A stretch of DNA of 64,000 nt from an uncultured Planctomycetaceae bacterium (GTDB lineage: Bacteria; Planctomycetota; Planctomycetia; Planctomycetales; Planctomycetaceae): the NCBI GenBank assembly GCA_903896675.1, contig CAITYU010000377.1:25713-89712 (forward strand), given 5' to 3'. The translations under genes were made by a program, and so were the position numbers. Shown piece after piece: positions 1-64,000 of this stretch (position 1 is its first letter; the number at the start of each line of letters is the position of its first letter). The notes under the pieces are model-generated. The model worked only from the letters and a program-made list of their open reading frames with translations, was not told the DNA's origin and searched no databases.

Positions 1-47
1 GCGAAGCGGGCAGTACGGGACCGGCGCAAGCTGCCTGATCGCGCGGT

Positions 48-1520
48 TTACTGCAGCAGTTCGTGGCGAATCTGACCACTGCCGGCAATGCGCAGCGGGC
101 GTCCCTGGGGATCGGGGATGGTAGCGTCATCCGGGAAGCCCAGCAGGTGGTAAGCGGTGGCCTGCATGTCCTTGGGGCTGATGGGTGTGTCGGCGACATC
201 ACCGCCGATGGCATCGCTGCTGCCTACGACTTTTCCCTGAGCCATGCCGCCACCTGCGAAGACGGATGAGTAGGTGCGGGACCAGTGATGTCTGGCGCCT
301 CCGCGGGGGCCACTGTCGATTTGTGGTGTGCGTCCGTGTTCGCTGGTGCAGAGTACGAGTGTTTCGTCGAGCAGGCCGCGATCCTGCAGGTCAGCGATGA
401 GTGCGGACCATGTCTGATCAAAGACCGGCAGCAGGTAATTTCGGAGTCTGGGGAAGTGATTGGAGTGGGTATCCCAGACGGAGGCACCGTGTGGTCCGAA
501 CGGATCCCAGAAGACTGATACAAAGCGAACTCCGGCTTCCACCAGTCGGCGTGCAGCGAGGCAGGACTGTCCGAAGAGGTTCATGCCGTAGCGGGAGCGG
601 GTGGCGTGGGATTCGCGGTGGACATCGAGAGCGTGGCGAATGCTGTGTGAGCCGACGAGTGAAAACGCGCGTTGCTGCTGAGCGGTCCAGTGGAGTGTTT
701 CTGCGGCGTTGTCGAGAGCGGAGCGGGCGGCATCGAAGCGGCTGAGCAGGTGTCGGCGGGCATCGAATCTGGCGGGTGACAGATCGGCTGGCAGCTGGCA
801 GCCATCGGCGAGTGTGAAGTGGCCTGCCGCATCGATTCCGGCATGGGGATCAAGAACCTGTTCGGTCTGAGAATCAGCATTGAGTGGCGGTACGACCACC
901 GTGCCGCGGCCCTGAAAGTCGGTCCAGAACGGATCGAAACCATTGCCGAGGAACGCGCCGTAGGGGCCTGCCTGATTGCTGGATGTGCCGCGTGAGCAGA
1001 ATCGCCACGGCAGTCCCACGCTGGTTGGCATGGAGGCTGGCTGCGATCGCTGGCGGGAATCGAGGTAATCGACAACGGAACCGATGAAGGGCCAGTGCTG
1101 AGGATCTCGTGGAGCTGTTTCCAGGGGAATGCTGTAGGTGGGCATTCCGGTCATGACATAGGCGCAGCAGTGGATCGGGTATTCGTGCGTCATGGAACGC
1201 ACGATGGTCAGGCGGTCAGCGATGGCGGCTGTCAGTGGCAGACCTTCACCGATCTGCAGTCCCGGTACGGAGGTGCTGATGGCCGACATTTCTCCCTGAA
1301 TTTCCCGGGGAGCGTGGGGTTTCGGATCGAAGGTTTCGTGCTGTGGTGGTGAACCGAACAGGAACACGAAGATGCAGCTTCTGGCTTTGGGTGCTGACCG
1401 GGCTGGTGCTGCGGCCTGCAGGCTGCTGAGCCCCAGTCCGCTGATGCCGCCGATCTGCAGCAGTTCGCGACGAGTCACGCCGTTGCACAGTTTTTTCGGC
1501 GAACCGCTGAGCATCAGCAT
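48..1520 (-). CDS. DUF1501 family protein with Tat-like leader
   Basis: Secreted or membrane-attached DUF1501 protein, about 490 residues. The family has no assigned reaction; its fold is usually grouped with alkaline phosphatases and sulfatases. From this start the protein opens with a twin-arginine leader (RR at residues 17-18, then a hydrophobic stretch), the usual planctomycete form of this leader. The reading frame is open to 1607, but that would overlap the upstream glgP stop at 1591, so I chose the methionine at 1520. Family motifs are modified: GSPPQHETFDPKP replaces GGPSHxDTFDPKP, and SEHGRTP with a later ARHHW replaces GEFGRTP and GRDHW. It follows glgP closely on the same strand. 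No cytochrome partner gene (DUF1549 or PSCyt) is adjacent, unlike the copies at 20-21 kb and 48-50 kb. Confidence 0.9.
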   Translation of the reverse strand: MLMLSGSPKKLCNGVTRRELLQIGGISGLGLSSLQAAAPARSAPKARSCIFVFLFGSPPQHETFDPKPHAPREIQGEMSAISTSVPGLQIGEGLPLTAAIADRLTIVRSMTHEYPIHCCAYVMTGMPTYSIPLETAPRDPQHWPFIGSVVDYLDSRQRSQPASMPTSVGLPWRFCSRGTSSNQAGPYGAFLGNGFDPFWTDFQGRGTVVVPPLNADSQTEQVLDPHAGIDAAGHFTLADGCQLPADLSPARFDARRHLLSRFDAARSALDNAAETLHWTAQQQRAFSLVGSHSIRHALDVHRESHATRSRYGMNLFGQSCLAARRLVEAGVRFVSVFWDPFGPHGASVWDTHSNHFPRLRNYLLPVFDQTWSALIADLQDRGLLDETLVLCTSEHGRTPQIDSGPRGGARHHWSRTYSSVFAGGGMAQGKVVGSSDAIGGDVADTPISPKDMQATAYHLLGFPDDATIPDPQGRPLRIAGSGQIRHELLQ

Positions 1521-1590
1521 GCGTGAATCCTGTGCGTGGGTGGGGTAAGAGGGTTTGGCGAGGCGCCGTGATTCCGGCATCATGCCGGCT

Positions 1591-3645
1591 TCAGTTGTCG
1601 GGGACAACTGCAGAGGTCTGAAATTCGGTGGCAGGTTGCCATGCGAGTGCAGCGTAGTCCCGGACCATGCGATGCGAGCTGTATTGCCAGCCGAGGCTGA
1701 TGATGCTGTTTTTCATCATTTGCAGCCATTTGCCCGGCAGCCCACCGGGATCGCGCTCGTAGAACGGCGGTATGATCTGCTGCTGCAGGACCTGATACAG
1801 ACTGAGGGCATCGTGCTGGTCCTGAAGTTCGGGATCCGGGCAGTCACTGGCATCGCCGATGGCAAAGCCGTTGCTGCCGTTCCATGCTTCGGCCCACCAG
1901 CCATCGAGTGTGGAGCAGTTGAGGACTCCGTTGATCGCTGCTTTCTGGCCACTGGTGCCCGAAGCTTCCTGCGGGCGTCGGGGAGTGTTCAGCCAGACAT
2001 CGACTCCCTGCACGAACTGTCGTGCCAGATCGATGGAGTAGTCAGCGAGGATGACAACGCGCCCGCGGAATGGTGGCTGAGTTGCCAGTTGCCAGATGCG
2101 CTGCAGTATGAGTTTACCCTGTTCGTCTGCGGGGTGGGCTTTTCCGGCGAACAGCAGTTGTACGGGTCGGTTGGAATCCTGCAGCAGTCGGGCGAGCAGA
2201 TCGAGGTCTCGGAAGATCAGATCCGCGCGTTTATAGGCGGCAAAACGCCGTGCGAAGCCGATGGTGAGCGTCTGCGGGTCGAGGGGCTGGCAACCGGCGC
2301 GCTGGGCGACAATGTGCAGCAGTCGTTGTCGCAGGCTGCAGTGAGTCTGCCAGAGTTTCTGGTCATCAAGCTGCTGTAAAGCCTGCCAGTTGGCAGCGGT
2401 TCCCGGCTGATATTCCCAGTCCTGCGGCAGGAACAGGGTGTAAAGTTTTTTGAGTGACCGGGCAATCCATGTGCCCGGATGAACTCCGTTGGTGATGTGG
2501 CCGATTGGCACCTGATCCGGGCTGCGGCCGGGCCACAGGCCGGACCACATGCTGCGAGTCACTTGTCCATGAAGTGCTGAGACGCCATTGTGGAATCGGC
2601 TCATGCGAAACGCGAGGGCTGTCATACAGAAGGCTTCATCTGCGTCAGCGGGATTTGTTTTTCCCAGTGCCAGCAGTTGTGCGACGTCAAGACCGGCGGA
2701 GGCAGCGAGAGGCTGCAGGTGGGCTGCTGCCATGGGGGCCGGGAAGCGGTCATGCCCGGCCGCGACTGAGGTGTGAGTTGTGAAGACGACACCGGCAGCG
2801 GCGACGTCGCGTGCTGCACTGAAGGTGAGTCCATCCTCCACCATGCGTCGACGCAGATCTTCCAGCGGTGCAAAGGCGCAGTGTCCCTCATTGAGGTGCA
2901 CGACGGCGGGAGTGACCCCGATGGCCTGCAGGGCACGCATGCCACCAATGCCCAGCAGCAGTTCCTGGCGGATGCGGATCTGCTGGCCGGGGGCGTAGAG
3001 TCTGGCAGTCAACTGGCGATCAGCAGCAGAGTTTTCCGGGAGGTTGGCATCCAGCAGCAGCAGGCTGCTGCGGCCTGCGGCCAGTCGGAGAATTCGGAGC
3101 TGGACCACGCTGTCGGGCAGTTCCACGGAAATCCGAAGTGACTGTCCATCGGGTCGACGCTGCTCGGACAGTGGCAACTGCGACAGATCGAGCTGCGACC
3201 ACGATTCCTGCTGCCATCCGTGAGCATCGAAGCTTTGGTGGAAAAAGCCCTCGTGGTAGAAGAGCGAAAGACCCAGCATGGGAACTCCGAGGTCCGATGC
3301 GCTTTTCAGGTGATCTCCGGCCAGTATCCCAAGGCCTCCGGAATAGATCGGCAGGCTTTCATGAAGCCCGAATTCGGCGGAAAAGAAGGCGACAGGACCT
3401 GTCAGGCCCTGCAAATTGCGATCAGCCCATGTCGTGCGGGACTGAAGGTAGACCTGCTGGCGTTCAGCGGCCAGTTGCAGTTGTGGCAGCAGTTGCTGCA
3501 GGGTGGCTGACCTGTCGGGTTGATGCGATTGACCGCCGGCCAGAGAACTGAGCAGATCAGGGCAGTCTGCGTCCCAGCTCCACCACAGATTGTTGATGAG
3601 CTGTTGCAGCAGATTTTCTGCGGCTGGTGCTGGCGAGGTGGTCAA
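1591..3645 (-). CDS. glgP: alpha-glucan (glycogen/maltodextrin) phosphorylase
   Basis: Cytoplasmic phosphorylase releasing glucose-1-phosphate from alpha-1,4-glucans (GT35, short alpha-glucan phosphorylase subfamily). The N-terminus has the NLWWSW motif typical of this subgroup. The segment with FFSAEFGLHESLPIYSGGLG near residue 90 and the GTSGQKAAINGVLN motif near residues 555-570 (the pyridoxal-phosphate/phosphate region) are clear. At 684 residues it is at the short end for the family. The start is a TTG at 3643-3645 with no obvious ribosome binding site; no in-frame ATG is available before the conserved region. A terminator hairpin lies 36 bases or more upstream, so the gene is probably not strongly cotranscribed with the small gene before it. 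The DUF1501 gene downstream may share its transcript. Confidence 0.92.
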   Translation of the reverse strand: MTTSPAPAAENLLQQLINNLWWSWDADCPDLLSSLAGGQSHQPDRSATLQQLLPQLQLAAERQQVYLQSRTTWADRNLQGLTGPVAFFSAEFGLHESLPIYSGGLGILAGDHLKSASDLGVPMLGLSLFYHEGFFHQSFDAHGWQQESWSQLDLSQLPLSEQRRPDGQSLRISVELPDSVVQLRILRLAAGRSSLLLLDANLPENSAADRQLTARLYAPGQQIRIRQELLLGIGGMRALQAIGVTPAVVHLNEGHCAFAPLEDLRRRMVEDGLTFSAARDVAAAGVVFTTHTSVAAGHDRFPAPMAAAHLQPLAASAGLDVAQLLALGKTNPADADEAFCMTALAFRMSRFHNGVSALHGQVTRSMWSGLWPGRSPDQVPIGHITNGVHPGTWIARSLKKLYTLFLPQDWEYQPGTAANWQALQQLDDQKLWQTHCSLRQRLLHIVAQRAGCQPLDPQTLTIGFARRFAAYKRADLIFRDLDLLARLLQDSNRPVQLLFAGKAHPADEQGKLILQRIWQLATQPPFRGRVVILADYSIDLARQFVQGVDVWLNTPRRPQEASGTSGQKAAINGVLNCSTLDGWWAEAWNGSNGFAIGDASDCPDPELQDQHDALSLYQVLQQQIIPPFYERDPGGLPGKWLQMMKNSIISLGWQYSSHRMVRDYAALAWQPATEFQTSAVVPDN

Positions 3646-3680
3646 GGCGAGCAGGTCAATGAATGAGCCTTCGGAATGCG

Positions 3681-3714
3681 CAGCAAAACAACCTGCCCGT
3701 GAATGGGCAGGTTG
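3681..3714 (-). terminator. intrinsic terminator after the 33-residue basic protein gene
   Basis: A perfect 10-base inverted repeat (CAACCTGCCC at 3689-3698 and GGGCAGGTTG at 3705-3714) with a 6-base loop. Read on the minus strand the stem is followed by TTTTGCTG (3681-3688), a short T-tract. It sits 34 bases past the stop of the small basic gene and just before glgP, so it should cap the small transcript. Confidence 0.75.
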
Positions 3715-3748
3715 CCATCATTTGGAGATTCCAGCCGGCAGCGGTCGA

Positions 3749-3850
3749 TCAGGACAGCTTGACGTGCTTGCGCTTCAGGCGACGGGCCTTGGAACTGGCT
3801 GGACGCTGACCGTGGTTGGATTTTTTCAGTTTGCGATGAGTTTTTGCCAT
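3749..3850 (-). CDS. 33-residue highly basic small protein
   Basis: A short open frame starting at ATG (3848-3850) and ending at TGA, encoding 33 residues. It begins MAKTHRKLKKSNHGQ and ends KRKHVKLS; by my count 14 of 33 residues are Lys, Arg or His. The composition resembles a small ribosomal or nucleic-acid-binding protein, and I recall similar short Lys/Arg-rich hypothetical proteins in other planctomycetes. It fits no ribosomal protein family I can name: it lacks the L34, L36 and bTHX patterns. Reality is supported by the terminator just downstream and by an upstream intergenic region with room for its own promoter. Function is inferred only as RNA or ribosome binding. Confidence 0.7.
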   Translation of the reverse strand: MAKTHRKLKKSNHGQRPASSKARRLKRKHVKLS

Positions 3851-4195
3851 GATGACGCAATCCGGGAAACTTTCCTGTCTGCAGCAGCTGCGGCAGGGTC
3901 GGAGAAACAATTTGGAAACGGGGAAGGATACCGTGTCGCTGGCGACAGGGAAACCCCCGAGTGTCGCTCTGGAGCGGGTTTTCGCAAAAACCGGCGGGTG
4001 ATGATCAGAAATTCTATGGCGGTTCCCTGAATTCGTTGATATTTCGCCAGGAAGAGCGAATCAGAAGTGTGAAGATTTACGTATTGATGGATGAAAGCGA
4101 CAGGCTGTACCGCGCCACTGCGTCTTTCCGCTGAATTGGCCAGTAATGCAGAGAGTTTCCCGACGAATTCGCCTTAACCGAACGAGAGACATTTG
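3851..4195. other. intergenic region between divergent genes
   Basis: About 345 bases separating the small basic gene (minus) from nhaR (plus). It should contain both promoters and possibly an NhaR-type operator. I find no convincing -35/-10 pair and no long inverted repeat. A purine-rich GAGAG sits just before the nhaR start. Confidence 0.5.
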
Positions 4196-5098
4196 ATGAA
4201 CTGGCTTAACTACCACCATCTTCTGTACTTCTGGACAGTTGCCAAAGAAGGCAGCATCAGCCGTGCGGCAGCCAGTCTGCACCTGTCACAACCGACGATC
4301 AGCGGTCAGTTGCGTCAGCTGGAGAAGTCGGTGGGCAGTAAGCTGTATGAGCGTCATGGGCGTTCGCTGCGTCTGACCGAGGTGGGTCAGGTCGTCTTTG
4401 AGTATTCGGATGAGATTTTCTCGACGGGTCGCGAGTTGATGGAGCGTCTGCGGGGGACTCAGCAGGGAGGCAGTCAGACGTTTACGGTGGGAATTCCGGA
4501 CTTTCTACCCAAGCAGGTGGCATTTCGCCTGCTGGAGCCTGTGTTTCGGATGCCCCAGAAGGTTTCTCTGGTGTGTCATGAGGGGAAGCTGACGGACCTG
4601 CTGGCTGAGCTGGCGATGCATCGGGCGGATTTGATTCTGTCTGACAGCACGGTGGGTTCGCAGGTCAGCGTGAAGGCCTACAACCATGCTCTGGGTGAAT
4701 CGGGAGTCAGTTGGGTGGCTTCGAGAGAGCTGGCGGAAATCCTGCGACCCGGATATCCGAATTCTCTGAAGGGTCAGCCTTTGCTGCTGCCCACGCAGAA
4801 CACGGTGCTGCGTCGTTCGGTCGAGATGTGGCTGGAGCGTCAGGATTTTGATCCGAATGTATCGGCTGAAATTGAAGATTCCGCATTGCTGAAGCTGCTG
4901 GCGGCTGAGGGTTTGGGGGTGGCTCCTGTGGCAAGTATTGTGCTGCGTGATCTGCAGGAGCGTTATGGACTGCATAGCATCGGTTCACTGGAGGGTGCAT
5001 CCATGCAGTTTTATGCGATCAGCGTGGAGCGTCGGGTGACACATCCGGCCGTGAAGGCAATTTCAGAAGCGGCGCGCAGTCAGTTGTTTCGCATCTGA
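4196..5098 (+). CDS. nhaR: LysR-family transcriptional regulator, NhaR type
   Basis: DNA-binding regulator of about 300 residues. The N-terminal winged helix-turn-helix (residues 1-65) contains LNYHHLLYFWTVAKEGSISR and SQPTISGQLRQLE, which closely match NhaR, the activator of the Na+/H+ antiporter gene nhaA in enterobacteria. The rest is a LysR-type effector-binding domain. I chose ATG 4196 over the TTG three bases earlier because it follows the GAGAG purine stretch. No antiporter gene is next to it, so the regulatory target is unknown; the cytochrome pair downstream lies on the opposite strand. The last 36 bases overlap tail-to-tail with the 3' end of the neighbouring minus-strand gene. Confidence 0.88.
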   Translation: MNWLNYHHLLYFWTVAKEGSISRAAASLHLSQPTISGQLRQLEKSVGSKLYERHGRSLRLTEVGQVVFEYSDEIFSTGRELMERLRGTQQGGSQTFTVGIPDFLPKQVAFRLLEPVFRMPQKVSLVCHEGKLTDLLAELAMHRADLILSDSTVGSQVSVKAYNHALGESGVSWVASRELAEILRPGYPNSLKGQPLLLPTQNTVLRRSVEMWLERQDFDPNVSAEIEDSALLKLLAAEGLGVAPVASIVLRDLQERYGLHSIGSLEGASMQFYAISVERRVTHPAVKAISEAARSQLFRI

Positions 5099-5569
5099 CT
5101 GCGGTGTGTCCATCCGGGCGACTCTGTTGCCACGCATGTGTTCGTGGCAGTTTGTGCAGTTCAGCGCGACCTGGGTGAATGCCAGAGCAGTTCCATCGGA
5201 GTCTCTGGCGGCAGCCATGCGTTCCAGCAGTTCCACGGCGCGGACGAAATCTGCTGTATCCTGAGCAAATCGGGGGCTGGCCATCTGCTGCCAGAGCTCC
5301 TGCCGACTGAGTTCCAGCAGTTGTTCACCGGCCTTTGTGATTTCTTCGAAGCTGCCGCGGGCGACAGCAGCGAAGGCCTGCTGGGCTGTGGCCATTTTCC
5401 GCTGCATCAGCCGTTCCATGGTGCGATGATCCGGTGGTGCGGAATTTTCATCACGAGCGGGCATGGGAACTGCCGGCGTTTGAGTTTTTCGAGGAGGCTC
5501 ATCTGCCGTCAGTGCGGTGACGGTACAGGCCAGTGCTGTCATCAGCAGTTTCCATCCGATTCTGTTCAT
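5063..5569 (-). CDS. exported cytochrome c'-like monoheme protein
   Basis: Exported protein of 168 residues with a signal peptide (hydrophobic residues 7-22) and one CxxCH heme motif at C138-H142, near the C-terminus. A C-terminal heme in a small helical protein is the arrangement of class II cytochromes (c' and c556), so electron transfer or gas binding in the periplasm is plausible. Its ATG overlaps the upstream stop by four bases (ATGA, 5566-5569), which implies translational coupling with the partner cytochrome. Earlier in-frame starts would run inside the partner gene. The 3' end overlaps the end of nhaR. The axial Met and Lys of known subfamilies cannot be assigned without alignment. 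Confidence 0.82.
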   Translation of the reverse strand: MNRIGWKLLMTALACTVTALTADEPPRKTQTPAVPMPARDENSAPPDHRTMERLMQRKMATAQQAFAAVARGSFEEITKAGEQLLELSRQELWQQMASPRFAQDTADFVRAVELLERMAAARDSDGTALAFTQVALNCTNCHEHMRGNRVARMDTPQSDAKQLTARRF

Positions 5570-6096
5570 TGCTGAGGCTCCTGTTCGGCCAGCACCACAG
5601 TGCGGACCCATTCGTGACATTTCAGGCATTTCATGGTGACATTGATCCATGCGAGTGAAGTTCCGTGAAGGTCCTCATCGGCGGATTCCCGCTTCAGCTC
5701 CTCGACGGCGTCCTGGAACTCGCGGCTGTACCGGCGGTAGACACCATCACCGCTGACTCGCCAGCGTTCTTCAAGGCTCATTTTCAGCAACTGATCACAG
5801 CCGGTACCGACCAGCCCCATGTCTTCCGTACACAGACCTTCAAGGATGCTGCCTGAGGCCTGCAGTTTGAGTCGCATGAAGCCTGCCTGCGGATCGGCAG
5901 CTCGTGGTGGTTTCTCATCGGGTGGGTCCTGCGGCTGTTTTTGAGTCTCAGCGGGTGTGGCATTCTGAAGTTCAGCGGTCCGGGTGGCTCCGAAGAGCTG
6001 CGTGCTGAGACTATCCCGCAGCGCGACAAGAACAACGATAACCGTCAGGGTGATGATGATGCCGAGCAGCGGCAGGCGCAGCTGTTTTTGCAGCAT
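5566..6096 (-). CDS. membrane-anchored cytochrome c'-like monoheme protein
   Basis: A 176-residue protein with an N-terminal membrane anchor (about residues 9-26), a Pro/Gln-rich linker (residues 45-70), then a helical domain with one CxxCH motif at C157-H161. It has the same layout as its partner downstream, and the two share the pattern of an acidic helix followed by a TSLAW or TALAF stretch before the heme motif. They probably arose by duplication. A strong ribosome binding site (AAGGAGA) lies at suitable spacing before ATG 6096. This is the first gene of a two-gene unit. Confidence 0.82.
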   Translation of the reverse strand: MLQKQLRLPLLGIIITLTVIVVLVALRDSLSTQLFGATRTAELQNATPAETQKQPQDPPDEKPPRAADPQAGFMRLKLQASGSILEGLCTEDMGLVGTGCDQLLKMSLEERWRVSGDGVYRRYSREFQDAVEELKRESADEDLHGTSLAWINVTMKCLKCHEWVRTVVLAEQEPQQ

Positions 6097-6355
6097 TGCA
6101 GGATCTCCTTTGAACGCAGCGGCGTGGCGTCAGAGCCGCTTTCAGCAGATTGCACAACCCCGCAGGCACAGTGCAGACAGGGCACCAGTGACTGATGTCG
6201 CAAAATGCGAGCCAAAGTGCGGTTGGCAATCCACAATGCGGAGTGTCAGTCTGCGGAGCTGTTCGAAACGAGCAAATTCGCGGGGATTGCCTTCGAGGCT
6301 GCGCTGGCCGAGCAGCCGATGCAGTTCCCTGCCGAGGTGGCGAGGACGAAAACGA
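6097..6355. other. intergenic region upstream of the cytochrome pair
   Basis: About 260 bases between the cytochrome pair and the mqnE terminator. It should hold the promoter for the cytochromes (minus strand). Apart from the ribosome binding site at its left edge I see no recognisable signal, and the frames open here look non-coding. Confidence 0.45.
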
Positions 6356-6390
6356 GCGAAGCCTGCACAGTCACCCTGTGCAGGCTTCGC
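6356..6390 (-). terminator. intrinsic terminator of the mqnE operon
   Basis: A perfect 15-base inverted repeat (6356-6370 with 6376-6390) around a 5-base loop. On the minus strand it is followed by TCGTTTTCG. It lies 26 bases beyond the mqnE stop codon and is the strongest hairpin in this part of the window. Confidence 0.82.
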
Positions 6391-6416
6391 GCTGTGTGCA
6401 CCTTCCGCTCAGAGCA

Positions 6417-7559
6417 TCAGGCATTCTGCTGAGCATGCACAGGCTCACCCACAGACCACTCGCGACCACGACGAATCACGCGACGGTACAGCGTATCCCG
6501 TTCCACCGGAATTCGCCCGGCTTCGCGGATCAGGCGATGCAACTGATCGACCGTCATACCCTCCGGAGTCTTTGCTCCGGCATCATGGTAGATCAGTTCG
6601 TGCACAACAGTGCCATCGATGTCGTCAGCGCCGTAGCTGAGAGCCAGTTGGGCTGTCTGCTCGCCCAGCATGATCCAGTAGGCTTTGATGTGATCAAAGT
6701 TGTCCAGCATCAGGCGGGACAGGGCGATCATGCGGAGATCCATCATGATGTCCGGTTTGACGATGTTTGCCAGCTCGGTGTTTTCCGGGTGGAAGGCCAG
6801 CGGAATGAAGGTCTGGAAGCCGCCTGTCTGATCCTGCAGGGCACGCAGTCGCAGCAGGTGGTCGATTCGATGTCGGGCCTGTTCAACGTGACCGTAAAGC
6901 ATGGTGGCATTGGAGCGGAGTCCGAGTTCGTGAGCGGTGCGGTGCACATCAAACCAGACGTCACTGTCGGCCTTGTGCTCACAGATCTGACGTCGCACTT
7001 CTTCGTCAAAAATCTCTGCGCCGCCACCGGGCATGCTGCCGAGACCGGCCTCCATCATCTGTTCCAGAACCCAGCGAATGGGCTTTTTCGTAATGAAGGA
7101 AAACCAGTTGATTTCCACCGGTGTCCATGCCTTGATGTGAATCTCCGGACAGGTTTCGTGGATCACGCGGATGGCGTTCAGGTACCAGTCGAAGCTTTTT
7201 TTGTGGTGCAGGCCGCCCACGACATGAATCTCCGTCGCGCCCGATGCCCGCCCCTCGAGGACTCGTGCCCGCAGCATGTCGTCGGTGAATGTGTAGGCTT
7301 TTTCATCCTTCAGGTCTGCCCGAAACGCGCAAAAACGACAGCGGTAGACGCACACGTTGGTCGGGTTCAGGTGAATGTTGGTGTTGTACCAGGCGTAGTT
7401 TCCATTGTGCCGTTCGCGCACGTGGTTGGCCAGTCGACCCAGTGTGTGCAGGTCTGCCTGCTCATCAAGCAGCAGTCCGTCCTCGAACGTCAGGCGCTGG
7501 GCAGCCGCAACTTTATCGGCAATCTGCTGCATTCGGGGATCATTCAGAGTCAATGGCAT
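6417..7559 (-). CDS. mqnE: aminofutalosine synthase (radical SAM)
   Basis: Radical SAM enzyme of the futalosine pathway for menaquinone; MqnE joins 3-(1-carboxyvinyl)oxybenzoate to the 5'-deoxyadenosyl radical to make aminofutalosine. The cluster motif C70-x3-C74-x2-C77 is present, followed by conserved stretches such as TEIHVVGGLHH, AWTPVEI and LGSMPGGGAEIF. Length (380 residues) is normal. The frame is open upstream to 7664, but that would run into the mqnP gene; ATG 7559 gives the normal N-terminus. It lies 19 bases downstream of mqnP, and a strong terminator follows. The related MqnC is the main alternative; the GGLHH and PGGGAEI pattern favours MqnE. Confidence 0.92.
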   Translation of the reverse strand: MPLTLNDPRMQQIADKVAAAQRLTFEDGLLLDEQADLHTLGRLANHVRERHNGNYAWYNTNIHLNPTNVCVYRCRFCAFRADLKDEKAYTFTDDMLRARVLEGRASGATEIHVVGGLHHKKSFDWYLNAIRVIHETCPEIHIKAWTPVEINWFSFITKKPIRWVLEQMMEAGLGSMPGGGAEIFDEEVRRQICEHKADSDVWFDVHRTAHELGLRSNATMLYGHVEQARHRIDHLLRLRALQDQTGGFQTFIPLAFHPENTELANIVKPDIMMDLRMIALSRLMLDNFDHIKAYWIMLGEQTAQLALSYGADDIDGTVVHELIYHDAGAKTPEGMTVDQLHRLIREAGRIPVERDTLYRRVIRRGREWSVGEPVHAQQNA

Positions 7560-7578
7560 GGTTTTATTCCTGAGACAG

Positions 7579-8448
7579 TCAGTAAATCCAGATATCAAGG
7601 CAGCCCAGCAGCAGAATTCCGAAGCTGATGATGGCATTGATATTGAAGAAGGCGATGTTGACACGAGTCAGATCATCGGGACGAACCAGCCAGTGCTCGT
7701 ACAGCAACAGCAGTCCGATCAGTACGATTCCGGTCAGAAACAGAGGCCCCAGCGCGGCGGTCTGCCACAGCAGCACCAGGGTTACGATTGTCAGCAGGTG
7801 ACTGACAAAGGCAATTCTGAGCGCTGCAGGTATGCCAAAAGCCGCCGGGATGCTGTTCAACTTTGCCTGTCGGTCTGAGTCTGCATCCTGACAGGCGTAC
7901 AGAATGTCGAAGCCGCCGACCCAGAAGAAGATCACGGCACCCAGCATGGCCGGCACCACCGCAAACTCGTCACGAACTGCAATCCATGCGGCAATCGGCG
8001 ACAGCATCAGTGCCGCCGACAGCCAGTAGTGGCAGAATCGCGTGAATCGTTTCGACAGCGAATACCCTAGCAGAAACAGCAGCACCGGACCGGCGAGCAG
8101 CAGAGGCAGGCGACGCGGCAGAAACATCGCAGTTGCAGCCACGAACAACACACTCATCAGAACCGTAAACACGACCACACTTCGAACAGACAGAATTCCG
8201 GCCGGCAGATGCCGTCGGGCAGTTCGCGGGTTGCCGGCATCAATCCGCCTGTCGACCAGACGGTTAAAGGCCATGGCTGCTGAGCGGGCCGCCACCATGC
8301 ACAGCAGAATGCCGAACAGATCACGCAGGCGAAATACGGAGTCCGGCTGCGACCATGCCAGCACGGCCGACAGCAGCGCGAACGGCAGTGCGAATACCGT
8401 ATGGCTGAAGCGGATCAGTTCCAGAAAATGTCGAATGGTCTGCAACAT
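7579..8448 (-). CDS. mqnP: UbiA-family prenyltransferase, menaquinone pathway
   Basis: Integral membrane aromatic prenyltransferase of 289 residues, with about eight hydrophobic segments. Both Asp-rich prenyl-diphosphate/Mg sites are visible: N62RLVDRRID70 and the second site around D181-D192 (ILYACQDADSD). It attaches the polyprenyl tail to the aromatic precursor in menaquinone synthesis. UbiA of the ubiquinone pathway has the same signature, but its position 19 bases before mqnE argues for the futalosine-pathway enzyme (MqnP). Planctomycetes mostly use menaquinone. Confidence 0.9.
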   Translation of the reverse strand: MLQTIRHFLELIRFSHTVFALPFALLSAVLAWSQPDSVFRLRDLFGILLCMVAARSAAMAFNRLVDRRIDAGNPRTARRHLPAGILSVRSVVVFTVLMSVLFVAATAMFLPRRLPLLLAGPVLLFLLGYSLSKRFTRFCHYWLSAALMLSPIAAWIAVRDEFAVVPAMLGAVIFFWVGGFDILYACQDADSDRQAKLNSIPAAFGIPAALRIAFVSHLLTIVTLVLLWQTAALGPLFLTGIVLIGLLLLYEHWLVRPDDLTRVNIAFFNINAIISFGILLLGCLDIWIY

Positions 8449-8466
8449 GGGATGTCAAACCGTAAT

Positions 8467-9537
8467 TCAGCCACCGATGTAACGCGAATAGAGGGAGCGG
8501 GCGACGGCCGGATCACTGGTGCCCCGAATAATCGCGCGCCCATCAGGAAAAATCGTCAACTCCACGTCCGTTTCTCGCAAATCAGAGTGTTTTTCAGGTC
8601 CGTGGAGCTGTAATCGCAGCAGGAATTTATTCAGAGTCACATGTCCTGAATTCTGCAGGCGGAGTGCGAGTTCGGGCAGAGTTTTCTGCAGTGGTTCCGG
8701 TGGCGTGATCTGAACGGCATTGCGTCCGCAGAGGACTGTGGAGGCTGCTCGCTGGGTTCCGCTGAGCCACAGTCGTTCGCCGTGGCTGCAGGCTGGGCAG
8801 GTGCCGGCGGCTTTCAGAGCTGTCGTTTCCACCTGTCGCATGGCTCCGGTCCAGACATCGAGGATGGTCAGTTGGCAGCCAATTTCGTGAGCATGTCCTG
8901 CGAGGATTTTCAGGGCGAGTGCGGCTTCGAGTGCGGCGGCAACACTGACGGCCGGTCCCAGCACTCCGGCGGTATCGCAGGTTTCGACTGAACCGGGTGG
9001 AGGCGGGCTGGGCAGCAGGCAGCGAAGGCAGGCAGTGCGGCCGGGCAGGACCGGCATGACCTGGCCATGGCTGCCGGTACAACCGGTGTAGATCCACGGC
9101 GTTCCGGTTTCGAGTGACAGGTCATTGAGCAGGTACCGGATTTCGAAATTGTCGGTGCCGTCGAGCATCAGTGAGACACCGTGTGCCAGTCGTGGCAGGT
9201 TGGTGCAGTCGGCGTCGGCGACGATGGGTTCGATAATCACATCCGAGTTGATTCGTTTCAGACGCCGTTCGGCGGCGATTGCCTTGGGCAGGTGTTCGGC
9301 CACATCCTGTTCATCGAACAGCATCTGTCGCTGCAGGTTGGACAGTTCGACAAAGTCCCGATCCACGATCCGAATTCTGCCGACTCCGGCCCTGGTGAGT
9401 GCGTCAGCGACCACGCAGCCCAGCGCACCGCAGCCGACCAGCAGCACGCTGCTGTCCCGCAGCCGCTGCTGACCTGCCGCCCCGATGCCGGAAAACAGCA
9501 TCTGCTTGTGATAACGGGAGTTCGGTGACGTGGTCAT
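8467..9537 (-). CDS. ThiF/MoeB/HesA-family adenylyltransferase
   Basis: E1-like enzyme of 356 residues that probably adenylates the C-terminus of a ubiquitin-like sulfur carrier (ThiS or MoaD type). Visible elements are the nucleotide motif G35CGALG40, Asp59, NLQRQ (67-71), the zinc pairs C170/C173 and C247/C250, and a cysteine (C187) at the usual catalytic position. A C-terminal extension of about 100 residues ends with a DGRAIIRGTSDPAVARSLY stretch in place of a rhodanese domain. Its stop lies 18 bases before mqnP. The upstream gene's stop directly abuts its ATG (TGA then ATG, no spacer), suggesting coupling. No carrier gene is in the window, so thiamin and molybdopterin roles cannot be separated. 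Confidence 0.88.
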   Translation of the reverse strand: MTTSPNSRYHKQMLFSGIGAAGQQRLRDSSVLLVGCGALGCVVADALTRAGVGRIRIVDRDFVELSNLQRQMLFDEQDVAEHLPKAIAAERRLKRINSDVIIEPIVADADCTNLPRLAHGVSLMLDGTDNFEIRYLLNDLSLETGTPWIYTGCTGSHGQVMPVLPGRTACLRCLLPSPPPPGSVETCDTAGVLGPAVSVAAALEAALALKILAGHAHEIGCQLTILDVWTGAMRQVETTALKAAGTCPACSHGERLWLSGTQRAASTVLCGRNAVQITPPEPLQKTLPELALRLQNSGHVTLNKFLLRLQLHGPEKHSDLRETDVELTIFPDGRAIIRGTSDPAVARSLYSRYIGG

Positions 9538-11148
9538 TCAGGTAACCGCTGCACTGGGTTCATCGAGGAATCGTCGGAGGACATTGGCTGTGATTCTGGA
9601 GATCTGCTGATCCACAGGCAGAGACGCCACGTAGTTGATGGAACCGACGGAGAATACCGCACCTTTGGAGTCTGTTTCCAGCAGCACCATTTCCGCTCCG
9701 CCGTTATCGGGATTGGTTCCGCGAGCCAGCAGTCTGGTCTGGGGTGGAGAACTGGCCGAGCGTTTGTCAGTTTCGTGTCCGGAGGCTCCGCCGGGGCAGC
9801 GTCTGTGCAGGCATTCCTCGCCGAACAGCTGTCCGTTACGCAGGCCGGTGCCGGCAAACACCCAGTGTGCTTCATCCTGCACCTGGTAGGGCGCACCGGT
9901 CATGGCGCCGGCCGGCGTAAAGACAACTCCCAGCAGGCTGGCTTCTGATTCATGTCGCATCCCGAAACGGCTGTCGCAGCCGTTCATGCCGCTGCTCCAG
10001 AGCGACTGAATGCAGCCATTGTGAACCGTCATGGCAGCATCGTGAAGCTGCACTTCGCAGTTCAGTCCATTGCCACCGAGGTACATCAGTCTGCCACCGG
10101 TGTGCTGCACCCAGTGCCGGACCTGCCGGTACATGGGCAGGCTCCAGTATTCCGGATGCACAGCGATGATCAGTACGCGGTAATCCTGCAGGTTCAGCGT
10201 ACCGTCGTGCAACTGAGTCTCTGCGTAGTAGTCGTAGTCGAAATGCTCGCGTTCGAGCCAGCCGAGCAGACGCCATTCCGCGGGTGCGAGGTGACAGGCC
10301 TGGCGACCTTCGATGGGATCCGTGATGGCCTCTGTGAAGTCCACATCGCAGAAGGGTTCCGGTCTTTCGAATGACAGCGGAGCATACCTGGGATAACCCC
10401 AGGTACCGTGTTCCGGATCGGCGTAACGCTTCAGTTCGACTCGTGAATTGACTGTGGGTGTCTGCGGCAACTGATCGGCATGAATGTAGTTGCTGCGTCC
10501 GCCGAACGAGTTGTAGGCGTTCCAGGTGATATTCGAGGCGAGTACGGCGACTTTCGCCTGTGGTTTGCGGGGGGCGACGATCCACGGGAAGGAGAACTGC
10601 CGCCCTGAGCGATCCTGGGCGCGGAAATAATACAGCCCGCTGCGTTCCGGTGCCTGCACGAACTGCCGGTGCGTGACGGATGTGTAACCGACGCTGTTCC
10701 AGCGACAGCCGGTCTGAGTGTAGTCACCGTCCGGCGTGACCTGCATAACGGCTCGTGGCCCGTGTTCATCGTGCCAGCCGAGCTGCCGTACAAGTTCCGG
10801 TTGCCAGCCGTACCGCCACAACTGCAGCCGATAGGCATCAACGGCGTGGACTCGGAATTCGGATTCATCTCCGGCGCGCACCCATTTGGGCCACGCATAC
10901 CCCAGCAGTCCGTCAGCCAGCAGGCGGAATTGCACGGGTTCGCAAAGGGGCAGGGTGACGTGCGAAATTTTTGCGCCGAAACCATCCTTGCGCAGAATCA
11001 CCCGATAATGGCCGGCGGGCAGATCCAGCCAGACGCTGCCACTGGCTCGCGAACGAGTCTCCCACGACTGTCCTGCATCATCGACGAATTCCAGCAGTAC
11101 ATCGGGGAGTGCGACATAGCGTTCGTCACTGACATAGCCGATTTTCAT
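9538..11148 (-). CDS. N,N-dimethylformamidase large-subunit-like protein
   Basis: A 536-residue protein without a signal peptide. Residues 1-70 look like a small beta-sandwich (carboxypeptidase-regulatory type). Residues about 90-200 form another beta domain. From about 205 to the end it resembles the beta-subunit-like C-terminal domain of N,N-dimethylformamidase, seen in VAVLASNITWNAYNSFGG and GGRLMYLGGNGLNCEVQ. The true substrate is unknown: most members of this family are not characterised amidases. A segment at about 455-480 (with GGASGHETDKRS) is low-complexity and probably a loop. The stop touches the start of the ThiF-like gene, so the two are likely coexpressed with mqnP and mqnE. Confidence 0.78.
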   Translation of the reverse strand: MKIGYVSDERYVALPDVLLEFVDDAGQSWETRSRASGSVWLDLPAGHYRVILRKDGFGAKISHVTLPLCEPVQFRLLADGLLGYAWPKWVRAGDESEFRVHAVDAYRLQLWRYGWQPELVRQLGWHDEHGPRAVMQVTPDGDYTQTGCRWNSVGYTSVTHRQFVQAPERSGLYYFRAQDRSGRQFSFPWIVAPRKPQAKVAVLASNITWNAYNSFGGRSNYIHADQLPQTPTVNSRVELKRYADPEHGTWGYPRYAPLSFERPEPFCDVDFTEAITDPIEGRQACHLAPAEWRLLGWLEREHFDYDYYAETQLHDGTLNLQDYRVLIIAVHPEYWSLPMYRQVRHWVQHTGGRLMYLGGNGLNCEVQLHDAAMTVHNGCIQSLWSSGMNGCDSRFGMRHESEASLLGVVFTPAGAMTGAPYQVQDEAHWVFAGTGLRNGQLFGEECLHRRCPGGASGHETDKRSASSPPQTRLLARGTNPDNGGAEMVLLETDSKGAVFSVGSINYVASLPVDQQISRITANVLRRFLDEPSAAVT

Positions 11149-11235
11149 GCGAGCGGATCCGGTTCAGTGCTGCGTGTTGAGACAGTCTGAGACTGATTAG
11201 CGAGCAGCATAGCAGAGAACGCGACGGCCGTCGTC

Positions 11236-11427
11236 TCAGGGGCGAGCGGCCAGCGGTCGGAACAGCGGGCTCTGTTCGGCTGCCTGCTCGGGCCTGCTGT
11301 GGATCTCTTCGCAGCGCAGGCACCGTCGCGGTTCGCCGGTCATTTCTCCGTCAATTTCGACACCACAGCACTGGCAGATGAAGCCACGCTGCACAAAGAC
11401 GGAAATTCTCATTACGAGATCGCCCAT
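11236..11427 (-). CDS. small zinc-ribbon-like protein
   Basis: A 63-residue open frame with two cysteine pairs, CQCC and CLRC, 19 residues apart by first cysteine, a plausible zinc-ribbon. A second ATG (at 11412) would give MRISVFVQRG as N-terminus and may be the true start. There is no strong ribosome binding site for either. It lies between pgsA and the dimethylformamidase-like gene on the same strand. No family is recognised; reality rests on the cysteine pattern and operon-like position. Confidence 0.5.
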   Translation of the reverse strand: MGDLVMRISVFVQRGFICQCCGVEIDGEMTGEPRRCLRCEEIHSRPEQAAEQSPLFRPLAARP

Positions 11428-11599
11428 GGGAATCTGCTTTTGGGGAGGTGGAGAGGAGCAGGAACGAGGCTGGTGTCGGACGCGGTGCCGCCGCCTGAGC
11501 TGGCGAATCTTTGCCCGTCATCGTGTTATAGACGCCATGTGCCGGGAGGCCAGTGTGCAGCGATTCGGGTGAAGGGCGTCCAGAGCTGGCTGGGGGGTG

Positions 11600-12214
11600 T
11601 TACGCGTCGCGGAGCAGCGAGAATCCGCGGGCTACGTAGACGGCACCGCTGTAGAGAGTTGCAGCGACAGCCAGATACAGCGTGGCATCGCGGAACATGG
11701 CGGTCCAGCTGAACTGCAGCAGCGGGGCCATGGACAGCAGGCTGACACTGACGGCGACGCACTGCAGCACCATTTTCAGTTTGCCGATGAAGCTGGCGGA
11801 AAAGTCCTTGCCTTCTTTTTCGAGGATGCCGCGGAGGCTGGAGACGAACATTTCCCGTCCGATGATGATGATCACCATCCATGCCCGGACGCCGGAATCC
11901 GGCTGCGTCTGATGTTCGAGGAGAAACACAAAGGTTCCACAGACGATGACTTTATCGACGAATGGGTCGAGTATGCGGCCGAGGACGGTGATCTGTTTGT
12001 TGCGTCGCGCGATGTAGCCGTCCAGTGCATCGGTGGAGGCTGCGACGATGAACAGGATGGCTGCGAGGATCCACTGGCTGGTCAGGGCGATCATGGCGAA
12101 CAGACCGAAGGCCAGCAGCAGTCGTGAGCCGGTGATCAGGTTGGGCAGATTCAGCGCGTGGCGACCCAGGACAGCGGGGCGTTCAGCGGTGGATGCGGCC
12201 TGAGAAGAATTCAT
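11600..12214 (-). CDS. pgsA: CDP-diacylglycerol--glycerol-3-phosphate 3-phosphatidyltransferase
   Basis: Membrane enzyme making phosphatidylglycerol phosphate from CDP-diacylglycerol and glycerol-3-phosphate. The CDP-alcohol phosphatidyltransferase signature is complete: D62, D65-G66, A69-R70, G79, D83 and D87. There are several membrane segments and the length (204 residues) is normal. I start at ATG 12214 (MNSSQ); the frame is open to 12283 but the extra residues look non-conserved. The gene could head the minus-strand run down to mqnE. Confidence 0.9.
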   Translation of the reverse strand: MNSSQAASTAERPAVLGRHALNLPNLITGSRLLLAFGLFAMIALTSQWILAAILFIVAASTDALDGYIARRNKQITVLGRILDPFVDKVIVCGTFVFLLEHQTQPDSGVRAWMVIIIIGREMFVSSLRGILEKEGKDFSASFIGKLKMVLQCVAVSVSLLSMAPLLQFSWTAMFRDATLYLAVAATLYSGAVYVARGFSLLRDA

Positions 12215-12597
12215 AACGGGGAGCGCTGATTTGGAAGGACGCCGAGTGGACCAGCTGTACTGCAGGATGCTGCGGTCGAGCATTCTCGTATCCTGTCATT
12301 CCGCCGTGATTTACACAAACGCGACGATGAAAAAAGCGGTGTTTCTGTTGAAATCCCGGGGATCCGGAATCGTTGATTTTTCGCAGCAGAGGCTCAAAGT
12401 CGGCACTGTTATTCGTGAATTCGCGGAATCGGTGCGGAATGCACTGGCATTGCGGATGCCGAGTGATCTCGGGTTTCTGAGGGTTGGTTGGTTGAACGAT
12501 TGCCACGGATCTGACACAGTGTTCTGAGAAAAACTTCGGCCCTGTCTGCGGGGCTGTTCAGGATCCTTCCCGTTCGCTGCATTCAGGAGCGATTCGC
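12215..12597. other. intergenic region between divergent pgsA and MFS genes
   Basis: About 380 bases. It must contain promoters for pgsA (leftward) and the MFS transporter (rightward). The only clear signal is the AGGAG at about 12586 before the TTG start of the transporter. The short frames here have no coding character. Confidence 0.45.
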
Positions 12598-14118
12598 TTG
12601 CACGCTGATCTTCCCACCTCCGGGCCCGACTTGTCCGCAACTTCTCATACCGGTCCCTGGTACCGTGCCCTGAATCGGTATCACTGGTTCGTGCTGGTGG
12701 TGTCGGCTCTGGGCTGGCTGTTTGACTGTCTGGACCAGCAGCTGTTCATTCTGGCACGACCGGCAGCGATGAATGACCTGCTGAGTCATATCAAGGATGC
12801 GAAGCTGCTGGCCAGTGAATCGCAGAAGTACGGTGACATTGCGACGTCGGTGTTTATTGCCGGCTGGGCGACCGGCGGGTTGATTTTCGGGATGCTGGGG
12901 GATCGCATCGGTCGTGCGAAGACGATGCTGATCACGATTCTGATGTATTCCATGTTTACGGGGCTCAGTGCGTTTTCCGTCAGCGTTTATGACTTCGCCT
13001 TTTACCGCTTTCTGACGGGTCTGGGTGTGGGCGGTGAGTTCGCGGTGGGCGTGGCTTTGGTGGCCGAGGTGATGCCTGCGGTGGCTCGACCGTATGCTCT
13101 TTCTCTGCTGCAGGCTTTGTCGGCTTTCGGGAACATCAGTGCAGCGCTGATCAATCTGGGGCTGGGGGTGGCTGAGGGCGAGGGATTTGTGACCAGTCCG
13201 TGGCGGATTATGTTCTGCATCGGTGCTTTGCCGGCACTGCTGACGATTGTGATTCGACGAAATCTGAAGGAGCCGGAGGCGTGGCAGAGAAGTCGGGCTG
13301 AGGGTCGGGTGGTGTCCACGACGGAGACGTATCGTGAACTGTTCGGGCATCCGGTCTGGCGGCGGCATGCACTGCTGGGACTGGCACTGGCGTGTTCGGG
13401 GGTGATTGGATTGTGGGCTGTGGGTTTTTATGTACCCGACCTGACTCGCACGGTGCAGACGAAGCCGGTGACGGAGGCGATTTACGCGGCTGAAATTCAG
13501 GCGGCCCGGACCGCCGGTGATGCAGCTCGCGTGGCCGCTTTGCAGCAGGTGCAGCAGGCGATTGCGGCCAATAAACTGGAAGGGCTCAGCACCGAGCTGC
13601 AGGACGTGAAGAAGTCGGTGGATCCGAAGATCAAGGGCCGTCTGACGTACTATCAGAGCTACAGTTCGATAGCCATCAACATTGGGGCGTTCTGCGGGAT
13701 GTTTGGTTTTGGGGCACTGTCGCAGCGGATTGGTCGCAAGCCCACATTTGCGATTGCTCTGGTGGCTGCGTTTGTTTCGACTGTCACGGTGTTCTGGACG
13801 CTGCAGGATCTGTGGCAGATCTTTGTGCTGGTGCCGATTATGGGGTTCTGTCAGTTGAGTCTGTTTGGCGGATATGCGGTGTATTTTCCGGAGTTGTTTC
13901 CGACGCGACTGCGGTCGACGGGAGTCAGTTTCTGTTACAACGTGGGGCGTTTTGTGGCTGCAGTGGGACCGCTGGTGAAGATGTGGCTGAATGAGGTCTT
14001 CAAGGAGACGGCTGAGCCATTGCGGTACGCTGGTGTCACGATGTGTCTGGTCTTCCTGGTGGGACTGGTGGTGCTGCCGTTCCTCCCGGAGACTCTGGGC
14101 AAGCCATTGCCGGAGTGA
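12598..14118 (+). CDS. MFS transporter, sugar/organic acid:H+ symporter type
   Basis: A 506-residue major facilitator with 12 predicted membrane helices. Typical motifs are G101DRIGR106 between helices 2 and 3, the YRFLTGLGVGGEF stretch in helix 4, and the second-half repeat LSQRIGRKPTF. Asp43 in helix 1 (FDCLDQQ) suggests proton coupling, as in the aromatic acid and sialate symporters. The central loop is unusually long (about residues 280-345) and looks like a charged amphipathic coiled coil. The start is TTG, supported by AGGAG about nine bases upstream. The closest general class is the AAHS/SHS (sialate, benzoate) families; substrate is not determined. The zincin gene follows 29 bases later. 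Confidence 0.85.
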   Translation: MHADLPTSGPDLSATSHTGPWYRALNRYHWFVLVVSALGWLFDCLDQQLFILARPAAMNDLLSHIKDAKLLASESQKYGDIATSVFIAGWATGGLIFGMLGDRIGRAKTMLITILMYSMFTGLSAFSVSVYDFAFYRFLTGLGVGGEFAVGVALVAEVMPAVARPYALSLLQALSAFGNISAALINLGLGVAEGEGFVTSPWRIMFCIGALPALLTIVIRRNLKEPEAWQRSRAEGRVVSTTETYRELFGHPVWRRHALLGLALACSGVIGLWAVGFYVPDLTRTVQTKPVTEAIYAAEIQAARTAGDAARVAALQQVQQAIAANKLEGLSTELQDVKKSVDPKIKGRLTYYQSYSSIAINIGAFCGMFGFGALSQRIGRKPTFAIALVAAFVSTVTVFWTLQDLWQIFVLVPIMGFCQLSLFGGYAVYFPELFPTRLRSTGVSFCYNVGRFVAAVGPLVKMWLNEVFKETAEPLRYAGVTMCLVFLVGLVVLPFLPETLGKPLPE

Positions 14119-14147
14119 GATCCGCAGCGTGGCAGGCAGGTGTGCCG

Positions 14148-15527
14148 ATGAAGAGTGATGCGCGGAAGGTCAATGCCGGTCTTCGCGGCGGGCTGCTGTG
14201 TTTTGCAGTTTCTGCAATTCTGCTGCTGTCCGGGGGACCGCTGTTGGCGCAGGTACGGCTGCCGGACGACCGTCCGGCGCTGGATGTGGCAGCATTGGAA
14301 GCGGCGGGTTTGAGGGTGTATCGTTCGCGGCATCTGGTGCTGGTTTCTGATGCTCCGATTGAGCAGTGTCAGGATCTGCCGGGGCTGGTGGATCGTTTTT
14401 ATCCGGCGCTGCAGCAGACGCTGGGTCCGCTGGCACCGGCTGTCGGTGGTGCGGAGTTTCAGGTCACTGGTTACCTGATGGATGCGCGGGAGCGGTTTCA
14501 GCAGGCGGGGGTACTGCCGGATGGTGATTTCGTGATTCGTCACGGTCGTCATCTGGGGTATCAGTTCTGGATGAACAATCAGCCTTCCGACTATTATCGG
14601 CGTCATTTGCTGCTGCACGAGGTTGTGCACTGTTATCTGATGTGCGAGCACGGGATGCGGGACATTCCGCCGCTGTGGTACACGGAGGGTGTTGCCGAGA
14701 TGCTGGCGACGCATCGGTTGCAGCCGCTGCAGTTCGGGATCCTGCCTGAGCAGTTGAATGGTTTTGAGGGCTGGGGGCGGATTGCCGAGCTGCGGCGACG
14801 CCCGCTGGACCCTGCCGGCGACGTGTCTGAGGGCGTGTTGCTGGATGACGTGCTGAATCCGGCCAGTCGGATTTTTCTTTCCGACCTGCGGTATGCTCAG
14901 GCGTGGGGTCTGGTGTGGCTGTTGCGGAATCATCCTGAACTGCAGCGACCGTTTGCGGGCCTGTTTCGGGTACGCACACGGGCGCAGTTTGATACAGCGA
15001 CAGCGGGGATATCAGCGGAGCAGTTGCAGCGGCTGGGGATTGTGTGGCAGTTGATGCTGGATGCGTGGGAGGAGGGCTTTGATCCGGAGCGGTCGTTTCC
15101 ATTGCTGAACCCGGAATGGCAGTTGTGGTCGGAGGTGTCGGCGAGGCCACAGCAGTTGCAGGTGCAGGCGGAGCGGGGCTGGCAGCCGAGTGGTTACTGG
15201 TTTGGTGCAGAGACGCGAATTCGGCTGTCGGCAGCAGGACGGAGTGTGCTGCAGGCGGCGGGTGCGGACGGTGCGCGGGCGTGGGAATCGGAGCCTGCGG
15301 GAATTACGATCGATTATGCTCAGGGGCGACCACTGGGTGAGCTGCAGGCGGTGCTGGTGAAGCGTGAACCGGACGGAGTACCGCAGCGGCTGTCGGTGGG
15401 AGCGGGCAGTGAGCTGCAGGTGCCTGCGGGCAGTGAGTTATGGCTGCGAATCAATGATTTCGAGGGTCAGCGGCGTGGGAATTCCGGGGGCTATCAGGTG
15501 CAGTTGCAGTCGGCAGCGGACCGCTGA
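14148..15527 (+). CDS. secreted gluzincin-like peptidase with PA-IL-like C-terminal domain
   Basis: Exported protein of 459 residues with a hydrophobic signal segment (about 14-34). A zincin site is visible: H157EVVH161, with Glu180 in YTEGVAEML as likely third zinc ligand, the arrangement of peptidase MA-like (DUF1570-type) proteins. The last 100 residues or so resemble the galactose-binding PA-IL (LecA) fold: EPAGI, a GRPLGELQAVLV stretch, and NDFEG followed by NSGGY. I infer a carbohydrate-tethered surface protease. The start ATG 14148 follows a GCAGG purine stretch and gives the signal peptide; the frame open upstream overlaps the transporter gene. Likely cotranscribed with its neighbours. 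Confidence 0.75.
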   Translation: MKSDARKVNAGLRGGLLCFAVSAILLLSGGPLLAQVRLPDDRPALDVAALEAAGLRVYRSRHLVLVSDAPIEQCQDLPGLVDRFYPALQQTLGPLAPAVGGAEFQVTGYLMDARERFQQAGVLPDGDFVIRHGRHLGYQFWMNNQPSDYYRRHLLLHEVVHCYLMCEHGMRDIPPLWYTEGVAEMLATHRLQPLQFGILPEQLNGFEGWGRIAELRRRPLDPAGDVSEGVLLDDVLNPASRIFLSDLRYAQAWGLVWLLRNHPELQRPFAGLFRVRTRAQFDTATAGISAEQLQRLGIVWQLMLDAWEEGFDPERSFPLLNPEWQLWSEVSARPQQLQVQAERGWQPSGYWFGAETRIRLSAAGRSVLQAAGADGARAWESEPAGITIDYAQGRPLGELQAVLVKREPDGVPQRLSVGAGSELQVPAGSELWLRINDFEGQRRGNSGGYQVQLQSAADR

Positions 15528-15565
15528 GCCAACTGACGGACTGTGATCGTGCGGGGACTGAACTG

Positions 15566-16948
15566 ATGCTGGGAATAGTGGCGATTCTGGCTTCGCTGAC
15601 ACTGCTGATGCTGCTGGCCTATCGGGGTGCGAGCGTAATCGCTCTGGCTCCGGTGTGTCTGTTACTGGCTGTGATGGCGGATCCGGCGACACCGCTGCTG
15701 GCCGGGTATACGCAGGTGTTCATGCCCGGTGTGGGGCGCTTCATTGCGCAATATTTTCCGTTGTTTCTGCTGGGTGCGGTCTTTGGTCGGCTGATGGAGG
15801 CAGCGGGGGCGGCGCGGCGGATTGCGGTGTTCATCACGGAGCTGCTGGGTGCAGAGCGTGCGGTGCTGGCGGTGGTGCTGACCTGTGCCGTGCTGACTGG
15901 CGGGGGTGTGTCGTTGTTTGTGGTGGTGTTTGCGGTGCAGCCGATTGCCGATTATCTGTTTCGTCGGGCGGACGTGCCGCGGCGTCTGATTCCGGCGGCG
16001 ATTGCTCTGGGTTCATTCACATTCACGATGACGGCACTGCCGGGGACAGTGCAGCTGCCCAATCTGATTCCGATGCAGTGGTTTGGAACAACGGCGTTTG
16101 CGGCGGCGGGGCCGGGTTTGGTGGCATCCGTGGCGATGTTTGCGGCGGGGATGTTGTGGCTGGGTCGGCGAGTGCGAGCGGCGCAGCAGCGGGGTGAAGG
16201 TTACGGGGGCGGGCAGGTGGCGCAGTCAGCGGTGTCGACGGAGGCCGGGCCGTTGCCGGGGACAGTCGCCGCGTTCGCTCCGATTCTGTGCGTGATCGTG
16301 GCCAATTTTGTGCTGTCGCAGTGGGTTCTGCCGAAGCTGAATGCCGGTTATCTGGCGGATGCGAGGTTTGGTGGGACGACTCTGGCGAAGGTGCTGGGAA
16401 CGTGGTCGGCGCTGCTGTCGATGCTGCTGGCGATTGGGCTGGCGGCGCTGCTGTTTGGCCGGTCATTTCGGACTGTGAATGAGTGGCTGGGAGAAGGAGC
16501 GAAGTCGTGTCTGCTGCCGGTGTTCAACACGGCGACCGAGTATGGGTATGGGACCACGATCGCGTCACTGGCGGGGTTTGCGGCGATTCGGGACTGGCTG
16601 AGTTCCTTAAGTCCGGGGAATCCGCTGGTATCGGAAGCTGTGACGGTGAACATTCTGGCGGGTATCACCGGCTCGGCATCGGGGGGCTTAAGTCTGGCAC
16701 TGGAGTCGATGGGGAAGGTCTACGCGTCTCAGGCGCAGGCGGGTCTGGTGGATCCGGAGCTGCTGCATCGTGTGGCGGCGATGTCGTGTGGCGGGCTGGA
16801 CAGTCTGCCGCACAACGGGGCGTTGATCACACTGCTGATGATTTGTCGGTGTACTCATCGGGAAAGTTATCCGGACGTGGCTGTGGTGACGGTCCTGATT
16901 CCGCTGGCGGCCACGGCGCTGGTGGTGCTGTATGGGGCGGGATTGTGA
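15566..16948 (+). CDS. GntP-family permease (gluconate/organic acid:H+ symporter type)
   Basis: A 460-residue, very hydrophobic membrane protein with about 12-14 membrane segments. The layout and stretches such as GGGVSLFVVVFAVQP, FGRLMEAAG, NILAGITGSASGGLS and GGLDSLPHNGA match GntP permeases (gluconate, fructuronate, glycerate, D-serine). Members with the DSLPHNG motif are often annotated GntP but have untested substrates. It starts 38 bases after the zincin gene. Together with the MFS gene the unit holds two carboxylate- or sugar-type importers around a secreted peptidase. Confidence 0.85.
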   Translation: MLGIVAILASLTLLMLLAYRGASVIALAPVCLLLAVMADPATPLLAGYTQVFMPGVGRFIAQYFPLFLLGAVFGRLMEAAGAARRIAVFITELLGAERAVLAVVLTCAVLTGGGVSLFVVVFAVQPIADYLFRRADVPRRLIPAAIALGSFTFTMTALPGTVQLPNLIPMQWFGTTAFAAAGPGLVASVAMFAAGMLWLGRRVRAAQQRGEGYGGGQVAQSAVSTEAGPLPGTVAAFAPILCVIVANFVLSQWVLPKLNAGYLADARFGGTTLAKVLGTWSALLSMLLAIGLAALLFGRSFRTVNEWLGEGAKSCLLPVFNTATEYGYGTTIASLAGFAAIRDWLSSLSPGNPLVSEAVTVNILAGITGSASGGLSLALESMGKVYASQAQAGLVDPELLHRVAAMSCGGLDSLPHNGALITLLMICRCTHRESYPDVAVVTVLIPLAATALVVLYGAGL

Positions 16949-17024
16949 TCGGGTGGCTGTTGCGGGCTGAGTCTGTTTGTGGCAGTGGTGGGGTTGGTCA
17001 CCTGACCGGGATACGGTTTTGTCG

Positions 17025-17768
17025 CTAAGCGTCAGTCTTGCGCAGGACGAACAGCTGGAAGTCGCTGGAGGGCTGGCTGAGTGGTTGTCCATGGGCGTCG
17101 AGCACATGGACGTGGTATCCGCGTTTGCGTGCGAGGTGCCAGAATGTTTGTGGTGCTGTGCGTCCACCGTCTCCCAGCCAGCAGACTCCGCCTGGTGCCA
17201 GCATCTGATCCAGCAGTTGCAGCAGGGGTTCGAAGGCTGACTGCTGGTACAGCAGGTCGCAGCCGATGATGACGGGCCAGGTCGTGTCTTCCGGTTGCCG
17301 CCAGTCGAGCAGCTGAGTGGAGAAGTTGCGGCAGTCGTTCAATTCGGCGTTGCGTGCTGCGAGGACCACGGCGCGGTGTTCGTAGTCGGTAAAGGTGACG
17401 CGATGTCCGCGTCGCAGTGCGGCCAGTCCGACGATGCCGGTGCCGCAGCCCAGCTCCAGAACTCGAGTGCCTGCGGGCCAGTCGGCCTGCAGGACTGCGT
17501 TGATCATGGGGATGGCTGCCGGCCAGACAAAGGCCCAGTAGGGCATGCGGTCATCACTGGTAGCGGCAGCGCTGGCGGATGGTTCATCGAGCAGTGCGTC
17601 GGGGTTGGCTGGCAGCAGCAGTTGCCATGTCTGTCCGTCGATCTGCAGAGTGCCGCGGACCCAGCCACCGGGCAGTGGAAACGGCCCATCGGCGGCGATC
17701 ACCCCGGAGTCCTGTTCAGGCCGGTGGGGAATCAGTTCGGTGCGGAGGTTGACGGGTCGGGGAATCAT
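17025..17768 (-). CDS. class I SAM-dependent methyltransferase (lysine-methyltransferase-like)
   Basis: A 247-residue methyltransferase. Motif I is VLELGCGTG (103-111) and the preceding YWAFVWPAA stretch together with the DLLYQ motif after it are features of the METTL20/21 (ETF-beta and lysine) methyltransferase group. The likely substrate is therefore a protein lysine, but this is an inference from family resemblance. I use ATG 17768; a TTG at 17813 would add 15 residues. It is convergent with the GntP gene. Confidence 0.8.
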   Translation of the reverse strand: MIPRPVNLRTELIPHRPEQDSGVIAADGPFPLPGGWVRGTLQIDGQTWQLLLPANPDALLDEPSASAAATSDDRMPYWAFVWPAAIPMINAVLQADWPAGTRVLELGCGTGIVGLAALRRGHRVTFTDYEHRAVVLAARNAELNDCRNFSTQLLDWRQPEDTTWPVIIGCDLLYQQSAFEPLLQLLDQMLAPGGVCWLGDGGRTAPQTFWHLARKRGYHVHVLDAHGQPLSQPSSDFQLFVLRKTDA

Positions 17769-17974
17769 CGGGAAGGGTGGTGACTGAGTGGACAAAACAG
17801 CAGTTGGCAACAATCGCCGTGTCCGGCAGAGTCGGCGGGCAGATGCGTGGGTGTGGGGAAATGGTGGGTGATTTGTCAGGAAATCCTTACGAAAGTCCGA
17901 TTTTCTGAACAGTCAGCCTGTCCCAAATCGCCCGATTTTCCCGCCAGAATCGTCCCGGGTTTGCTGATTTCCGC

Positions 17975-18004
17975 GTGACAGTGGATTATCGATTTTGCTA
18001 GGCT
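17975..18004 (+). promoter_or_regulatory. candidate promoter of the 18-29 kb exported-protein run
   Basis: GTGACA (17975-17980), an 18-base spacer, and TAGGCT (17999-18004). The -35 matches five of six consensus positions, and the -10 keeps the first T, A and last T. It lies about 80 bases before the first gene in an otherwise empty divergent region (17769-18085) in which I see nothing else. Confidence 0.4.
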
Positions 18005-18085
18005 GTGGGGTTCTGCGAGTGATTCGGGCGTGGCCCCCTTGTTCTGCGTTTTCCTGCCGTTCAACTTCCTGCCTGCTGGTTCGTC

Positions 18086-20308
18086 ATGCTGCTGCGACGT
18101 CTGCCAATTCTGCTGGCCTGTTTTTTGTCGTGCGCCGGCGCTATCTGCGGGCAGGATTCTGCGTCATTGTCTGCGGCGACTGAGGCGACTGAGCAGTTGG
18201 TGGATTTTGAGAACGACATCCAGCCGATTCTGACAAAGTTTGGCTGCAACAGTGGTCCCTGTCACGGCAAGGCTCGTGGTCAGGGTGGTTTTCAGTTGTC
18301 GCTGCTGGGTTTTGATTCGCAGCAGGATCATGATGCGATCACGAAGGAGGGTCGTGGGCGTCGTGTCTTCGCTGGTGCTCCTGAACAATCTCTGCTGGTG
18401 GCCAAGCCTGCGGGCCTCGTGCCTCATGGTGGCGGTCGTCGTCTGGAGCCGGGCGGGGCGGAGGTCACCGCCCTGCTGCGGTGGATTCGCCAGGGGACTC
18501 CGCGACGCGCACCGTCCGCCCCGCAGCTGCAGTCCATTCAGGTATCTCCGGCCGCCATGACTTTGGCGCCTCAGCAGACGCAGCAGTTGACGGTGACGGC
18601 CAGTTACAGTGACGGGACGACTCGTGATATCACCTCCCTTGCAGCATTTCAGTCGAACGAAGCGCCGATTGCTGCGGTGACGGATGGTGGTTTGATCACA
18701 GCCGGCAGTATTACGGGTGAAGCGGCCATCATGGCTCGTTTTCTGGGTCGCATTTCCGTCTGCGAAGTGCTGATACCTCGTCAGCAGAGTGTACCTGCGG
18801 AGGTGTATTCCGGGCTGCCGCGCAGGAACTTCATTGACCAGCACGTCTGGAGTCGTCTGCAGCGTCTGAACATTGTGCCTTCGGCGGTGTGTGATGACCA
18901 CACGTTTCTGCGGAGGGCTTACACGGACATCATTGGACGGATCCCGACGTCTGATGAAGTGACTGCGTTTTTGGGTGATGCTGCCCCGGACCGTCGATCG
19001 CGGCTGGTGGATCAGCTGCTGCAGCTGCCCGAGTTTGCGGATTTCTGGGCGAACAAGTGGGTGGACCTGCTGCGTCCGAATCCCTATCGCGTGGGGATCA
19101 AGGCTGTCTTCAACTATGACCACTGGATCCGGCAGTCATTTCATGATCGCAAGCCGTGGGATCAGTTTGTCCGTGAGCTGATCACGGCGCGTGGCAGTAC
19201 GTTTCGGAACGGGGCGGTGACGCTGTTTCGTGATCGTCGTGAACCTGAAGAGGTGGCGACTCTGGTCAGCCGTCTGTTTGTGGGTGTGCGTCTGGAGTGT
19301 GCGAAGTGTCATCATCATCCGTTTGAGGTCTGGGGTCAGGACGACTTCTACAGTTTTGCCGCCTGGTTTGCTCAGATTGGTCGCAAGGGGACCGGTTTAA
19401 GTCCGCCGATTTCGGGGTCTGAAGAATTTTTCTTTGCCGGGGCTCGTGGCAGTGTGAAGCATCCTGTCACGGGTGAAGTGATGACTCCGCGTCCGCTCTT
19501 CGGTGAGGCTCCTGCGGCCGATTCTGTGGAAGATTCCCGGGAAGCTCTGGCGACGTGGCTGACATCGCCGCAGAACCACCTGTTTGCGCAGGTGATGGCC
19601 AACCGTGTGTGGGCCGATCTGATGGGGCGTGGTCTGGTGGATCCGGTGGATGATTTTCGGGGTACGAATCCGGCTTCCAATCCGCCGCTGCTGCAGGCGC
19701 TGGGCCAGCATTTTCGTGACTCGGGATTTTCCCTGCAGGAACTGGTGCGAGCGATAGCCAATTCGCATGTGTATCAATTGAGTTCGCTGCCCAACGAGAC
19801 CAACTCCGGTGACAATCGCGGCTTTTCCCGGCACTATCGTCATCGGCAGCGGGCCGAGGTGCTGTTGGATTCGATCGTGCAGATCACCGGGATTGCTCAG
19901 GATTTCCAGGCGATGCCGCCGGATTCCAGTTCGCGTCAGATCTGGACTCACCGGACTGAGTCTGTGTTTCTGGACACGTTTGGTCGTCCGGATCCGAATC
20001 AGGATCCGCCCTGTGAGCGGACGGGTGAATCGACGGTTGTGCAGAGTCTGCATCTGATGAACAGTGAGAAGCTGTATGCGGATGTGGTCAGTGATCGGGG
20101 TCTGGCGAAGCAGTTGGCGGACAGTGGGAAGTCGGGGGACGAGCTTTCAGTGGAGTTGTACCGACGCATTTTCAGTCGTGATCCGGTGGCTGCCGAGCGT
20201 GAGCTGGTGCGTGGGTTACTGGAGGCTGAGGGGGCGGTCCGTCGGCAGGTGCTTGAGGATCTGATCTGGGCGATGCTGAATTCGGCTGAGTTTGCGATTC
20301 AGGACTGA
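18086..20308 (+). CDS. exported DUF1549/DUF1553 protein with cytochrome-like N-terminus
   Basis: Planctomycete-type exported protein of 740 residues. Signal peptide 1-22; a heme-like motif C54-x4-C59-H60 (one spacing longer than the standard CxxCH; it may not bind heme); a bacterial Ig-like (BIG2) domain at about 150-225; DUF1549 at about 240-440, containing a second motif CAKCH near residue 405; and DUF1553 at about 470-730. The family is characteristic of Planctomycetes, usually paired with a DUF1501 gene, as here (12-15 bases apart). The pair is suspected of oxidative or hydrolytic breakdown of complex carbon, but no reaction is proven. Confidence 0.92.
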   Translation: MLLRRLPILLACFLSCAGAICGQDSASLSAATEATEQLVDFENDIQPILTKFGCNSGPCHGKARGQGGFQLSLLGFDSQQDHDAITKEGRGRRVFAGAPEQSLLVAKPAGLVPHGGGRRLEPGGAEVTALLRWIRQGTPRRAPSAPQLQSIQVSPAAMTLAPQQTQQLTVTASYSDGTTRDITSLAAFQSNEAPIAAVTDGGLITAGSITGEAAIMARFLGRISVCEVLIPRQQSVPAEVYSGLPRRNFIDQHVWSRLQRLNIVPSAVCDDHTFLRRAYTDIIGRIPTSDEVTAFLGDAAPDRRSRLVDQLLQLPEFADFWANKWVDLLRPNPYRVGIKAVFNYDHWIRQSFHDRKPWDQFVRELITARGSTFRNGAVTLFRDRREPEEVATLVSRLFVGVRLECAKCHHHPFEVWGQDDFYSFAAWFAQIGRKGTGLSPPISGSEEFFFAGARGSVKHPVTGEVMTPRPLFGEAPAADSVEDSREALATWLTSPQNHLFAQVMANRVWADLMGRGLVDPVDDFRGTNPASNPPLLQALGQHFRDSGFSLQELVRAIANSHVYQLSSLPNETNSGDNRGFSRHYRHRQRAEVLLDSIVQITGIAQDFQAMPPDSSSRQIWTHRTESVFLDTFGRPDPNQDPPCERTGESTVVQSLHLMNSEKLYADVVSDRGLAKQLADSGKSGDELSVELYRRIFSRDPVAAERELVRGLLEAEGAVRRQVLEDLIWAMLNSAEFAIQD

Positions 20309-20323
20309 AGTGGAGACGCGGTG

Positions 20324-21664
20324 ATGTCAGTGATGCGACGCTGTGATGGTGTGACTCGACGCAATGCCGTGCAGGTGGGTCTGGGAGGCATGCTGGGCAC
20401 GGGTCTGGCTGATGGGCTGCGGGCCATGGCGGAAAGTCGCAGGGCTGGTGGTCCTGTGGCGAAGGCCACCAGTTGCATTCTGATCTGGATGGACGGCGGT
20501 CCGACTCATTTTGAGACTTTTGATCCAAAACCGGATGCTCCGGCTGAGTACCGCGGTGAGTTTTCAGATATTGCGACAGCGGTATCGGGGGTGGGATATT
20601 CTGAGCACATGGTGAAGCTGGCGGCCAGTCTGAACGACTACGCGATGATTCGTTCGATTCGGCATGACCAGGGGAATCACGGAGCGGGCAATCACTATAT
20701 GATGACGGGTGCACCGCCGCGAATCCCGGTGGGTTGCGGTGCGTTTGTCAGTTTTCATCCCAGCATGGGTTCCGTGGCGGCTCGTGAACTTGGTCGTGAC
20801 AACGGGTTGCCGGCATATTTCAGTATGCCGCAGATGTCTCGGTCGGGTGGTCCCAACTTTCTTGGTGCCCGGTATGCTCCGTTTGTGGTGGGTGATGATC
20901 CGAACGGCAAACGTTTCAAGGTGCGTGATGTGGCGTTGCCTCGGGATCTGAGTGAATTGCGGTTTACTTCGCGGACGGAATTGCGTGCGAAGGTGGACCG
21001 GATGGTGCGTCTGCAGGACGAAGCGGCGGGTGATCCGGCGGCCGCCTATGACGAGTATTACCGGCAGGGATTCAGTCTGGTGACATCGGTTCAGGCGCAG
21101 CGGGCATTTGACATTCATCAGGAGCCTGAGGCAGTTCGCGATCGGTATGGTCGGAACAGTTTTGGTCAGCGTTGTCTGCTGTCGAGGCGACTGGTGGAAG
21201 CGGGTGTGCCGTTTGTGACGGTGTATGACGGTGGCTGGGACCATCACAGCGATTTGTTCGGGGCTTTGCGGAAGCGTTTGCCGGAGTGGGATAATTCGGT
21301 AGCGACGCTGATTCAGGATCTGAAGGAGCGGGGACTGCTTGAGTCGACTCTGGTGGTGGCTTTGGGTGAATTCGGGCGGACTCCGAAGATCTCCACTCTG
21401 TCCGGCTCGAATACGCCGGGACGGGATCACTGGGCGAATGCGATGTCGGTGCTGATGGCTGGTGGCGGGACTCCGGGTGGCACTGTTGTGGGTGCGACGG
21501 ACCGCAAGGGTTATTCGGCTGTGGATCGGGTGCTGTCACCGGAGAATTTTGTGTCGACGGTGTATTACAAGCTGGGGATTGATCCTGATAAGGTGGTGTA
21601 CACGCCGGAGGGTCGTCCGACGCATCTGGTCAGCGATCCGACTCCGATTCACGAACTGATCTGA
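20324..21664 (+). CDS. DUF1501 family protein, partner of the DUF1549/1553 protein
   Basis: A 446-residue DUF1501 protein with an RR leader (TRRNAVQVG) and full family motifs: WMDGGPTHFETFDPKP at about residue 55, GEFGRTPKIS and GRDHW near the C-terminus. The fold is alkaline-phosphatase-like and the reaction unknown. Its start overlaps a GTG three bases upstream; I chose ATG 20324. Placement directly behind the DUF1549/1553 gene is the standard planctomycete pairing and suggests that the two proteins act together outside the cytoplasmic membrane. Confidence 0.93.
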   Translation: MSVMRRCDGVTRRNAVQVGLGGMLGTGLADGLRAMAESRRAGGPVAKATSCILIWMDGGPTHFETFDPKPDAPAEYRGEFSDIATAVSGVGYSEHMVKLAASLNDYAMIRSIRHDQGNHGAGNHYMMTGAPPRIPVGCGAFVSFHPSMGSVAARELGRDNGLPAYFSMPQMSRSGGPNFLGARYAPFVVGDDPNGKRFKVRDVALPRDLSELRFTSRTELRAKVDRMVRLQDEAAGDPAAAYDEYYRQGFSLVTSVQAQRAFDIHQEPEAVRDRYGRNSFGQRCLLSRRLVEAGVPFVTVYDGGWDHHSDLFGALRKRLPEWDNSVATLIQDLKERGLLESTLVVALGEFGRTPKISTLSGSNTPGRDHWANAMSVLMAGGGTPGGTVVGATDRKGYSAVDRVLSPENFVSTVYYKLGIDPDKVVYTPEGRPTHLVSDPTPIHELI

Positions 21665-21701
21665 CAGCAGCGAGTGCAGTGGCGAGTGCGGGAGCGGCGC
21701 A

Positions 21702-23318
21702 GTGAAGCGGACAGCGGGTTGGTTGAGGGTTGGGGGTTATCTGCTGTTGGCGCTGGTCTGGCTGGCGGGAACGGGGCTGTCCGTGGCAGCGGATCCGCCG
21801 GTGCTGGAGCGGTTGGTACCGGCAGGTGGTCAGCGTGGCACGACGGTAACGGCGAAGCTTGTGGGAAAGCCGGGTGAAGGCAATATTCGCCTGCAGTCCG
21901 ATTCGTCCGGGCTGTTGTTTCGATTGGGTGAAAAGCGGGACAGTGTGGAGATTGAGATTGCCGCTGAAGCTGCGGCGGGGGTGCACCTGTTGCGGCTGTG
22001 CAATGATGCCGGGGCGTCTGAACTGCGTCCGTTCATTGTGGGGATTCTGCCGGAGCAGCAGGAGTCAGAGCCGAATGGTCGGCTGTCTGAGGCGGCGACT
22101 GTGGCGAGTTCTGCTGCGACTGTGAATGGGGTCCTTGAAAAGGCGGGTGATGTGGATTCGTGGGCAGTGTCGCTGGAGGCTGGTCAGACATTGGTGGCCA
22201 GTCTGACGGCATCGCGAATTCTGGGTTCACCGATGGACGGAGTGCTGCAGATTGTGGACGGTCGCGGGACCGTAGTGGCTCAGAATGACGATGACTGCAG
22301 CATGGATCCGCTGGTGACGTACACTGCTGCTGCGGCGGGTACGTGGTATGTGCGAGTGTTTGCGTTTCCTGCGGCGCCCAACAGTACGATTGGATTCGCC
22401 GGGGGTGCGGATTATGTGTATCGACTGACTGTGGGGGCTCAGCCGTTTGTGCATCATGCGATGCCGCTGGTGCGTCAGCAGGGTGGTGGTGAGCTGCGGC
22501 TGCAGTTGCACGGCTGGAACCTGGCGGTGCAGGAAGCGGTGTTGGGTGCCGGCCAGAACGTGTTGACCGGCCAGTTTGCTCAGCCGTGGCGGGTTTACGA
22601 AACGGCGGAACCTGTGGTGCTGGAGCAGCAGTTACCTGAGCGTGTGCTGAAGTCGTTGCCGGTGGCGATCTGCGGATGTCTGGAGCAGTCGGGAGCGGAT
22701 GTGTTTCTGCTGGAGCTGAAGAAAGGGCAGCGGTTGAGTCTGACGGCGGAAGTGCGGCGGTTTGCATCGCTGCTGGATCCGGTCCTGTCGGTGCGCGATG
22801 CCACGGGTCGGGTGTTGAAGGAGGCAGATGATGTGGATGGTGGCAATCCGGACGCATCACTGGACATCACGGCTCCGGCGGACGGACGGTTTGAGGTGCG
22901 GATTCAGGATCGTTTTCTGGGGCATGGGGATCGCTGGCATTATGTGCTGCGCTGTCGTGAGACGGTTTCGGAGTGTCGTTTGACGGTGCAGGGGACTGCA
23001 TGGACGCTGCCGGCTGATAAGTCGCTGGAGATTCCGGTGGCGGTGGAGCGTCGGAACGGTTTTGCGGACGTGCTGACGCTGCAGGTGGCAGGGCTGCCAG
23101 AGGGTGTGACGGCTGAGCCGGTGTCATCAGCGAAGGAAGGTGACACGGCGAAGGCTGTGACACTGAAGATCGCGGGGAAGCTTCCGGCAGTGTGGTCGGG
23201 CGAAATTCGGCTGACAGGCAGGACTGAGGACGGGCGGGAGTTTCCGGTAGTGTGGTCCGCTGCTGATGGAACAGATGTGGTGGCCTTCTGGCTGACGGTG
23301 CCGGCAGCGGGCGGTTGA
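21702..23318 (+). CDS. exported pre-peptidase C-terminal-domain protein
   Basis: A 538-residue exported protein with a signal peptide (about 8-30). After an Ig-like segment it contains two beta-sandwich stretches with the DSWAVSLEAGQ... DGVLQIVDGRG... AGTWYVRV and DVFLLELKKGQRLSL... SLLDPVLSVRDATGR patterns of bacterial pre-peptidase C-terminal domains, near residues 145-245 and 330-425. No catalytic domain is seen, so it is probably a structural or binding component. Start is GTG at 21702 after a GGGAG stretch. It sits between the DUF1501 and dehydrogenase genes in the same run. Confidence 0.82.
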   Translation: MKRTAGWLRVGGYLLLALVWLAGTGLSVAADPPVLERLVPAGGQRGTTVTAKLVGKPGEGNIRLQSDSSGLLFRLGEKRDSVEIEIAAEAAAGVHLLRLCNDAGASELRPFIVGILPEQQESEPNGRLSEAATVASSAATVNGVLEKAGDVDSWAVSLEAGQTLVASLTASRILGSPMDGVLQIVDGRGTVVAQNDDDCSMDPLVTYTAAAAGTWYVRVFAFPAAPNSTIGFAGGADYVYRLTVGAQPFVHHAMPLVRQQGGGELRLQLHGWNLAVQEAVLGAGQNVLTGQFAQPWRVYETAEPVVLEQQLPERVLKSLPVAICGCLEQSGADVFLLELKKGQRLSLTAEVRRFASLLDPVLSVRDATGRVLKEADDVDGGNPDASLDITAPADGRFEVRIQDRFLGHGDRWHYVLRCRETVSECRLTVQGTAWTLPADKSLEIPVAVERRNGFADVLTLQVAGLPEGVTAEPVSSAKEGDTAKAVTLKIAGKLPAVWSGEIRLTGRTEDGREFPVVWSAADGTDVVAFWLTVPAAGG

Positions 23319-23448
23319 GATTCCAGCAGTGGGTTAAGGGCTGCGCATGCGGTGGTCGCGTACTGCGCCTGTCGGTTGTCAAATGCGTCCTGACAGGTCA
23401 GACTCATCCCGTTGTCCTGCCTCTGCTCCTTCCACCGGTATTGCCCCC

Positions 23449-26424
23449 ATGAAACGTTCTTTCTGGCTGTTTTCCTCGTTGTGTGCTGTTCTGCTGACGT
23501 GTGCCAGCGGCACCGCGGCTGATCCTCTGCAGGCTGCCGTTGATGATTTTCCCGCAGCTTTCAATACGGATCCGCCGGATTCTCATCCGCCGACACCCGC
23601 GGAAATGCTGCCGCTGATTGAGGTGCCGGAAGGTTTTACGGTCACGTTGTTTGCCGGTGAACCGGATGTGCAGCAGCCGATCAACATGGAGTTTGATGAT
23701 CGCGGACGGCTGTGGGTTGCGGAAAACTACACCTACAGTGGCGGTCCTTACGAAACAAAACTGCGTGACCGGATTGTGATCCTGCATGATACCGACGGTG
23801 ATGGTCGCCACGACACGCGGAAGGTGTTCTGGGATCAGGGCTTTATGCTGACCAGTCTCACGTGGGGTTTCGGGGGTGTCTGGATTCTGAATGACGGTAC
23901 GCTGTCATTCATTCCGGATCGCGATGGCGACGACATTCCGGACAGTGATCCGGTGGTGATGCTGGATGGCTGGAGTCGTGACTGTGGTCACAATTTTGTG
24001 AGTGGTCTGATGTGGGGTCCGGATGGCTGGCTGTATGGTCGTCACGGGATTGTGGACACGTCGTGGCCGGGAACTCCGGGGACACCTCGTGAGCAGCGTG
24101 TTTTCATGAACTGCGGAGTCTGGCGATTTCATCCGCTGCGACATGTTGTGGAGGTGGTCTGCAACGGTACGACGAATCCGTGGGGGCTGGACTACAACGC
24201 GGACAATCAGTTCTTCATGACCAACAACGTGCAGGGGCATTTGTGGCATGTGATTCCGGGTGCGCGATACCAGCGGATGTACGGTCGTGATTTCAATCCG
24301 CATGCCTATGAGTTGATGGAAATGACGGCTGACCACTATCACTGGGACACAAAGCTGAAGTGGACAGACAGCCGTGACGGCAAGGCCAACGATCTTGGCG
24401 GCGGGCATTCGCATGTTGGTGGACTGATTTATCACGGTGAGAATTTCCCGGCCGAATATCGGGGGAAGATCTTCATGTGCAATACTCACGGTCGCCGCAT
24501 CAATGTCAATCGGCTGGACCGTGAGGGAAGTGGCTATGTGGGTCGCCGGGAACCGGATTTCATGCTTGTGAAGACTCCGTGGTTTCGCGGCGTGGATCTG
24601 AAGATGGGCCCCGAGGGTGCGGTGTATGTATCTGACTGGTCCGACAATGGCGAATGCCATGACCACGATGGGATTCACCGCACCAGTGGTCGCATCTATC
24701 GGATTGCGTATGGAACTCCGGGCCGGGTCGATGTGGCAGCGGTGCGGCAGTCGCAGAAGGCTCCGCGTCCCGGCTGGTTTGCTCGTCGTGACATTCGCTG
24801 GGATCAGGAGCAGGCTGGCGGGAATCAGCAGTCTGCGGTCTCGCTGGCAAAAGGCAGCGCGCTGCAGGTCTCGGATCTGGGCTGGCTGGAGGCGGTTGAT
24901 CAGTTGAACACTGAGCGTTTGGAGGGAGCCCTGCAGTCGGCGGATCCGCTGGTTCGTGCGGCGGCTGTGCAGCTGGCTGCGTCTGCAGCGGTGGACCGTC
25001 CGCGGTTGCAGCTGCGACTGAAGGCACTGGCTGGCACCAGTCAGCCGGCGAACGTTCTGCTGGCGCTGGTGTCGGCTCTGCAGAAGCTGGAGCCTGAACC
25101 GCGGCGGCAGACGGCATTGACGCTGCTGCAGAATTCTGCCAACGCCGCCACAATTCAGTCAGAGAATCAGCTGACACTGATGACGTGGTACGGGATTGAG
25201 CCGCTGGCGGGCGATCCTGATCTGCTGCCTCTGCTCAGTCCGATTCCCAAACTGCAGCAGTTTGCGGTGCGGCGGATGGCACATCAGCTGGCAGCCGGTG
25301 AATCGGCTGTCGGTGCGGCTGCCCTCGGGCTGATTGCCGAACGGGCTGCCGGAGCTGCCGCTGAACAGGCTCGCGCTGTAGAGCTGCTGGGTGCGTTTCG
25401 AACGGGTCTGGCGGGTCTGGCCCGCATTGATGCGCCGGAAAACTGGGTGAAGGTGGACCGGGCCCTGCGTTCTGCCGGCAACACCGAAATGGCTCGTGCC
25501 GCCGACGCCCTGGCGGCACTTTTCGGTGATGGAACAGCCCTGGCTGACCTGCGGGCTCTGGCTGCCGATACGGCTGCTGACCCACTGGCTCGACAGCAGG
25601 CGATTCAGGCACTGGCACAGGCGAGGGACGCCGAGTCGGTGCCGCTGCTGATTCGACTGCTGAATGACAAGGCCGCTTATGATGCGGCGATCATTGCTCT
25701 GGCGGCCTTTGATAATCCGGAGATTGGGACTGAGCTTGCGCAGCGACTGCCGGGGTTCAAGGATGGCAATCGCGGGCTGGCGATCGATACGCTGTCCAGT
25801 CGCAAGGCGTGGGCGGACCGGCTGATTGCCGCGATTACGGCTGATCGTATTCCTGCGCGGGAACTGACGGCGGCTCAGGTGCGGCAGCTGCTGGCTTTCA
25901 ATGATCCGCAGATTCGGGAAGTACTGGAGGCCCGCTGGGGCGTTGTGCAGGAAACACCGGAAGCGAGGCTGGCGGCCATTGAAAAATGGCGCGGCGTGCT
26001 GACTCCGGAGAAGCTGGCTGGTGCCAGTCCTGAACGAGGGGCCGAGCTGTTCAGACAGTCCTGTGCCTCCTGTCACAAACTGTACGGTGAGGGTAAAAAC
26101 ATCGGACCGGATCTGACTGGGGCCAATCGCAGCAATCCTGAGTATCTGCTGCTGAATCTGATCGATCCCAGTGCCGTGGTGCCGCGTCAATTCACCACCT
26201 CGGTAATTGTGCTGCAGGATGGGCGAGTACTGACCGGGGTTGTGGTTTCGCAGACTGCACAGACACTGGTGGTGCAGACGGATCGTGAACAGATCACGCT
26301 GGCGCGCAGTGACATCGAGGAAACTCGTGATACCGGAAAGTCGCTGATGCCTGATGGCATGCTGGACAAGCTGAGCGAAGAGCAGGTCCGCGATCTGTTC
26401 GGTTTCATGATGCTGCGGAAATGA
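23449..26424 (+). CDS. PVC-type membrane-bound dehydrogenase with heme-binding domain
   Basis: A 991-residue exported protein. Signal peptide 1-24; a PVC dehydrogenase-like beta-propeller (about 40-425) with repeated short motifs such as GRLWVAENY and MWGPDGWLYGRHG; then alpha-helical HEAT-like repeats (about 490-830); and a C-terminal heme domain with CASCH near residue 871 followed by GKNIGPDLTG and a DPSAVVPRQF stretch. These proteins occur in many paralogues in Planctomycetes and are thought to oxidise sugars or other small substrates in the periplasm, passing electrons to the heme. I chose ATG 23449 because it gives the signal peptide; the frame is open from 23347. Confidence 0.92.
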   Translation: MKRSFWLFSSLCAVLLTCASGTAADPLQAAVDDFPAAFNTDPPDSHPPTPAEMLPLIEVPEGFTVTLFAGEPDVQQPINMEFDDRGRLWVAENYTYSGGPYETKLRDRIVILHDTDGDGRHDTRKVFWDQGFMLTSLTWGFGGVWILNDGTLSFIPDRDGDDIPDSDPVVMLDGWSRDCGHNFVSGLMWGPDGWLYGRHGIVDTSWPGTPGTPREQRVFMNCGVWRFHPLRHVVEVVCNGTTNPWGLDYNADNQFFMTNNVQGHLWHVIPGARYQRMYGRDFNPHAYELMEMTADHYHWDTKLKWTDSRDGKANDLGGGHSHVGGLIYHGENFPAEYRGKIFMCNTHGRRINVNRLDREGSGYVGRREPDFMLVKTPWFRGVDLKMGPEGAVYVSDWSDNGECHDHDGIHRTSGRIYRIAYGTPGRVDVAAVRQSQKAPRPGWFARRDIRWDQEQAGGNQQSAVSLAKGSALQVSDLGWLEAVDQLNTERLEGALQSADPLVRAAAVQLAASAAVDRPRLQLRLKALAGTSQPANVLLALVSALQKLEPEPRRQTALTLLQNSANAATIQSENQLTLMTWYGIEPLAGDPDLLPLLSPIPKLQQFAVRRMAHQLAAGESAVGAAALGLIAERAAGAAAEQARAVELLGAFRTGLAGLARIDAPENWVKVDRALRSAGNTEMARAADALAALFGDGTALADLRALAADTAADPLARQQAIQALAQARDAESVPLLIRLLNDKAAYDAAIIALAAFDNPEIGTELAQRLPGFKDGNRGLAIDTLSSRKAWADRLIAAITADRIPARELTAAQVRQLLAFNDPQIREVLEARWGVVQETPEARLAAIEKWRGVLTPEKLAGASPERGAELFRQSCASCHKLYGEGKNIGPDLTGANRSNPEYLLLNLIDPSAVVPRQFTTSVIVLQDGRVLTGVVVSQTAQTLVVQTDREQITLARSDIEETRDTGKSLMPDGMLDKLSEEQVRDLFGFMMLRK

Positions 26425-26451
26425 TGATTGGTTTAACCGGGGTTCTTCTGC

Positions 26452-28914
26452 ATGTACCAGCGGTCTGTGCTGCGGATTGTGTCTGTCTGTCTGGCTGTTG
26501 TGTCTGTGCTGAATGCAGCGTACGGTGTCCGCTGTGCGGCTGCTGATCCTCCGAACGGTCCACTGTATGCGTGGTATCGTGATGGAGGTTTGCAGTCCGC
26601 CGGGGCTGATGTGACGGGCTGGAATTCGGCGGCGGGTGAGCATCCGGCCAGATCTCTGAATCGAGTTTTCGGTCGACCGCAACTGGTGCATGTGCAGGCG
26701 GCATTCGGCCGGTCGGAAGTGGTTCGATTCAACGGTTCTGCTGCGTTATGGCAGGCGGCGGGTTCGTGGGGCACGCTCCGGGATGCTCGCACTGTCGTGT
26801 TGTTGGCGCGGCTGCCGGCTGCCGGTGCGGGGGTGTTGTTTGACGGGAGCACGCGGCAGGGTTCGGTTCCTGTGCGCTGGGAGCAGGGTCGGTTTGGGCC
26901 CACAGTGCAGCCGGCAGCGGAGTCTGTGTCGGGGTCCGCTGATGGCGTGTGGAGGGCGACGGCATTCGTATTTCCGGCCGGGGGGACTCCGCTGGGAGGT
27001 CTGATTCTGGGGGCCAACGTTGCGACTGCCGACGGGCTGAGCTGTGATATTGCTGAGGTGCTGGTGTATCCGCGAGCGTTGTCGGCTGAGGAGTGTCGGC
27101 GGGCTGTTGACTGGCTGGCGGCGAAGTGGGGCCAGCCCTCAGATCTGCCTGCCACAGAGCAGCCACAGCGACTGACTCTGCCTGATGAACCGCGAATATT
27201 CCGCACCACGGTCAGGCGACGAGGTGACGACGGAGTGGATACGTACCGTATTCCAGGGCTGGCAACGACTCCGCGGGGCACGCTGATTGCTGTGTTTGAT
27301 GCGCGCAATCGCAGTGGTGGGGATTTGCCGGGTGATATTGATGTCGCAGTGCAGCGTTCCACGGACGGGGGGGGAACCTGGGGTTCAATGCAGCGGATTA
27401 TGGATTTCGATGCGACTGTTCCGGGATCTCAGGGCAACGGGGTGGGTGATCCGGCGGTACTTGTGGATCAGCGTACCGGGCGGATTTTCGTGGTGGCGCT
27501 GTGGTCTCTGGGGCCGCGTGCGTGGCACGGCAGCGGCCCTGGGATGACAGCTGAGCAGACCGGGCAGCTGATGCTGGTGCACAGTGATGACGATGGGGTG
27601 ACGTGGTCGCAGCCTGTCAGTATTACACCGCAGGTGAAGCAGCCGGAGTGGCGATTGTGTTTTAATGGTCCTGGGAACGGGATTCAGTTGCGGGATGGAA
27701 CTCTGGTGTTTTCTGCGCAGTACCGTGATCCGGATGGCCAGCCGCACGCATGTTTCATGGCCAGCGTGGATGGTGGGAGTCACTGGAAGATTTCACCGGC
27801 GGCGATTCCGGATGGTGTTCCGACGAGTGAAAGTGCGATAGTGGAGTTGTCGGACGGGGCTTTGCTGCTGTCGATGCGTAATGAGTCGCGATCCGGTCAG
27901 CGAGCGTGGGCGCGGTGGGAGTGGCAGGGGGCACTGTGGAGCGGCAAGTGGAGTGCGTCGTGGCTGGATCTGCCTGATCCGACGTGCATGGCCAGCGTGA
28001 TTCGCCATCCGCACGGCGAGTTGATCTTTTCGAATCCGGCGGATGCAAAGCAGAGGCAGCGGCTGACGATTCGATCCAGTGTGGACGGTGGTCGTACGTG
28101 GAGTCGGGGGCGGTTGCTGGATCCGGGTGGTGCGATGTATTCGTGTTTGACAGTACTGGCGGATGGCCGGATTGGTCTGCTGTATGAAAGTGTGGACTCA
28201 GCGGGGCTGGTGTTTGCGCGTTTTCCGCTGGACTGGGTGCAGGAGGGTGCCAGTATTCCGACGGTGCCGGAGGGGCGTTTGGAGCGGACTGGAAAGTTTG
28301 GCTGGTGGCTGGAGCGTCATGAGGCGAAGCTGCAGGAAACTCGGGCGGGTGGAGTGCAGCTGGCGTTTCTGGGTGATTCGATTACGCAGGGCTGGGAGAC
28401 AGCGGGGCGGGAATCGTGGCAGAAGTATTTTGGTGGGAAGCGAGCGGTCAATTACGGTTTTGGCGGCGACTCGACCCAGCATGTCCTGTGGCGACTGGAG
28501 CATGGAGAATTTGATGGTCTGTCGCCCGAGGCGATAGTACTGCTGATCGGGACGAACAACGTGCGGCACGGTGATTTTTCTCCTGCTGAGATAGCCGCGG
28601 GGATTGAACAGATTGTGCGTGTGCTGGGAGACAAGTGTCCGCGTTCGCGGGTGCTTTTGCTGGGGTTGCTGCCGCGCGGCGCGGATCCGGCGGATCGTTT
28701 GCGGCAGAAATGTGAAGCTGTGAATGCACTGTTGCCAAAGCTGGCGGATGGTGATCGAGTGCAGTATGTGAATGTCAATTCGGCGTTGCTGGAGGACGAT
28801 GGCAGCTTATCCGAAACAATTGCTCCGGATCGGCTGCATTTAAGTGCTGCCGGTTATGAACGCCTTGGGCGGGTGATTGCGGAAAACCTGCGGGCAGGGG
28901 TTACGAAACGCTGA
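26452..28914 (+). CDS. exported sialidase (BNR) fused to an SGNH hydrolase
   Basis: An 820-residue exported protein with three modules. After the signal peptide (about 1-31), residues 35-230 form a concanavalin/LamG-like domain. Residues 245-605 are an exo-alpha-sialidase: RIPGL at 266-270 and four Asp boxes (STDGGGTW at 303, SDDDGVTW at 378, SVDGGSHW at 438, SVDGGRTW at 543). Residues 615-820 are an SGNH/GDSL esterase: GDSITQGW at 641, GTNN at 700, and the Asp/His pair in DRLHLS at 793-796. A plausible role is removing both the O-acetyl groups and the sialic acids of a glycan, but sialidase folds also cover other glycosidases. It ends the run of exported genes starting at 18086. Confidence 0.9.
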   Translation: MYQRSVLRIVSVCLAVVSVLNAAYGVRCAAADPPNGPLYAWYRDGGLQSAGADVTGWNSAAGEHPARSLNRVFGRPQLVHVQAAFGRSEVVRFNGSAALWQAAGSWGTLRDARTVVLLARLPAAGAGVLFDGSTRQGSVPVRWEQGRFGPTVQPAAESVSGSADGVWRATAFVFPAGGTPLGGLILGANVATADGLSCDIAEVLVYPRALSAEECRRAVDWLAAKWGQPSDLPATEQPQRLTLPDEPRIFRTTVRRRGDDGVDTYRIPGLATTPRGTLIAVFDARNRSGGDLPGDIDVAVQRSTDGGGTWGSMQRIMDFDATVPGSQGNGVGDPAVLVDQRTGRIFVVALWSLGPRAWHGSGPGMTAEQTGQLMLVHSDDDGVTWSQPVSITPQVKQPEWRLCFNGPGNGIQLRDGTLVFSAQYRDPDGQPHACFMASVDGGSHWKISPAAIPDGVPTSESAIVELSDGALLLSMRNESRSGQRAWARWEWQGALWSGKWSASWLDLPDPTCMASVIRHPHGELIFSNPADAKQRQRLTIRSSVDGGRTWSRGRLLDPGGAMYSCLTVLADGRIGLLYESVDSAGLVFARFPLDWVQEGASIPTVPEGRLERTGKFGWWLERHEAKLQETRAGGVQLAFLGDSITQGWETAGRESWQKYFGGKRAVNYGFGGDSTQHVLWRLEHGEFDGLSPEAIVLLIGTNNVRHGDFSPAEIAAGIEQIVRVLGDKCPRSRVLLLGLLPRGADPADRLRQKCEAVNALLPKLADGDRVQYVNVNSALLEDDGSLSETIAPDRLHLSAAGYERLGRVIAENLRAGVTKR

Positions 28915-28921
28915 TGGTTTT

Positions 28922-29047
28922 CAGTTGTCAGTGTTCAGTGTTCAGTGTTCAGTGTTCAGTGTTCAGTGTTCAGTGTTCAGTGTTCAGTGTTCAGTGGGCA
29001 GTGTTCAGTGTTCAGTGTTCAGTGGGCAGTGGGCAGTGGGCAGTGGG
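28922..29047 (+). repeat. heptamer tandem repeat (CAGTGTT / CAGTGGG)
   Basis: One degenerate unit (CAGTTGT, 28922-28928) followed by 17 perfect 7-base units at 28929-29047: nine CAGTGTT, one CAGTGGG, three CAGTGTT, four CAGTGGG. It starts just after the sialidase stop codon and ends about 130 bases before the dehydrogenase start. The last four units carry four GGG runs spaced by CAGT. Confidence 0.95.
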
Positions 29048-29175
29048 CAGGTTTTGGGCGAGAGTGACTTGCGGAAAAAACTTTTAGGCAGGGGCAGTCT
29101 GCTGATTCGCACGGTTGTTCGGTGGCAACGGTTGGTGTTGGTTGCGGGACTCGGTAATTTCAGGAGTATCTGCTG

Positions 29176-30198
29176 ATGGCACCGGGATCAGGTCTGAAAA
29201 CAGCGTTTTTCAGTGCGAAGGCGTACGATCGTCAGTCTTTTTCAGCGGTCCTTGGTCAGCCGCAGTTTTCCGGATTGGAAATGGTGTGGCTGGAGGCTCG
29301 CTTGAACGCCGAGACGGCGGTGCTGGCGACCGGTTGTACGGCGGTGTGTGCCTTTGTCAATGATGATCTGTCGGCATCAGTGGTGGAACGACTGCATGCA
29401 CTGGGTGTGAGCATGCTGGCGCTGCGTTCGGCCGGGTTCAATCATGTGGATCTGGCGACCTGCCGGAGACTGGGCCTCGCTGTCGCTCGTGTGCCCGCGT
29501 ATTCGCCTTATGCGGTCGCGGAGCACACTGCCTGTCTGCTGCTGACTCTGAATCGGCATGTGCATCGGGCATGGCAGCGAGTGCGCGACCTGAACTTTTC
29601 GCTGGATGGATTGACTGGTTTTGATGTGCACGGAAAGACCGTCGGCGTGATAGGTACCGGTCGCATTGGTACGGTCTTCGCGCGGATTATGACGGGCTTT
29701 GGTGCGAGGGTGCTGGCATACGATCCGCAGCCTTCCGCAGAAGTGCAGAGCATGGCGGGTGTGAGTCTGACGGCGCTGGAGGATCTGATCGTGCAGTCCG
29801 ATATCATTTCGCTGCACTGTCCGCTGACCGAGCAGACCAGACACCTGATCAATGCGGATCGTCTGTCCCGTATGAAGCCAGGGGTTATTCTGCTGAATAC
29901 CAGTCGCGGGCGACTGGTTGATACGAAAGCGCTGATTCAGGGGTTGAAAGCCGGTCGGATTGGCGGTGCCGGTCTGGATGTCTACGAGGAAGAGGAAGGG
30001 ATTTTCTTTGCGGATTGTTCCGAGAGTGGCCTGCAGGACGACGTGCTCGCGCGACTGCTGACCTTTCCGAACGTCCTGATCACCTCGCATCAGGCGTTTC
30101 TGACTCACGAAGCACTGCACAACATCGCTGCAAGGACTCTGCAGAGCCTGCTGGAATTCGGTGCGGGGAAGATATCCGCTGAAGCACAGCTGGTCTGA
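29176..30198 (+). CDS. D-lactate dehydrogenase-like 2-hydroxyacid dehydrogenase
   Basis: A 340-residue NAD-dependent D-2-hydroxyacid dehydrogenase. The NAD motif G160TGRIG165 and the catalytic triad Arg244 (NTSRG), the Glu in GLDVYEEEEG (residue 271 or nearby) and His305 (SHQAFLT) are in place. The EEEEGIFF segment is typical of the fermentative D-lactate dehydrogenase (LdhA) branch, which makes D-lactate from pyruvate. Start ATG 29176 follows AGGAG at good spacing. It is separated from the sialidase run by the tandem repeat, so probably transcribed on its own. Confidence 0.9.
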   Translation: MAPGSGLKTAFFSAKAYDRQSFSAVLGQPQFSGLEMVWLEARLNAETAVLATGCTAVCAFVNDDLSASVVERLHALGVSMLALRSAGFNHVDLATCRRLGLAVARVPAYSPYAVAEHTACLLLTLNRHVHRAWQRVRDLNFSLDGLTGFDVHGKTVGVIGTGRIGTVFARIMTGFGARVLAYDPQPSAEVQSMAGVSLTALEDLIVQSDIISLHCPLTEQTRHLINADRLSRMKPGVILLNTSRGRLVDTKALIQGLKAGRIGGAGLDVYEEEEGIFFADCSESGLQDDVLARLLTFPNVLITSHQAFLTHEALHNIAARTLQSLLEFGAGKISAEAQLV

Positions 30199-30229
30199 CG
30201 TATGCCGGCGACCGGTATGGCCGGCCGGA

Positions 30230-31285
30230 TCAGCGGCGATCAAGAGTCAGCAGGCCTGTGATTGTCAGGCAGATGCCGGCCGTGGCGGTCCATGACAGTT
30301 GCTCGCCAAACAGCGTAACGGCACCGACAGCACACATTGCATTCTGCGATGCGTTGATGACATTGGCGCGACTGATGGTCAGGAATCGCATGGCGTGAGT
30401 GATAGCGAAGAATCCGATGGCGTTGAACGTCCCGGCAATCGCAATTGTTGCCCAGTCCTCGGGACTGGTGGACGAGATTTCAGACAGTGGCAGCAGCAAC
30501 AGGCTGCCTGGAACAAGAATCAGAAAGCCTGCGGAGCTGAACAGGAACAGGGTGGCAGCGACCGGCATGTGAGAACGGACAGCTTTGCGGATGTAAACGC
30601 CCGTAATACCGTAACACAGTCCGGAAATGATTGAGAGCAGTACGCCGATTGCGACACCGGGACCAGCGGATGAGTCGAGAGCGGTGGGCTGAATATTGGG
30701 CTCCACTTGCGCGATTTCGTCTGTGATGTCGGCCGGAGTGACCGGGGCAGTGGACCGCGAACTGGCTCCGGAAGACAGAAACACGATCGCAGCCACCATC
30801 AGACCCATGCTGATGGCGGAGCGGACGGAGACCTGATCACCCAGCACAATACGGCCCACGACAGCCCCGCTGCAGATGATGGACGCGAAGCAGATGGGGA
30901 CCGACACCGCCAGTCCGATGACTCGCAGCGACATCTGGAATGGCAGATTTCCGCCCAGTTGGTTGAAAATTGCGGCGACCGCAATCGGCCAGACAAAGCT
31001 CCATTCGGCGAAGGAGTGCAGGCCGTTGAATCTGCGCCACGCGATCAGCGTGACAGCAATGAAGAACGTAGGAAACGCTTTGGTGCCAGCCACCCACATG
31101 TCCCAGCCGGTTCCCCCATCCGTACGGGCCAGTTGACGCAGGGCCATATTGGCGATTGAGTAGGCAGCGGCGGCAAACAACCCCAGCAGCATCATGCGTC
31201 CCGTGACCGGCAGAGCGGCTGTCAAGGCCGGCTGAGCAGGTGCGGGTTTGGGTGCGATTGAGTGGGACTGATCAGATTGAGACAT
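30230..31285 (-). CDS. EamA/DMT-family transporter
   Basis: A 351-residue membrane protein with about ten hydrophobic helices in two EamA halves (about 30-170 and 205-350), separated by a hydrophilic loop at about 172-205. Characteristic stretches include MALRQLA at the start and NVINASQNAMCAVGAVTLFGE in the last quarter. Such drug/metabolite transporters carry small metabolites; the substrate is unknown. It is convergent with the dehydrogenase gene. Confidence 0.82.
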   Translation of the reverse strand: MSQSDQSHSIAPKPAPAQPALTAALPVTGRMMLLGLFAAAAYSIANMALRQLARTDGGTGWDMWVAGTKAFPTFFIAVTLIAWRRFNGLHSFAEWSFVWPIAVAAIFNQLGGNLPFQMSLRVIGLAVSVPICFASIICSGAVVGRIVLGDQVSVRSAISMGLMVAAIVFLSSGASSRSTAPVTPADITDEIAQVEPNIQPTALDSSAGPGVAIGVLLSIISGLCYGITGVYIRKAVRSHMPVAATLFLFSSAGFLILVPGSLLLLPLSEISSTSPEDWATIAIAGTFNAIGFFAITHAMRFLTISRANVINASQNAMCAVGAVTLFGEQLSWTATAGICLTITGLLTLDRR

Positions 31286-31673
31286 AAAAGGACGCCGGGG
31301 AAAAGGCGGTTGGGTGCCGTAAACCGACTTTGTTTGAGTGAAAGCCCAGTGTTTTGATGTTATGGGGCCGGGCTGAAGCTGCGGCTACGGTTTTGTCCAT
31401 GAAATCATCAGCGGGGCAGGGCCAACGAGGCATGGGACGGGGAATGGGCCGAAGTCTATCGACTTGCCGGTCTGAGGCGAAAAGAAGTTTTCCGGATTCG
31501 CGGAGTTTCCGGATCTTGCCTGCGGCAGGTTTTGGTGTTGGCATTCGGGTGTCACCTCCCGAATGCCACCATCCGCCTCCACTGTTGCCTGGGCTGCAGG
31601 CCGGGCACATGCCATTGCCCGCTGACCTTACCGCAATTGCCCGGCGGGCCGGCATCCTCCGGATTCTGCCTCT
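31286..31673. other. intergenic region with a perfect inverted repeat
   Basis: About 390 bases between two minus-strand genes. It contains a perfect 10-base inverted repeat (31540-31549 with 31558-31567, 8-base loop) about 110 bases past the glmM-like stop, without a T-tract on either strand. A weaker hairpin with a wobble pair precedes TTTTGG near 31530. Short open frames here look non-coding. It should also carry the promoter of the EamA gene. Confidence 0.5.
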
Positions 31674-33023
31674 TCAGGACACCGCCTGGCGAACCACCTG
31701 CATGGCACGGTCAATCAGGCTGACAGCATCCGCTGTTTCCGGAGCTTCGGCAATGATGCGTATGATGGGTTCCGTATTGCTGGCTCGCACCTGCACCCAC
31801 CGGTCGCTCCAGTCCAGTCGCAGTCCGTCACCTTCCCGAGCTTCTGCGTCAGGAAAAGCGTCCCGCAGCGCTGTGCAGGCGGCGTCCACTTTGCTGGCTG
31901 GGCACTCAATCCGGTCCTTCACGATGGTGTAGAATGGCAGCGAATCGGCCCACTGTGACAGTCGCCGTTTTCCGGCTGCAAGGCCGGCCAGCACGTAGGC
32001 CATCGAAACGAGGCTGTCCCGGACATAGCCGATTCGCGGCTCAATCACTCCACCATTGCCTTCCCCACCCAGCACTGCCTGCACTGCTCGCATTTTCGCG
32101 CACACGTGAGCTTCGCCGACGTGGCTGCGGTGAAACTGACAACCGTGTCTGGCTGCGATGTCAGCAGTGACTCGACTGGTAGACCCGTTCACCACGAATG
32201 GCCCTTTGAGTTTTTCGAGAACAAAGTCGGCGGCCAGCGCCAGCGTCAGTTCTTCGCCGATGTAACGCCCTGTTTCATCCACAATAGCCAGTCGATCGGC
32301 GTCGGGGTCCTGAGCAAAGCCGGCATCGGCCGAGTGTTTCACAACGGCTCGGCACAGATCCCCCAGGTTCTTCTCCACGGGTTCCGGAATATGTTCGAAG
32401 CGACCGTCGGGTGTACCACCCAGAACCACCACTTCGCAGCCCAGAGCCTGCAGCAGCTGCGGACCGCAGACTGCTCCCGAACCATGATTGCAGTCCAGCA
32501 CGACTTTGAATCGGCATCGGCGAATGGCTTCCACGTTGACCAGTGACAGCACTTTGTCGATGTGCACCTGAGCCGGATTCTGCAGCGTGACCACACTGCC
32601 CAGACCCGCCCAGTCGCGCCAGGTGATGCTGTCCTGTTCCAGGACCTGCAGTAACTGCTGACCCAGATCACGGTTGAAGACCGATCCATCGGGGGCAAAG
32701 GGTTTCAGGCCGTTCCATTCGATCGGGTTGTGACTGGCTGTAATCTGCAGACCGCCGGCGGCTTTGTGATGCTGTACCAGGACGCCGCAGGTTGGAGTTG
32801 TGCAGACGCCGGCATCCAGAACTTCGCACCCCGTGGCCAGCAGGCCGGACACGACGGCGTGGTGCAGCATCGGGCCGGTTGACCGACCGTCTCGGGCCAG
32901 TACGACTTTACCACCACAGAACATGGTTCCCAGAGCGGCAGCGAAACGGCTGGTGTAGACCGGATCAAGCCCATCGCCGATGACTCCGCGGAGCCCTGAA
33001 ATGCTGAGAATACGCGTGGCCAT
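31674..33023 (-). CDS. glmM: phosphoglucosamine mutase / phosphohexomutase
   Basis: A 449-residue alpha-D-phosphohexomutase. The phosphoserine loop is TASHNP with Ser97, and the metal loop is D239PDADR244. The EGNGGVIEP substrate-loop stretch and RASNTEPIIRI phosphate loop are also clear. In bacteria GlmM converts glucosamine-6-phosphate to glucosamine-1-phosphate for cell-wall precursors, and short GlmM-like enzymes also act as phosphomannomutases, so substrate is not certain. The start ATG is preceded by AGGAAG. No cell-wall genes adjoin it. Confidence 0.82.
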   Translation of the reverse strand: MATRILSISGLRGVIGDGLDPVYTSRFAAALGTMFCGGKVVLARDGRSTGPMLHHAVVSGLLATGCEVLDAGVCTTPTCGVLVQHHKAAGGLQITASHNPIEWNGLKPFAPDGSVFNRDLGQQLLQVLEQDSITWRDWAGLGSVVTLQNPAQVHIDKVLSLVNVEAIRRCRFKVVLDCNHGSGAVCGPQLLQALGCEVVVLGGTPDGRFEHIPEPVEKNLGDLCRAVVKHSADAGFAQDPDADRLAIVDETGRYIGEELTLALAADFVLEKLKGPFVVNGSTSRVTADIAARHGCQFHRSHVGEAHVCAKMRAVQAVLGGEGNGGVIEPRIGYVRDSLVSMAYVLAGLAAGKRRLSQWADSLPFYTIVKDRIECPASKVDAACTALRDAFPDAEAREGDGLRLDWSDRWVQVRASNTEPIIRIIAEAPETADAVSLIDRAMQVVRQAVS

Positions 33024-33286
33024 GGCGGACTGCTTCCTGTGGCAGGAAAGGGATGACTGACGTCAGTGACAAAGGTTGTCCGGGGAGTGAAACCGAGTCT
33101 GGTTGGTTGCCGACACCAGTGTTTTTCAGGGGTGCGGTGGATCACGCGCGGGGGCTGAGGCCCACGCTGCTTTTTTCGACTGTGGTGTTATCACTGCAGC
33201 GAATTCTAGGTGTTCTTTGAAAACGGCTCGAGAGGAAGCTGCAGGAAATTCCGCGGCTCTATGGCGTCAACCGGCAGAAAATGCCG

Positions 33287-34075
33287 CTACCAGTGCATGA
33301 CCGTGCCACCGTCCACGTTGATTGTCTGTCCGGTGATCTCGGACGCCCGGCGACTGCAGAGGAATACGATCAGATCGGCCACATCTTCCGGCTGTTGCCA
33401 GCGTCCCAGCGGAACGACGTGGCGGATTTTCCGGTCTGCCCATTCTTCGTACGTGAGTTGATCAGCGGGCTGCTGCTGCTGATTCCATGCGGCCCAGACG
33501 GAGCGATTGAGCGGCGTTTTCACCATACCGGGGCACACCGAGTTGACTCGTACATTATGCGGTGCGAGATCCTTTGCCATGACCTGTGCAAAATTGATAT
33601 TGGCCGCTTTGCTGGCGCTGTAAGGGGGATCTGTGGGGGACCCCATCTGGCCGGCGACACTGGCCAGAAAGACCATGGCCCCGGATTTCTGAGCGGCCAT
33701 CGCAGGGCCTGCTGCATGGGCTACGTGAGTCATACCCAGAATGTTCACCTCCAGCACTCGCTGCCACGCTGAGATTGGCACATTGGTGTAGGGAAATCCG
33801 TAAGCTCCGGAACCCGCGGCTGCGCAGTGGACGAGAATGCTGACGGGACCAAACTGTTGAACGGTCTGATCCCATGCGTTCTGCACAGCGGCGGCATCAC
33901 AGACATCGACGTGCAGGAAGGGCAGCGTCGCAGCGGGAGCTGATGGTTCGGGCGGCCGCAGATCCCAGAGGACAGGGCGGGCGAGTTCTGCATTCAGCAG
34001 CGTGGCTACGGCAGCACCGATGCCACTTGAGCCACCAGTGACGACAGCGGTTTGACCGGCGATACCAAGATCCAT
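33287..34075 (-). CDS. SDR-family oxidoreductase
   Basis: Classical short-chain dehydrogenase, about 262 residues. The cofactor motif T13GGSSGIG20, catalytic Ser139, Tyr152 and Lys156 (YSASK) are present, as is the VCPGMVKTP stretch. The C-terminal SEITGQTINVDGG is the usual end of 3-oxoacyl-ACP reductase-like members. The acidic residue that sets NAD preference appears as Asp38. I used the internal ATG at 34075 since SDR proteins typically start MDLG; an ATG at 34096 would add seven residues. The substrate is unknown. Confidence 0.85.
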   Translation of the reverse strand: MDLGIAGQTAVVTGGSSGIGAAVATLLNAELARPVLWDLRPPEPSAPAATLPFLHVDVCDAAAVQNAWDQTVQQFGPVSILVHCAAAGSGAYGFPYTNVPISAWQRVLEVNILGMTHVAHAAGPAMAAQKSGAMVFLASVAGQMGSPTDPPYSASKAANINFAQVMAKDLAPHNVRVNSVCPGMVKTPLNRSVWAAWNQQQQPADQLTYEEWADRKIRHVVPLGRWQQPEDVADLIVFLCSRRASEITGQTINVDGGTVMHW

Positions 34076-34392
34076 GCAAGTGTTCCGGGAAGTCATGAGC
34101 GAGGCAAAACATAAATTCTAACAACGGGCGGATATCAGTTACCAGTTGCCGGCGTTGTCAGCGGGACGGCGCCAGGCGCCGGTGTGTCTGCGGCGGTGCA
34201 GTGCGCTGTGTTGAAACAGTAACCCGCTGGCTGGCACCTGCGGCTCATGGGGGTGCGTCAGGCTTGTCCGGGCAGCTGCGTTTCATCAGGCATGGACTGG
34301 AGTTTCCCTCTGCTGGCAGTTACTCTGCTGATGCTGCAGCATCGGCCCGTGGATATTGACGGTTTCAGGAATTTCCTTTTCAGGAAACAGCG

Positions 34393-34803
34393 ATGGAAGT
34401 GACCGATTCTTATCAGCTTCATCTGCTTGAGAAGCAGTTTGTCGCTCACAAGGCTGCGGTATCGAATCGAACTCGTGACGAGATTGATCTGGCACGTGAT
34501 GTTGCTGACCGCCTCAATGCGCTCGAATACAATATGTCACGATTGCTGCTGATAGTACAGACCCTGGGCCAAATCTGCCGCAGCAAGGACATCTTCAGCG
34601 AAGCAGAATTTGATGCACTGATGCGAGCACTTGATCTTTCGGATGGGCAGGCAGACGGCGTACTCAACCCGAACTCTGTCCCAGGTATGCAGTCCGCACC
34701 ACAGCCAGCGAGCGTGCTTTCGTTCCTGCAGCGGGCCGAGAAAACGGTTGCCAGCCCCGCCGATCCCAGCACATTTCTCGCACAGTTGGAGCAGCAGGGG
34801 TGA
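34393..34803 (+). CDS. hypothetical protein, 136 residues
   Basis: I do not recognise this protein. It is soluble, with no signal or membrane segment. Residues 1-90 are helical and acidic with a heptad-like pattern (QFVAHKAAVSNRTRDEIDLA) and residues 90-136 are Pro/Ser/Ala-rich. It starts with AGGAAA before the ATG at good spacing, which supports the call. Its stop codon is the first TGA of the small direct repeat that follows. No operon partner is obvious. Confidence 0.65.
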   Translation: MEVTDSYQLHLLEKQFVAHKAAVSNRTRDEIDLARDVADRLNALEYNMSRLLLIVQTLGQICRSKDIFSEAEFDALMRALDLSDGQADGVLNPNSVPGMQSAPQPASVLSFLQRAEKTVASPADPSTFLAQLEQQG

Positions 34804-34821
34804 CAGGTGACAGGTGACGGG
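34801..34821 (+). repeat. three-copy heptamer repeat overlapping a stop codon
   Basis: TGACAGG, TGACAGG and TGACGGG in tandem. The first TGA is the stop codon of the 136-residue protein. The unit length equals that of the large repeat at 28.9 kb, and both begin at the end of a gene, although the sequences differ. Confidence 0.6.
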
Positions 34822-34920
34822 GGCGTGTTCAGAATCGCTGCGGGGCTGATTCAGCGGGCCGAGGTGGGGAGCACCGGGTAGTGGGGATCGATGTGTTTTT
34901 TGGGGGGGAGTGGCAGGGTG

Positions 34921-36027
34921 ATGACATTCAGCAGACGCAGTTTTCTTTCAACAGCAGCGGTGGCGGTGACGTCGGGTGCGTGTGGTGGTCGGCTGGCAGC
35001 GGATGAGCCGGCGTTGACGTGGGCGGATGTTCGTGACTGGGGGCTTGAGGGGCGAGCGTTCAGCGACACTGAAAAATATTTTGATCGGCTGCCTGCGCGG
35101 GCGAAGGGAGTGGTGCGGGATGCGGTTTGGAATCTGAGCCGGCATTCAGCGGGGATGCTGGTGCAGTTCAAAACGGATGCGACGGAGATTCATGCGGATT
35201 ATGCGGTGACGTCAGAAAATCTGGCGATGCCGCATATGCCGGCGACGGGGGTCAGTGGTCTGGATCTGTATGCTCGTGATACGGATGGTATGTGGAAGTG
35301 GGTGGCGGTGGTGGCACCGAAGTCACAGGCCGTGAAAACACGGATTGTCAGCGGGATTCGGCCTGGTGAGCGTGACTATGCGATTTATCTGCCGCTGTAT
35401 AACGGGACTGAGCATTTGCGTGTGGGGGTACCGACCGGGGCCACGTTTATTCCGACTGCTCCGCGGCAGCAGCGTCCGATTGTGTTTTACGGCACCTCGA
35501 TTACTCATGGAGCCTGTGCTTCTCGACCGGGCATGCCGCATCCGGCGATTCTTGGTCGTCGGCTGAATTGTCCGGTGATCAATCTGGGATTCAGCGGGAA
35601 TGGTCGGATGGAGCTGGAGGTTGGTCAGTTTCTGGCGGAGCTTGATGCGGCGGCATTTGTGATTGACTGTCTGCCGAACATGGCGGCGGACGATGTGACC
35701 GCTAAGGCTCAGCCTTTGGTCCGTCAGTTGCGTCGTGCGCACCCGCAGACTCCGATTGTACTGGTTGAGGATCGCAGTTATTCGGGGAGCTGGCTGCTGG
35801 ACGGTCAGCGGGAGCGTAATGCGGGCAGTCGGGCGGCGTTGCAGGCGGAATATCAGAAGTTGCGTGATGGGGGAGTGACGGGTCTGCATTATGTGGAGGG
35901 TGAGAGTCTGCTGGGGGCGGATCGTGATGATACGACGGATGGATCACATCCGTCAGATCTGGGATTTCAGCGGCACGCTGACGCGATGGAACCGGTGTTG
36001 CGGGTGGCGCTGGAGTTGGAGCGGTGA
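34921..36027 (+). CDS. exported SGNH/GDSL hydrolase (Tat leader)
   Basis: A 368-residue exported hydrolase. The leader carries SRRSFLSTAAVAV, a twin-arginine signal. An N-terminal beta-rich domain (about 40-180) precedes the SGNH domain, where the nucleophile block is G191TSITHG197 (Ser193) and the catalytic Asp/His are D340 and H343 in DGSHPSD. Substrates of this two-domain type (SGNH hydrolase-like, DUF-type N-terminal domain) are typically carbohydrate esters, but this is inference. ATG 34921 is preceded by a G-rich ribosome binding site; an upstream in-frame start at 34891 is unlikely. Confidence 0.82.
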   Translation: MTFSRRSFLSTAAVAVTSGACGGRLAADEPALTWADVRDWGLEGRAFSDTEKYFDRLPARAKGVVRDAVWNLSRHSAGMLVQFKTDATEIHADYAVTSENLAMPHMPATGVSGLDLYARDTDGMWKWVAVVAPKSQAVKTRIVSGIRPGERDYAIYLPLYNGTEHLRVGVPTGATFIPTAPRQQRPIVFYGTSITHGACASRPGMPHPAILGRRLNCPVINLGFSGNGRMELEVGQFLAELDAAAFVIDCLPNMAADDVTAKAQPLVRQLRRAHPQTPIVLVEDRSYSGSWLLDGQRERNAGSRAALQAEYQKLRDGGVTGLHYVEGESLLGADRDDTTDGSHPSDLGFQRHADAMEPVLRVALELER

Positions 36028-36051
36028 GTGGGGTGAGGGGTTGTGTGTTGT

Positions 36052-36139
36052 GAGCCGCATGACGCTGGCCAGCGGGTGAGTGTATTGTGGGGTTGCGGGT
36101 GCGTGTGTCGCCTGCGGCCAGCGTCGTTCCGTTTTCGAG
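36052..36139. repeat. REP-like paired palindromic element
   Basis: Contains GACGCTGGCC (36061-36070) and its perfect inverse GGCCAGCGTC (36116-36125), two oppositely oriented modules about 45 bases apart. The right module (36101-36138) resembles the sequence at 41441-41481. It is located in the gap between two convergent genes. Confidence 0.5.
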
Positions 36140-36151
36140 TTGGTGCGGCGG

Positions 36152-37450
36152 TTATTGGTCGAGCAGTTGTTGCAGCAACTGCAATGCCGCTGAGCGGGTG
36201 GTGATCTGCTGGTCCAGTTGCGCGTGTCTGATGGTTTCCAGCAGCGTGCGGATGCGGGGTCCGGGCGGGATGCCAAGTGCCGCGACGTCGTGGCCTGTGA
36301 TCAGTGGTGATGGGTCAAGTTGGGCGGCTGAGTGTGAGGCGAGGAAACTGCGGGCGAATCGCGTATCGTCCGAGTTGCCGTTGTGGCTGGCGTTGGTGGC
36401 TTCGGTCACCGCCAGCAGCAGCGGGCTGCACGGATGTGCCAGTAATGGTTTGATGAAATGCAGCGGTCGCTGCGCCAGCCCTGTCAGTGCTGTGCGATGT
36501 GAGACCAGCCAGCTGATCTCTGAGATTTCCTGATTGGACATTTTCAGGCGTTTCAGCACGGCGTCGATTCCGGCAAGGCCGCGGCGTCCGTCTGATTCTG
36601 ACGGTCTGAACAATGGCTGCAGCAGGATGGCCCAGGCCGCTTCGGCCGATGTCGCCTGCAGACGCTGCAGAATATCGAACTGCGAGTCCGGTTCAGTGGG
36701 GTGTGGAGTTGTGGCGGTGGCAGCGACGCTGGTCTGCAATTCGGGCAGGATGACGGAAAACAGTCCGGTGTGTTGCAGCAGCCGGCAGGCCTGTGCCCGT
36801 TCAGGGTGTGCCAGCATGCGTCGCAGTTCCTGTGCAATCCTTTCGACGCTGACCTCAGTGATCTGGTGGCAGGTGTTTCGCACGGCCAGTTCGGTGGCTG
36901 GATCCAGCCGAAAGCGGAATGTGGCTGTGAATCGCACAGCACGCAGCAGTCTGAGTTTGTCTTCGTGGAAGCGAGCGAGAGGGTTGCCGATCGCCCGTAC
37001 AACCTGCTGCTGCAGGTCCTGCTGTCCGCCGACATAGTCCAGAACCTGATTCTCCAGCGGATCGAAAAACATACCGTTGATGGTGAAGTCGCGTCGCTGG
37101 GCATCTTCTTCGGGTGAGCAGAAGCGAACTGAGGAGGGGTGACGGCCGTCGAGGTATTGACCGTCACTGCGGAATGTGGCGACTTCGACGGCGCCTTCGG
37201 CAGGGTGACTGCCTGGGACCATCACGACGCCGAAGGCTGCTCCGACCGGAACCGTACGATGTCGTCCGAGCAGGTTCATGACCTGATCGGGCGACGCACT
37301 GGTGGCGACATCATAGTCTTTGGGTGTGTTGCCCAGCAGTTGATCGCGAACGCAGCCTCCGGCAAACAGCGCCTGATATCCGGCTGTGCGAAGCTGTCTG
37401 ACGATGGACAGTGCAAAGCGGCAGCGTGGTGAGTGGTCAGCGAGGGTCAT
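36152..37450 (-). CDS. cca: CCA tRNA nucleotidyltransferase / poly(A) polymerase family
   Basis: A 432-residue class II nucleotidyltransferase. The catalytic block is visible: G31GCVRDQLLG40 and the carboxylates Asp45 and Asp47 (DYDVAT). Further motifs are RRDFTINGMFFDP, LRAVRFTATFRF and ERIAQELRRML, the conserved tRNA-binding head. It adds CCA to tRNA 3' ends or acts as a poly(A) polymerase; sequence alone does not separate these well. The C-terminal part (about residue 290 on) is Gln-rich and variable. It is 11 bases downstream of a DUF1501 gene, an apparently accidental pairing. Confidence 0.92.
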   Translation of the reverse strand: MTLADHSPRCRFALSIVRQLRTAGYQALFAGGCVRDQLLGNTPKDYDVATSASPDQVMNLLGRHRTVPVGAAFGVVMVPGSHPAEGAVEVATFRSDGQYLDGRHPSSVRFCSPEEDAQRRDFTINGMFFDPLENQVLDYVGGQQDLQQQVVRAIGNPLARFHEDKLRLLRAVRFTATFRFRLDPATELAVRNTCHQITEVSVERIAQELRRMLAHPERAQACRLLQHTGLFSVILPELQTSVAATATTPHPTEPDSQFDILQRLQATSAEAAWAILLQPLFRPSESDGRRGLAGIDAVLKRLKMSNQEISEISWLVSHRTALTGLAQRPLHFIKPLLAHPCSPLLLAVTEATNASHNGNSDDTRFARSFLASHSAAQLDPSPLITGHDVAALGIPPGPRIRTLLETIRHAQLDQQITTRSAALQLLQQLLDQ

Positions 37451-37461
37451 GGAGTCTCGGT

Positions 37462-38892
37462 TCAGGCCAGGATTTCGCTGACAATGCTGCCGTGCACGTC
37501 GGTGAGTCGGTAGTCACGTCCCTGAAAGCGGAATGTCAGTTGCAGGTGGTCGAGCCCGAGCAGTTGGAGGATGGTGGCATGCAGGTCATGTACGTGCACT
37601 CGGCCCTCAACCGTTCCGAAGCCCATTTCGTCGGTGGCACCGTGAATGTGTCCGGCTTTGATTCCTCCACCGGCCAGCCACATGGTGAAGGCATCAATGT
37701 GGTGATCGCGGCCGGTAGTTTCCCGTGGTTCGCCCATGGGAGTGCGTCCGAATTCGCCACCCCAGATGACGAGTGTATCTTCCAGCAGTCCGCGGGCTTT
37801 GAGGTCGAGCACGAGTGCGGCTGCGGGCTGATCGACTTCGCGGCATACGGAATCGAGTGCGGAATCGAGATCTGCGCCCTTGCCTCCGTGATGGTCCCAG
37901 TCTGTGTGGTACAGTTGGACGAAGCGAACGCCACGTTCGACCATGCGGCGAGCCAGCAGGCAGTTGGCGGCGAAGGAGGCCTGTCCGGGCACGGCGCCGT
38001 AGAGATCGAGTGTACTTTTGCTTTCGGTGCTGAGATCGGTGAGTTCAGGTGCGGCGGTCTGCATGGAGAAGGCCGTTTCATAGGCTTCAATCCGCGTGCG
38101 GATTTCGGGATCTCGCACATCCTGCATGCGGAGTGAGTTGAGCTGGCCGACGGTGCTGGTGAAATCCTGTTGTGCTTCGCGGGAGATGCCGGGCGGGCTG
38201 GCGAGGTTGAGGATGGGATTGCCGCGACTGCGGAAGGGGACGCCCTGACAGGTGGTGGGCAGAAATCCGCTGGACCAGAGGATATTTCCGCCGCGGGGGC
38301 CGCGCGGTCCGGACTGCAGTACGACGAAGCCCGGCAGGCTGTCGGATTCGCTGCCCAGTCCCCAGGCGACCCACGACCCGAGGCTGGGTCGTCCGGGTGC
38401 CTGGAAGCCGGAGTTCATGAACATTTTTGCGGGACCGTGGTTGAACACATTGGTGGCGACGCTGCGAACCCAGCAGACGTCATCGACGATGCGGCGATGG
38501 TGTGGCAGGACTTCGCTGAGGTCCATACCGCAGTTGCCCCATTGGTGGAAGCGGCGATTGGAACCGAGCAGTCGTGCATCGGCAGGCAGGAAAGCGAAGC
38601 GTCGACCTTCCATCATGCTGGCTGGAGGAGCCTGGCCGTGGTAGTTGTTCAGAACGGGTTTGGGGGTGAACAGTTCCAGCTGGCTGGGGCCTCCGGCCAT
38701 GAACATGAAGATGACATTTTTGGCTTTGGGGGGCAGCAGGCTGGTGCGAGCCTGCATGGCGCGGTCGGCAGCGACGGCGTCGCGGGTGAGGAGATCCGCG
38801 AGGGCGATGGATCCGAGTGACAATCCGGATTGCTGCAGGAAGGTGCGACGGCAGGCCAGTCTGTCGGTATTCCGGAAATCAGGGAGTGTCAT
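37462..38892 (-). CDS. DUF1501 family protein
   Basis: A 476-residue DUF1501 protein with a Tat-like leader (CRRTFLQQSGLSLG). Motifs are MAGGPSQLELFTPKP near residue 65, WGGEFGRTP, GRDHHIDAF and HATILQLLGLDH in the C-terminal part. The FTPKP variant and the LTDVHG ending match the copy at 48.4-49.8 kb, so these two belong to a subgroup different from the copies at 20.3 and 41.6 kb. No cytochrome gene is adjacent; the next downstream gene is cca. Function unknown. Confidence 0.92.
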   Translation of the reverse strand: MTLPDFRNTDRLACRRTFLQQSGLSLGSIALADLLTRDAVAADRAMQARTSLLPPKAKNVIFMFMAGGPSQLELFTPKPVLNNYHGQAPPASMMEGRRFAFLPADARLLGSNRRFHQWGNCGMDLSEVLPHHRRIVDDVCWVRSVATNVFNHGPAKMFMNSGFQAPGRPSLGSWVAWGLGSESDSLPGFVVLQSGPRGPRGGNILWSSGFLPTTCQGVPFRSRGNPILNLASPPGISREAQQDFTSTVGQLNSLRMQDVRDPEIRTRIEAYETAFSMQTAAPELTDLSTESKSTLDLYGAVPGQASFAANCLLARRMVERGVRFVQLYHTDWDHHGGKGADLDSALDSVCREVDQPAAALVLDLKARGLLEDTLVIWGGEFGRTPMGEPRETTGRDHHIDAFTMWLAGGGIKAGHIHGATDEMGFGTVEGRVHVHDLHATILQLLGLDHLQLTFRFQGRDYRLTDVHGSIVSEILA

Positions 38893-39222
38893 GGCGTGGA
38901 ATCTTCGGAAGCAGGCAGTGATGGAACCTGAGCGGACCGCGTGGGCGGCTGGTGGTTTTCAGTCGTCATTCTGGTCCGGTGAGCGTGAAAAATCCACTGG
39001 CAGTCCGGATTTCGGTGGTGTGGAGGGGGGATTGGCAGTGGCAGAAACGCTGCAGTCAGATCGGTTACAGTGTTCGGCAACGGTGTCGGGACTGGGTGTG
39101 GGATTCCGAATTGCGGTGGTGTCCGACTTACACGAGTGGTCGTTGTTCTGATAAGCTGGGGGGCGTGAGCAGCGGAATTTTCGGCTGATTTTCGAGTACA
39201 GCAGCAGATTCAGTGCGGGTTT
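38893..39222. other. intergenic region between divergent genes
   Basis: About 330 bases between a DUF1501 gene (minus) and recQ (plus). It should house both promoters. I can find neither a convincing -35/-10 pair nor a strong hairpin. Confidence 0.45.
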
Positions 39223-41421
39223 ATGGCAGCAGCAGGACAGCCGGATACGAAGGAGCAGTTGCAATTCCATCTGCAGAAGTGGTGGGGTTACAGTGATTTT
39301 CGGCAGCTGCAACTGGAGTCGATGCAACTGGTGATGGAGCGGCGGGATTCCCTGACGGTGCTTCCGACTGGTGGTGGGAAGTCGTTATGTTATCAGGTTC
39401 CCGCGATGGCTCGCGAGGGTCTTGCGATTGTGGTTTCGCCTCTGATTTCCCTGATGAAGGATCAGGTGGATGCCCTGACGAACAACGGCGTGCCGGCAGC
39501 CTTCATCAACAGTGCTCAGACGGCAGACGAGAAGCGTCAGGTGGCGCGACAGATTCGTCGCAGTGAACTGAAGCTGCTGTATATTTCCCCTGAGCGTCTG
39601 CTGCAGCCTTTTACGCTGGATTTTCTGCGGGGGGTGCAGTTGAGTTTTGTGGCCATCGATGAGGCTCACTGCATCAGTCAGTGGGGACATGATTTTCGTC
39701 CGGAGTATCGCCAGTTGAGTACTCTGCGGCAGGAGTTCCCGGGGATCTCTGTTCACGGTTACACGGCGACTGCCACAGAGAAGGTGCGGGAGGATATTAT
39801 CAGCCAGATGGGGCTGGAGAGTGCGGAGGTGCTGGTTGGTTCGTTTGACCGACCGAATCTGCTGTATCGGGTGGAGCGGCGTGTGGAAGTGATTCCGCAG
39901 ATCCGGCAGATTCTGGACAGGCACAAGCGGGAGTCCGGCATTGTGTACTGCATCAGTCGGAAGAAGGTGGAATCGACCAGTGAGGCGCTGAACAGGCTGG
40001 GCTTCAAAACGCTGCCGTATCATGCCGGTTTGTCTGACGAGGATCGGCGGTTGAGTCAGGAGGCATTCATAGAAGAGAAGGTGCAGATTATTGTGGCCAC
40101 GGTGGCGTTCGGGATGGGGATCGACAAGAGCAACGTGAGATTTGTGATACACGCGGAGATGCCGAAGTCGCTGGAGCATTATCAGCAGGAGAGTGGTCGA
40201 GCGGGGCGGGACGGTCTGCACGCGGAGTGTACGATGCTGTATTCGGCGGGTGACGCCGAGACGTGGAAGTACCTGATGCAGGATGTGACTGATGAATCCG
40301 TGCGTGCATCGGCTGAGCAGTCGTTGCGGAGCATGCAGCGTTACTGCAGCAGCATGCGCTGTCGTCATCAGATGCTGGTGGAGCATTTTGGTCAGTCGCT
40401 GCAGCAGGAACGCTGCGGGGCGTGTGATGTGTGCCTGCAGGAGATGACAGCGACAGCGGATGCGCTGGTTGTTTCGCAGAAGATTCTGTCGTGTGTGATT
40501 CGGCTGGGTGAGAAGTTCGGAGCGGCTTACACGGCGCAGGTGCTGCGTGGTTCGAGGGTCAAGCGGATCGTGGAGAACCGGCATGATCAGTTGAGCACGT
40601 GGGGACTGCTGAAGGACGTCTCAGAGACTCAGGTGCGGCACTGGATCGACCAGTTGATTTCGCTGGGGCATCTGCGCCAGGCAGGTGAGTATCTGTGTCT
40701 GCAGGTGACCGCGACGGGTCGTCAGGTGCTGCGTGGTGAACTGACTCCGGAGCTGCTGAGCATTCGGACATCGGAGTCGATGGAGCAGGCGGACGACTCG
40801 TGGGCGGGAGTGGATCGGGGTCTGTTTGAGGAGCTGCGTGGTTTGAGGACGCGGCTGGCAATCCAGCGGGGTGTTCCGCCGTACATCATCTTCAGTGATG
40901 CCACGCTGCGAGCATTGGCGCGGCATCGTCCGGTCAGTGCGTCAACGCTGCAGCAGGTACCGGGGATAGGAGCGAAGAAGCTGCAGGAGCTTGGGAATAC
41001 AGTGCTGGAGGAGATACGTCGGTGGTGTACGGCGAATCGGGCTGCCGGCGATGTGGGTTTCGCCGCAACGCCGGGCAGTCTGCCTCCGGCGGCACTGACG
41101 CCATCACCGCGTCGGGTGGAGCTGGCTGAGGACTATCTGCAGTTGTTTGACGAGCAGTTGTCGATGGAGGAGATCGCGGTGCAACTGGATCGGACTCTGG
41201 ATACGGTGAGCCGGCATCTGGCTCAGTATGTGGAGACTCGCAGGATCCTGGATATTGATGCGTGGGTGGATCCGGCGGTGCAGCGGCGAGTTGAGCAGTC
41301 GATTGTGCGTCTGGGTGCGGAGAAGCTGAAGCCATTGTTTGAAGACCTTGGTGGATCGGTGCCGTATCATGAGTTGCGGATAGTGGCGGTGGTGTGGACG
41401 ATGCGGCAGTCGGAGGAGTGA
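39223..41421 (+). CDS. recQ: ATP-dependent DNA helicase RecQ
   Basis: A 732-residue superfamily 2 helicase that unwinds recombination and repair intermediates. Walker A is T49GGGKS54, the DEAH box is D146EAH149, and motif VI is ESGRAGRDG. The zinc site of the RQC region is present (C375, C380, C398, C401/C404). An HRDC domain (about 540-610) and a C-terminal helix-turn-helix domain (HTH_40-like, about 640-725) follow; the latter is seen in a subset of bacterial RecQ proteins. Length is normal for that domain set. No neighbour suggests an operon. Confidence 0.96.
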   Translation: MAAAGQPDTKEQLQFHLQKWWGYSDFRQLQLESMQLVMERRDSLTVLPTGGGKSLCYQVPAMAREGLAIVVSPLISLMKDQVDALTNNGVPAAFINSAQTADEKRQVARQIRRSELKLLYISPERLLQPFTLDFLRGVQLSFVAIDEAHCISQWGHDFRPEYRQLSTLRQEFPGISVHGYTATATEKVREDIISQMGLESAEVLVGSFDRPNLLYRVERRVEVIPQIRQILDRHKRESGIVYCISRKKVESTSEALNRLGFKTLPYHAGLSDEDRRLSQEAFIEEKVQIIVATVAFGMGIDKSNVRFVIHAEMPKSLEHYQQESGRAGRDGLHAECTMLYSAGDAETWKYLMQDVTDESVRASAEQSLRSMQRYCSSMRCRHQMLVEHFGQSLQQERCGACDVCLQEMTATADALVVSQKILSCVIRLGEKFGAAYTAQVLRGSRVKRIVENRHDQLSTWGLLKDVSETQVRHWIDQLISLGHLRQAGEYLCLQVTATGRQVLRGELTPELLSIRTSESMEQADDSWAGVDRGLFEELRGLRTRLAIQRGVPPYIIFSDATLRALARHRPVSASTLQQVPGIGAKKLQELGNTVLEEIRRWCTANRAAGDVGFAATPGSLPPAALTPSPRRVELAEDYLQLFDEQLSMEEIAVQLDRTLDTVSRHLAQYVETRRILDIDAWVDPAVQRRVEQSIVRLGAEKLKPLFEDLGGSVPYHELRIVAVVWTMRQSEE

Positions 41422-41440
41422 GGGGTTGCATTCTGTGGGG

Positions 41441-41481
41441 CGTGTGTGTTACCGGCGGCCAACGGCGTTCCGCTCTCGGGG
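41441..41481. repeat. REP-like element related to 36101-36138
   Basis: Shares GTGTGT, then 18 of 23 aligned bases with the 36.1 kb element (core GCGGCCA...CGTTCCG). Both are located just after the stop codon of a plus-strand gene, and both are G-rich in the same orientation. Confidence 0.45.
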
Positions 41482-41623
41482 TGTGGCGAGGGGGCCACAA
41501 AACTGCTGTTGAAACGCACGGTTTTGATGTGAATCAGATTGTGTTTCCCGGTGATTCCGGATGATAATGCGCAGCAGGTCTGCCAGGGCCTGCGTTGTGG
41601 CGGCGGATGACAGGAGGCTGGAC

Positions 41624-42997
41624 ATGACGGGACACGGTTTTCAGACGTCTCAAACTGCCGGGCGTCGTGGTCTGTTGTCGGCTGCTGCGGGGTTGGCGAT
41701 TTCCGGGCTGGCTTGCTGCTTTGATCAGCGGGGCCGTGTGCAGGCCGCGGTTGTTGCTCCGACGGCCAGATCCGTGATTCTGATCTTCAACTGTGGTGCT
41801 CCCAGTCATCTCGACCTGTGGGACATGAAGCCGCTGGCTCCTGCTGAGGTGCGAGGGCCGTTTCAGCCGATTCAGACGAATGTGCCGGGGATCGAGATTT
41901 CCGAGCTGCTGCCCGGGTTGGCTCGACGTATGGATCGACTGTCGATTGTGCGATCGGTGCATCATGCGCATGGCGGGCACAATTCCGGGATGCACTGGTC
42001 GACGGTCGGGCGTCCGTATCGCATCGACAGTACTCTGATCAATCCAGGTCCGGCGGATCTGCCCTGCTTCGGGACTCTGGTGGGCTGGCTGGCTCAGCGG
42101 GACGGTTATGCTGCGGGTGTTCCGCCTTATGTGATTACTCCGTTCCCGCACTGTGACAGCCGCAAGTACCTGACTCCGGGACAGTTTGGCGGCTGTCTGG
42201 GCAGTCGATTTGATCCGTTTGTGCTGGATGCGGATCCGGGGGCGAAGGATTTTCGGGTACCGGGTTTGCGACTGGATTCTTCAATGGATGCTGATCGCCT
42301 GTCGGCTCGGTTGCAGCTGCTGGGTCAGATGGAACAATCCGGGACGCGCATCGCGGCGCGAGCGGCTGATGCGACTGACGAGATTCGTTCGCGGGCGCTG
42401 GGGATGATTGGTTCAGACAGTGCCAGCGAAGCCTTTGATCTGACTCGTGAGTCTGACAGTGTGCGGGACCGTTATGGTCGGCACAGCTGGGGGCAGTCGC
42501 ATCTGCTGGCGCGGCGTCTGGTGGAGGCGGGTTGTCGTTTTGTGACCACGGTGAATGGTCCGTCCATCACCTGGGATACTCATAAGGACAATTTCAATCA
42601 GCTCAGAAATCGGCTGGTGCCGCCGATGGAGCAGGCGTATACGGCGCTGCTGGATGATCTGCAGGAGCGTGGTCTGTTTGAGCAGACGCTGGTGATCTGG
42701 ATGGGAGACTTCGGCAGGACTCCGAAGATCAATGCGGATGCCGGTCGTGATCACTGGCCGCAGTGTTATTCGATGGTGCTGGGTGGTGGCGGAATTCGCG
42801 GTGGTCTGGTGATTGGTGAAAGTGACAGCACGGGGGCAGTACCCAGGTCTCGCCCGACGACTCCGGCGGATATCCATGCTACGGTGTTCAGGGCTTTGGG
42901 GTATCAGGCTGAACAGATTGTTTATCATCAGGTGGATGGTCGTCCGGTACCGGTCTGTGATGGCCAGCCGATCACAGAGTTGCTGTCGACGGGTTGA
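41624..42997 (+). CDS. DUF1501 family protein
   Basis: A 457-residue DUF1501 protein whose leader has AGRRGLLSAAAGL (Tat-like). Motifs are FNCGAPSHLDLWDMKP (where most copies have GGPSH...FDPKP), GDFGRTPKIN and GRDHWPQ. I take ATG 41624 because AGGAGG precedes it at ideal spacing; the frame is open from 41561. The GCAPSHLDLWD variant defines a separate subgroup common in planctomycetes. It is convergent with the VKOR-like gene. The two stop codons sit side by side in TGATCA (42995-43000). Confidence 0.93.
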   Translation: MTGHGFQTSQTAGRRGLLSAAAGLAISGLACCFDQRGRVQAAVVAPTARSVILIFNCGAPSHLDLWDMKPLAPAEVRGPFQPIQTNVPGIEISELLPGLARRMDRLSIVRSVHHAHGGHNSGMHWSTVGRPYRIDSTLINPGPADLPCFGTLVGWLAQRDGYAAGVPPYVITPFPHCDSRKYLTPGQFGGCLGSRFDPFVLDADPGAKDFRVPGLRLDSSMDADRLSARLQLLGQMEQSGTRIAARAADATDEIRSRALGMIGSDSASEAFDLTRESDSVRDRYGRHSWGQSHLLARRLVEAGCRFVTTVNGPSITWDTHKDNFNQLRNRLVPPMEQAYTALLDDLQERGLFEQTLVIWMGDFGRTPKINADAGRDHWPQCYSMVLGGGGIRGGLVIGESDSTGAVPRSRPTTPADIHATVFRALGYQAEQIVYHQVDGRPVPVCDGQPITELLSTG

Positions 42998-43408
42998 TCA
43001 GGTCTGCAGTTTTGCAAGGCAGCAGATCAGGATGATGTAAGTCAGGAAATGGTGCAGTGGGCACAGCGGGCACAGGCTGGGCAGTCGCAGCAGCAGTTTC
43101 CAGAAGACGGCGGTGACCGCTGCTGAGACGGTGTACATGCAGGCCAGCAGCAGCCAGAGTGACTGGTTGTCGGATCTGATTGCCATGATGCAGACGGCAG
43201 TGCCGGCAAGATTGAATGTCAGTCCCAGCAGGGCATTGGGAATCACGAAGTATCGTGCCTCGCGTGTCAGCAGCACCTGGTCGCAGTCGATGTATGCGGT
43301 CCACGAGCACAGGGAGGTTCCGGGGCGGACGCGACCGGTGTGCAGTCGCAGGAAGCGGGCAGCCAGGTACAGGCAGATCATGTTGATTGCGGCGAACAGC
43401 CAGAGCAT
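42998..43408 (-). CDS. VKOR-family disulfide-forming membrane protein
   Basis: A 136-residue membrane protein with four hydrophobic segments. It has the four cysteines of vitamin K epoxide reductase homologues: C34 and C42 in the loop (eight apart, as in human C43 and C51) and the redox pair C113-P-L-C116. Bacterial VKORs accept electrons from a periplasmic thioredoxin-like protein and pass them to quinone, making disulfides; this species uses menaquinone. No attached thioredoxin domain is seen. The ATG lacks a clear ribosome binding site, but no in-frame ATG, GTG or TTG exists upstream before a stop. It follows the WD40 gene by about 110 bases. Confidence 0.75.
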   Translation of the reverse strand: MLWLFAAINMICLYLAARFLRLHTGRVRPGTSLCSWTAYIDCDQVLLTREARYFVIPNALLGLTFNLAGTAVCIMAIRSDNQSLWLLLACMYTVSAAVTAVFWKLLLRLPSLCPLCPLHHFLTYIILICCLAKLQT

Positions 43409-43516
43409 GCGATTGTGTCCGTGGAATCTGCGACTTTGGATGGCCCAGCCCGATAACTGCTTTCCTGATTCAGGGACCTCTCCCTCTGGTGGCGTGAAAA
43501 ATCGTCTATGAAGGAC

Positions 43517-46500
43517 TCACTTCGCACCATCTTCCAAAGTTCGCAGAAACTGTCCGTTGGTGCCATTCCAGAGGCGGACGGAACCGTTGGCTGTCCCTGC
43601 GGCAATGATCGTGAGGTCGGGAGTGGCAGACACGCAGTGCAGCCAGCTGTCAGCGCCCTGCAGGTTGCGTATGAGGCCTCCGTTGGACGCATTGTGGACT
43701 CGCACAAGGCGATCGCCGGAGGCAGACGTGATGGTGTCAGATTCTCCGACCCACTGAACGGCCGTAGCGTGTCGATTGTAGTTTTCGATGGTTCGCAGCT
43801 GGTCACCGGTTTCGGCATCCCAGATGCGTACGGTGTTGTCAGCTCCGGCGGTCGCCAACTGCTGTCCATCGCGTTTCCAGGCAACACTGAGGGCGTAACT
43901 GGTGTGTCCTTCAAAGCGGCGAATCTGTTGTCCGCTGGTGGCATCAAAGGTGCGCATGTAGCGGTCGGCGCCGGCCGATGCGATGCGGCGTCCGTCGGGT
44001 GACAGGGCCGCGGAGTAAACGACGTCGTCGTGGGCCTGTGGGATTCTGAGTACGGTGTTGCCATCGGCTGTGTTGAACAGGACCAGTTCGCCGCGTCGTG
44101 AGGGAATTCCGCTGGCGACCAGCAGCAGTCGGGAATCTTCAGAAAAGCTGACCGACGTGACTCGGTGCGAGAGCAGGTCGGGCTGGCCGGCCGAACCGAT
44201 GGTTCGTTCCAGAACCCATTCCGGTCGCGTATCCCAGACGAAGACGTGGCGATCGTCGGCACTGGTGATCAGGAAGCGATTGCCGCTGAATGCGGCGGTG
44301 CGAACGGGTGCTGTGTGGGAGGCAAATGATTCGAGGGCGGTTCCCAGTTTTCCATCCCATGTCTGGATGCCAGGGAAGTCTCCGGCTGTGGCGAGTCCTT
44401 CCCCATCTGCAGAAAAGCTGACAGCTCGGATGGGTTGTTCGGACTGCTGCAGGGCGAGGCCAGCGGCTTCGACTGCGGATTTTGCGGCTGCCAGAGCGGC
44501 TTCGGCCTTCTGCAGCAGATCCTTTCGCGCGGGCACCAGGTGTTGTGCAGCCTGCAGTTCCCGGGCGGCAATTGTCTGCTGCTGCATGAGCAGGGTTCTG
44601 GCGGCTTCGGCAGTTTTCAGAGCGGCTACGGCATCAGTCCATGGTTTCTGTACGGTGCCAAGTTTCTGAGCCAGTTCATTGGCCTTGTTGGCAAGTTCAG
44701 TGGCTTTGGCTGTGGGGGCCTGAACGGCTGCAGTGCGTTCCTGAGACAATCTGGTGACGTTCTGCAGTTCCTGCTGAGCCGTTGCGAGGCGCTGTTTGAG
44801 GACATCGCTGGCGGGGTCGGCTGTGGTGGCCTGCTGCAGACGGGTGGCCCGGGCCTGCAGAGTCTGCACTGCAGTGGCGGCTTCTTTAGCGAGGGTTTCG
44901 GCGTTTTGTTTTTCGGCGGTTGCGGAACGGGCGGCGGCTGAGGCTTCGATGGCGGCTTTTTCGGCCTGCACACGTGCGTCAAGCGTGGTGGCGACCATTG
45001 CCTTTTTCGTCTCGACGTCCGCATTGGCGGCAGTGAGCATGTCGGCCAGTTTCTTTTCGGCGTCGGTACGAATCGGAACGTCCTTTTCAGCGACATCCAA
45101 CTGCTGTTTTGCCACGTTGAGCCGGGCGTTGGCCGCAGTCTCCTGCTGCCGCGCTCGAGTCTGTGCAACTCGCAGTCGCAGATCTCCGCGGAGTTCGGCG
45201 ATCTGACTGCCGTTCAGATTCCACAGGCGGGCGAATTTGTTGTCGCCACCGGCAGCAATTCTCTGACCATCCGGGGACACGGCAACAGCGTGCACTGCTG
45301 CCCCCGAATTGTACTGCTGCTGAGCCTGTCCGTTGGTTGTATTCCAGCGACGGACGGTACCGTCAGCGCTGCCGCTGAGTAATTGTTCGCGGCTGCCGGG
45401 GAACGCCGCGAGGGCGGTGACAATTCCGGTATGACCTGCGAGTGTGCGGTAGAGGCTGTGGCGGCGACTGCGCAGTCCATCTGAATAAGCGAGGACGGCG
45501 GTTGTCTGAACCGGCTGTCCCTGTGCTGCAGGTGTGGACACAAGCAGGCTGCCGATAATGTTCTGACCGCCTTCCGGAAAACGTTCCAGGATACTGCCGG
45601 TCTGAATATCAATCAGCAGGGCGTCAGGCGTATTTCCTGAGGTGGCTGTCAGCAGTTGTTTGCCATCGGCCGAGAAGGCAACTTTCTGCGCGGGGCCTGG
45701 CAGTGAGGGGGGCTGCTGAAGTCCGGTGGGCTGTCCGGAGCTGTTCCAGACACGGACGGTGGAATTCTCACCGGCTGTGGCCAGCAGTTGTCCATCGTCG
45801 GATACGGTGAGGCTGTTGATGGCGGCACCGTGGCTGGTATTGAAGGCGGCCTGTCCATTGGCGGGATTGATGCCTCGCAGTGTGCCGTCAGCAAATGCAA
45901 CAACTGCGCTGGCGTTGCCGGTGGTGAAGACGGCACCGCGAGCAGGGCTGGCCGGTGTTTCCGGTGCGAAGAGGAATCGGAGTGGAAGTCGTTGTGGAGC
46001 GGCTGTGGCGCGGATTGCCAGGATTGTGGTGGCGTCGGCTGTCAGGATGCCGGAAAACAGGCCGGGAACCGGGGTTGATTCCTGGAATCTGCCGGTCGCG
46101 GCATCCCATAGAGAAACCTGTCCGCTGGTTTCTGTGACGGCCAGCAGTCTGGAGTTGGGGGCGAGGCTGACCGAGACTGGTGGTGTGGTGAATCCCTGCA
46201 GAGTCTGCAGCAGGGTTCCATTGTCCATCTGCAGCAGTCGGACCTGCTGGTCGGCTGAGGCAACAAGCAGTCGCTGCGAATCGTTGCTGACGGAGACGGC
46301 CGTGGGTGGTGCCGGCAGAGGGAAGGACCGGATTTGTGTCCCATCAGCCGGGTTCCAGAAGCGGACCGACGCATCGCGACTGATGCTGTAAAGCTGGCCA
46401 TTGAGGAGACCGCAGTGGAGCAGGGCAGCGGTATGTCCCATGAATTCCTTCTGTACGGCTCCATCAGACGTATTGAGCAGTCTGAGCAGGCCGTTTTCGA

Positions 46501-48391
46501 AACCGACAGCAGCCTGACTGCCGTCACCATTGACTGCGACGGCGGTGGGTGTGGCGGGAAAATCCGTGACTGTGAACAGTTCGGTGGCTGGCTGAGTCTG
46601 CAGATTCCAGAGTCGGAGTGAACGGTCACTGCCGACGGTTGTGAAGCGTGCGTCGTCGGCGGTGAATTGCAGTGCTGTGATGCTGCCGGTGTGCCCGGCC
46701 AGTGTCTGCAGAGATCGTCCGGTCTCGAGGCTGCGGATCACAACCACGGGCTGTCCGCCGTTTTGAGAGAGTGTGGCCAGGAGTTTGCCGGAGGGACTGA
46801 GCAGAGCGGGACCGGCAAGTTCGTCGGCAGCTCGTTCGAAGTCGATGACAGCGGGTGTGTCCAGTTTCCAGAGTCGGACGGCACCGTCCTGGGCGGCGGT
46901 CACAGCCAGTTTGCCGTCACTGGAAGCGGCGATTGCTGTGAGTTGCTGATTGCCGGCTTTCCATGTTGCCAGCGGTCGTTTTTCCGAAAGTGACCAGAGC
47001 TGGAGGCTGCCCGAGTTGTCAGCGATCAGGAGGTCCCATGCTGCAGTGGTGGTGGCATTTGCAGGAGCGAGGGGATTGCGTGTGAAGGAGATGGCGGATG
47101 TTTGTGGGAGTGGTCCGAGTTCAGCGATTATGTTTTCGCCGAGCAGCCCATTTGTCTGCTGCAGAGCATGAATTCTGAGCTGACCTGCAGCATCAACTGT
47201 GGCGGTCAACTGTCGATCTGCCGAGAAGGCTGTCAGGCGAGTGCCGGAGGGCCAGTTCGGGGCGCCGGCTGGTGCCGGGGGCATGTGCCAAAGGCGGATC
47301 AGGTTGTCGCCACCGGCGGTAGCCAGCAGTGGTGTGGCCTGCGGATCTGTATCCGGCAGGATTTCGAGAGCGGTGATTGCGAGGTTGTGATCGATTCGTC
47401 CGGCGAGGCTGCCGTCGGCGATCTTCCAGACTTTCAGAGATCGATCGGAGGAACCGGAGACCAGGTGTGTGGAGTCAGCGGTGAATCGCAGTGTGGCAAT
47501 GGTTTCTGTATGGCCCTGCAGGGTCAGTCCGGGTGCGCCGGTCTGGAGGTTGAACAGGCGGATCGCGTGATCAGCCGAGGCGACGGCAATCCAGCGTTCA
47601 TCAGGGCTGACGGTGGCAGCGGTCGGGGCTGCCGGCAGTGCCACGGACAGGCGACGTGCATCGCGTGGACGACGCCAGATGCGAACTTCGCGGAAGCCTC
47701 CGGATGCCAGCAGGTCGCCGTCAGCATTGAAGGCCAGCGACTGGACCAGATCCTGGTGCGCGACTGAGGCTTCACCGAGAGCGGGGTCTGCGAGTGTGGC
47801 GAGGCGTTGTCCGGAGCTGACGTGATGCAGGTGAATTCGTGAACCGCGGCTGAAGGCGACAGTTTGTCCATCGGGAGCGAGTACCACGGCCTGTACCGGT
47901 TGCAGACGCTGTGGCAGTGTCTGCATGGCCTGTGGTGACAGGCTGTCGATGCCGCCTGTTCCGCGGGCTCCCTGATCAATCCAAAGTTTCAGAAGTCCGA
48001 GTTGAGCCGGGGAGAGGTTACTGGCGGCCACATCATTGTCGGCCGGGGGCATGACGGGTTCCTGCTGATGGGCGGCCAGTTTCAGCAGCAGGCTGCCGCT
48101 GGCATTGCCTGGGATAGCCGCCGGTCCGCTGTCGCCACCTTTCAGAATGCCGGCGGGGGTTTCGAGCACAAGGCCTCCCTGGCGTTCACTGGCGGAATGG
48201 CAGGCGAGGCAGTTTTTCTGCAGGATGGGCAGAACTTCTTTTTCGAAGATCACCGGTTCAGATCGCTGCAGTTGTTCGATGGTGATAGGCGGGCCGGGCA
48301 GGGGGGCAGCAGCAGCAACCGGCAGGAGCAGTGAAAATGCCGGCAGGCAGGCGACGATCGCCGCACGTTTCAGGTGGAGCAGCAGTTTCAT
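43517..48391 (-). CDS. giant exported cytochrome-WD40 protein with coiled-coil insert
   Basis: A 1624-residue exported protein. Signal peptide 1-29; planctomycete cytochrome domain with C61-x-x-C64-H65 and a possible distal ligand in EPVMPPADND; many WD40 repeats from about 165 to 1060; a 250-residue Ala/Lys/Glu/Gln-rich coiled coil at about 1065-1315 (VAKQQLDVAEKDV... ATAVQTLQARATRLQ); then another WD40 block (about 1320-1624). It probably forms two or more propellers separated by a rod. The start ATG 48391 is preceded by GAGGTG. It lies eight bases after the DUF1501 gene, forming the usual exported pair. The function is unknown. Confidence 0.9.
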   Translation of the reverse strand: MKLLLHLKRAAIVACLPAFSLLLPVAAAAPLPGPPITIEQLQRSEPVIFEKEVLPILQKNCLACHSASERQGGLVLETPAGILKGGDSGPAAIPGNASGSLLLKLAAHQQEPVMPPADNDVAASNLSPAQLGLLKLWIDQGARGTGGIDSLSPQAMQTLPQRLQPVQAVVLAPDGQTVAFSRGSRIHLHHVSSGQRLATLADPALGEASVAHQDLVQSLAFNADGDLLASGGFREVRIWRRPRDARRLSVALPAAPTAATVSPDERWIAVASADHAIRLFNLQTGAPGLTLQGHTETIATLRFTADSTHLVSGSSDRSLKVWKIADGSLAGRIDHNLAITALEILPDTDPQATPLLATAGGDNLIRLWHMPPAPAGAPNWPSGTRLTAFSADRQLTATVDAAGQLRIHALQQTNGLLGENIIAELGPLPQTSAISFTRNPLAPANATTTAAWDLLIADNSGSLQLWSLSEKRPLATWKAGNQQLTAIAASSDGKLAVTAAQDGAVRLWKLDTPAVIDFERAADELAGPALLSPSGKLLATLSQNGGQPVVVIRSLETGRSLQTLAGHTGSITALQFTADDARFTTVGSDRSLRLWNLQTQPATELFTVTDFPATPTAVAVNGDGSQAAVGFENGLLRLLNTSDGAVQKEFMGHTAALLHCGLLNGQLYSISRDASVRFWNPADGTQIRSFPLPAPPTAVSVSNDSQRLLVASADQQVRLLQMDNGTLLQTLQGFTTPPVSVSLAPNSRLLAVTETSGQVSLWDAATGRFQESTPVPGLFSGILTADATTILAIRATAAPQRLPLRFLFAPETPASPARGAVFTTGNASAVVAFADGTLRGINPANGQAAFNTSHGAAINSLTVSDDGQLLATAGENSTVRVWNSSGQPTGLQQPPSLPGPAQKVAFSADGKQLLTATSGNTPDALLIDIQTGSILERFPEGGQNIIGSLLVSTPAAQGQPVQTTAVLAYSDGLRSRRHSLYRTLAGHTGIVTALAAFPGSREQLLSGSADGTVRRWNTTNGQAQQQYNSGAAVHAVAVSPDGQRIAAGGDNKFARLWNLNGSQIAELRGDLRLRVAQTRARQQETAANARLNVAKQQLDVAEKDVPIRTDAEKKLADMLTAANADVETKKAMVATTLDARVQAEKAAIEASAAARSATAEKQNAETLAKEAATAVQTLQARATRLQQATTADPASDVLKQRLATAQQELQNVTRLSQERTAAVQAPTAKATELANKANELAQKLGTVQKPWTDAVAALKTAEAARTLLMQQQTIAARELQAAQHLVPARKDLLQKAEAALAAAKSAVEAAGLALQQSEQPIRAVSFSADGEGLATAGDFPGIQTWDGKLGTALESFASHTAPVRTAAFSGNRFLITSADDRHVFVWDTRPEWVLERTIGSAGQPDLLSHRVTSVSFSEDSRLLLVASGIPSRRGELVLFNTADGNTVLRIPQAHDDVVYSAALSPDGRRIASAGADRYMRTFDATSGQQIRRFEGHTSYALSVAWKRDGQQLATAGADNTVRIWDAETGDQLRTIENYNRHATAVQWVGESDTITSASGDRLVRVHNASNGGLIRNLQGADSWLHCVSATPDLTIIAAGTANGSVRLWNGTNGQFLRTLEDGAK

Positions 48392-48399
48392 GAGACACC

Positions 48400-49806
48400 T
48401 CAGTTACAGATCTGCTGGATGACGGAACCGTGCACATCCGTCAGTCGGAAGTCGCGGCCCGCGTAGCGATAAGTGAGTCGTTTGTGATCGAAACCCAGAC
48501 AGTGCAGCATGGTGGCGTGCAGGTCATGCACGCTGACGGGATTCTCGGCGGCTCGGAAGCCCAGTTCGTCGGTGGCTCCGTATGTTTGGCCACCGCGAAT
48601 CCCGCCTCCTGCCAGCCAGACCGAAAAGCCCCAGTGATTGTGGTCTCGACCGGACTGTGGTTTTCCGTCGGCGGAAAGTTCGACGGTCGGGGTGCGGCCG
48701 AATTCGCCGCCCCAGAGGATGAGGGTGTCGTCGAACATGCCGCGCTGCTTGAGATCGGCAATGAGTGCGGCGATGGGCTGATCGATCTGTGCGGCGAGGC
48801 TGCGGTGAGCCGATTCGATGTTGGTGTGATTGTCCCACGGCTGACCGGCCCCGTGCCAGAGTTGCACGTAGCGGACCCCGCGTTCCAGCAGTCTGCGGGC
48901 GATGAGAGTCTGACGGGCATGTGTACCTGAACCGTAGAGTGCCTGGATGTGCGCTGGTTCGAGGCTGAGATCGAACGCTTCGGCGGCGTCCTGTTGCATG
49001 CGGAAGGCCAGTTCGAAGGACTGGATGCGGGCCTCGAGTCGGGGGTCGGGGCGATTTGAGCGGTGCTGTTGATTGAGGCGTGCGAGCAGGTTCAATTGCC
49101 TGCGCTGTGCGGGCGTGGCAATTTGGGGGTGCTCGATGTTTTCGATGAGTCTGCTGAGTTCCTGATGCTGAGAGTCGACCCATGTGCCCTGGAAGGCGCC
49201 GGGCAGAAAGGCGGATTGCCAGTTTTCCGTGTCTTTGATGGGCAGGCCACCGGGGCACATGGAAACGAAGCCCGGGAGGTTCTGGTTTTCGCTGCCGAGT
49301 CCGTACAGCACCCATGCTCCGGCGCTGGGGCGGGTTTGTACGGAATCGCCGCAATTCATCAGCATCAGTGAGGGTTCGTGATTGGGCACCTGAGCCTGCA
49401 TGGAGCGGATGACGGCGATGTCATCGATGTGTGCGGCGGTTTTGGCAAAGAGCTCGCTGACTTCGATTCCGGATTGCCCGTAGGGTCGAAAGCGGAAAGG
49501 CGAAGGGAAGGCGGCACCGGTTTTGCGCTCGGTCAGCAGGTTGTCGGAGACTGTGCGGTTGCTGAAGCGGGCGAGAGTTGGTTTGGGATCGAACGTGTCG
49601 ACGTGTGACGGTCCGCCGTTCAGAAAAAAGTGGATAACGCGTTTGGCTTTGGGTGTGAAATGCGGTTGGCGGGGAGCGAGGGCGGAGGTGGTGTGTGCCG
49701 CGGGGTGCGGGGGTGAGTCAGCCTGCAGCAGATCGGCCAGCGCGAGGGAACCGAGTCCCAGTCCGGAAGAGGCGAGGGCAGATCTGCGGGAGGTGAACGG
49801 GTTCAT
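48400..49806 (-). CDS. DUF1501 family protein, partner of the cytochrome-WD40 protein
   Basis: A 468-residue DUF1501 protein with an RR leader (TSRRSALASSGLG). Motifs include FFLNGGPSHVDTFDPKP near residue 65, WGGEFGRTPTVE, GRDHNHWGF and the ATMLHCLGFDH end, followed by LTDVHGSVIQ. First gene of the pair with the giant WD40 protein (8-base gap). The sequence is closest to the 37.5 kb copy in its C-terminal motifs. Its promoter should lie in the 49.8-50.5 kb gap. Confidence 0.93.
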   Translation of the reverse strand: MNPFTSRRSALASSGLGLGSLALADLLQADSPPHPAAHTTSALAPRQPHFTPKAKRVIHFFLNGGPSHVDTFDPKPTLARFSNRTVSDNLLTERKTGAAFPSPFRFRPYGQSGIEVSELFAKTAAHIDDIAVIRSMQAQVPNHEPSLMLMNCGDSVQTRPSAGAWVLYGLGSENQNLPGFVSMCPGGLPIKDTENWQSAFLPGAFQGTWVDSQHQELSRLIENIEHPQIATPAQRRQLNLLARLNQQHRSNRPDPRLEARIQSFELAFRMQQDAAEAFDLSLEPAHIQALYGSGTHARQTLIARRLLERGVRYVQLWHGAGQPWDNHTNIESAHRSLAAQIDQPIAALIADLKQRGMFDDTLILWGGEFGRTPTVELSADGKPQSGRDHNHWGFSVWLAGGGIRGGQTYGATDELGFRAAENPVSVHDLHATMLHCLGFDHKRLTYRYAGRDFRLTDVHGSVIQQICN

Positions 49807-50501
49807 GTGACTGCTCGGGACGGCGTGTCTTGGGGAGTAACCGGAGGTAGGCTAAGGGGGGGCAACCGTGAATCGCGGTGGGCCGTTGTGAATGAGAATT
49901 CGGGTGAGTGAGGCCTGGAGCCTAACGAAAAGTTGGTTGAAAGTCCTGCGGAGGAGCTGTGAAGATCCGGTAGATTTTGCCGGATAGTGCTGGCTGCGGA
50001 GGACGTGCGCCCACGACACAGGCGACGAAAACATTCGATCAAATTTCGCTCTTTTTGAAAATAACTGCGAGGTACAGGTTCGAGTCGCCCAAAAAACCGA
50101 TATGTTTGACAGGAACGTTACCTTTGGAAAATCTGGGTCATTGCGCGGAATTATCGGTGTCTCTGCTCTTGATGGCGACGGGCGGTCAGCCGAAGATTCG
50201 TTCTGGCTGGAGTATTTTGCGGAAGATTCCCGGAAATTGGATAGATTTTTTCCACAATTTACGTTTGTGTAAATAGAGTGGTGGGTGGGTGTGGGGTGTG
50301 TGTGCGGTTTTTTGTGGCTGTGTTTGAATTGTTAAGAAATCATAAATACCAGTGCAGGTGTTGTTTGCTGGGTGGATGCCGGTAGGGTGGGGTTTTGCAG
50401 TAGTCATTTTGATTGTGTCTTGGGGTGTACTGGAGTCAGCGGCGCGGTGATTTCAGCGGTTGAGTCTGTCTGAGTGGACTCAGGGATTGGGAGTTGGGAC
50501 T
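49807..50501. other. largest intergenic gap, divergent
   Basis: About 695 bases between a DUF1501 gene (minus) and the FHA gene (plus). It holds a small AT-rich hairpin (ATTTAC, GTTTGT loop, GTAAAT at about 50258-50275), a G-rich stretch with runs of 2, 3, 3 and 4 G at 50280-50296, and TTGACA at 50106-50111 without a good -10. No coding frame looks real. Confidence 0.5.
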
Positions 50502-51398
50502 ATGATTTCCGCGGAATTGAAGGTCGTTGGTGGCAAGCATGCAGGTCAGGTGATACCCCTGAATCGGCGGAAGTTCCTGATTGGCCGCGAGCAGGATTGC
50601 CAATTGCGTCCGAACAGCGAAATGGTCAGTCGTCACCACTGCGTGTTCAGTCTGGATGATTTTTCTGTTCGTTTGCGGGACCTTGGCAGCACGAATGGGA
50701 CGCTGGTGAACGGCGAGCGGATTCAGCGTGAGATAGTTTTGACAAATACGGACCGGATTCTGATTGGCAATCTGGAATTCGAACTGGTGGTTCGTGCCGA
50801 CGTGCAGGCACCTGAGGCTGACAGCCGGATATTGCCGACGGCGGTTCTGGCAAACGAAGAGACTCAGGTTTCCGCACCGACGGTCACGGAGGTACCTGCA
50901 GTCGGTGCAGCGGCTGTGCCTGGGGAGCAGACGGTGACGATGCCGGTGCCGGTGGCGGCGTCTGACACGACTGTGATGTCGGTTCCCCAGATGATGCCTG
51001 GGCAGTATCCCTACCAGCCGATGATGCCACAGATGGGTGGCTATCCGGGGGGGATGTACGGCGGATTTCCGTTCCAGCCGCAGATGATGCCGGGTTACGG
51101 TCAGATGTATCCTCCGATGATGCCTCAGATGGGGTATCCGATGGGAGGTGGGATGATGATGCCTGGGATGCCAGGGGTTCCGGGTATGATGCCGCAGGCT
51201 CCGTCGCCATCTGCGCCCGCGCCGGCCGCTGGTGGGGACGCGGGCAAGCTTGAGGTATTGCTGCCTGATCCGAGTACAACCGGGGCGCGTGAGGGCGAGC
51301 CATCGAAGGGCAGTACCGGTGCGACACCGAAGGATTCAACAAAGCCGACGGGTGCAGCGGATGCAATTCTGAAGAAGCAACTGGGTCGTCGTGGTTGA
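50502..51398 (+). CDS. FHA-domain protein with Met/Pro/Gly-rich region
   Basis: A 298-residue protein. Residues about 5-95 are an FHA domain: G28RE30, S43RHH46 and S63TNGT67 are the conserved phosphothreonine-binding positions. Residues about 100-180 are a flexible Pro/Val/Ala linker and 180-255 a Met/Pro/Gly/Tyr-rich low-complexity region of repeated MMP, QM and GG units. The C-terminus is polar. FHA domains bind phosphothreonine peptides made by Ser/Thr kinases, common in planctomycetes, but no kinase is in the window. The tail may mediate self-association. Start is ATG 50502; the frame is open from 50460. Confidence 0.85.
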   Translation: MISAELKVVGGKHAGQVIPLNRRKFLIGREQDCQLRPNSEMVSRHHCVFSLDDFSVRLRDLGSTNGTLVNGERIQREIVLTNTDRILIGNLEFELVVRADVQAPEADSRILPTAVLANEETQVSAPTVTEVPAVGAAAVPGEQTVTMPVPVAASDTTVMSVPQMMPGQYPYQPMMPQMGGYPGGMYGGFPFQPQMMPGYGQMYPPMMPQMGYPMGGGMMMPGMPGVPGMMPQAPSPSAPAPAAGGDAGKLEVLLPDPSTTGAREGEPSKGSTGATPKDSTKPTGAADAILKKQLGRRG

Positions 51399-51427
51399 TT
51401 GAGGACTGGTATTCGGAGCGGTATGAG

Positions 51428-51643
51428 ATGGCGGATCCGTCGGACGTTCAACGCCGTTATCGTGAATTTCTTGATTTGCTGCCTTTGACGCTATCATTGG
51501 CTGGTTTGCCTCCCAGTGATCATGGTCGTTATTTCACGGCGGAGCAGATTGAGTCACGTTTGTTCACTATTCGGCATGCGTGGAAGGCGGCTCGTCAGGT
51601 GGTGCGGGAGTGTGTTGCGGGCGGTGGTGATTCGCAATCCTGA
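51428..51643 (+). CDS. small planctomycete protein, 71 residues
   Basis: A 71-residue soluble protein starting MADPSDVQRRYREFLDLLP with a helical pattern and an SLAGLPPSD turn. I recall similar hypothetical proteins in other planctomycetes, but no domain name applies. ATG 51428 follows GGAG at suitable spacing; a TTG at 51395 overlapping the FHA stop would add 11 residues. It is probably cotranscribed with the FHA gene. Its role is unknown. Confidence 0.65.
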   Translation: MADPSDVQRRYREFLDLLPLTLSLAGLPPSDHGRYFTAEQIESRLFTIRHAWKAARQVVRECVAGGGDSQS

Positions 51644-51766
51644 GCATTGGGTTCGGGTGTGCGTGGAAAAAAGTCGGGAAAGAGCCGAGTGTGTCGGCAA
51701 ACGTGATTTATTGATTGGAACCGCGACGGTGTGGCTGTCGACAAGGTGAGCGGGGTGGTGGGTTGC

Positions 51767-51795
51767 TTGACATTGCGCCAAGCGTCCACTACTGT
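51767..51795 (+). promoter_or_regulatory. strong promoter candidate of the nusA leader
   Basis: A perfect TTGACA (51767-51772), a 17-base spacer, and TACTGT (51790-51795), whose first T, A and last T match the -10 consensus. The predicted start is near 51802. This is the best promoter match in the window. Confidence 0.72.
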
Positions 51796-51801
51796 GGTGC
51801 A

Positions 51802-52006
51802 GGATTATGGGTGATTGGGTGTTGGTCATCGTGCTTAAGGGACCTGAAATGGACAAGATTTAGATCTTCCTCCATTTCTTCAACTGGCAGAGCGGTGCGG
51901 AGTAATCCGTTTCGTGATTTACAGGCTGCCGGTTGATGAGGTTTTTTCGGCTGTCCGCAAGGGCGGTCGGGCGCGAAAAGTGGGACATTGTTCCCGCTTT
52001 TTTTTT
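51802..52006 (+). ncRNA. structured leader or small RNA upstream of nusA
   Basis: Roughly 205 transcribed bases between the promoter and the terminator. Structures I can see: a nested hairpin with an 8-pair outer stem (51846-51853 with 51871-51878) and 5-pair inner stem (51855-51859 with 51864-51868) around a TTAG loop; a GCGGA-GTAA-TCCGT hairpin (51897-51910) with a GNRA-type tetraloop; a CCGC-AAGG-GCGG hairpin (51955-51966); and the terminator. It has no open frame and matches none of the riboswitches, 6S, SRP or tmRNA patterns I can recall. A tRNA-like CAACTGGCAGAGC stretch is present, but the T-arm is missing. It may be an attenuator for nusA or an independent RNA. Confidence 0.6.
51976..52006 (+). 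terminator. intrinsic terminator just before nusA
   Basis: Ten-pair stem with one G-T wobble (AAAAGTGGGA at 51976-51985 with TCCCGCTTTT at 51992-52001), six-base loop, and a run of nine T (51998-52006). It ends 29 bases before the nusA ATG, so a full read-through is required for nusA transcription from the upstream promoter. Confidence 0.85.
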
Positions 52007-52035
52007 ACATGTGCAGTGCAGCGAACATCAGCCTC

Positions 52036-53307
52036 ATGAACGGTAACGAAATACTTAGAATTGTTGATGCGATTCACCGCGACAAGGCCATTGATGCGGA
52101 CGTGGTCTTTGAGGGGATTGAGCAGGCAATTCTCTCAGCGGCTCGGAAGCACTTTTCCGAGGAAGAGCAACTTGAGGTGCGGATTGACCGCGAGACGGGT
52201 GAGCCGTCTTTGATCTGCGACGGTCGTGCTCTGGAGGCGGATCTTCTGGGTGATCTGCTGGGACGTATTTCTGCTCAGACGGCCAAGCAGGTGATGATTC
52301 AGAAGATTCGTGAAGCGGAGCGGGATGCTCTGTACGACGAGTATCTGGATCTGCGCAGTCAATTGATTTCCGGTCAGGTGACTCGTGTTGACCGTGGCAC
52401 GGTGATAGTGAAGTTGGATAAGATTGAAGCGATCCTGCCTCGCAGCGAGCAGATTCGCAAAGAGAATTTCCGGACTGGCGATCGTTTGCGGGCGATCGTG
52501 CTGGATGTGCGTAAGGCAGGTTCGCGTGTGCGGGTGATTCTCAGCAGGACTCATCCGGACTTCGTGCGGCGGCTGTTTGAGGTTGAAATTCCGGAAGTGA
52601 ACGATCGCGTGATCGAGGTTCGTTCGATTGCCCGAGAGGCGGGAAATCGATCGAAGGTGGCGGTTTCCTGCTCGGACACCACGATTGATTGCGTGGGAGC
52701 CTGTGTTGGTGTCCGTGGTGCTCGAATTCGCGGCATAGTTGAAGAGCTGGCGGGTGAGCGGATCGACATTGTCCGCTGGAATGATTCGTTGTCGGTGCTG
52801 GTGCCGAATGCCTTGCAGCCGGCTGAGGTTGAGGATGTGATTTTGTGTCCGATGCTGGGGAAGGTGATTGTGCTGGTGCGTGACGACCAGCTGTCGCTGG
52901 CGATTGGGAAGTTCGGGCAGAACGTGCGTTTGGCGAGCAAGCTGGTGGGCTGGGACATCAACGTGATGACTCAGGTGGAGCTGGATGCGAAGCTGGACAA
53001 GTCGATCGAGGCTTTTTGTGTCATTCCCGAGGTGACTCCGGAGTTGGCAGAAAGTCTGGTATCTCAGGGGTTCTTTTCATTTGATGATTTGTCAGTGATT
53101 GAGCCGGACCAGCTGATGGAGATCAGTGGTTTATCGGAGGAGGATTGCGGTCGCATCGTGGATTATGCTGACGAAGAGAGTGCTCGACTTGAAGCGGAGG
53201 AGAAGTTTCAGGCTGAGCAGCGGAAGCTGGCGGGCAATCAGGCGGAGTCGGCACCTGCTGCTGCTGCGCCTGCTGCAACTCCGGCGGAATCGAACGACGC
53301 GGGTTGA
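52036..53307 (+). CDS. nusA: transcription termination/antitermination factor NusA
   Basis: RNA polymerase-binding factor that modulates pausing, termination and antitermination. From ATG 52036 the protein has 423 residues: N-terminal polymerase-binding domain (1-110), S1 domain (about 115-185, [16 protein letters not shown]), two KH domains (about 195-330, with [21 protein letters not shown]), and a helix-hairpin-helix tail region (about 345-395) before a short Ala/Pro end. This is close to the family's normal length without the two E. coli acidic repeats. It heads the nusA-infB-rbfA cluster; rimP, which often precedes nusA in bacteria, is absent. A terminator sits directly upstream, which would allow regulation by termination. 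Confidence 0.96.
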
Positions 53308-53503
53308 TGGTGGCATTTTGATCGCTGGTTTCAGGAGTGGAATCTTCAACAGTTCATCCCATGTGTGAGTGGTCTGGTCCGCGTGAATTCGGGCTGGCGG
53401 AAGTCGTTTTGAAGACGGATTGGGGTCGGGTGTCCGGCCGTAAGAGTGTCTGACTGGGGTTTTTGTTTTGACGGCGGCTGGAAGCTGGAAGCAGTTTGGG
53501 TGC

Positions 53504-53528
53504 ATCGGTTGTAGTTGCACCGATTTTT
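53504..53528 (+). terminator. weak hairpin with T-run between nusA and infB
   Basis: ATCGGT (53504-53509) and ACCGAT (53519-53524) with a 9-base loop, followed by TTTT. Six pairs is weak; it may attenuate transcription or just be chance. It lies in the 280-base nusA-infB gap, which otherwise shows nothing. Confidence 0.35.
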
Positions 53529-53587
53529 CTGCTGCCGCGGTTTTGCATGGGAGCTGGCCGCAGGTAGCGGCCTAAGGGGTTTGCGTT

Positions 53588-56503
53588 TTGAAGATTCGTA
53601 TTTTTGCCCTGGCCAGAGATCTGGGGCTCGACAGCAAAGTCCTGATTGATCTTGCCGAAGAGGCGGGCGTCAAGTTACGCAATGCACTGGCGACCATCAG
53701 CGAGGAGGAGCGTGATCAGATCATCGCCTACCTGCGCCGTAAGGGAACGCCTGGAGCTTCAGAGGTTCCGACATCTGACGTCGCGCCGGTTCGGGAGGCT
53801 CAGAGTCAGATCGGTCGAGTTCGCGTCATCGGGGCTTCTGGTCGTGGGACGATGCGTTCCGCTGATGGTCAACCATACGACCTGTCTGCGTCGTCTGTGG
53901 ATGGCGAGCCGGAAGACGCTGTTCCCGTGGAGGTGGTAGCTGACGATCGTGGCGAGGGGATTGCGGCGTCAGAGTCTGCCGTGGAAGCAGAGCCGGAGGC
54001 TGAGTCGGTTGAAGAACTGGCGGTTGAAGCACCGGTGTCTGAGGCTGTGGTATTGGAGCAGGTGGCGCCAGCCGAGGTAGTTGAGCCTGAATTAGCATCC
54101 GACGTGACTGTTGCTGGGGCGTTGGATGTGTCGCCAGTGATGACTCCTGAGCCGCCGGTGTCTCCGGTGACAATTCCAGAGGTTGCGGCACCGATTGTTG
54201 CGGCGCCGGCACCGGTTGTTTCAGCGCCGGCTACTGTCGCTGCGCCAGTTCGGCATGGTCCTGCGGGTCAGGTTGGGGATTTGTCGCGTCGGCCGCGGAT
54301 GCAGCAGCTTCGCGAAATGCGACCGATTGGGTCGGTGAAGGACCGTGAGGCCGCAGCGGCTCCGCAGCCCGCGCGTCCGGCTGGACCGATCAAAGTGAAT
54401 CGCGACAAGCCGGCAGCACGACCCATGGTGGCTGCTCCGCCGGACTACGTTCCTCCTGTTGTGAAGAAGCCGAAGCCGAAGGAGGAGAAGGTTCAGAAGC
54501 CGGATATGGCATTGTCTGATCTGGTGGACCGTCGCAGTCCGCTGGCGGACCAGTTGAAGGCTCTGCGAGAGGCGCGTGAGGAGCATGAGGCTCCGAAGGC
54601 CACCCCGGCTCGCCCTGCTCGTCCAGGGATGGCTCGGGGTTCGCTGTTGAAGGAGCTCCGTGAGACTCGTGAGGCTGAGCGTCAGGCCAAGAAGCTGAAG
54701 CGAAAGAAGCGGACGGGTGTCGCTGAGCTCAAGACGACAGCCCAGATGACTTTCCCGGTGACGGTTCGTGCATTGTCAGAGGCGATTGGACGTCCGGCTC
54801 GTGCGATTCTTGGTCTGCTGCTGAAGCAGGGGCGGATGGTCACGATCAATGACGCGCTGGGTGAAGACGAGGCGATGGAGGTCGCCCTCGAGCTTGGTGT
54901 TGATCTGTCCTTCAAACGCACGAGGGACATTGAGGCAGAGTTGCTGGCGTCACTGGACCATGAGGATCCGCCGGAGCTGATGTTCGGGCGTCCGCCAATC
55001 ATCACGATTCTGGGGCATGTCGACCATGGCAAGACGACGATGGTTGACAACATCCGGAAGGCCAACGTAGCGGCCGGGGAATTCGGCGGGATTACTCAGC
55101 ACATTGCTGCATATCAGGTGGACTATGAGGGTCACTGGCTGACCTTCGTGGATACTCCGGGGCACGCGGCGTTCGGTGAGATGCGATCGCGTGGTGCGAA
55201 CGTGACGGACATCGTTGTGCTGGTGGTGGCAGCTGATGACGGTGTGATGCCGCAGACCGTTGAGTGCATCAGTCATGCGAAGAATGCTGGTGTGCCGATT
55301 GTTGTGGCACTGAATAAGATTGACCTGCCCGGTGTTGATGAGCAGAAGATTCTGTCTCAGTTGGCGCAGCATGGGATTCTGGCAGCGGAGTGGGGTGGCG
55401 AGTATGAAGTTGTGCGGACCTCGGGAGCCACTGGCACCGGCATTGACAAGTTGCTGGAAACGCTGATCCTGACAGCTGAGCTGCATGAACTGAAAGCCAA
55501 TCCGCAGCGTGAGGCGTTGGGGGTCTGTCTGGAGTCATTCCGCGATGAAGGTCGTGGAGCGATTGCGTGGCTGATTGTTCAGAAGGGTACGTTGAAGGTT
55601 GGTGATGTGGTGCTGTGCGGATCGACCTATGGTCGAATTCGTGCCATGTACAACGACCGTGACGAGCCGATTCTGGAAGCTGGTCCGTCGGTGCCTGTGA
55701 AGGTATCGGGACTGACAGAGGTGCCTGGTGCAGGCGATCATTTCTTTGTGATGAAGGACATTGAGGAGGCTCGAGAAACTGCCGAGTCTCGTCTGCACGA
55801 GGGTCGTCGCGAATCGCTGTCTCAGCGCGTGACTCCTCGTACGCTGGAGGACATCCTGAATCAGCCTCGTGATGGCGAGGGAGTGCAGGATCTGCCATTG
55901 ATTCTGAAGGCGGATTCACCGGGGTCCATTGAAGCATTGCGGAGTGAGATCGGGAAGTTTGAGCATCCGGAAGTTCGGGTGCAGGTAATTCACTACGGGA
56001 TTGGCGGTGTCAACGAGAGTGACGTGTATCTGGCCAGTGCTGCGGGCGCGATTGTGATTGCGTTCCATGTGGTGGCGGAAGACCGGGCTCAGATGCTGGC
56101 TGATCGCGAGGGAGTGGAGATTCGGCGATACAACATCATCTACGAGGTGACGGACCATATTCGTCTGGCGTTGCAGGGTCTGCTGCGTCCGGAGCGGGTT
56201 GAGGTGTCAACGGGTCGCGCGATTGTGCTGAGGACATTCAACATCAGTCGTTTTGGTACGATTGCGGGTTGTCGAGTGCTGAATGGTACAATTTCGCGGG
56301 ACAGTCGGGTGCATCTGATTCGGGATCAGAAGGTTCTGAACGATTATCGGATTGGTTCGCTGAAGCGTGAGAAGGACGATGCTCGTGAAGTCCGTGACGG
56401 GATGGAGTGTGGTATTCGTCTGGAGGGGTTCAACGATGTGAAGGAGGGTGATCTGCTTGAGGCGTATCGTGTGGACGAGATCAAGCGGACGCTGGATTCC
56501 TGA
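53588..56503 (+). CDS. infB: translation initiation factor IF-2
   Basis: GTPase that places initiator tRNA on the 30S subunit. 971 residues: IF2_N domain at 1-50 ([17 protein letters not shown]), a long Pro/Ala/Val/Glu-rich linker (about 55-370), second N-domain (about 385-455), the G domain beginning at G476HVDHGKT483 with DTPGH and NKIDLP, then C-terminal domains. The start is TTG, preceded by AAGGGG at good spacing; the N-terminus fits the family, so no earlier start is needed. The G-domain NKID and VDTPGHAAF motifs are intact. Confidence 0.97.
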
Positions 56504-56537
56504 AGTTGCCGTCTGGATCTTAAGGAAGGCTCGTTGA

Positions 56538-56972
56538 ATGTCTGCTCGCAGAACAGCCCGCGTGGCCTCGATGGTACGGGAGGTGGTCAGTTCGGCCATT
56601 CTCTCTGAACTGAGGGACCCGCGGATTCGGAATGTTACGGTTCTTGGTGCTGAGGTCAGTCCGGATCTGCGGCTCGCGAGGGTGCGGATTTCGGTCATGG
56701 GAGACGAGAAGACTGCAGCGTTGACCATGCATGGTTTGAATTCGGCAAAGGGTTATCTGCAATCTCGTGTGGGCGAGTACATCCGCAGCAGGTATACTCC
56801 AGAGTTGAGATTTGTGCTGGACGATGGAGTGCGTAAGTCGGTTGAGGCTGCGGCGATCATACGAGAGGCATTGGAGCAGGATGCTGCCCGTCACGGAGTG
56901 GAGTCCGGCGAGGACTTTGATGCGGGGGCACTGGATGGTGAATCGCGGATGATGGAAGCGGCTGACGAGTAA
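56538..56972 (+). CDS. rbfA: ribosome-binding factor A
   Basis: A 144-residue 30S assembly factor with the KH-like fold of RbfA. Conserved positions include VREVVSSAILSELRDPRI, VRISVMGDE and the RYTPELRFVLDDGVRKS stretch. It starts 34 bases after infB with AAGGA before the ATG. The C-terminal 25 residues are acidic and variable. It matures 16S rRNA at cold and other stress; order nusA-infB-rbfA is conserved in bacteria, but truB, the usual next gene, is not here. Confidence 0.95.
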   Translation: MSARRTARVASMVREVVSSAILSELRDPRIRNVTVLGAEVSPDLRLARVRISVMGDEKTAALTMHGLNSAKGYLQSRVGEYIRSRYTPELRFVLDDGVRKSVEAAAIIREALEQDAARHGVESGEDFDAGALDGESRMMEAADE

Positions 56973-57050
56973 TTTTCCGGCATCTCAGGTACAGGATGAT
57001 CTGCGTGCCGGAGTGTTCTTTGGGTATGTTCGGGTCGACAGGAAACTGAA

Positions 57051-58100
57051 ATGGGTACCGCAAAAGCCACCAGGGCAGCCGACAAGTCAACGGTCTGTCG
57101 TCGCCTTGTGCAGGCGCTGCAAAAGCTTTACGGGAAGACGGTTCCGCAGATCCAGCTGCCGGTTCTTGAGACGATGCTGTTTGCAGTGTGTCTGGAGGAC
57201 AATCGCTGGGAACAGGCGGAGACCGGGTTGAAGCGTCTGATTGGCTCGTTCTTTGATTTGAACGAGATCAGGGTCAGTTCCGTGACCGAGCTTGAGCGGG
57301 CACTTGATGGTCTGTCGCATGCCGACTGGAAGGGCATGCGGATCAGGGCTGTACTGCGGCACGTCTTCGAGGGGACATATTCCTTCGAATTCGAAAAGCT
57401 TCGCCGGATGACTCTGGAGCAGGCGATCAAGGCCTTGAAGAAGATTCAGGAGTTGAGTCCGTTTGTGCGGGATTTCGTGCTCCATGAAATCCTTGGGAAT
57501 CATGTCGTTTATCTTGACCAGTCGATGCTTACGGCTGCTCGCTGGCTGGGTCTGGTTCCGGCCACGGCTGACATTGCGGAGGCTTCTGAGTATTTGAAGT
57601 CCGGTGTCCGGAAGTCTGAGGTATCTGAGTTCTGCAATCTGCTGAAATCTCTGTCCACTGACAGTCGTTATGCTGAGCATCTGTCGGAGTCATTGACTGG
57701 CGATCACGACATGGCGGGCGTGATGGACCGTCTGGCGGAGTTGCAATTGCCGTGGAAACCGCCTGCGAAACCGCCACGGGAAGACAAGCCCCAGAAGTCC
57801 GAGAAGTCGTTGGAGAAGCCTGCGGGGAAGAAGCCTGCGGCTGCGAAGCCTGCGGCTGCGAAGTCAGCGGCTGCGAAGTCAGCTTCCGGGAAGCCTGCAT
57901 CTGCGGGTAAACCGGCTGCTCGTCCGACTGCTGGTGTGTCTCGGGAAAAGGGCCGGGAGAGTGGTGGGGCTGCTCAAAAGCCCTCCAATTCTGGGAAAAA
58001 GCCATCTGGCGGTCAGTCCGGTGGCGGCGTAGTCAAGGGGTCAGGTGCAGTGGGCAAGTCGGCGTCCGGCAAGTCGTCCGGGGCCAAAAACCGTCGCTGA
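57051..58100 (+). CDS. endonuclease III-fold (HhH) protein with missing catalytic features and basic tail
   Basis: A 349-residue protein. Residues 15-225 have the endonuclease III/HhH-GPD layout: a helical domain, and an HhH-like stretch (128-145), with Asp156 (YLDQSM) in the position of the conserved catalytic Asp. The GVGRKTA hairpin is replaced by ELSPFVRD, so the catalytic Lys is absent, and there is no cysteine set for the 4Fe-4S cluster. Residues 230-349 are a Lys/Ala/Pro/Ser/Gly-rich tail of KPAAAK-type repeats, like a histone H1 tail. It is probably a DNA- or RNA-binding protein rather than a DNA glycosylase. It follows rbfA by 78 bases with AGGAAA before the ATG. Confidence 0.75.
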   Translation: MGTAKATRAADKSTVCRRLVQALQKLYGKTVPQIQLPVLETMLFAVCLEDNRWEQAETGLKRLIGSFFDLNEIRVSSVTELERALDGLSHADWKGMRIRAVLRHVFEGTYSFEFEKLRRMTLEQAIKALKKIQELSPFVRDFVLHEILGNHVVYLDQSMLTAARWLGLVPATADIAEASEYLKSGVRKSEVSEFCNLLKSLSTDSRYAEHLSESLTGDHDMAGVMDRLAELQLPWKPPAKPPREDKPQKSEKSLEKPAGKKPAAAKPAAAKSAAAKSASGKPASAGKPAARPTAGVSREKGRESGGAAQKPSNSGKKPSGGQSGGGVVKGSGAVGKSASGKSSGAKNRR

Positions 58101-58208
58101 CAATCCTGGACGCCTGTCTGTTCACCGCAAAGTGAACTCGACAGAACACCCACCGCAGTTGATAATGCCGAGGTCTATCTGCGTTATCCGTCCTGCGGGT
58201 GGGGTACC

Positions 58209-60602
58209 ATGAAACTGTTCAATATCAGCGTTGAGTGGCTGCGTCGTTTACCGGCATTGAGTGCCGTGCTGAAGCACAATGTGCACTGTGTAGCGGTAGT
58301 CGTGGCGGTGTTTGTGTGTCTGCCTGCTGCGCAATCGGCGATGTTCCTGTCGGTGCAGGACGAGCCTGAGTCGCCGGCCGGTCAGGACCCGCCTGCATCC
58401 GGCGAGAACCAGCCTCCTGAGCCGCGTACTCTGAAGGATGAGTCGGAGTCTCTGGATCCCACGAACAAGGATGCTTTGGCGTGGTATATGGCCGGCCACA
58501 AGGCATTGAAGCGGGGTGATTTGAAGGAGGCTGCAGACGCTTTTGAAAAGTCGGCTGCTGCGGCTCCGGAATCACCGATCCCCCTGCGGGCTCGAGCGAT
58601 GGTGCTGTTTCGTCTGGGCCGCGCTGCTGATGGTCTGGCGACGGCTGAAACTGCCATGAAGATGGATCAGGATGACTGGCAGACACGTCTGGAGCTGGCG
58701 GTGGCGTTTTTTCAGAATCGTCAGCCTGGGCGTGCGGTGGAGTTGATAGAGCAGGCGGTGGCATCAAAGTCTCTGAACCGCAAATCACTGGATTTTATCC
58801 AGGTGCACCAGGTGCGATCGGCAATTCAGCTGCAGTTGCGTAACACGGGTGCTGCGGCAGACAGCTATGAAGTGATCCTGAATGCTCTGGATAAGCCGGA
58901 GGACTTTGAGCTGTCGCAGCGTGATCATGCGAATCTGTTGAGGACCCGTGCGACGGGTTATGAACTGACGGGGCGAGTGCTGCTGGAGGCCGGTCGAACG
59001 GCCATGGCGATTCGGGCCTTTGAAGGACTCAGCAGGACACAGCAGGATCGACCGGGTGAGCATCATCTGTTGCTGGCGCGAGCACTGTATCAGCAGGACA
59101 AGCTGAAGGAGTGTGAAAAGAATCTGGATCGATATTTTGAGTCGGGGAAACGCAGTCCTGAATCGCTGTCGCTGCTGCGTGATCTGTACGAGAATTCGTC
59201 CCGCAGCGATGCATTGGCGGAGCGTTTGAAGCAGCTTTCTGAAACGGCGTCGCGGAAGTCGGAGGTGCAGCTGTTTCTTGGTCAGTTATTACTGGATCAG
59301 GGTCGAGCGAAGGAAGCTGGCGATGTTTTCCGTGAGATACTGCAGACAAGTGGTGAGGCTGAGGCGAATGTCGGGCTGATCCGGGTTGCGGTAGCTGAAC
59401 GTGATCCTGTCGCGGTACTGGCGGCATTGAACAAGGCAGCAGCCGCGCGAATTGCCTACAAGGAGCTGGTGCCACTGCTGCAGTCGCTGGAGACGGCTGA
59501 GGATTTTGGAAAGTCCCTGGTAACTGAGTGTGTGAAGGCCTTTGATGCAGGCGATGCCGAACTGCAACCGCTGGCAACCTGGTTTTGTGCTGCAACGGCT
59601 GCGGAACTGGAGTTGCCGGAGCAGCAGGGGTTGTTGTTGAAGGCGACGCTTGAGCTGGAGCCGGACCAGGAACTCATGCTGGAAACTCTGGATAAATATG
59701 CCGGCAGTCTGCTGGTGACGGGAGAGTATCAGCAGGCAGCGAGAATATTCGAGCAGATGCTGGCGCAGCCAGGACTGCCTGACGGGGCCCGCGTCAATGC
59801 ACTGTTTCGAGTGGCCATAGCGTATGGTGCCTTGAAGGATCTGAAGGCTGCCAGAACGGCGATCAGGCAGGCCCTGCAGATTCTCCCGAATGAACCGCAG
59901 TTGCTGATGCGACTGGCGGCGATTGAGGCGATGGATGACAAGCTGGAGGTTGCAGAGGGGATTCTGCTGGGTGCCGTGGCGACTCTGGAGGGGCGTCGTG
60001 AGGAGCGTGGAGAACTGCTGATTGATGCACGGCTGCAGCTTGCCGGTGTGTACTCCCGGCGGGGTCAATGGGAGAATGCAGCCGAGCAGTATGATGTGGT
60101 GCTGCAGATGGAAAACGTGCCGAAGGACGTGCTGCGTTCAGTGCGGATGGGGCTGTCGAATGCCCTCGTGCAGGGCGGTGACATGGCACGTGGCGAGAAG
60201 GTGCTGGAGGAGGTCTATCAGGAAGATCCTCAGGATCCCGGTGTGAATAATGATCTGGGATATCTTTATGCCGACCAGGGGAAGAATCTTGAGCAGGCGG
60301 AGAAGATGATTCGACTGGCTGTGCAGAGTCAGCCTGAGAATCCTGCATATCTCGACAGTCTGGGCTGGGTACTGTTTCGGCTTGGGCGTCACGAGGAGGC
60401 TCTGGAGGCGCTGAAGAAGGCCAATGGCATTCCTGACTACGAGGATTCGACTTTGCTGGAGCATCAGGGTGACGTTCATCAGGCATTGCAGCAGGCAGAT
60501 GACGCGAAGCAATTGTGGCAGAAGGCGATTGAGGTTGAAGAGAAGGAAAGCGGCCCTGACAAGGCTGTTCTTAAGCGTCTGCGGGAAAAGCTGGGCAGGT
60601 AG
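58209..60602 (+). CDS. tetratricopeptide-repeat protein, exported or membrane-anchored
   Basis: A 797-residue protein with a hydrophobic leader (about 26-44), a Pro/Glu/Asp linker (50-75), and then TPR-type helices to the end: repeated patterns such as GHKALKRGDLKEAADAFEKSAAAAP near 95, GYLYADQGKNLEQAEKMIRLAVQSQPENPAYLDSLG near 690 and the final block near 740. TPR solenoids are scaffolds; a role in assembly of an envelope complex is an inference. It starts 108 bases after the HhH gene and ends 26 bases before ruvB, so it may share their transcript. No enzyme domain is seen. Confidence 0.85.
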   Translation: MKLFNISVEWLRRLPALSAVLKHNVHCVAVVVAVFVCLPAAQSAMFLSVQDEPESPAGQDPPASGENQPPEPRTLKDESESLDPTNKDALAWYMAGHKALKRGDLKEAADAFEKSAAAAPESPIPLRARAMVLFRLGRAADGLATAETAMKMDQDDWQTRLELAVAFFQNRQPGRAVELIEQAVASKSLNRKSLDFIQVHQVRSAIQLQLRNTGAAADSYEVILNALDKPEDFELSQRDHANLLRTRATGYELTGRVLLEAGRTAMAIRAFEGLSRTQQDRPGEHHLLLARALYQQDKLKECEKNLDRYFESGKRSPESLSLLRDLYENSSRSDALAERLKQLSETASRKSEVQLFLGQLLLDQGRAKEAGDVFREILQTSGEAEANVGLIRVAVAERDPVAVLAALNKAAAARIAYKELVPLLQSLETAEDFGKSLVTECVKAFDAGDAELQPLATWFCAATAAELELPEQQGLLLKATLELEPDQELMLETLDKYAGSLLVTGEYQQAARIFEQMLAQPGLPDGARVNALFRVAIAYGALKDLKAARTAIRQALQILPNEPQLLMRLAAIEAMDDKLEVAEGILLGAVATLEGRREERGELLIDARLQLAGVYSRRGQWENAAEQYDVVLQMENVPKDVLRSVRMGLSNALVQGGDMARGEKVLEEVYQEDPQDPGVNNDLGYLYADQGKNLEQAEKMIRLAVQSQPENPAYLDSLGWVLFRLGRHEEALEALKKANGIPDYEDSTLLEHQGDVHQALQQADDAKQLWQKAIEVEEKESGPDKAVLKRLREKLGR

Positions 60603-60628
60603 TCTGAACGCGGACGGAGTGCCTGTTC

Positions 60629-61759
60629 ATGGCCAGAAAAACGACGATCAGCAGCATGGATGACGATGACGATGGCGATCCAGCCGTTGGTGGCGGGGCG
60701 TGGGACGGTGTGTTGTCCCGGGGGGCCGCCGCTGCGGGAGGGATGTCCGCAGGTGAGCAGGAGCAATTGGACGACGAGCTTCGGCCGGCTCGTCTGCAGG
60801 ACGTCGTGGGGCAGCGTGATGTCGTCGAACGACTGATGATTCTGCTGGAGGCGACAAAGAAACGCAAGGAGCCACTTGGGCACCTGCTGCTGGATGGTCC
60901 GCCAGGCCTTGGCAAGACGACTCTGGCCACCGTGATTCCTCGAGAACTTGGCACGGACATACAGATTACAGCGGGCCCTTCGCTCAACGCGCCCAAGGAC
61001 CTGCTGCCTTACCTGACGAATGCCGGGCATGGCAGTGTGCTGTTCATTGATGAGATTCATCGGATGCCTCCGGCGGTGGAGGAGTTTATCTATCCGGCCA
61101 TGGAAGATTTTCGTGTTGACATTACTCTGGGTGAGGGCCTGAATGCTCGCACCATCAATATGAAGCTGCAGCATTTTACTGTGATTGGTGCCACCACTCG
61201 CAGTGGTATGCTGACTGCTCCTCTGCGTGACCGATTCATTAACCGCGAGCATCTCGACTTTTACACTCAGGAGGAGCTTTCGACGATCATTCTGCGAAAC
61301 TCCGGAAAACTCAGATCGCACATGGATCCTGCGGCGGCGGAGGAGATTGCGATGCGGTCTCGTGGTACTCCAAGGAAAGCCAACAACTGGCTGAGATGGA
61401 CGCGGGATTTTGCGGATGCGAGGGCCGATGGTCGGATCACGCTGGAGGTGGCTAAGGCAGCGCTGCGGATGAAGGGAGTTGACGCTGCGGGGCTGGAGGG
61501 GCAGGATCGTCGATATCTGGAAACTATTATCACAGTGTTTGGGGGTGGCCCGGCGGGTGTGCAGGCAATCGGGCACACCATGAATATCCCGGCTGATACG
61601 CTGGAGGATGAAGTTGAACCGTTTCTGCTGCGTGAGGGATTCATTCAGCGAACACCGAGGGGCCGAACGATTACCGCAAAGGCTCTGGCGCATCTTGGTG
61701 CGGCGGAGAAGTCGCTGGGTCGGAAGGCGTCGCAGGGGGATCGGCCGGCTCTGTTCTGA
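60629..61759 (+). CDS. ruvB: Holliday junction branch migration helicase RuvB
   Basis: AAA+ motor of the RuvAB complex, 376 residues. Walker A is G90PPGLGKT97, Walker B D141EIH144, sensor I GATTRSG, and the arginine finger lies in the APLRDRF stretch. The C-terminal winged helix ends with [12 protein letters not shown]. The sequence departs from common RuvB: residues 1-45 are an acidic extension and the GDL stretch is [10 protein letters not shown]. All ATPase residues are in place, so it is likely functional. RuvA and RuvC are not in the window. The gene is convergent with gcvT (20 bases). Confidence 0.92.
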
Positions 61760-61779
61760 CCGAACGTTTCCGCAACTGC

Positions 61780-62868
61780 TCAGATCTTTCGGCGATAGAA
61801 TGGCAACGCCGTGGTGATTGCGGAAACCCGGCTGCCGCGAATATCCACTTCCAGTGCCTGTCCGGGTGCTTCCATACCGTGAGGCACGAAAGCCATGGCA
61901 ATCACCCGCTGCAGTGTTGGTGAGAAGGTGCCGGACGTGACGTGTCCGACCGGTTGGTGATCTGCCAGTACTGGACTGTTTTCGCGGGCGATTCTGCGAC
62001 CTTCCAGCAGCAGCCCTGTGCGTCGCATCGAAGGGCGATCGGCGTGGATGATTTCGAGAGCCGCTTTGCCGTGGAATTCAGGTTTGTTGAAGTGGACTGC
62101 AAAGTCCAGACCAGCAGACAGAGGATCAATCTGTTCGGTCAGTTCATGCCCGTAGAGCGGCATACCGGCTTCAAGGCGGAGTGTATCCCGGCAGCCAAGT
62201 CCGGCGGGAGACAGTCCGACGGGCCGCCCCGCTGTGAGCAGTGCTTCCCAGACAGAAACGGCCTCAGAGGCGGGTATTGTCAGTTCAAAACCATCTTCAC
62301 CGGTGTAGCCGGTGCGAGAGACGAGTGCCGGGGCTCCGGATGGACAGTTTACGTGCAGACAGTTGTAGTACCTGAGTTCGGTGGCAGCATGCAGTCCGAA
62401 GGATCTGAGGATTTGTGCCGCCTGCGGTCCCTGAATGGCCAGCATGGCGGTCTGAGTGGTGAGATCTGCGAGTCGAATGGCAGCATAACCGGCGGTATGT
62501 TCGAACCACTCCAGCAGTTTCAGTCGATTGGAGGCATTGACGACCAGTTCCCAGTGGCTGTCGAGACGATATACGAGGATGTCGTCAAGGATTCCTCCGG
62601 CGTGGTTGCATACAAGCGTGTAGCGGACCTGTCCCGGCTTCATTCTGCTGACATCGATGGTCACAGTCCGGTTGAGGAAATCGACCGTTTCGGGCCCTTC
62701 CAGACTCAGCCGACCCATGTGGGAGATGTCAAAGAGTCCTGCTGCAGATCTGACTGCGAGGTGTTCCTCGACGATGGTGGAATACTGTACCGGCATCTCC
62801 CATCCGGCAAAGTCCACCATCCGTCCGTGGTTGCTGCGGTGCCATCCGCAGAGTGGGGTGGCGTCCAT
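61780..62868 (-). CDS. gcvT: glycine cleavage system aminomethyltransferase (T protein)
   Basis: A 362-residue folate-dependent aminomethyltransferase that takes the methylene group from lipoyl-H protein to tetrahydrofolate and releases ammonia. Motifs are MVDFAGWEMPVQY, DISHMG, VNASNRLK, RTGYTGEDGFEL and CRDTLRLEAGMPLYGHEL, all standard for GcvT. Length is normal. GcvH and GcvP are not adjacent. It follows the secreted-protein gene by two bases on the same strand. The RRTG region at the C-terminal part completes the family pattern. Confidence 0.95.
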   Translation of the reverse strand: MDATPLCGWHRSNHGRMVDFAGWEMPVQYSTIVEEHLAVRSAAGLFDISHMGRLSLEGPETVDFLNRTVTIDVSRMKPGQVRYTLVCNHAGGILDDILVYRLDSHWELVVNASNRLKLLEWFEHTAGYAAIRLADLTTQTAMLAIQGPQAAQILRSFGLHAATELRYYNCLHVNCPSGAPALVSRTGYTGEDGFELTIPASEAVSVWEALLTAGRPVGLSPAGLGCRDTLRLEAGMPLYGHELTEQIDPLSAGLDFAVHFNKPEFHGKAALEIIHADRPSMRRTGLLLEGRRIARENSPVLADHQPVGHVTSGTFSPTLQRVIAMAFVPHGMEAPGQALEVDIRGSRVSAITTALPFYRRKI

Positions 62869-62870
62869 AA

Positions 62871-63371
62871 TTATCTGCGACTTCGCTGAGGCGCTGGAGC
62901 AGACTGCAGTCTGCGGGAGGCGACCGGGCTGGCAGGTTGTGCGGTTGTCGCGGACTTCCAGCCGATAGGCTGAACGGGTCGCGTGGCTGCAGCATCATTG
63001 TTGCGTGGAATCGTGAGAGGTGCGTTCTGGGAGCGGATGTGGGGTTGTCCTTCGAGGTAGTTGCCCCGGTAGCGATTCCAGAACTGCTGAGAATAGGGCA
63101 TTCCCAGTGGTGCGCCCCAGCCGCCGGCAATCTGTGACTGGGCAGCGACGTGCTTGTAGTTGTAAGGGCGGAAACTGGCGTAGCCGCCGTAGGATGGATA
63201 ACGCTGGAAGTGACCGTGGATCCAGGTGTCCTGCTGGTCGAACGGGTAGAGGTCAACGCCGGTACTGGGTGCGCTGGACCACATACCGGGATCTGCATAC
63301 ATCATCTGGGCAGCGGCATCAGAGGATGCCAGCAGCATCATAACAACTGTCAGACAGCAATTTCTGACCAT
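62871..63371 (-). CDS. small secreted protein, planctomycete type
   Basis: A 166-residue protein with a signal peptide (about 1-21). The body has PFDQQDTWIHGHFQRYP, a FRPYNYKHVAAQSQ stretch, and GMPYSQQFWNRY, which I recall as typical of small exported planctomycete proteins of unknown role; it has no recognisable domain. The C-terminal 50 residues are Pro/Ala/Arg-rich. ATG 63371 follows GGGAGGG at good spacing. It is only two bases upstream of gcvT, an odd pairing that suggests a shared transcript. Confidence 0.7.
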   Translation of the reverse strand: MVRNCCLTVVMMLLASSDAAAQMMYADPGMWSSAPSTGVDLYPFDQQDTWIHGHFQRYPSYGGYASFRPYNYKHVAAQSQIAGGWGAPLGMPYSQQFWNRYRGNYLEGQPHIRSQNAPLTIPRNNDAAATRPVQPIGWKSATTAQPASPVASRRLQSAPAPQRSRR

Positions 63372-63686
63372 GGAATCCCTCCCACACACCGCAGCGACTC
63401 ATTGAGGCACAGCATCAGCAGTTGCATCTGCCGCGGCACCCTCGTTTGATCGGGTGTTCCGCATTCACTGTCTGCAGTAACCTGAGAAAATTGCTGAGGC
63501 GGGTGCTGGATTTGCGGGAACAGCTTTCGAGAACTCTCTGATCGTCAAACTTTAACCCGCAGACTTCGTGCAGATTCGGGAAATTCGTGCTGAATTTTCC
63601 GGCGGCTTCGAAATGCGGTGGTATAGAAAGGCTGGCGGTGCTGCGCGCGGTACCGTGTCTTTCCGTCGTGGATAAGGAGGTTGCAG
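63372..63686. other. divergent intergenic region
   Basis: About 315 bases between two secreted-protein genes transcribed away from each other. It must contain both promoters. I see TATAGA at 63622-63627 without a good -35. Just before the right-hand gene there is AAGGAGG (63674-63680). Confidence 0.45.
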
Positions 63687-64000
63687 ATGAAGAGCTTCAG
63701 GTATTTGACGGTTTTTGGTCTGGCAGCGATTCTGGCGATGAGCAGCGGATTGGAAGTGCGGCGGTTGGTCGCGGGTGACTGTGGTTGCCGTCGGCCAGCA
63801 CCGCTGATCCCATATGCGTCATCTGCGGTGTTTCCTGTGGCGGTACCATTACCGGTGCTGATGCCGGGGTGTCCATGTGCCGGTGGCCTGCAGCTGGCAC
63901 ACTCTGGATATGCATGGCCAGGAGGGGGCTGGTTTTCTGACGGCGTTGTGCTGCAGCCTGGGATTTCATCGCTGCCGGCCGTTCCTGCGTGGCCCGGATC
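63687..64000 (+). CDS. secreted cysteine-containing protein, cut by the window end
   Basis: An open frame from ATG 63687 running off the window (at least 104 residues). It has a strong AAGGAGG ribosome binding site six bases upstream and a signal peptide (KSFRYLTVFGLAAILAMSS). The visible body contains CGCR and CPC, several prolines, and LMPGCPCAGG. It has no stop in the window. No family is recognised; it could be a small envelope protein. Confidence 0.75.
   Translation, partial: MKSFRYLTVFGLAAILAMSSGLEVRRLVAGDCGCRRPAPLIPYASSAVFPVAVPLPVLMPGCPCAGGLQLAHSGYAWPGGGWFSDGVVLQPGISSLPAVPAWPG

Follow-up and report, generated by a model that had tools for sequence, protein, structure and literature searches.

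The gene at positions 14148–15527 of the window, i.e., the whole stretch of 64,000 nucleotides analysed, lies on the + strand, as do all features of this gene given below, and encodes a 459-aa protein composed of an export signal, a zincin half and a C-terminal PA-IL-like domain. With a probability of roughly 0.6, the protein is a zinc peptidase of gluzincin type that is exported, belongs to the planctomycete DUF1570-like zincins, and carries a PA-IL-superfamily accessory domain for docking. The architecture, the fold, the superfamily, the conserved catalytic set and the near-universal presence of the protein in its family were established by computation. Reading of the ORF agreed with the initial annotation, and all the motifs given there (H157EVVH161, E180, E382PAGI, G393RPLGELQAVLV, and N436DFEGQRRGNSGGY) were found. 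An alternative start codon, GTG at 14043, is present upstream of ATG 14148; the latter yields the export signal and is the better start. The signal covers residues 1–34 (14148–14249) and, on the basis of sequence and model secondary structure, contains a hydrophobic helix (residues 9–27) and the end LLAQ, without a lipobox. The earlier description of the protein as secreted is thus retained for the sequence of the source clade, but not for the 26 of 50 homologs in which a lipobox-like motif points to a probable lipoprotein. The peptidase would therewith be lipoprotein-anchored in many relatives and soluble in the source clade. In the source genome, the 459-aa protein was the sole full match to its own sequence. 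The AlphaFold2 model of the whole protein, built with 26 homologs (pLDDT 88.3, pTM 0.86), showed a mixed α/β N-terminal part and an all-β C-terminal part beginning at about residue 335.

The zincin half (residues 37–332; 14256–15143) was identified by profile and fold as kin of DUF1570, flagellinolysin and M9-type gluzincins. In an alignment of 50 homologs, H157, E158 and H161 of the zinc-binding and catalytic motif H157EVVH161 (14616–14630) were invariant, as were E180 (14685–14687), the putative third zinc ligand located within EGVA, and Y249 (14892–14894) of the YAxxW motif, a candidate transition-state tyrosine that aligned with the Tyr of YAESWA/G in DUF1570 zincins. H189 was likewise identical in all 50 sequences and C162 in 48, and the spacing from H161 to E180 varied from 17 to 19 residues. 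A183, placed at E+3, was invariant in alignment A1 of the homologs. Similarly, in flagellinolysin the third zinc ligand E262 is followed at E+3 by A265 (PMC5595980), whereas the spacing between HExxH and Glu is 25 residues in flagellinolysin as against 17–19 in the present family. Foldseek analysis of the N-terminal part of the whole-protein model retrieved lugdulysin and Grimontia collagenase with E values of ∼2e-4. With HExxH and the downstream Glu invariant and a fold matching lugdulysin and M9 collagenase, the protein falls within the gluzincins (clan MA). The gluzincin-like zinc site of the initial annotation, formed by H157EVVH161 and Glu180, is upheld by the same observations.

Curated family models placed the protein in the same neighborhood. 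The NCBIfam flagellinolysin model (flagella_HExxH) was matched by 24 of 26 family members (best 1.6e-5) and Pfam DUF1570 (PF07607) by 20 of 26 (best 4e-4). None of the DUF1570 matches examined reached the Pfam cut-off of 22 bits, two members scoring 15.1 and 18.9 bits and the 459-aa protein having no match. A search of the source genome with the family profile returned three DUF1570 proteins having the HExxH, EG and YAxxWA motifs in register, and profile matches between the two groups ran in both directions, so that the shared catalytic core was recovered by profile. The planctomycete DUF1570 zincins resemble the 459-aa protein in having HExxH, 17–19 residues to the E of EGxAE, and then YAxxWA; the family members examined differ from them by having a distinct N-terminal part, and no C-terminal PA-IL-like domain is present in the DUF1570 proteins of the source genome. 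Flagellinolysin, the M9 collagenases and lugdulysin share the gluzincin fold and motif with the 459-aa protein, which lacks the flagellin or collagenase domains of flagellinolysin and the M9 enzymes. The matches to DUF1570 and M9 are weak. The profile of the zincin half retrieved no PDB sequence, lectins included, and hence the kinship is evidenced by fold and curated families. By sequence and fold, the 459-aa protein is a gluzincin-type protein, from which we infer peptidase activity. The two histidines of HEVVH together with E180 would hold zinc, E158 would act as general base, Y249 would probably stabilise the transition state, and protein cleavage would most likely take place at the cell envelope or outside it.

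The C-terminal domain (residues 333–459; 15144–15524) was found by profile and Foldseek to be a β-sandwich similar to PA-IL, PllA and EclA-N. A search of the PDB with the single sequence of the 459-aa protein gave no match, and a profile or a model was therefore needed to prove the likeness. The profile of 25 homologous domains, compared with 177,635 PDB sequences, retrieved PllA (5.3e-6), PA-IL (2.8e-5) and EclA (1.2e-3), with no further match below 0.2. The domain-only AlphaFold2 model had a pLDDT of 91.6, and all 11 of its Foldseek matches with E ≤ 0.001 were chains of EclA-N, LecA or PllA (TM 0.62–0.71); no non-lectin fold appeared at this level, the best match after the lectin set having an E value of 1.6e-3 and a TM of ∼0.4. 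The C-terminus of the whole-protein model also retrieved EclA-N, PllA and LecA, with E at the 1e-4 level. W345, W379 and G385 were identical in all 50 homologs. The Pfam PA-IL model (PF07828) matched neither the 459-aa protein nor any of 59 related genomes; the latter null says little because the control also matched nowhere there. A bridge was provided by a 179-aa planctomycete protein, L130, which scored 28.7 bits with Pfam PA-IL (cut-off 22.5), matched PllA by itself at 1.8e-6, and matched the profile of the C-terminal domain (hhalign E 5e-7). Since the domain profile, the domain-only model and this bridge agree, membership of the C-terminal domain in the PA-IL/PllA/EclA-N superfamily is solid, as judged from sequence and model, though Pfam misses this branch. 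The PA-IL-like character assigned to the C-terminus in the initial annotation is therefore confirmed. L130 itself (L130:1396-1932, + strand) has an export signal and ends in a PEP-CTERM-like C-terminal anchor; its PA-IL domain shows a canonical NDGVGSFGDNSG corner, and the protein is possibly a surface-sorted LecA-like lectin.

The best structural match was the N-terminal domain of EclA (PDB 6ygq), the superlectin of Enterobacter cloacae, with E 6.8e-6 and TM 0.65–0.69. Like the C-terminal domain, EclA-N is a LecA-type β-sandwich within a multidomain protein in which the galactose-binding residues are not kept (PMC11875179). Its partner is a fucose-binding domain, whereas the partner in the 459-aa protein is a peptidase. 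EclA-N, a LecA fold for which no sugar is known, is the nearest analogue of the C-terminal domain. PllA (5odu/5ofz) and LecA/PA-IL (1l7l, 2vxj, 4cp9) have the fold in common with the C-terminal domain at ∼20% identity; they are free-standing tetrameric galactose lectins, while the C-terminal domain is fused to a peptidase. EclA-N forms a dimer, as against the tetramers of LecA and PllA.

The initial annotation had also suggested that the peptidase is tethered to galactose-containing glycans, which would call for a working PA-IL-type Ca2+/galactose site. The superfamily and fold of the domain are in agreement with such a site, as is the ND...N-x-G corner, in which the ligand spacing D, +7, +8 is common to LecA/PllA and the C-terminal domain. 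N436 and D437 (15453–15458) were invariant in 50/50 homologs, D437 occupying the position of the Ca2+ ligand D100 of LecA and D114 of EclA (PMC11875179), and N445 (15480–15482), at the position of LecA N108 and EclA N122, was invariant in 49/49. However, the position of LecA N107 and EclA D121 is taken by G444 (15477–15479), and this ligand is lost in the 459-aa protein. The Ca2+ ligands expected from PA-IL are thus present at two positions and missing at the third, and the triad D, D/N, N is incomplete (D437, G444, N445). In EclA, the side chains of D114, D121 and N122 hold Ca2+ along with the main-chain oxygens of N54 and Q118 (PMC11875179), so that there are three side-chain ligands as compared with two in the 459-aa protein. 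Among 49 homologs, position 444 was D in 34, N in 4, G in 5, E in 2, K in 2 and R in 2, so that Asp/Asn was available as the third ligand in 38. As read from these residues, with Gly here and Lys, Arg or Glu in six homologs, the Ca2+ site is not under uniform constraint. These Ca2+ site assignments rest on residue positions, and the loop columns considered below were assigned approximately.

In LecA, Asp100 and Asn107 touch the ligand at Ca2+, and His50 and Gln53 bind O6 of galactose (PMC12684298). According to the alignment and the model, the hairpin E382PAGITIDYAQGRPLG397 (15291–15338) stands in place of this galactose loop; in the segment W379-ESEPAGITIDYAQGRPLG397, W379, G385, P395 and G397 were each at least 95% conserved. 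LecA and PllA carry the His/Gln loop, whereas the C-terminal domain has this conserved hairpin there. Q392 of the 459-aa protein lies near the Gln53 region of LecA and could be taken in favor of a galactose site. No conserved His/Gln of the His50/Gln53 type was observed among the homologs, the alignment of the loop columns being approximate: the nearest columns in 50 homologs were 389, with R25 D18 Q3 E3 H1, and 392, which was variable. Galactose binding is unsupported because the His50/Gln53 loop of LecA is replaced. Moreover, EclA showed no galactose binding even though its N-domain retains the full Ca2+ ligands, and EclA-N was left without an identified ligand (PMC11875179). With a triad of two out of three, a family-specific hairpin in place of the loop and an analogue lacking a ligand, the galactose tether is very improbable and the suggestion was not retained. 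A ligand other than galactose, or none, appears more likely for the C-terminal domain from its sequence.

A purely structural or a dimerisation role is conceivable for the domain. A ligand-free sandwich for structure or oligomerisation, in which the D/N residues of the corner merely shape the turn, would agree with a conservation dominated by invariant Trp and Gly, with the variation of position 444 to G, K and R, and with the dimers and tetramers built by the LecA-family fold. The complete conservation of D437 and N445 at the exact Ca2+ spacing and the Asp/Asn at 444 in most homologs argue against it, and the recurrence of related domains on unrelated exported proteins suits a binding module better; a ligand-free role is therefore considered rather unlikely. 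In the preferred reading, i.e., an exported zinc peptidase with an accessory domain, the β-sandwich would probably be a docking module that keeps the catalytic domain beside an envelope or extracellular polymer, with the contact site lying close to the D437/N445 corner and to the conserved W379/G385 hairpin. D-Galactose would not be the expected ligand of this module. In most family members, the docking site should hold Ca2+; in the source clade, polymer binding is probably Ca2+-weak or Ca2+-independent because one Ca2+ ligand is gone.

The relatives retrieved for comparison were uncultured Planctomycetaceae/Planctomycetales MAGs, and a contig scan yielded 7 close relatives. Homologs scoring at least 200 bits were present in 142 of 150 family genomes and any match in 148; in the remaining genomes, the gene was absent or represented by fragments at contig ends or by more distant paralogues. 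The gene thus comes close to being a core gene of the family. When 199 genomes from across the phylum were sampled, strong full-length matches were confined to the source family and two neighboring families of the class, and the zincin half alone gave weak matches phylum-wide. One paralogue (L095:2530-4122, − strand) lacks HExxH and lies beside an intact paralogue (L095:1096-2460); both have the C-terminal domain, and the former is likely, from its sequence, a pseudo-enzyme partner of the latter.

Domain searches revealed related domains on a second zincin class (HEAVHAY...EGMAE...NYAWRW), in which a D...DN corner is conserved, and on ∼240-aa TPR-like proteins and one PA14 protein of planctomycetes. 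Among all the related domains, including those listed next, the remote ones gave weaker matches, and their corner loops were often shorter. The N-terminal domain of an enhancin-like Peptidase M60 protein (L118:1366-2463, + strand), an unrelated second peptidase with such a module, matched the PA-IL-like profile, and four proteins similar to Type I phosphodiesterase/nucleotide pyrophosphatase (L093:1212-4481, L094:3358-5001, L123:1060-3114, and L129:1114-3111) have an N-terminal PA-IL-like domain preceded by a lipobox-like motif. On contig C101 of the source genome, a divergent copy is present in a 245-aa TPR-like protein (L164:1093-1827, + strand), whose gene adjoins that of a Ser/Thr protein kinase. 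Occurrence on the second zincin, phosphodiesterase, M60, TPR and PA14 proteins fits a portable exported accessory module.

Each half of the 459-aa protein is of a known kind, and the fusion is a variant of known domain and enzyme types. Most LecA-type domains known belong to soluble lectins from a small number of host-associated bacteria. No description of the fusion, of its near-universality in the family or of how widely the module occurs in planctomycetes was found in the papers searched, few of which were subscription ones. It is possible, though short of probable, that the LecA fold is a common portable envelope module in Planctomycetota with non-galactose ligands, by which a near-universal peptidase reaches an envelope or matrix polymer peculiar to planctomycetes; the galactose lectins of pathogens would then be one specialised offshoot. 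The family-wide peptidase fusion and the other exported planctomycete proteins, which go unrecognised by Pfam, offer an evolutionary setting for LecA, PllA and EclA, as well as a practical way into the numerous exported planctomycete zincins that are still uncharacterised (DUF1570 and kin).

The gene is flanked by an MFS transporter gene 29 bases upstream (12598–14118, + strand; Pfam Sugar_tr 2e-37) and a gene for a GntP-family permease 38 bases downstream (15566–16948, + strand; Pfam GntP_permease 26.4 bits, cut-off 22.5). Their location on one strand with such short gaps suggests a single transcript for all three. The MFS gene adjoined the peptidase gene in 15/15 loci retrieved from the same genus, and the GntP gene only in the source genome and the two relatives closest to it; in 12 loci from other genera, neither was adjacent and no neighbor at all was conserved. 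The linkage is genus-level and local, and the operon therefore tells little about function. The idea that the flanking transporters hint at product uptake is accordingly weak and unsupported, and the GntP linkage, confined as it is, was dropped as functional evidence. The absence of fixed neighbors beyond the genus, together with the near-universal presence, the probable lipoprotein form in many relatives and the existence of TPR fusions of a similar domain, would suit a housekeeping role, such as that of a periplasmic processing or quality-control peptidase whose lectin-like domain reads protein features and not glycans. Members of the fold with a known ligand bind sugars, however, and this role is regarded as unlikely. 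The MFS neighbor resembles carriers of the SLC22/aromatic-acid/sialate type but passed no subfamily cut-off among those listed, and was dropped as a pointer to peptide uptake; a long insertion separates its two halves. Near the locus, the window also encodes an ordinarily annotated DMFA2_C protein similar to the N,N-dimethylformamidase β-subunit (9538–11148, − strand).
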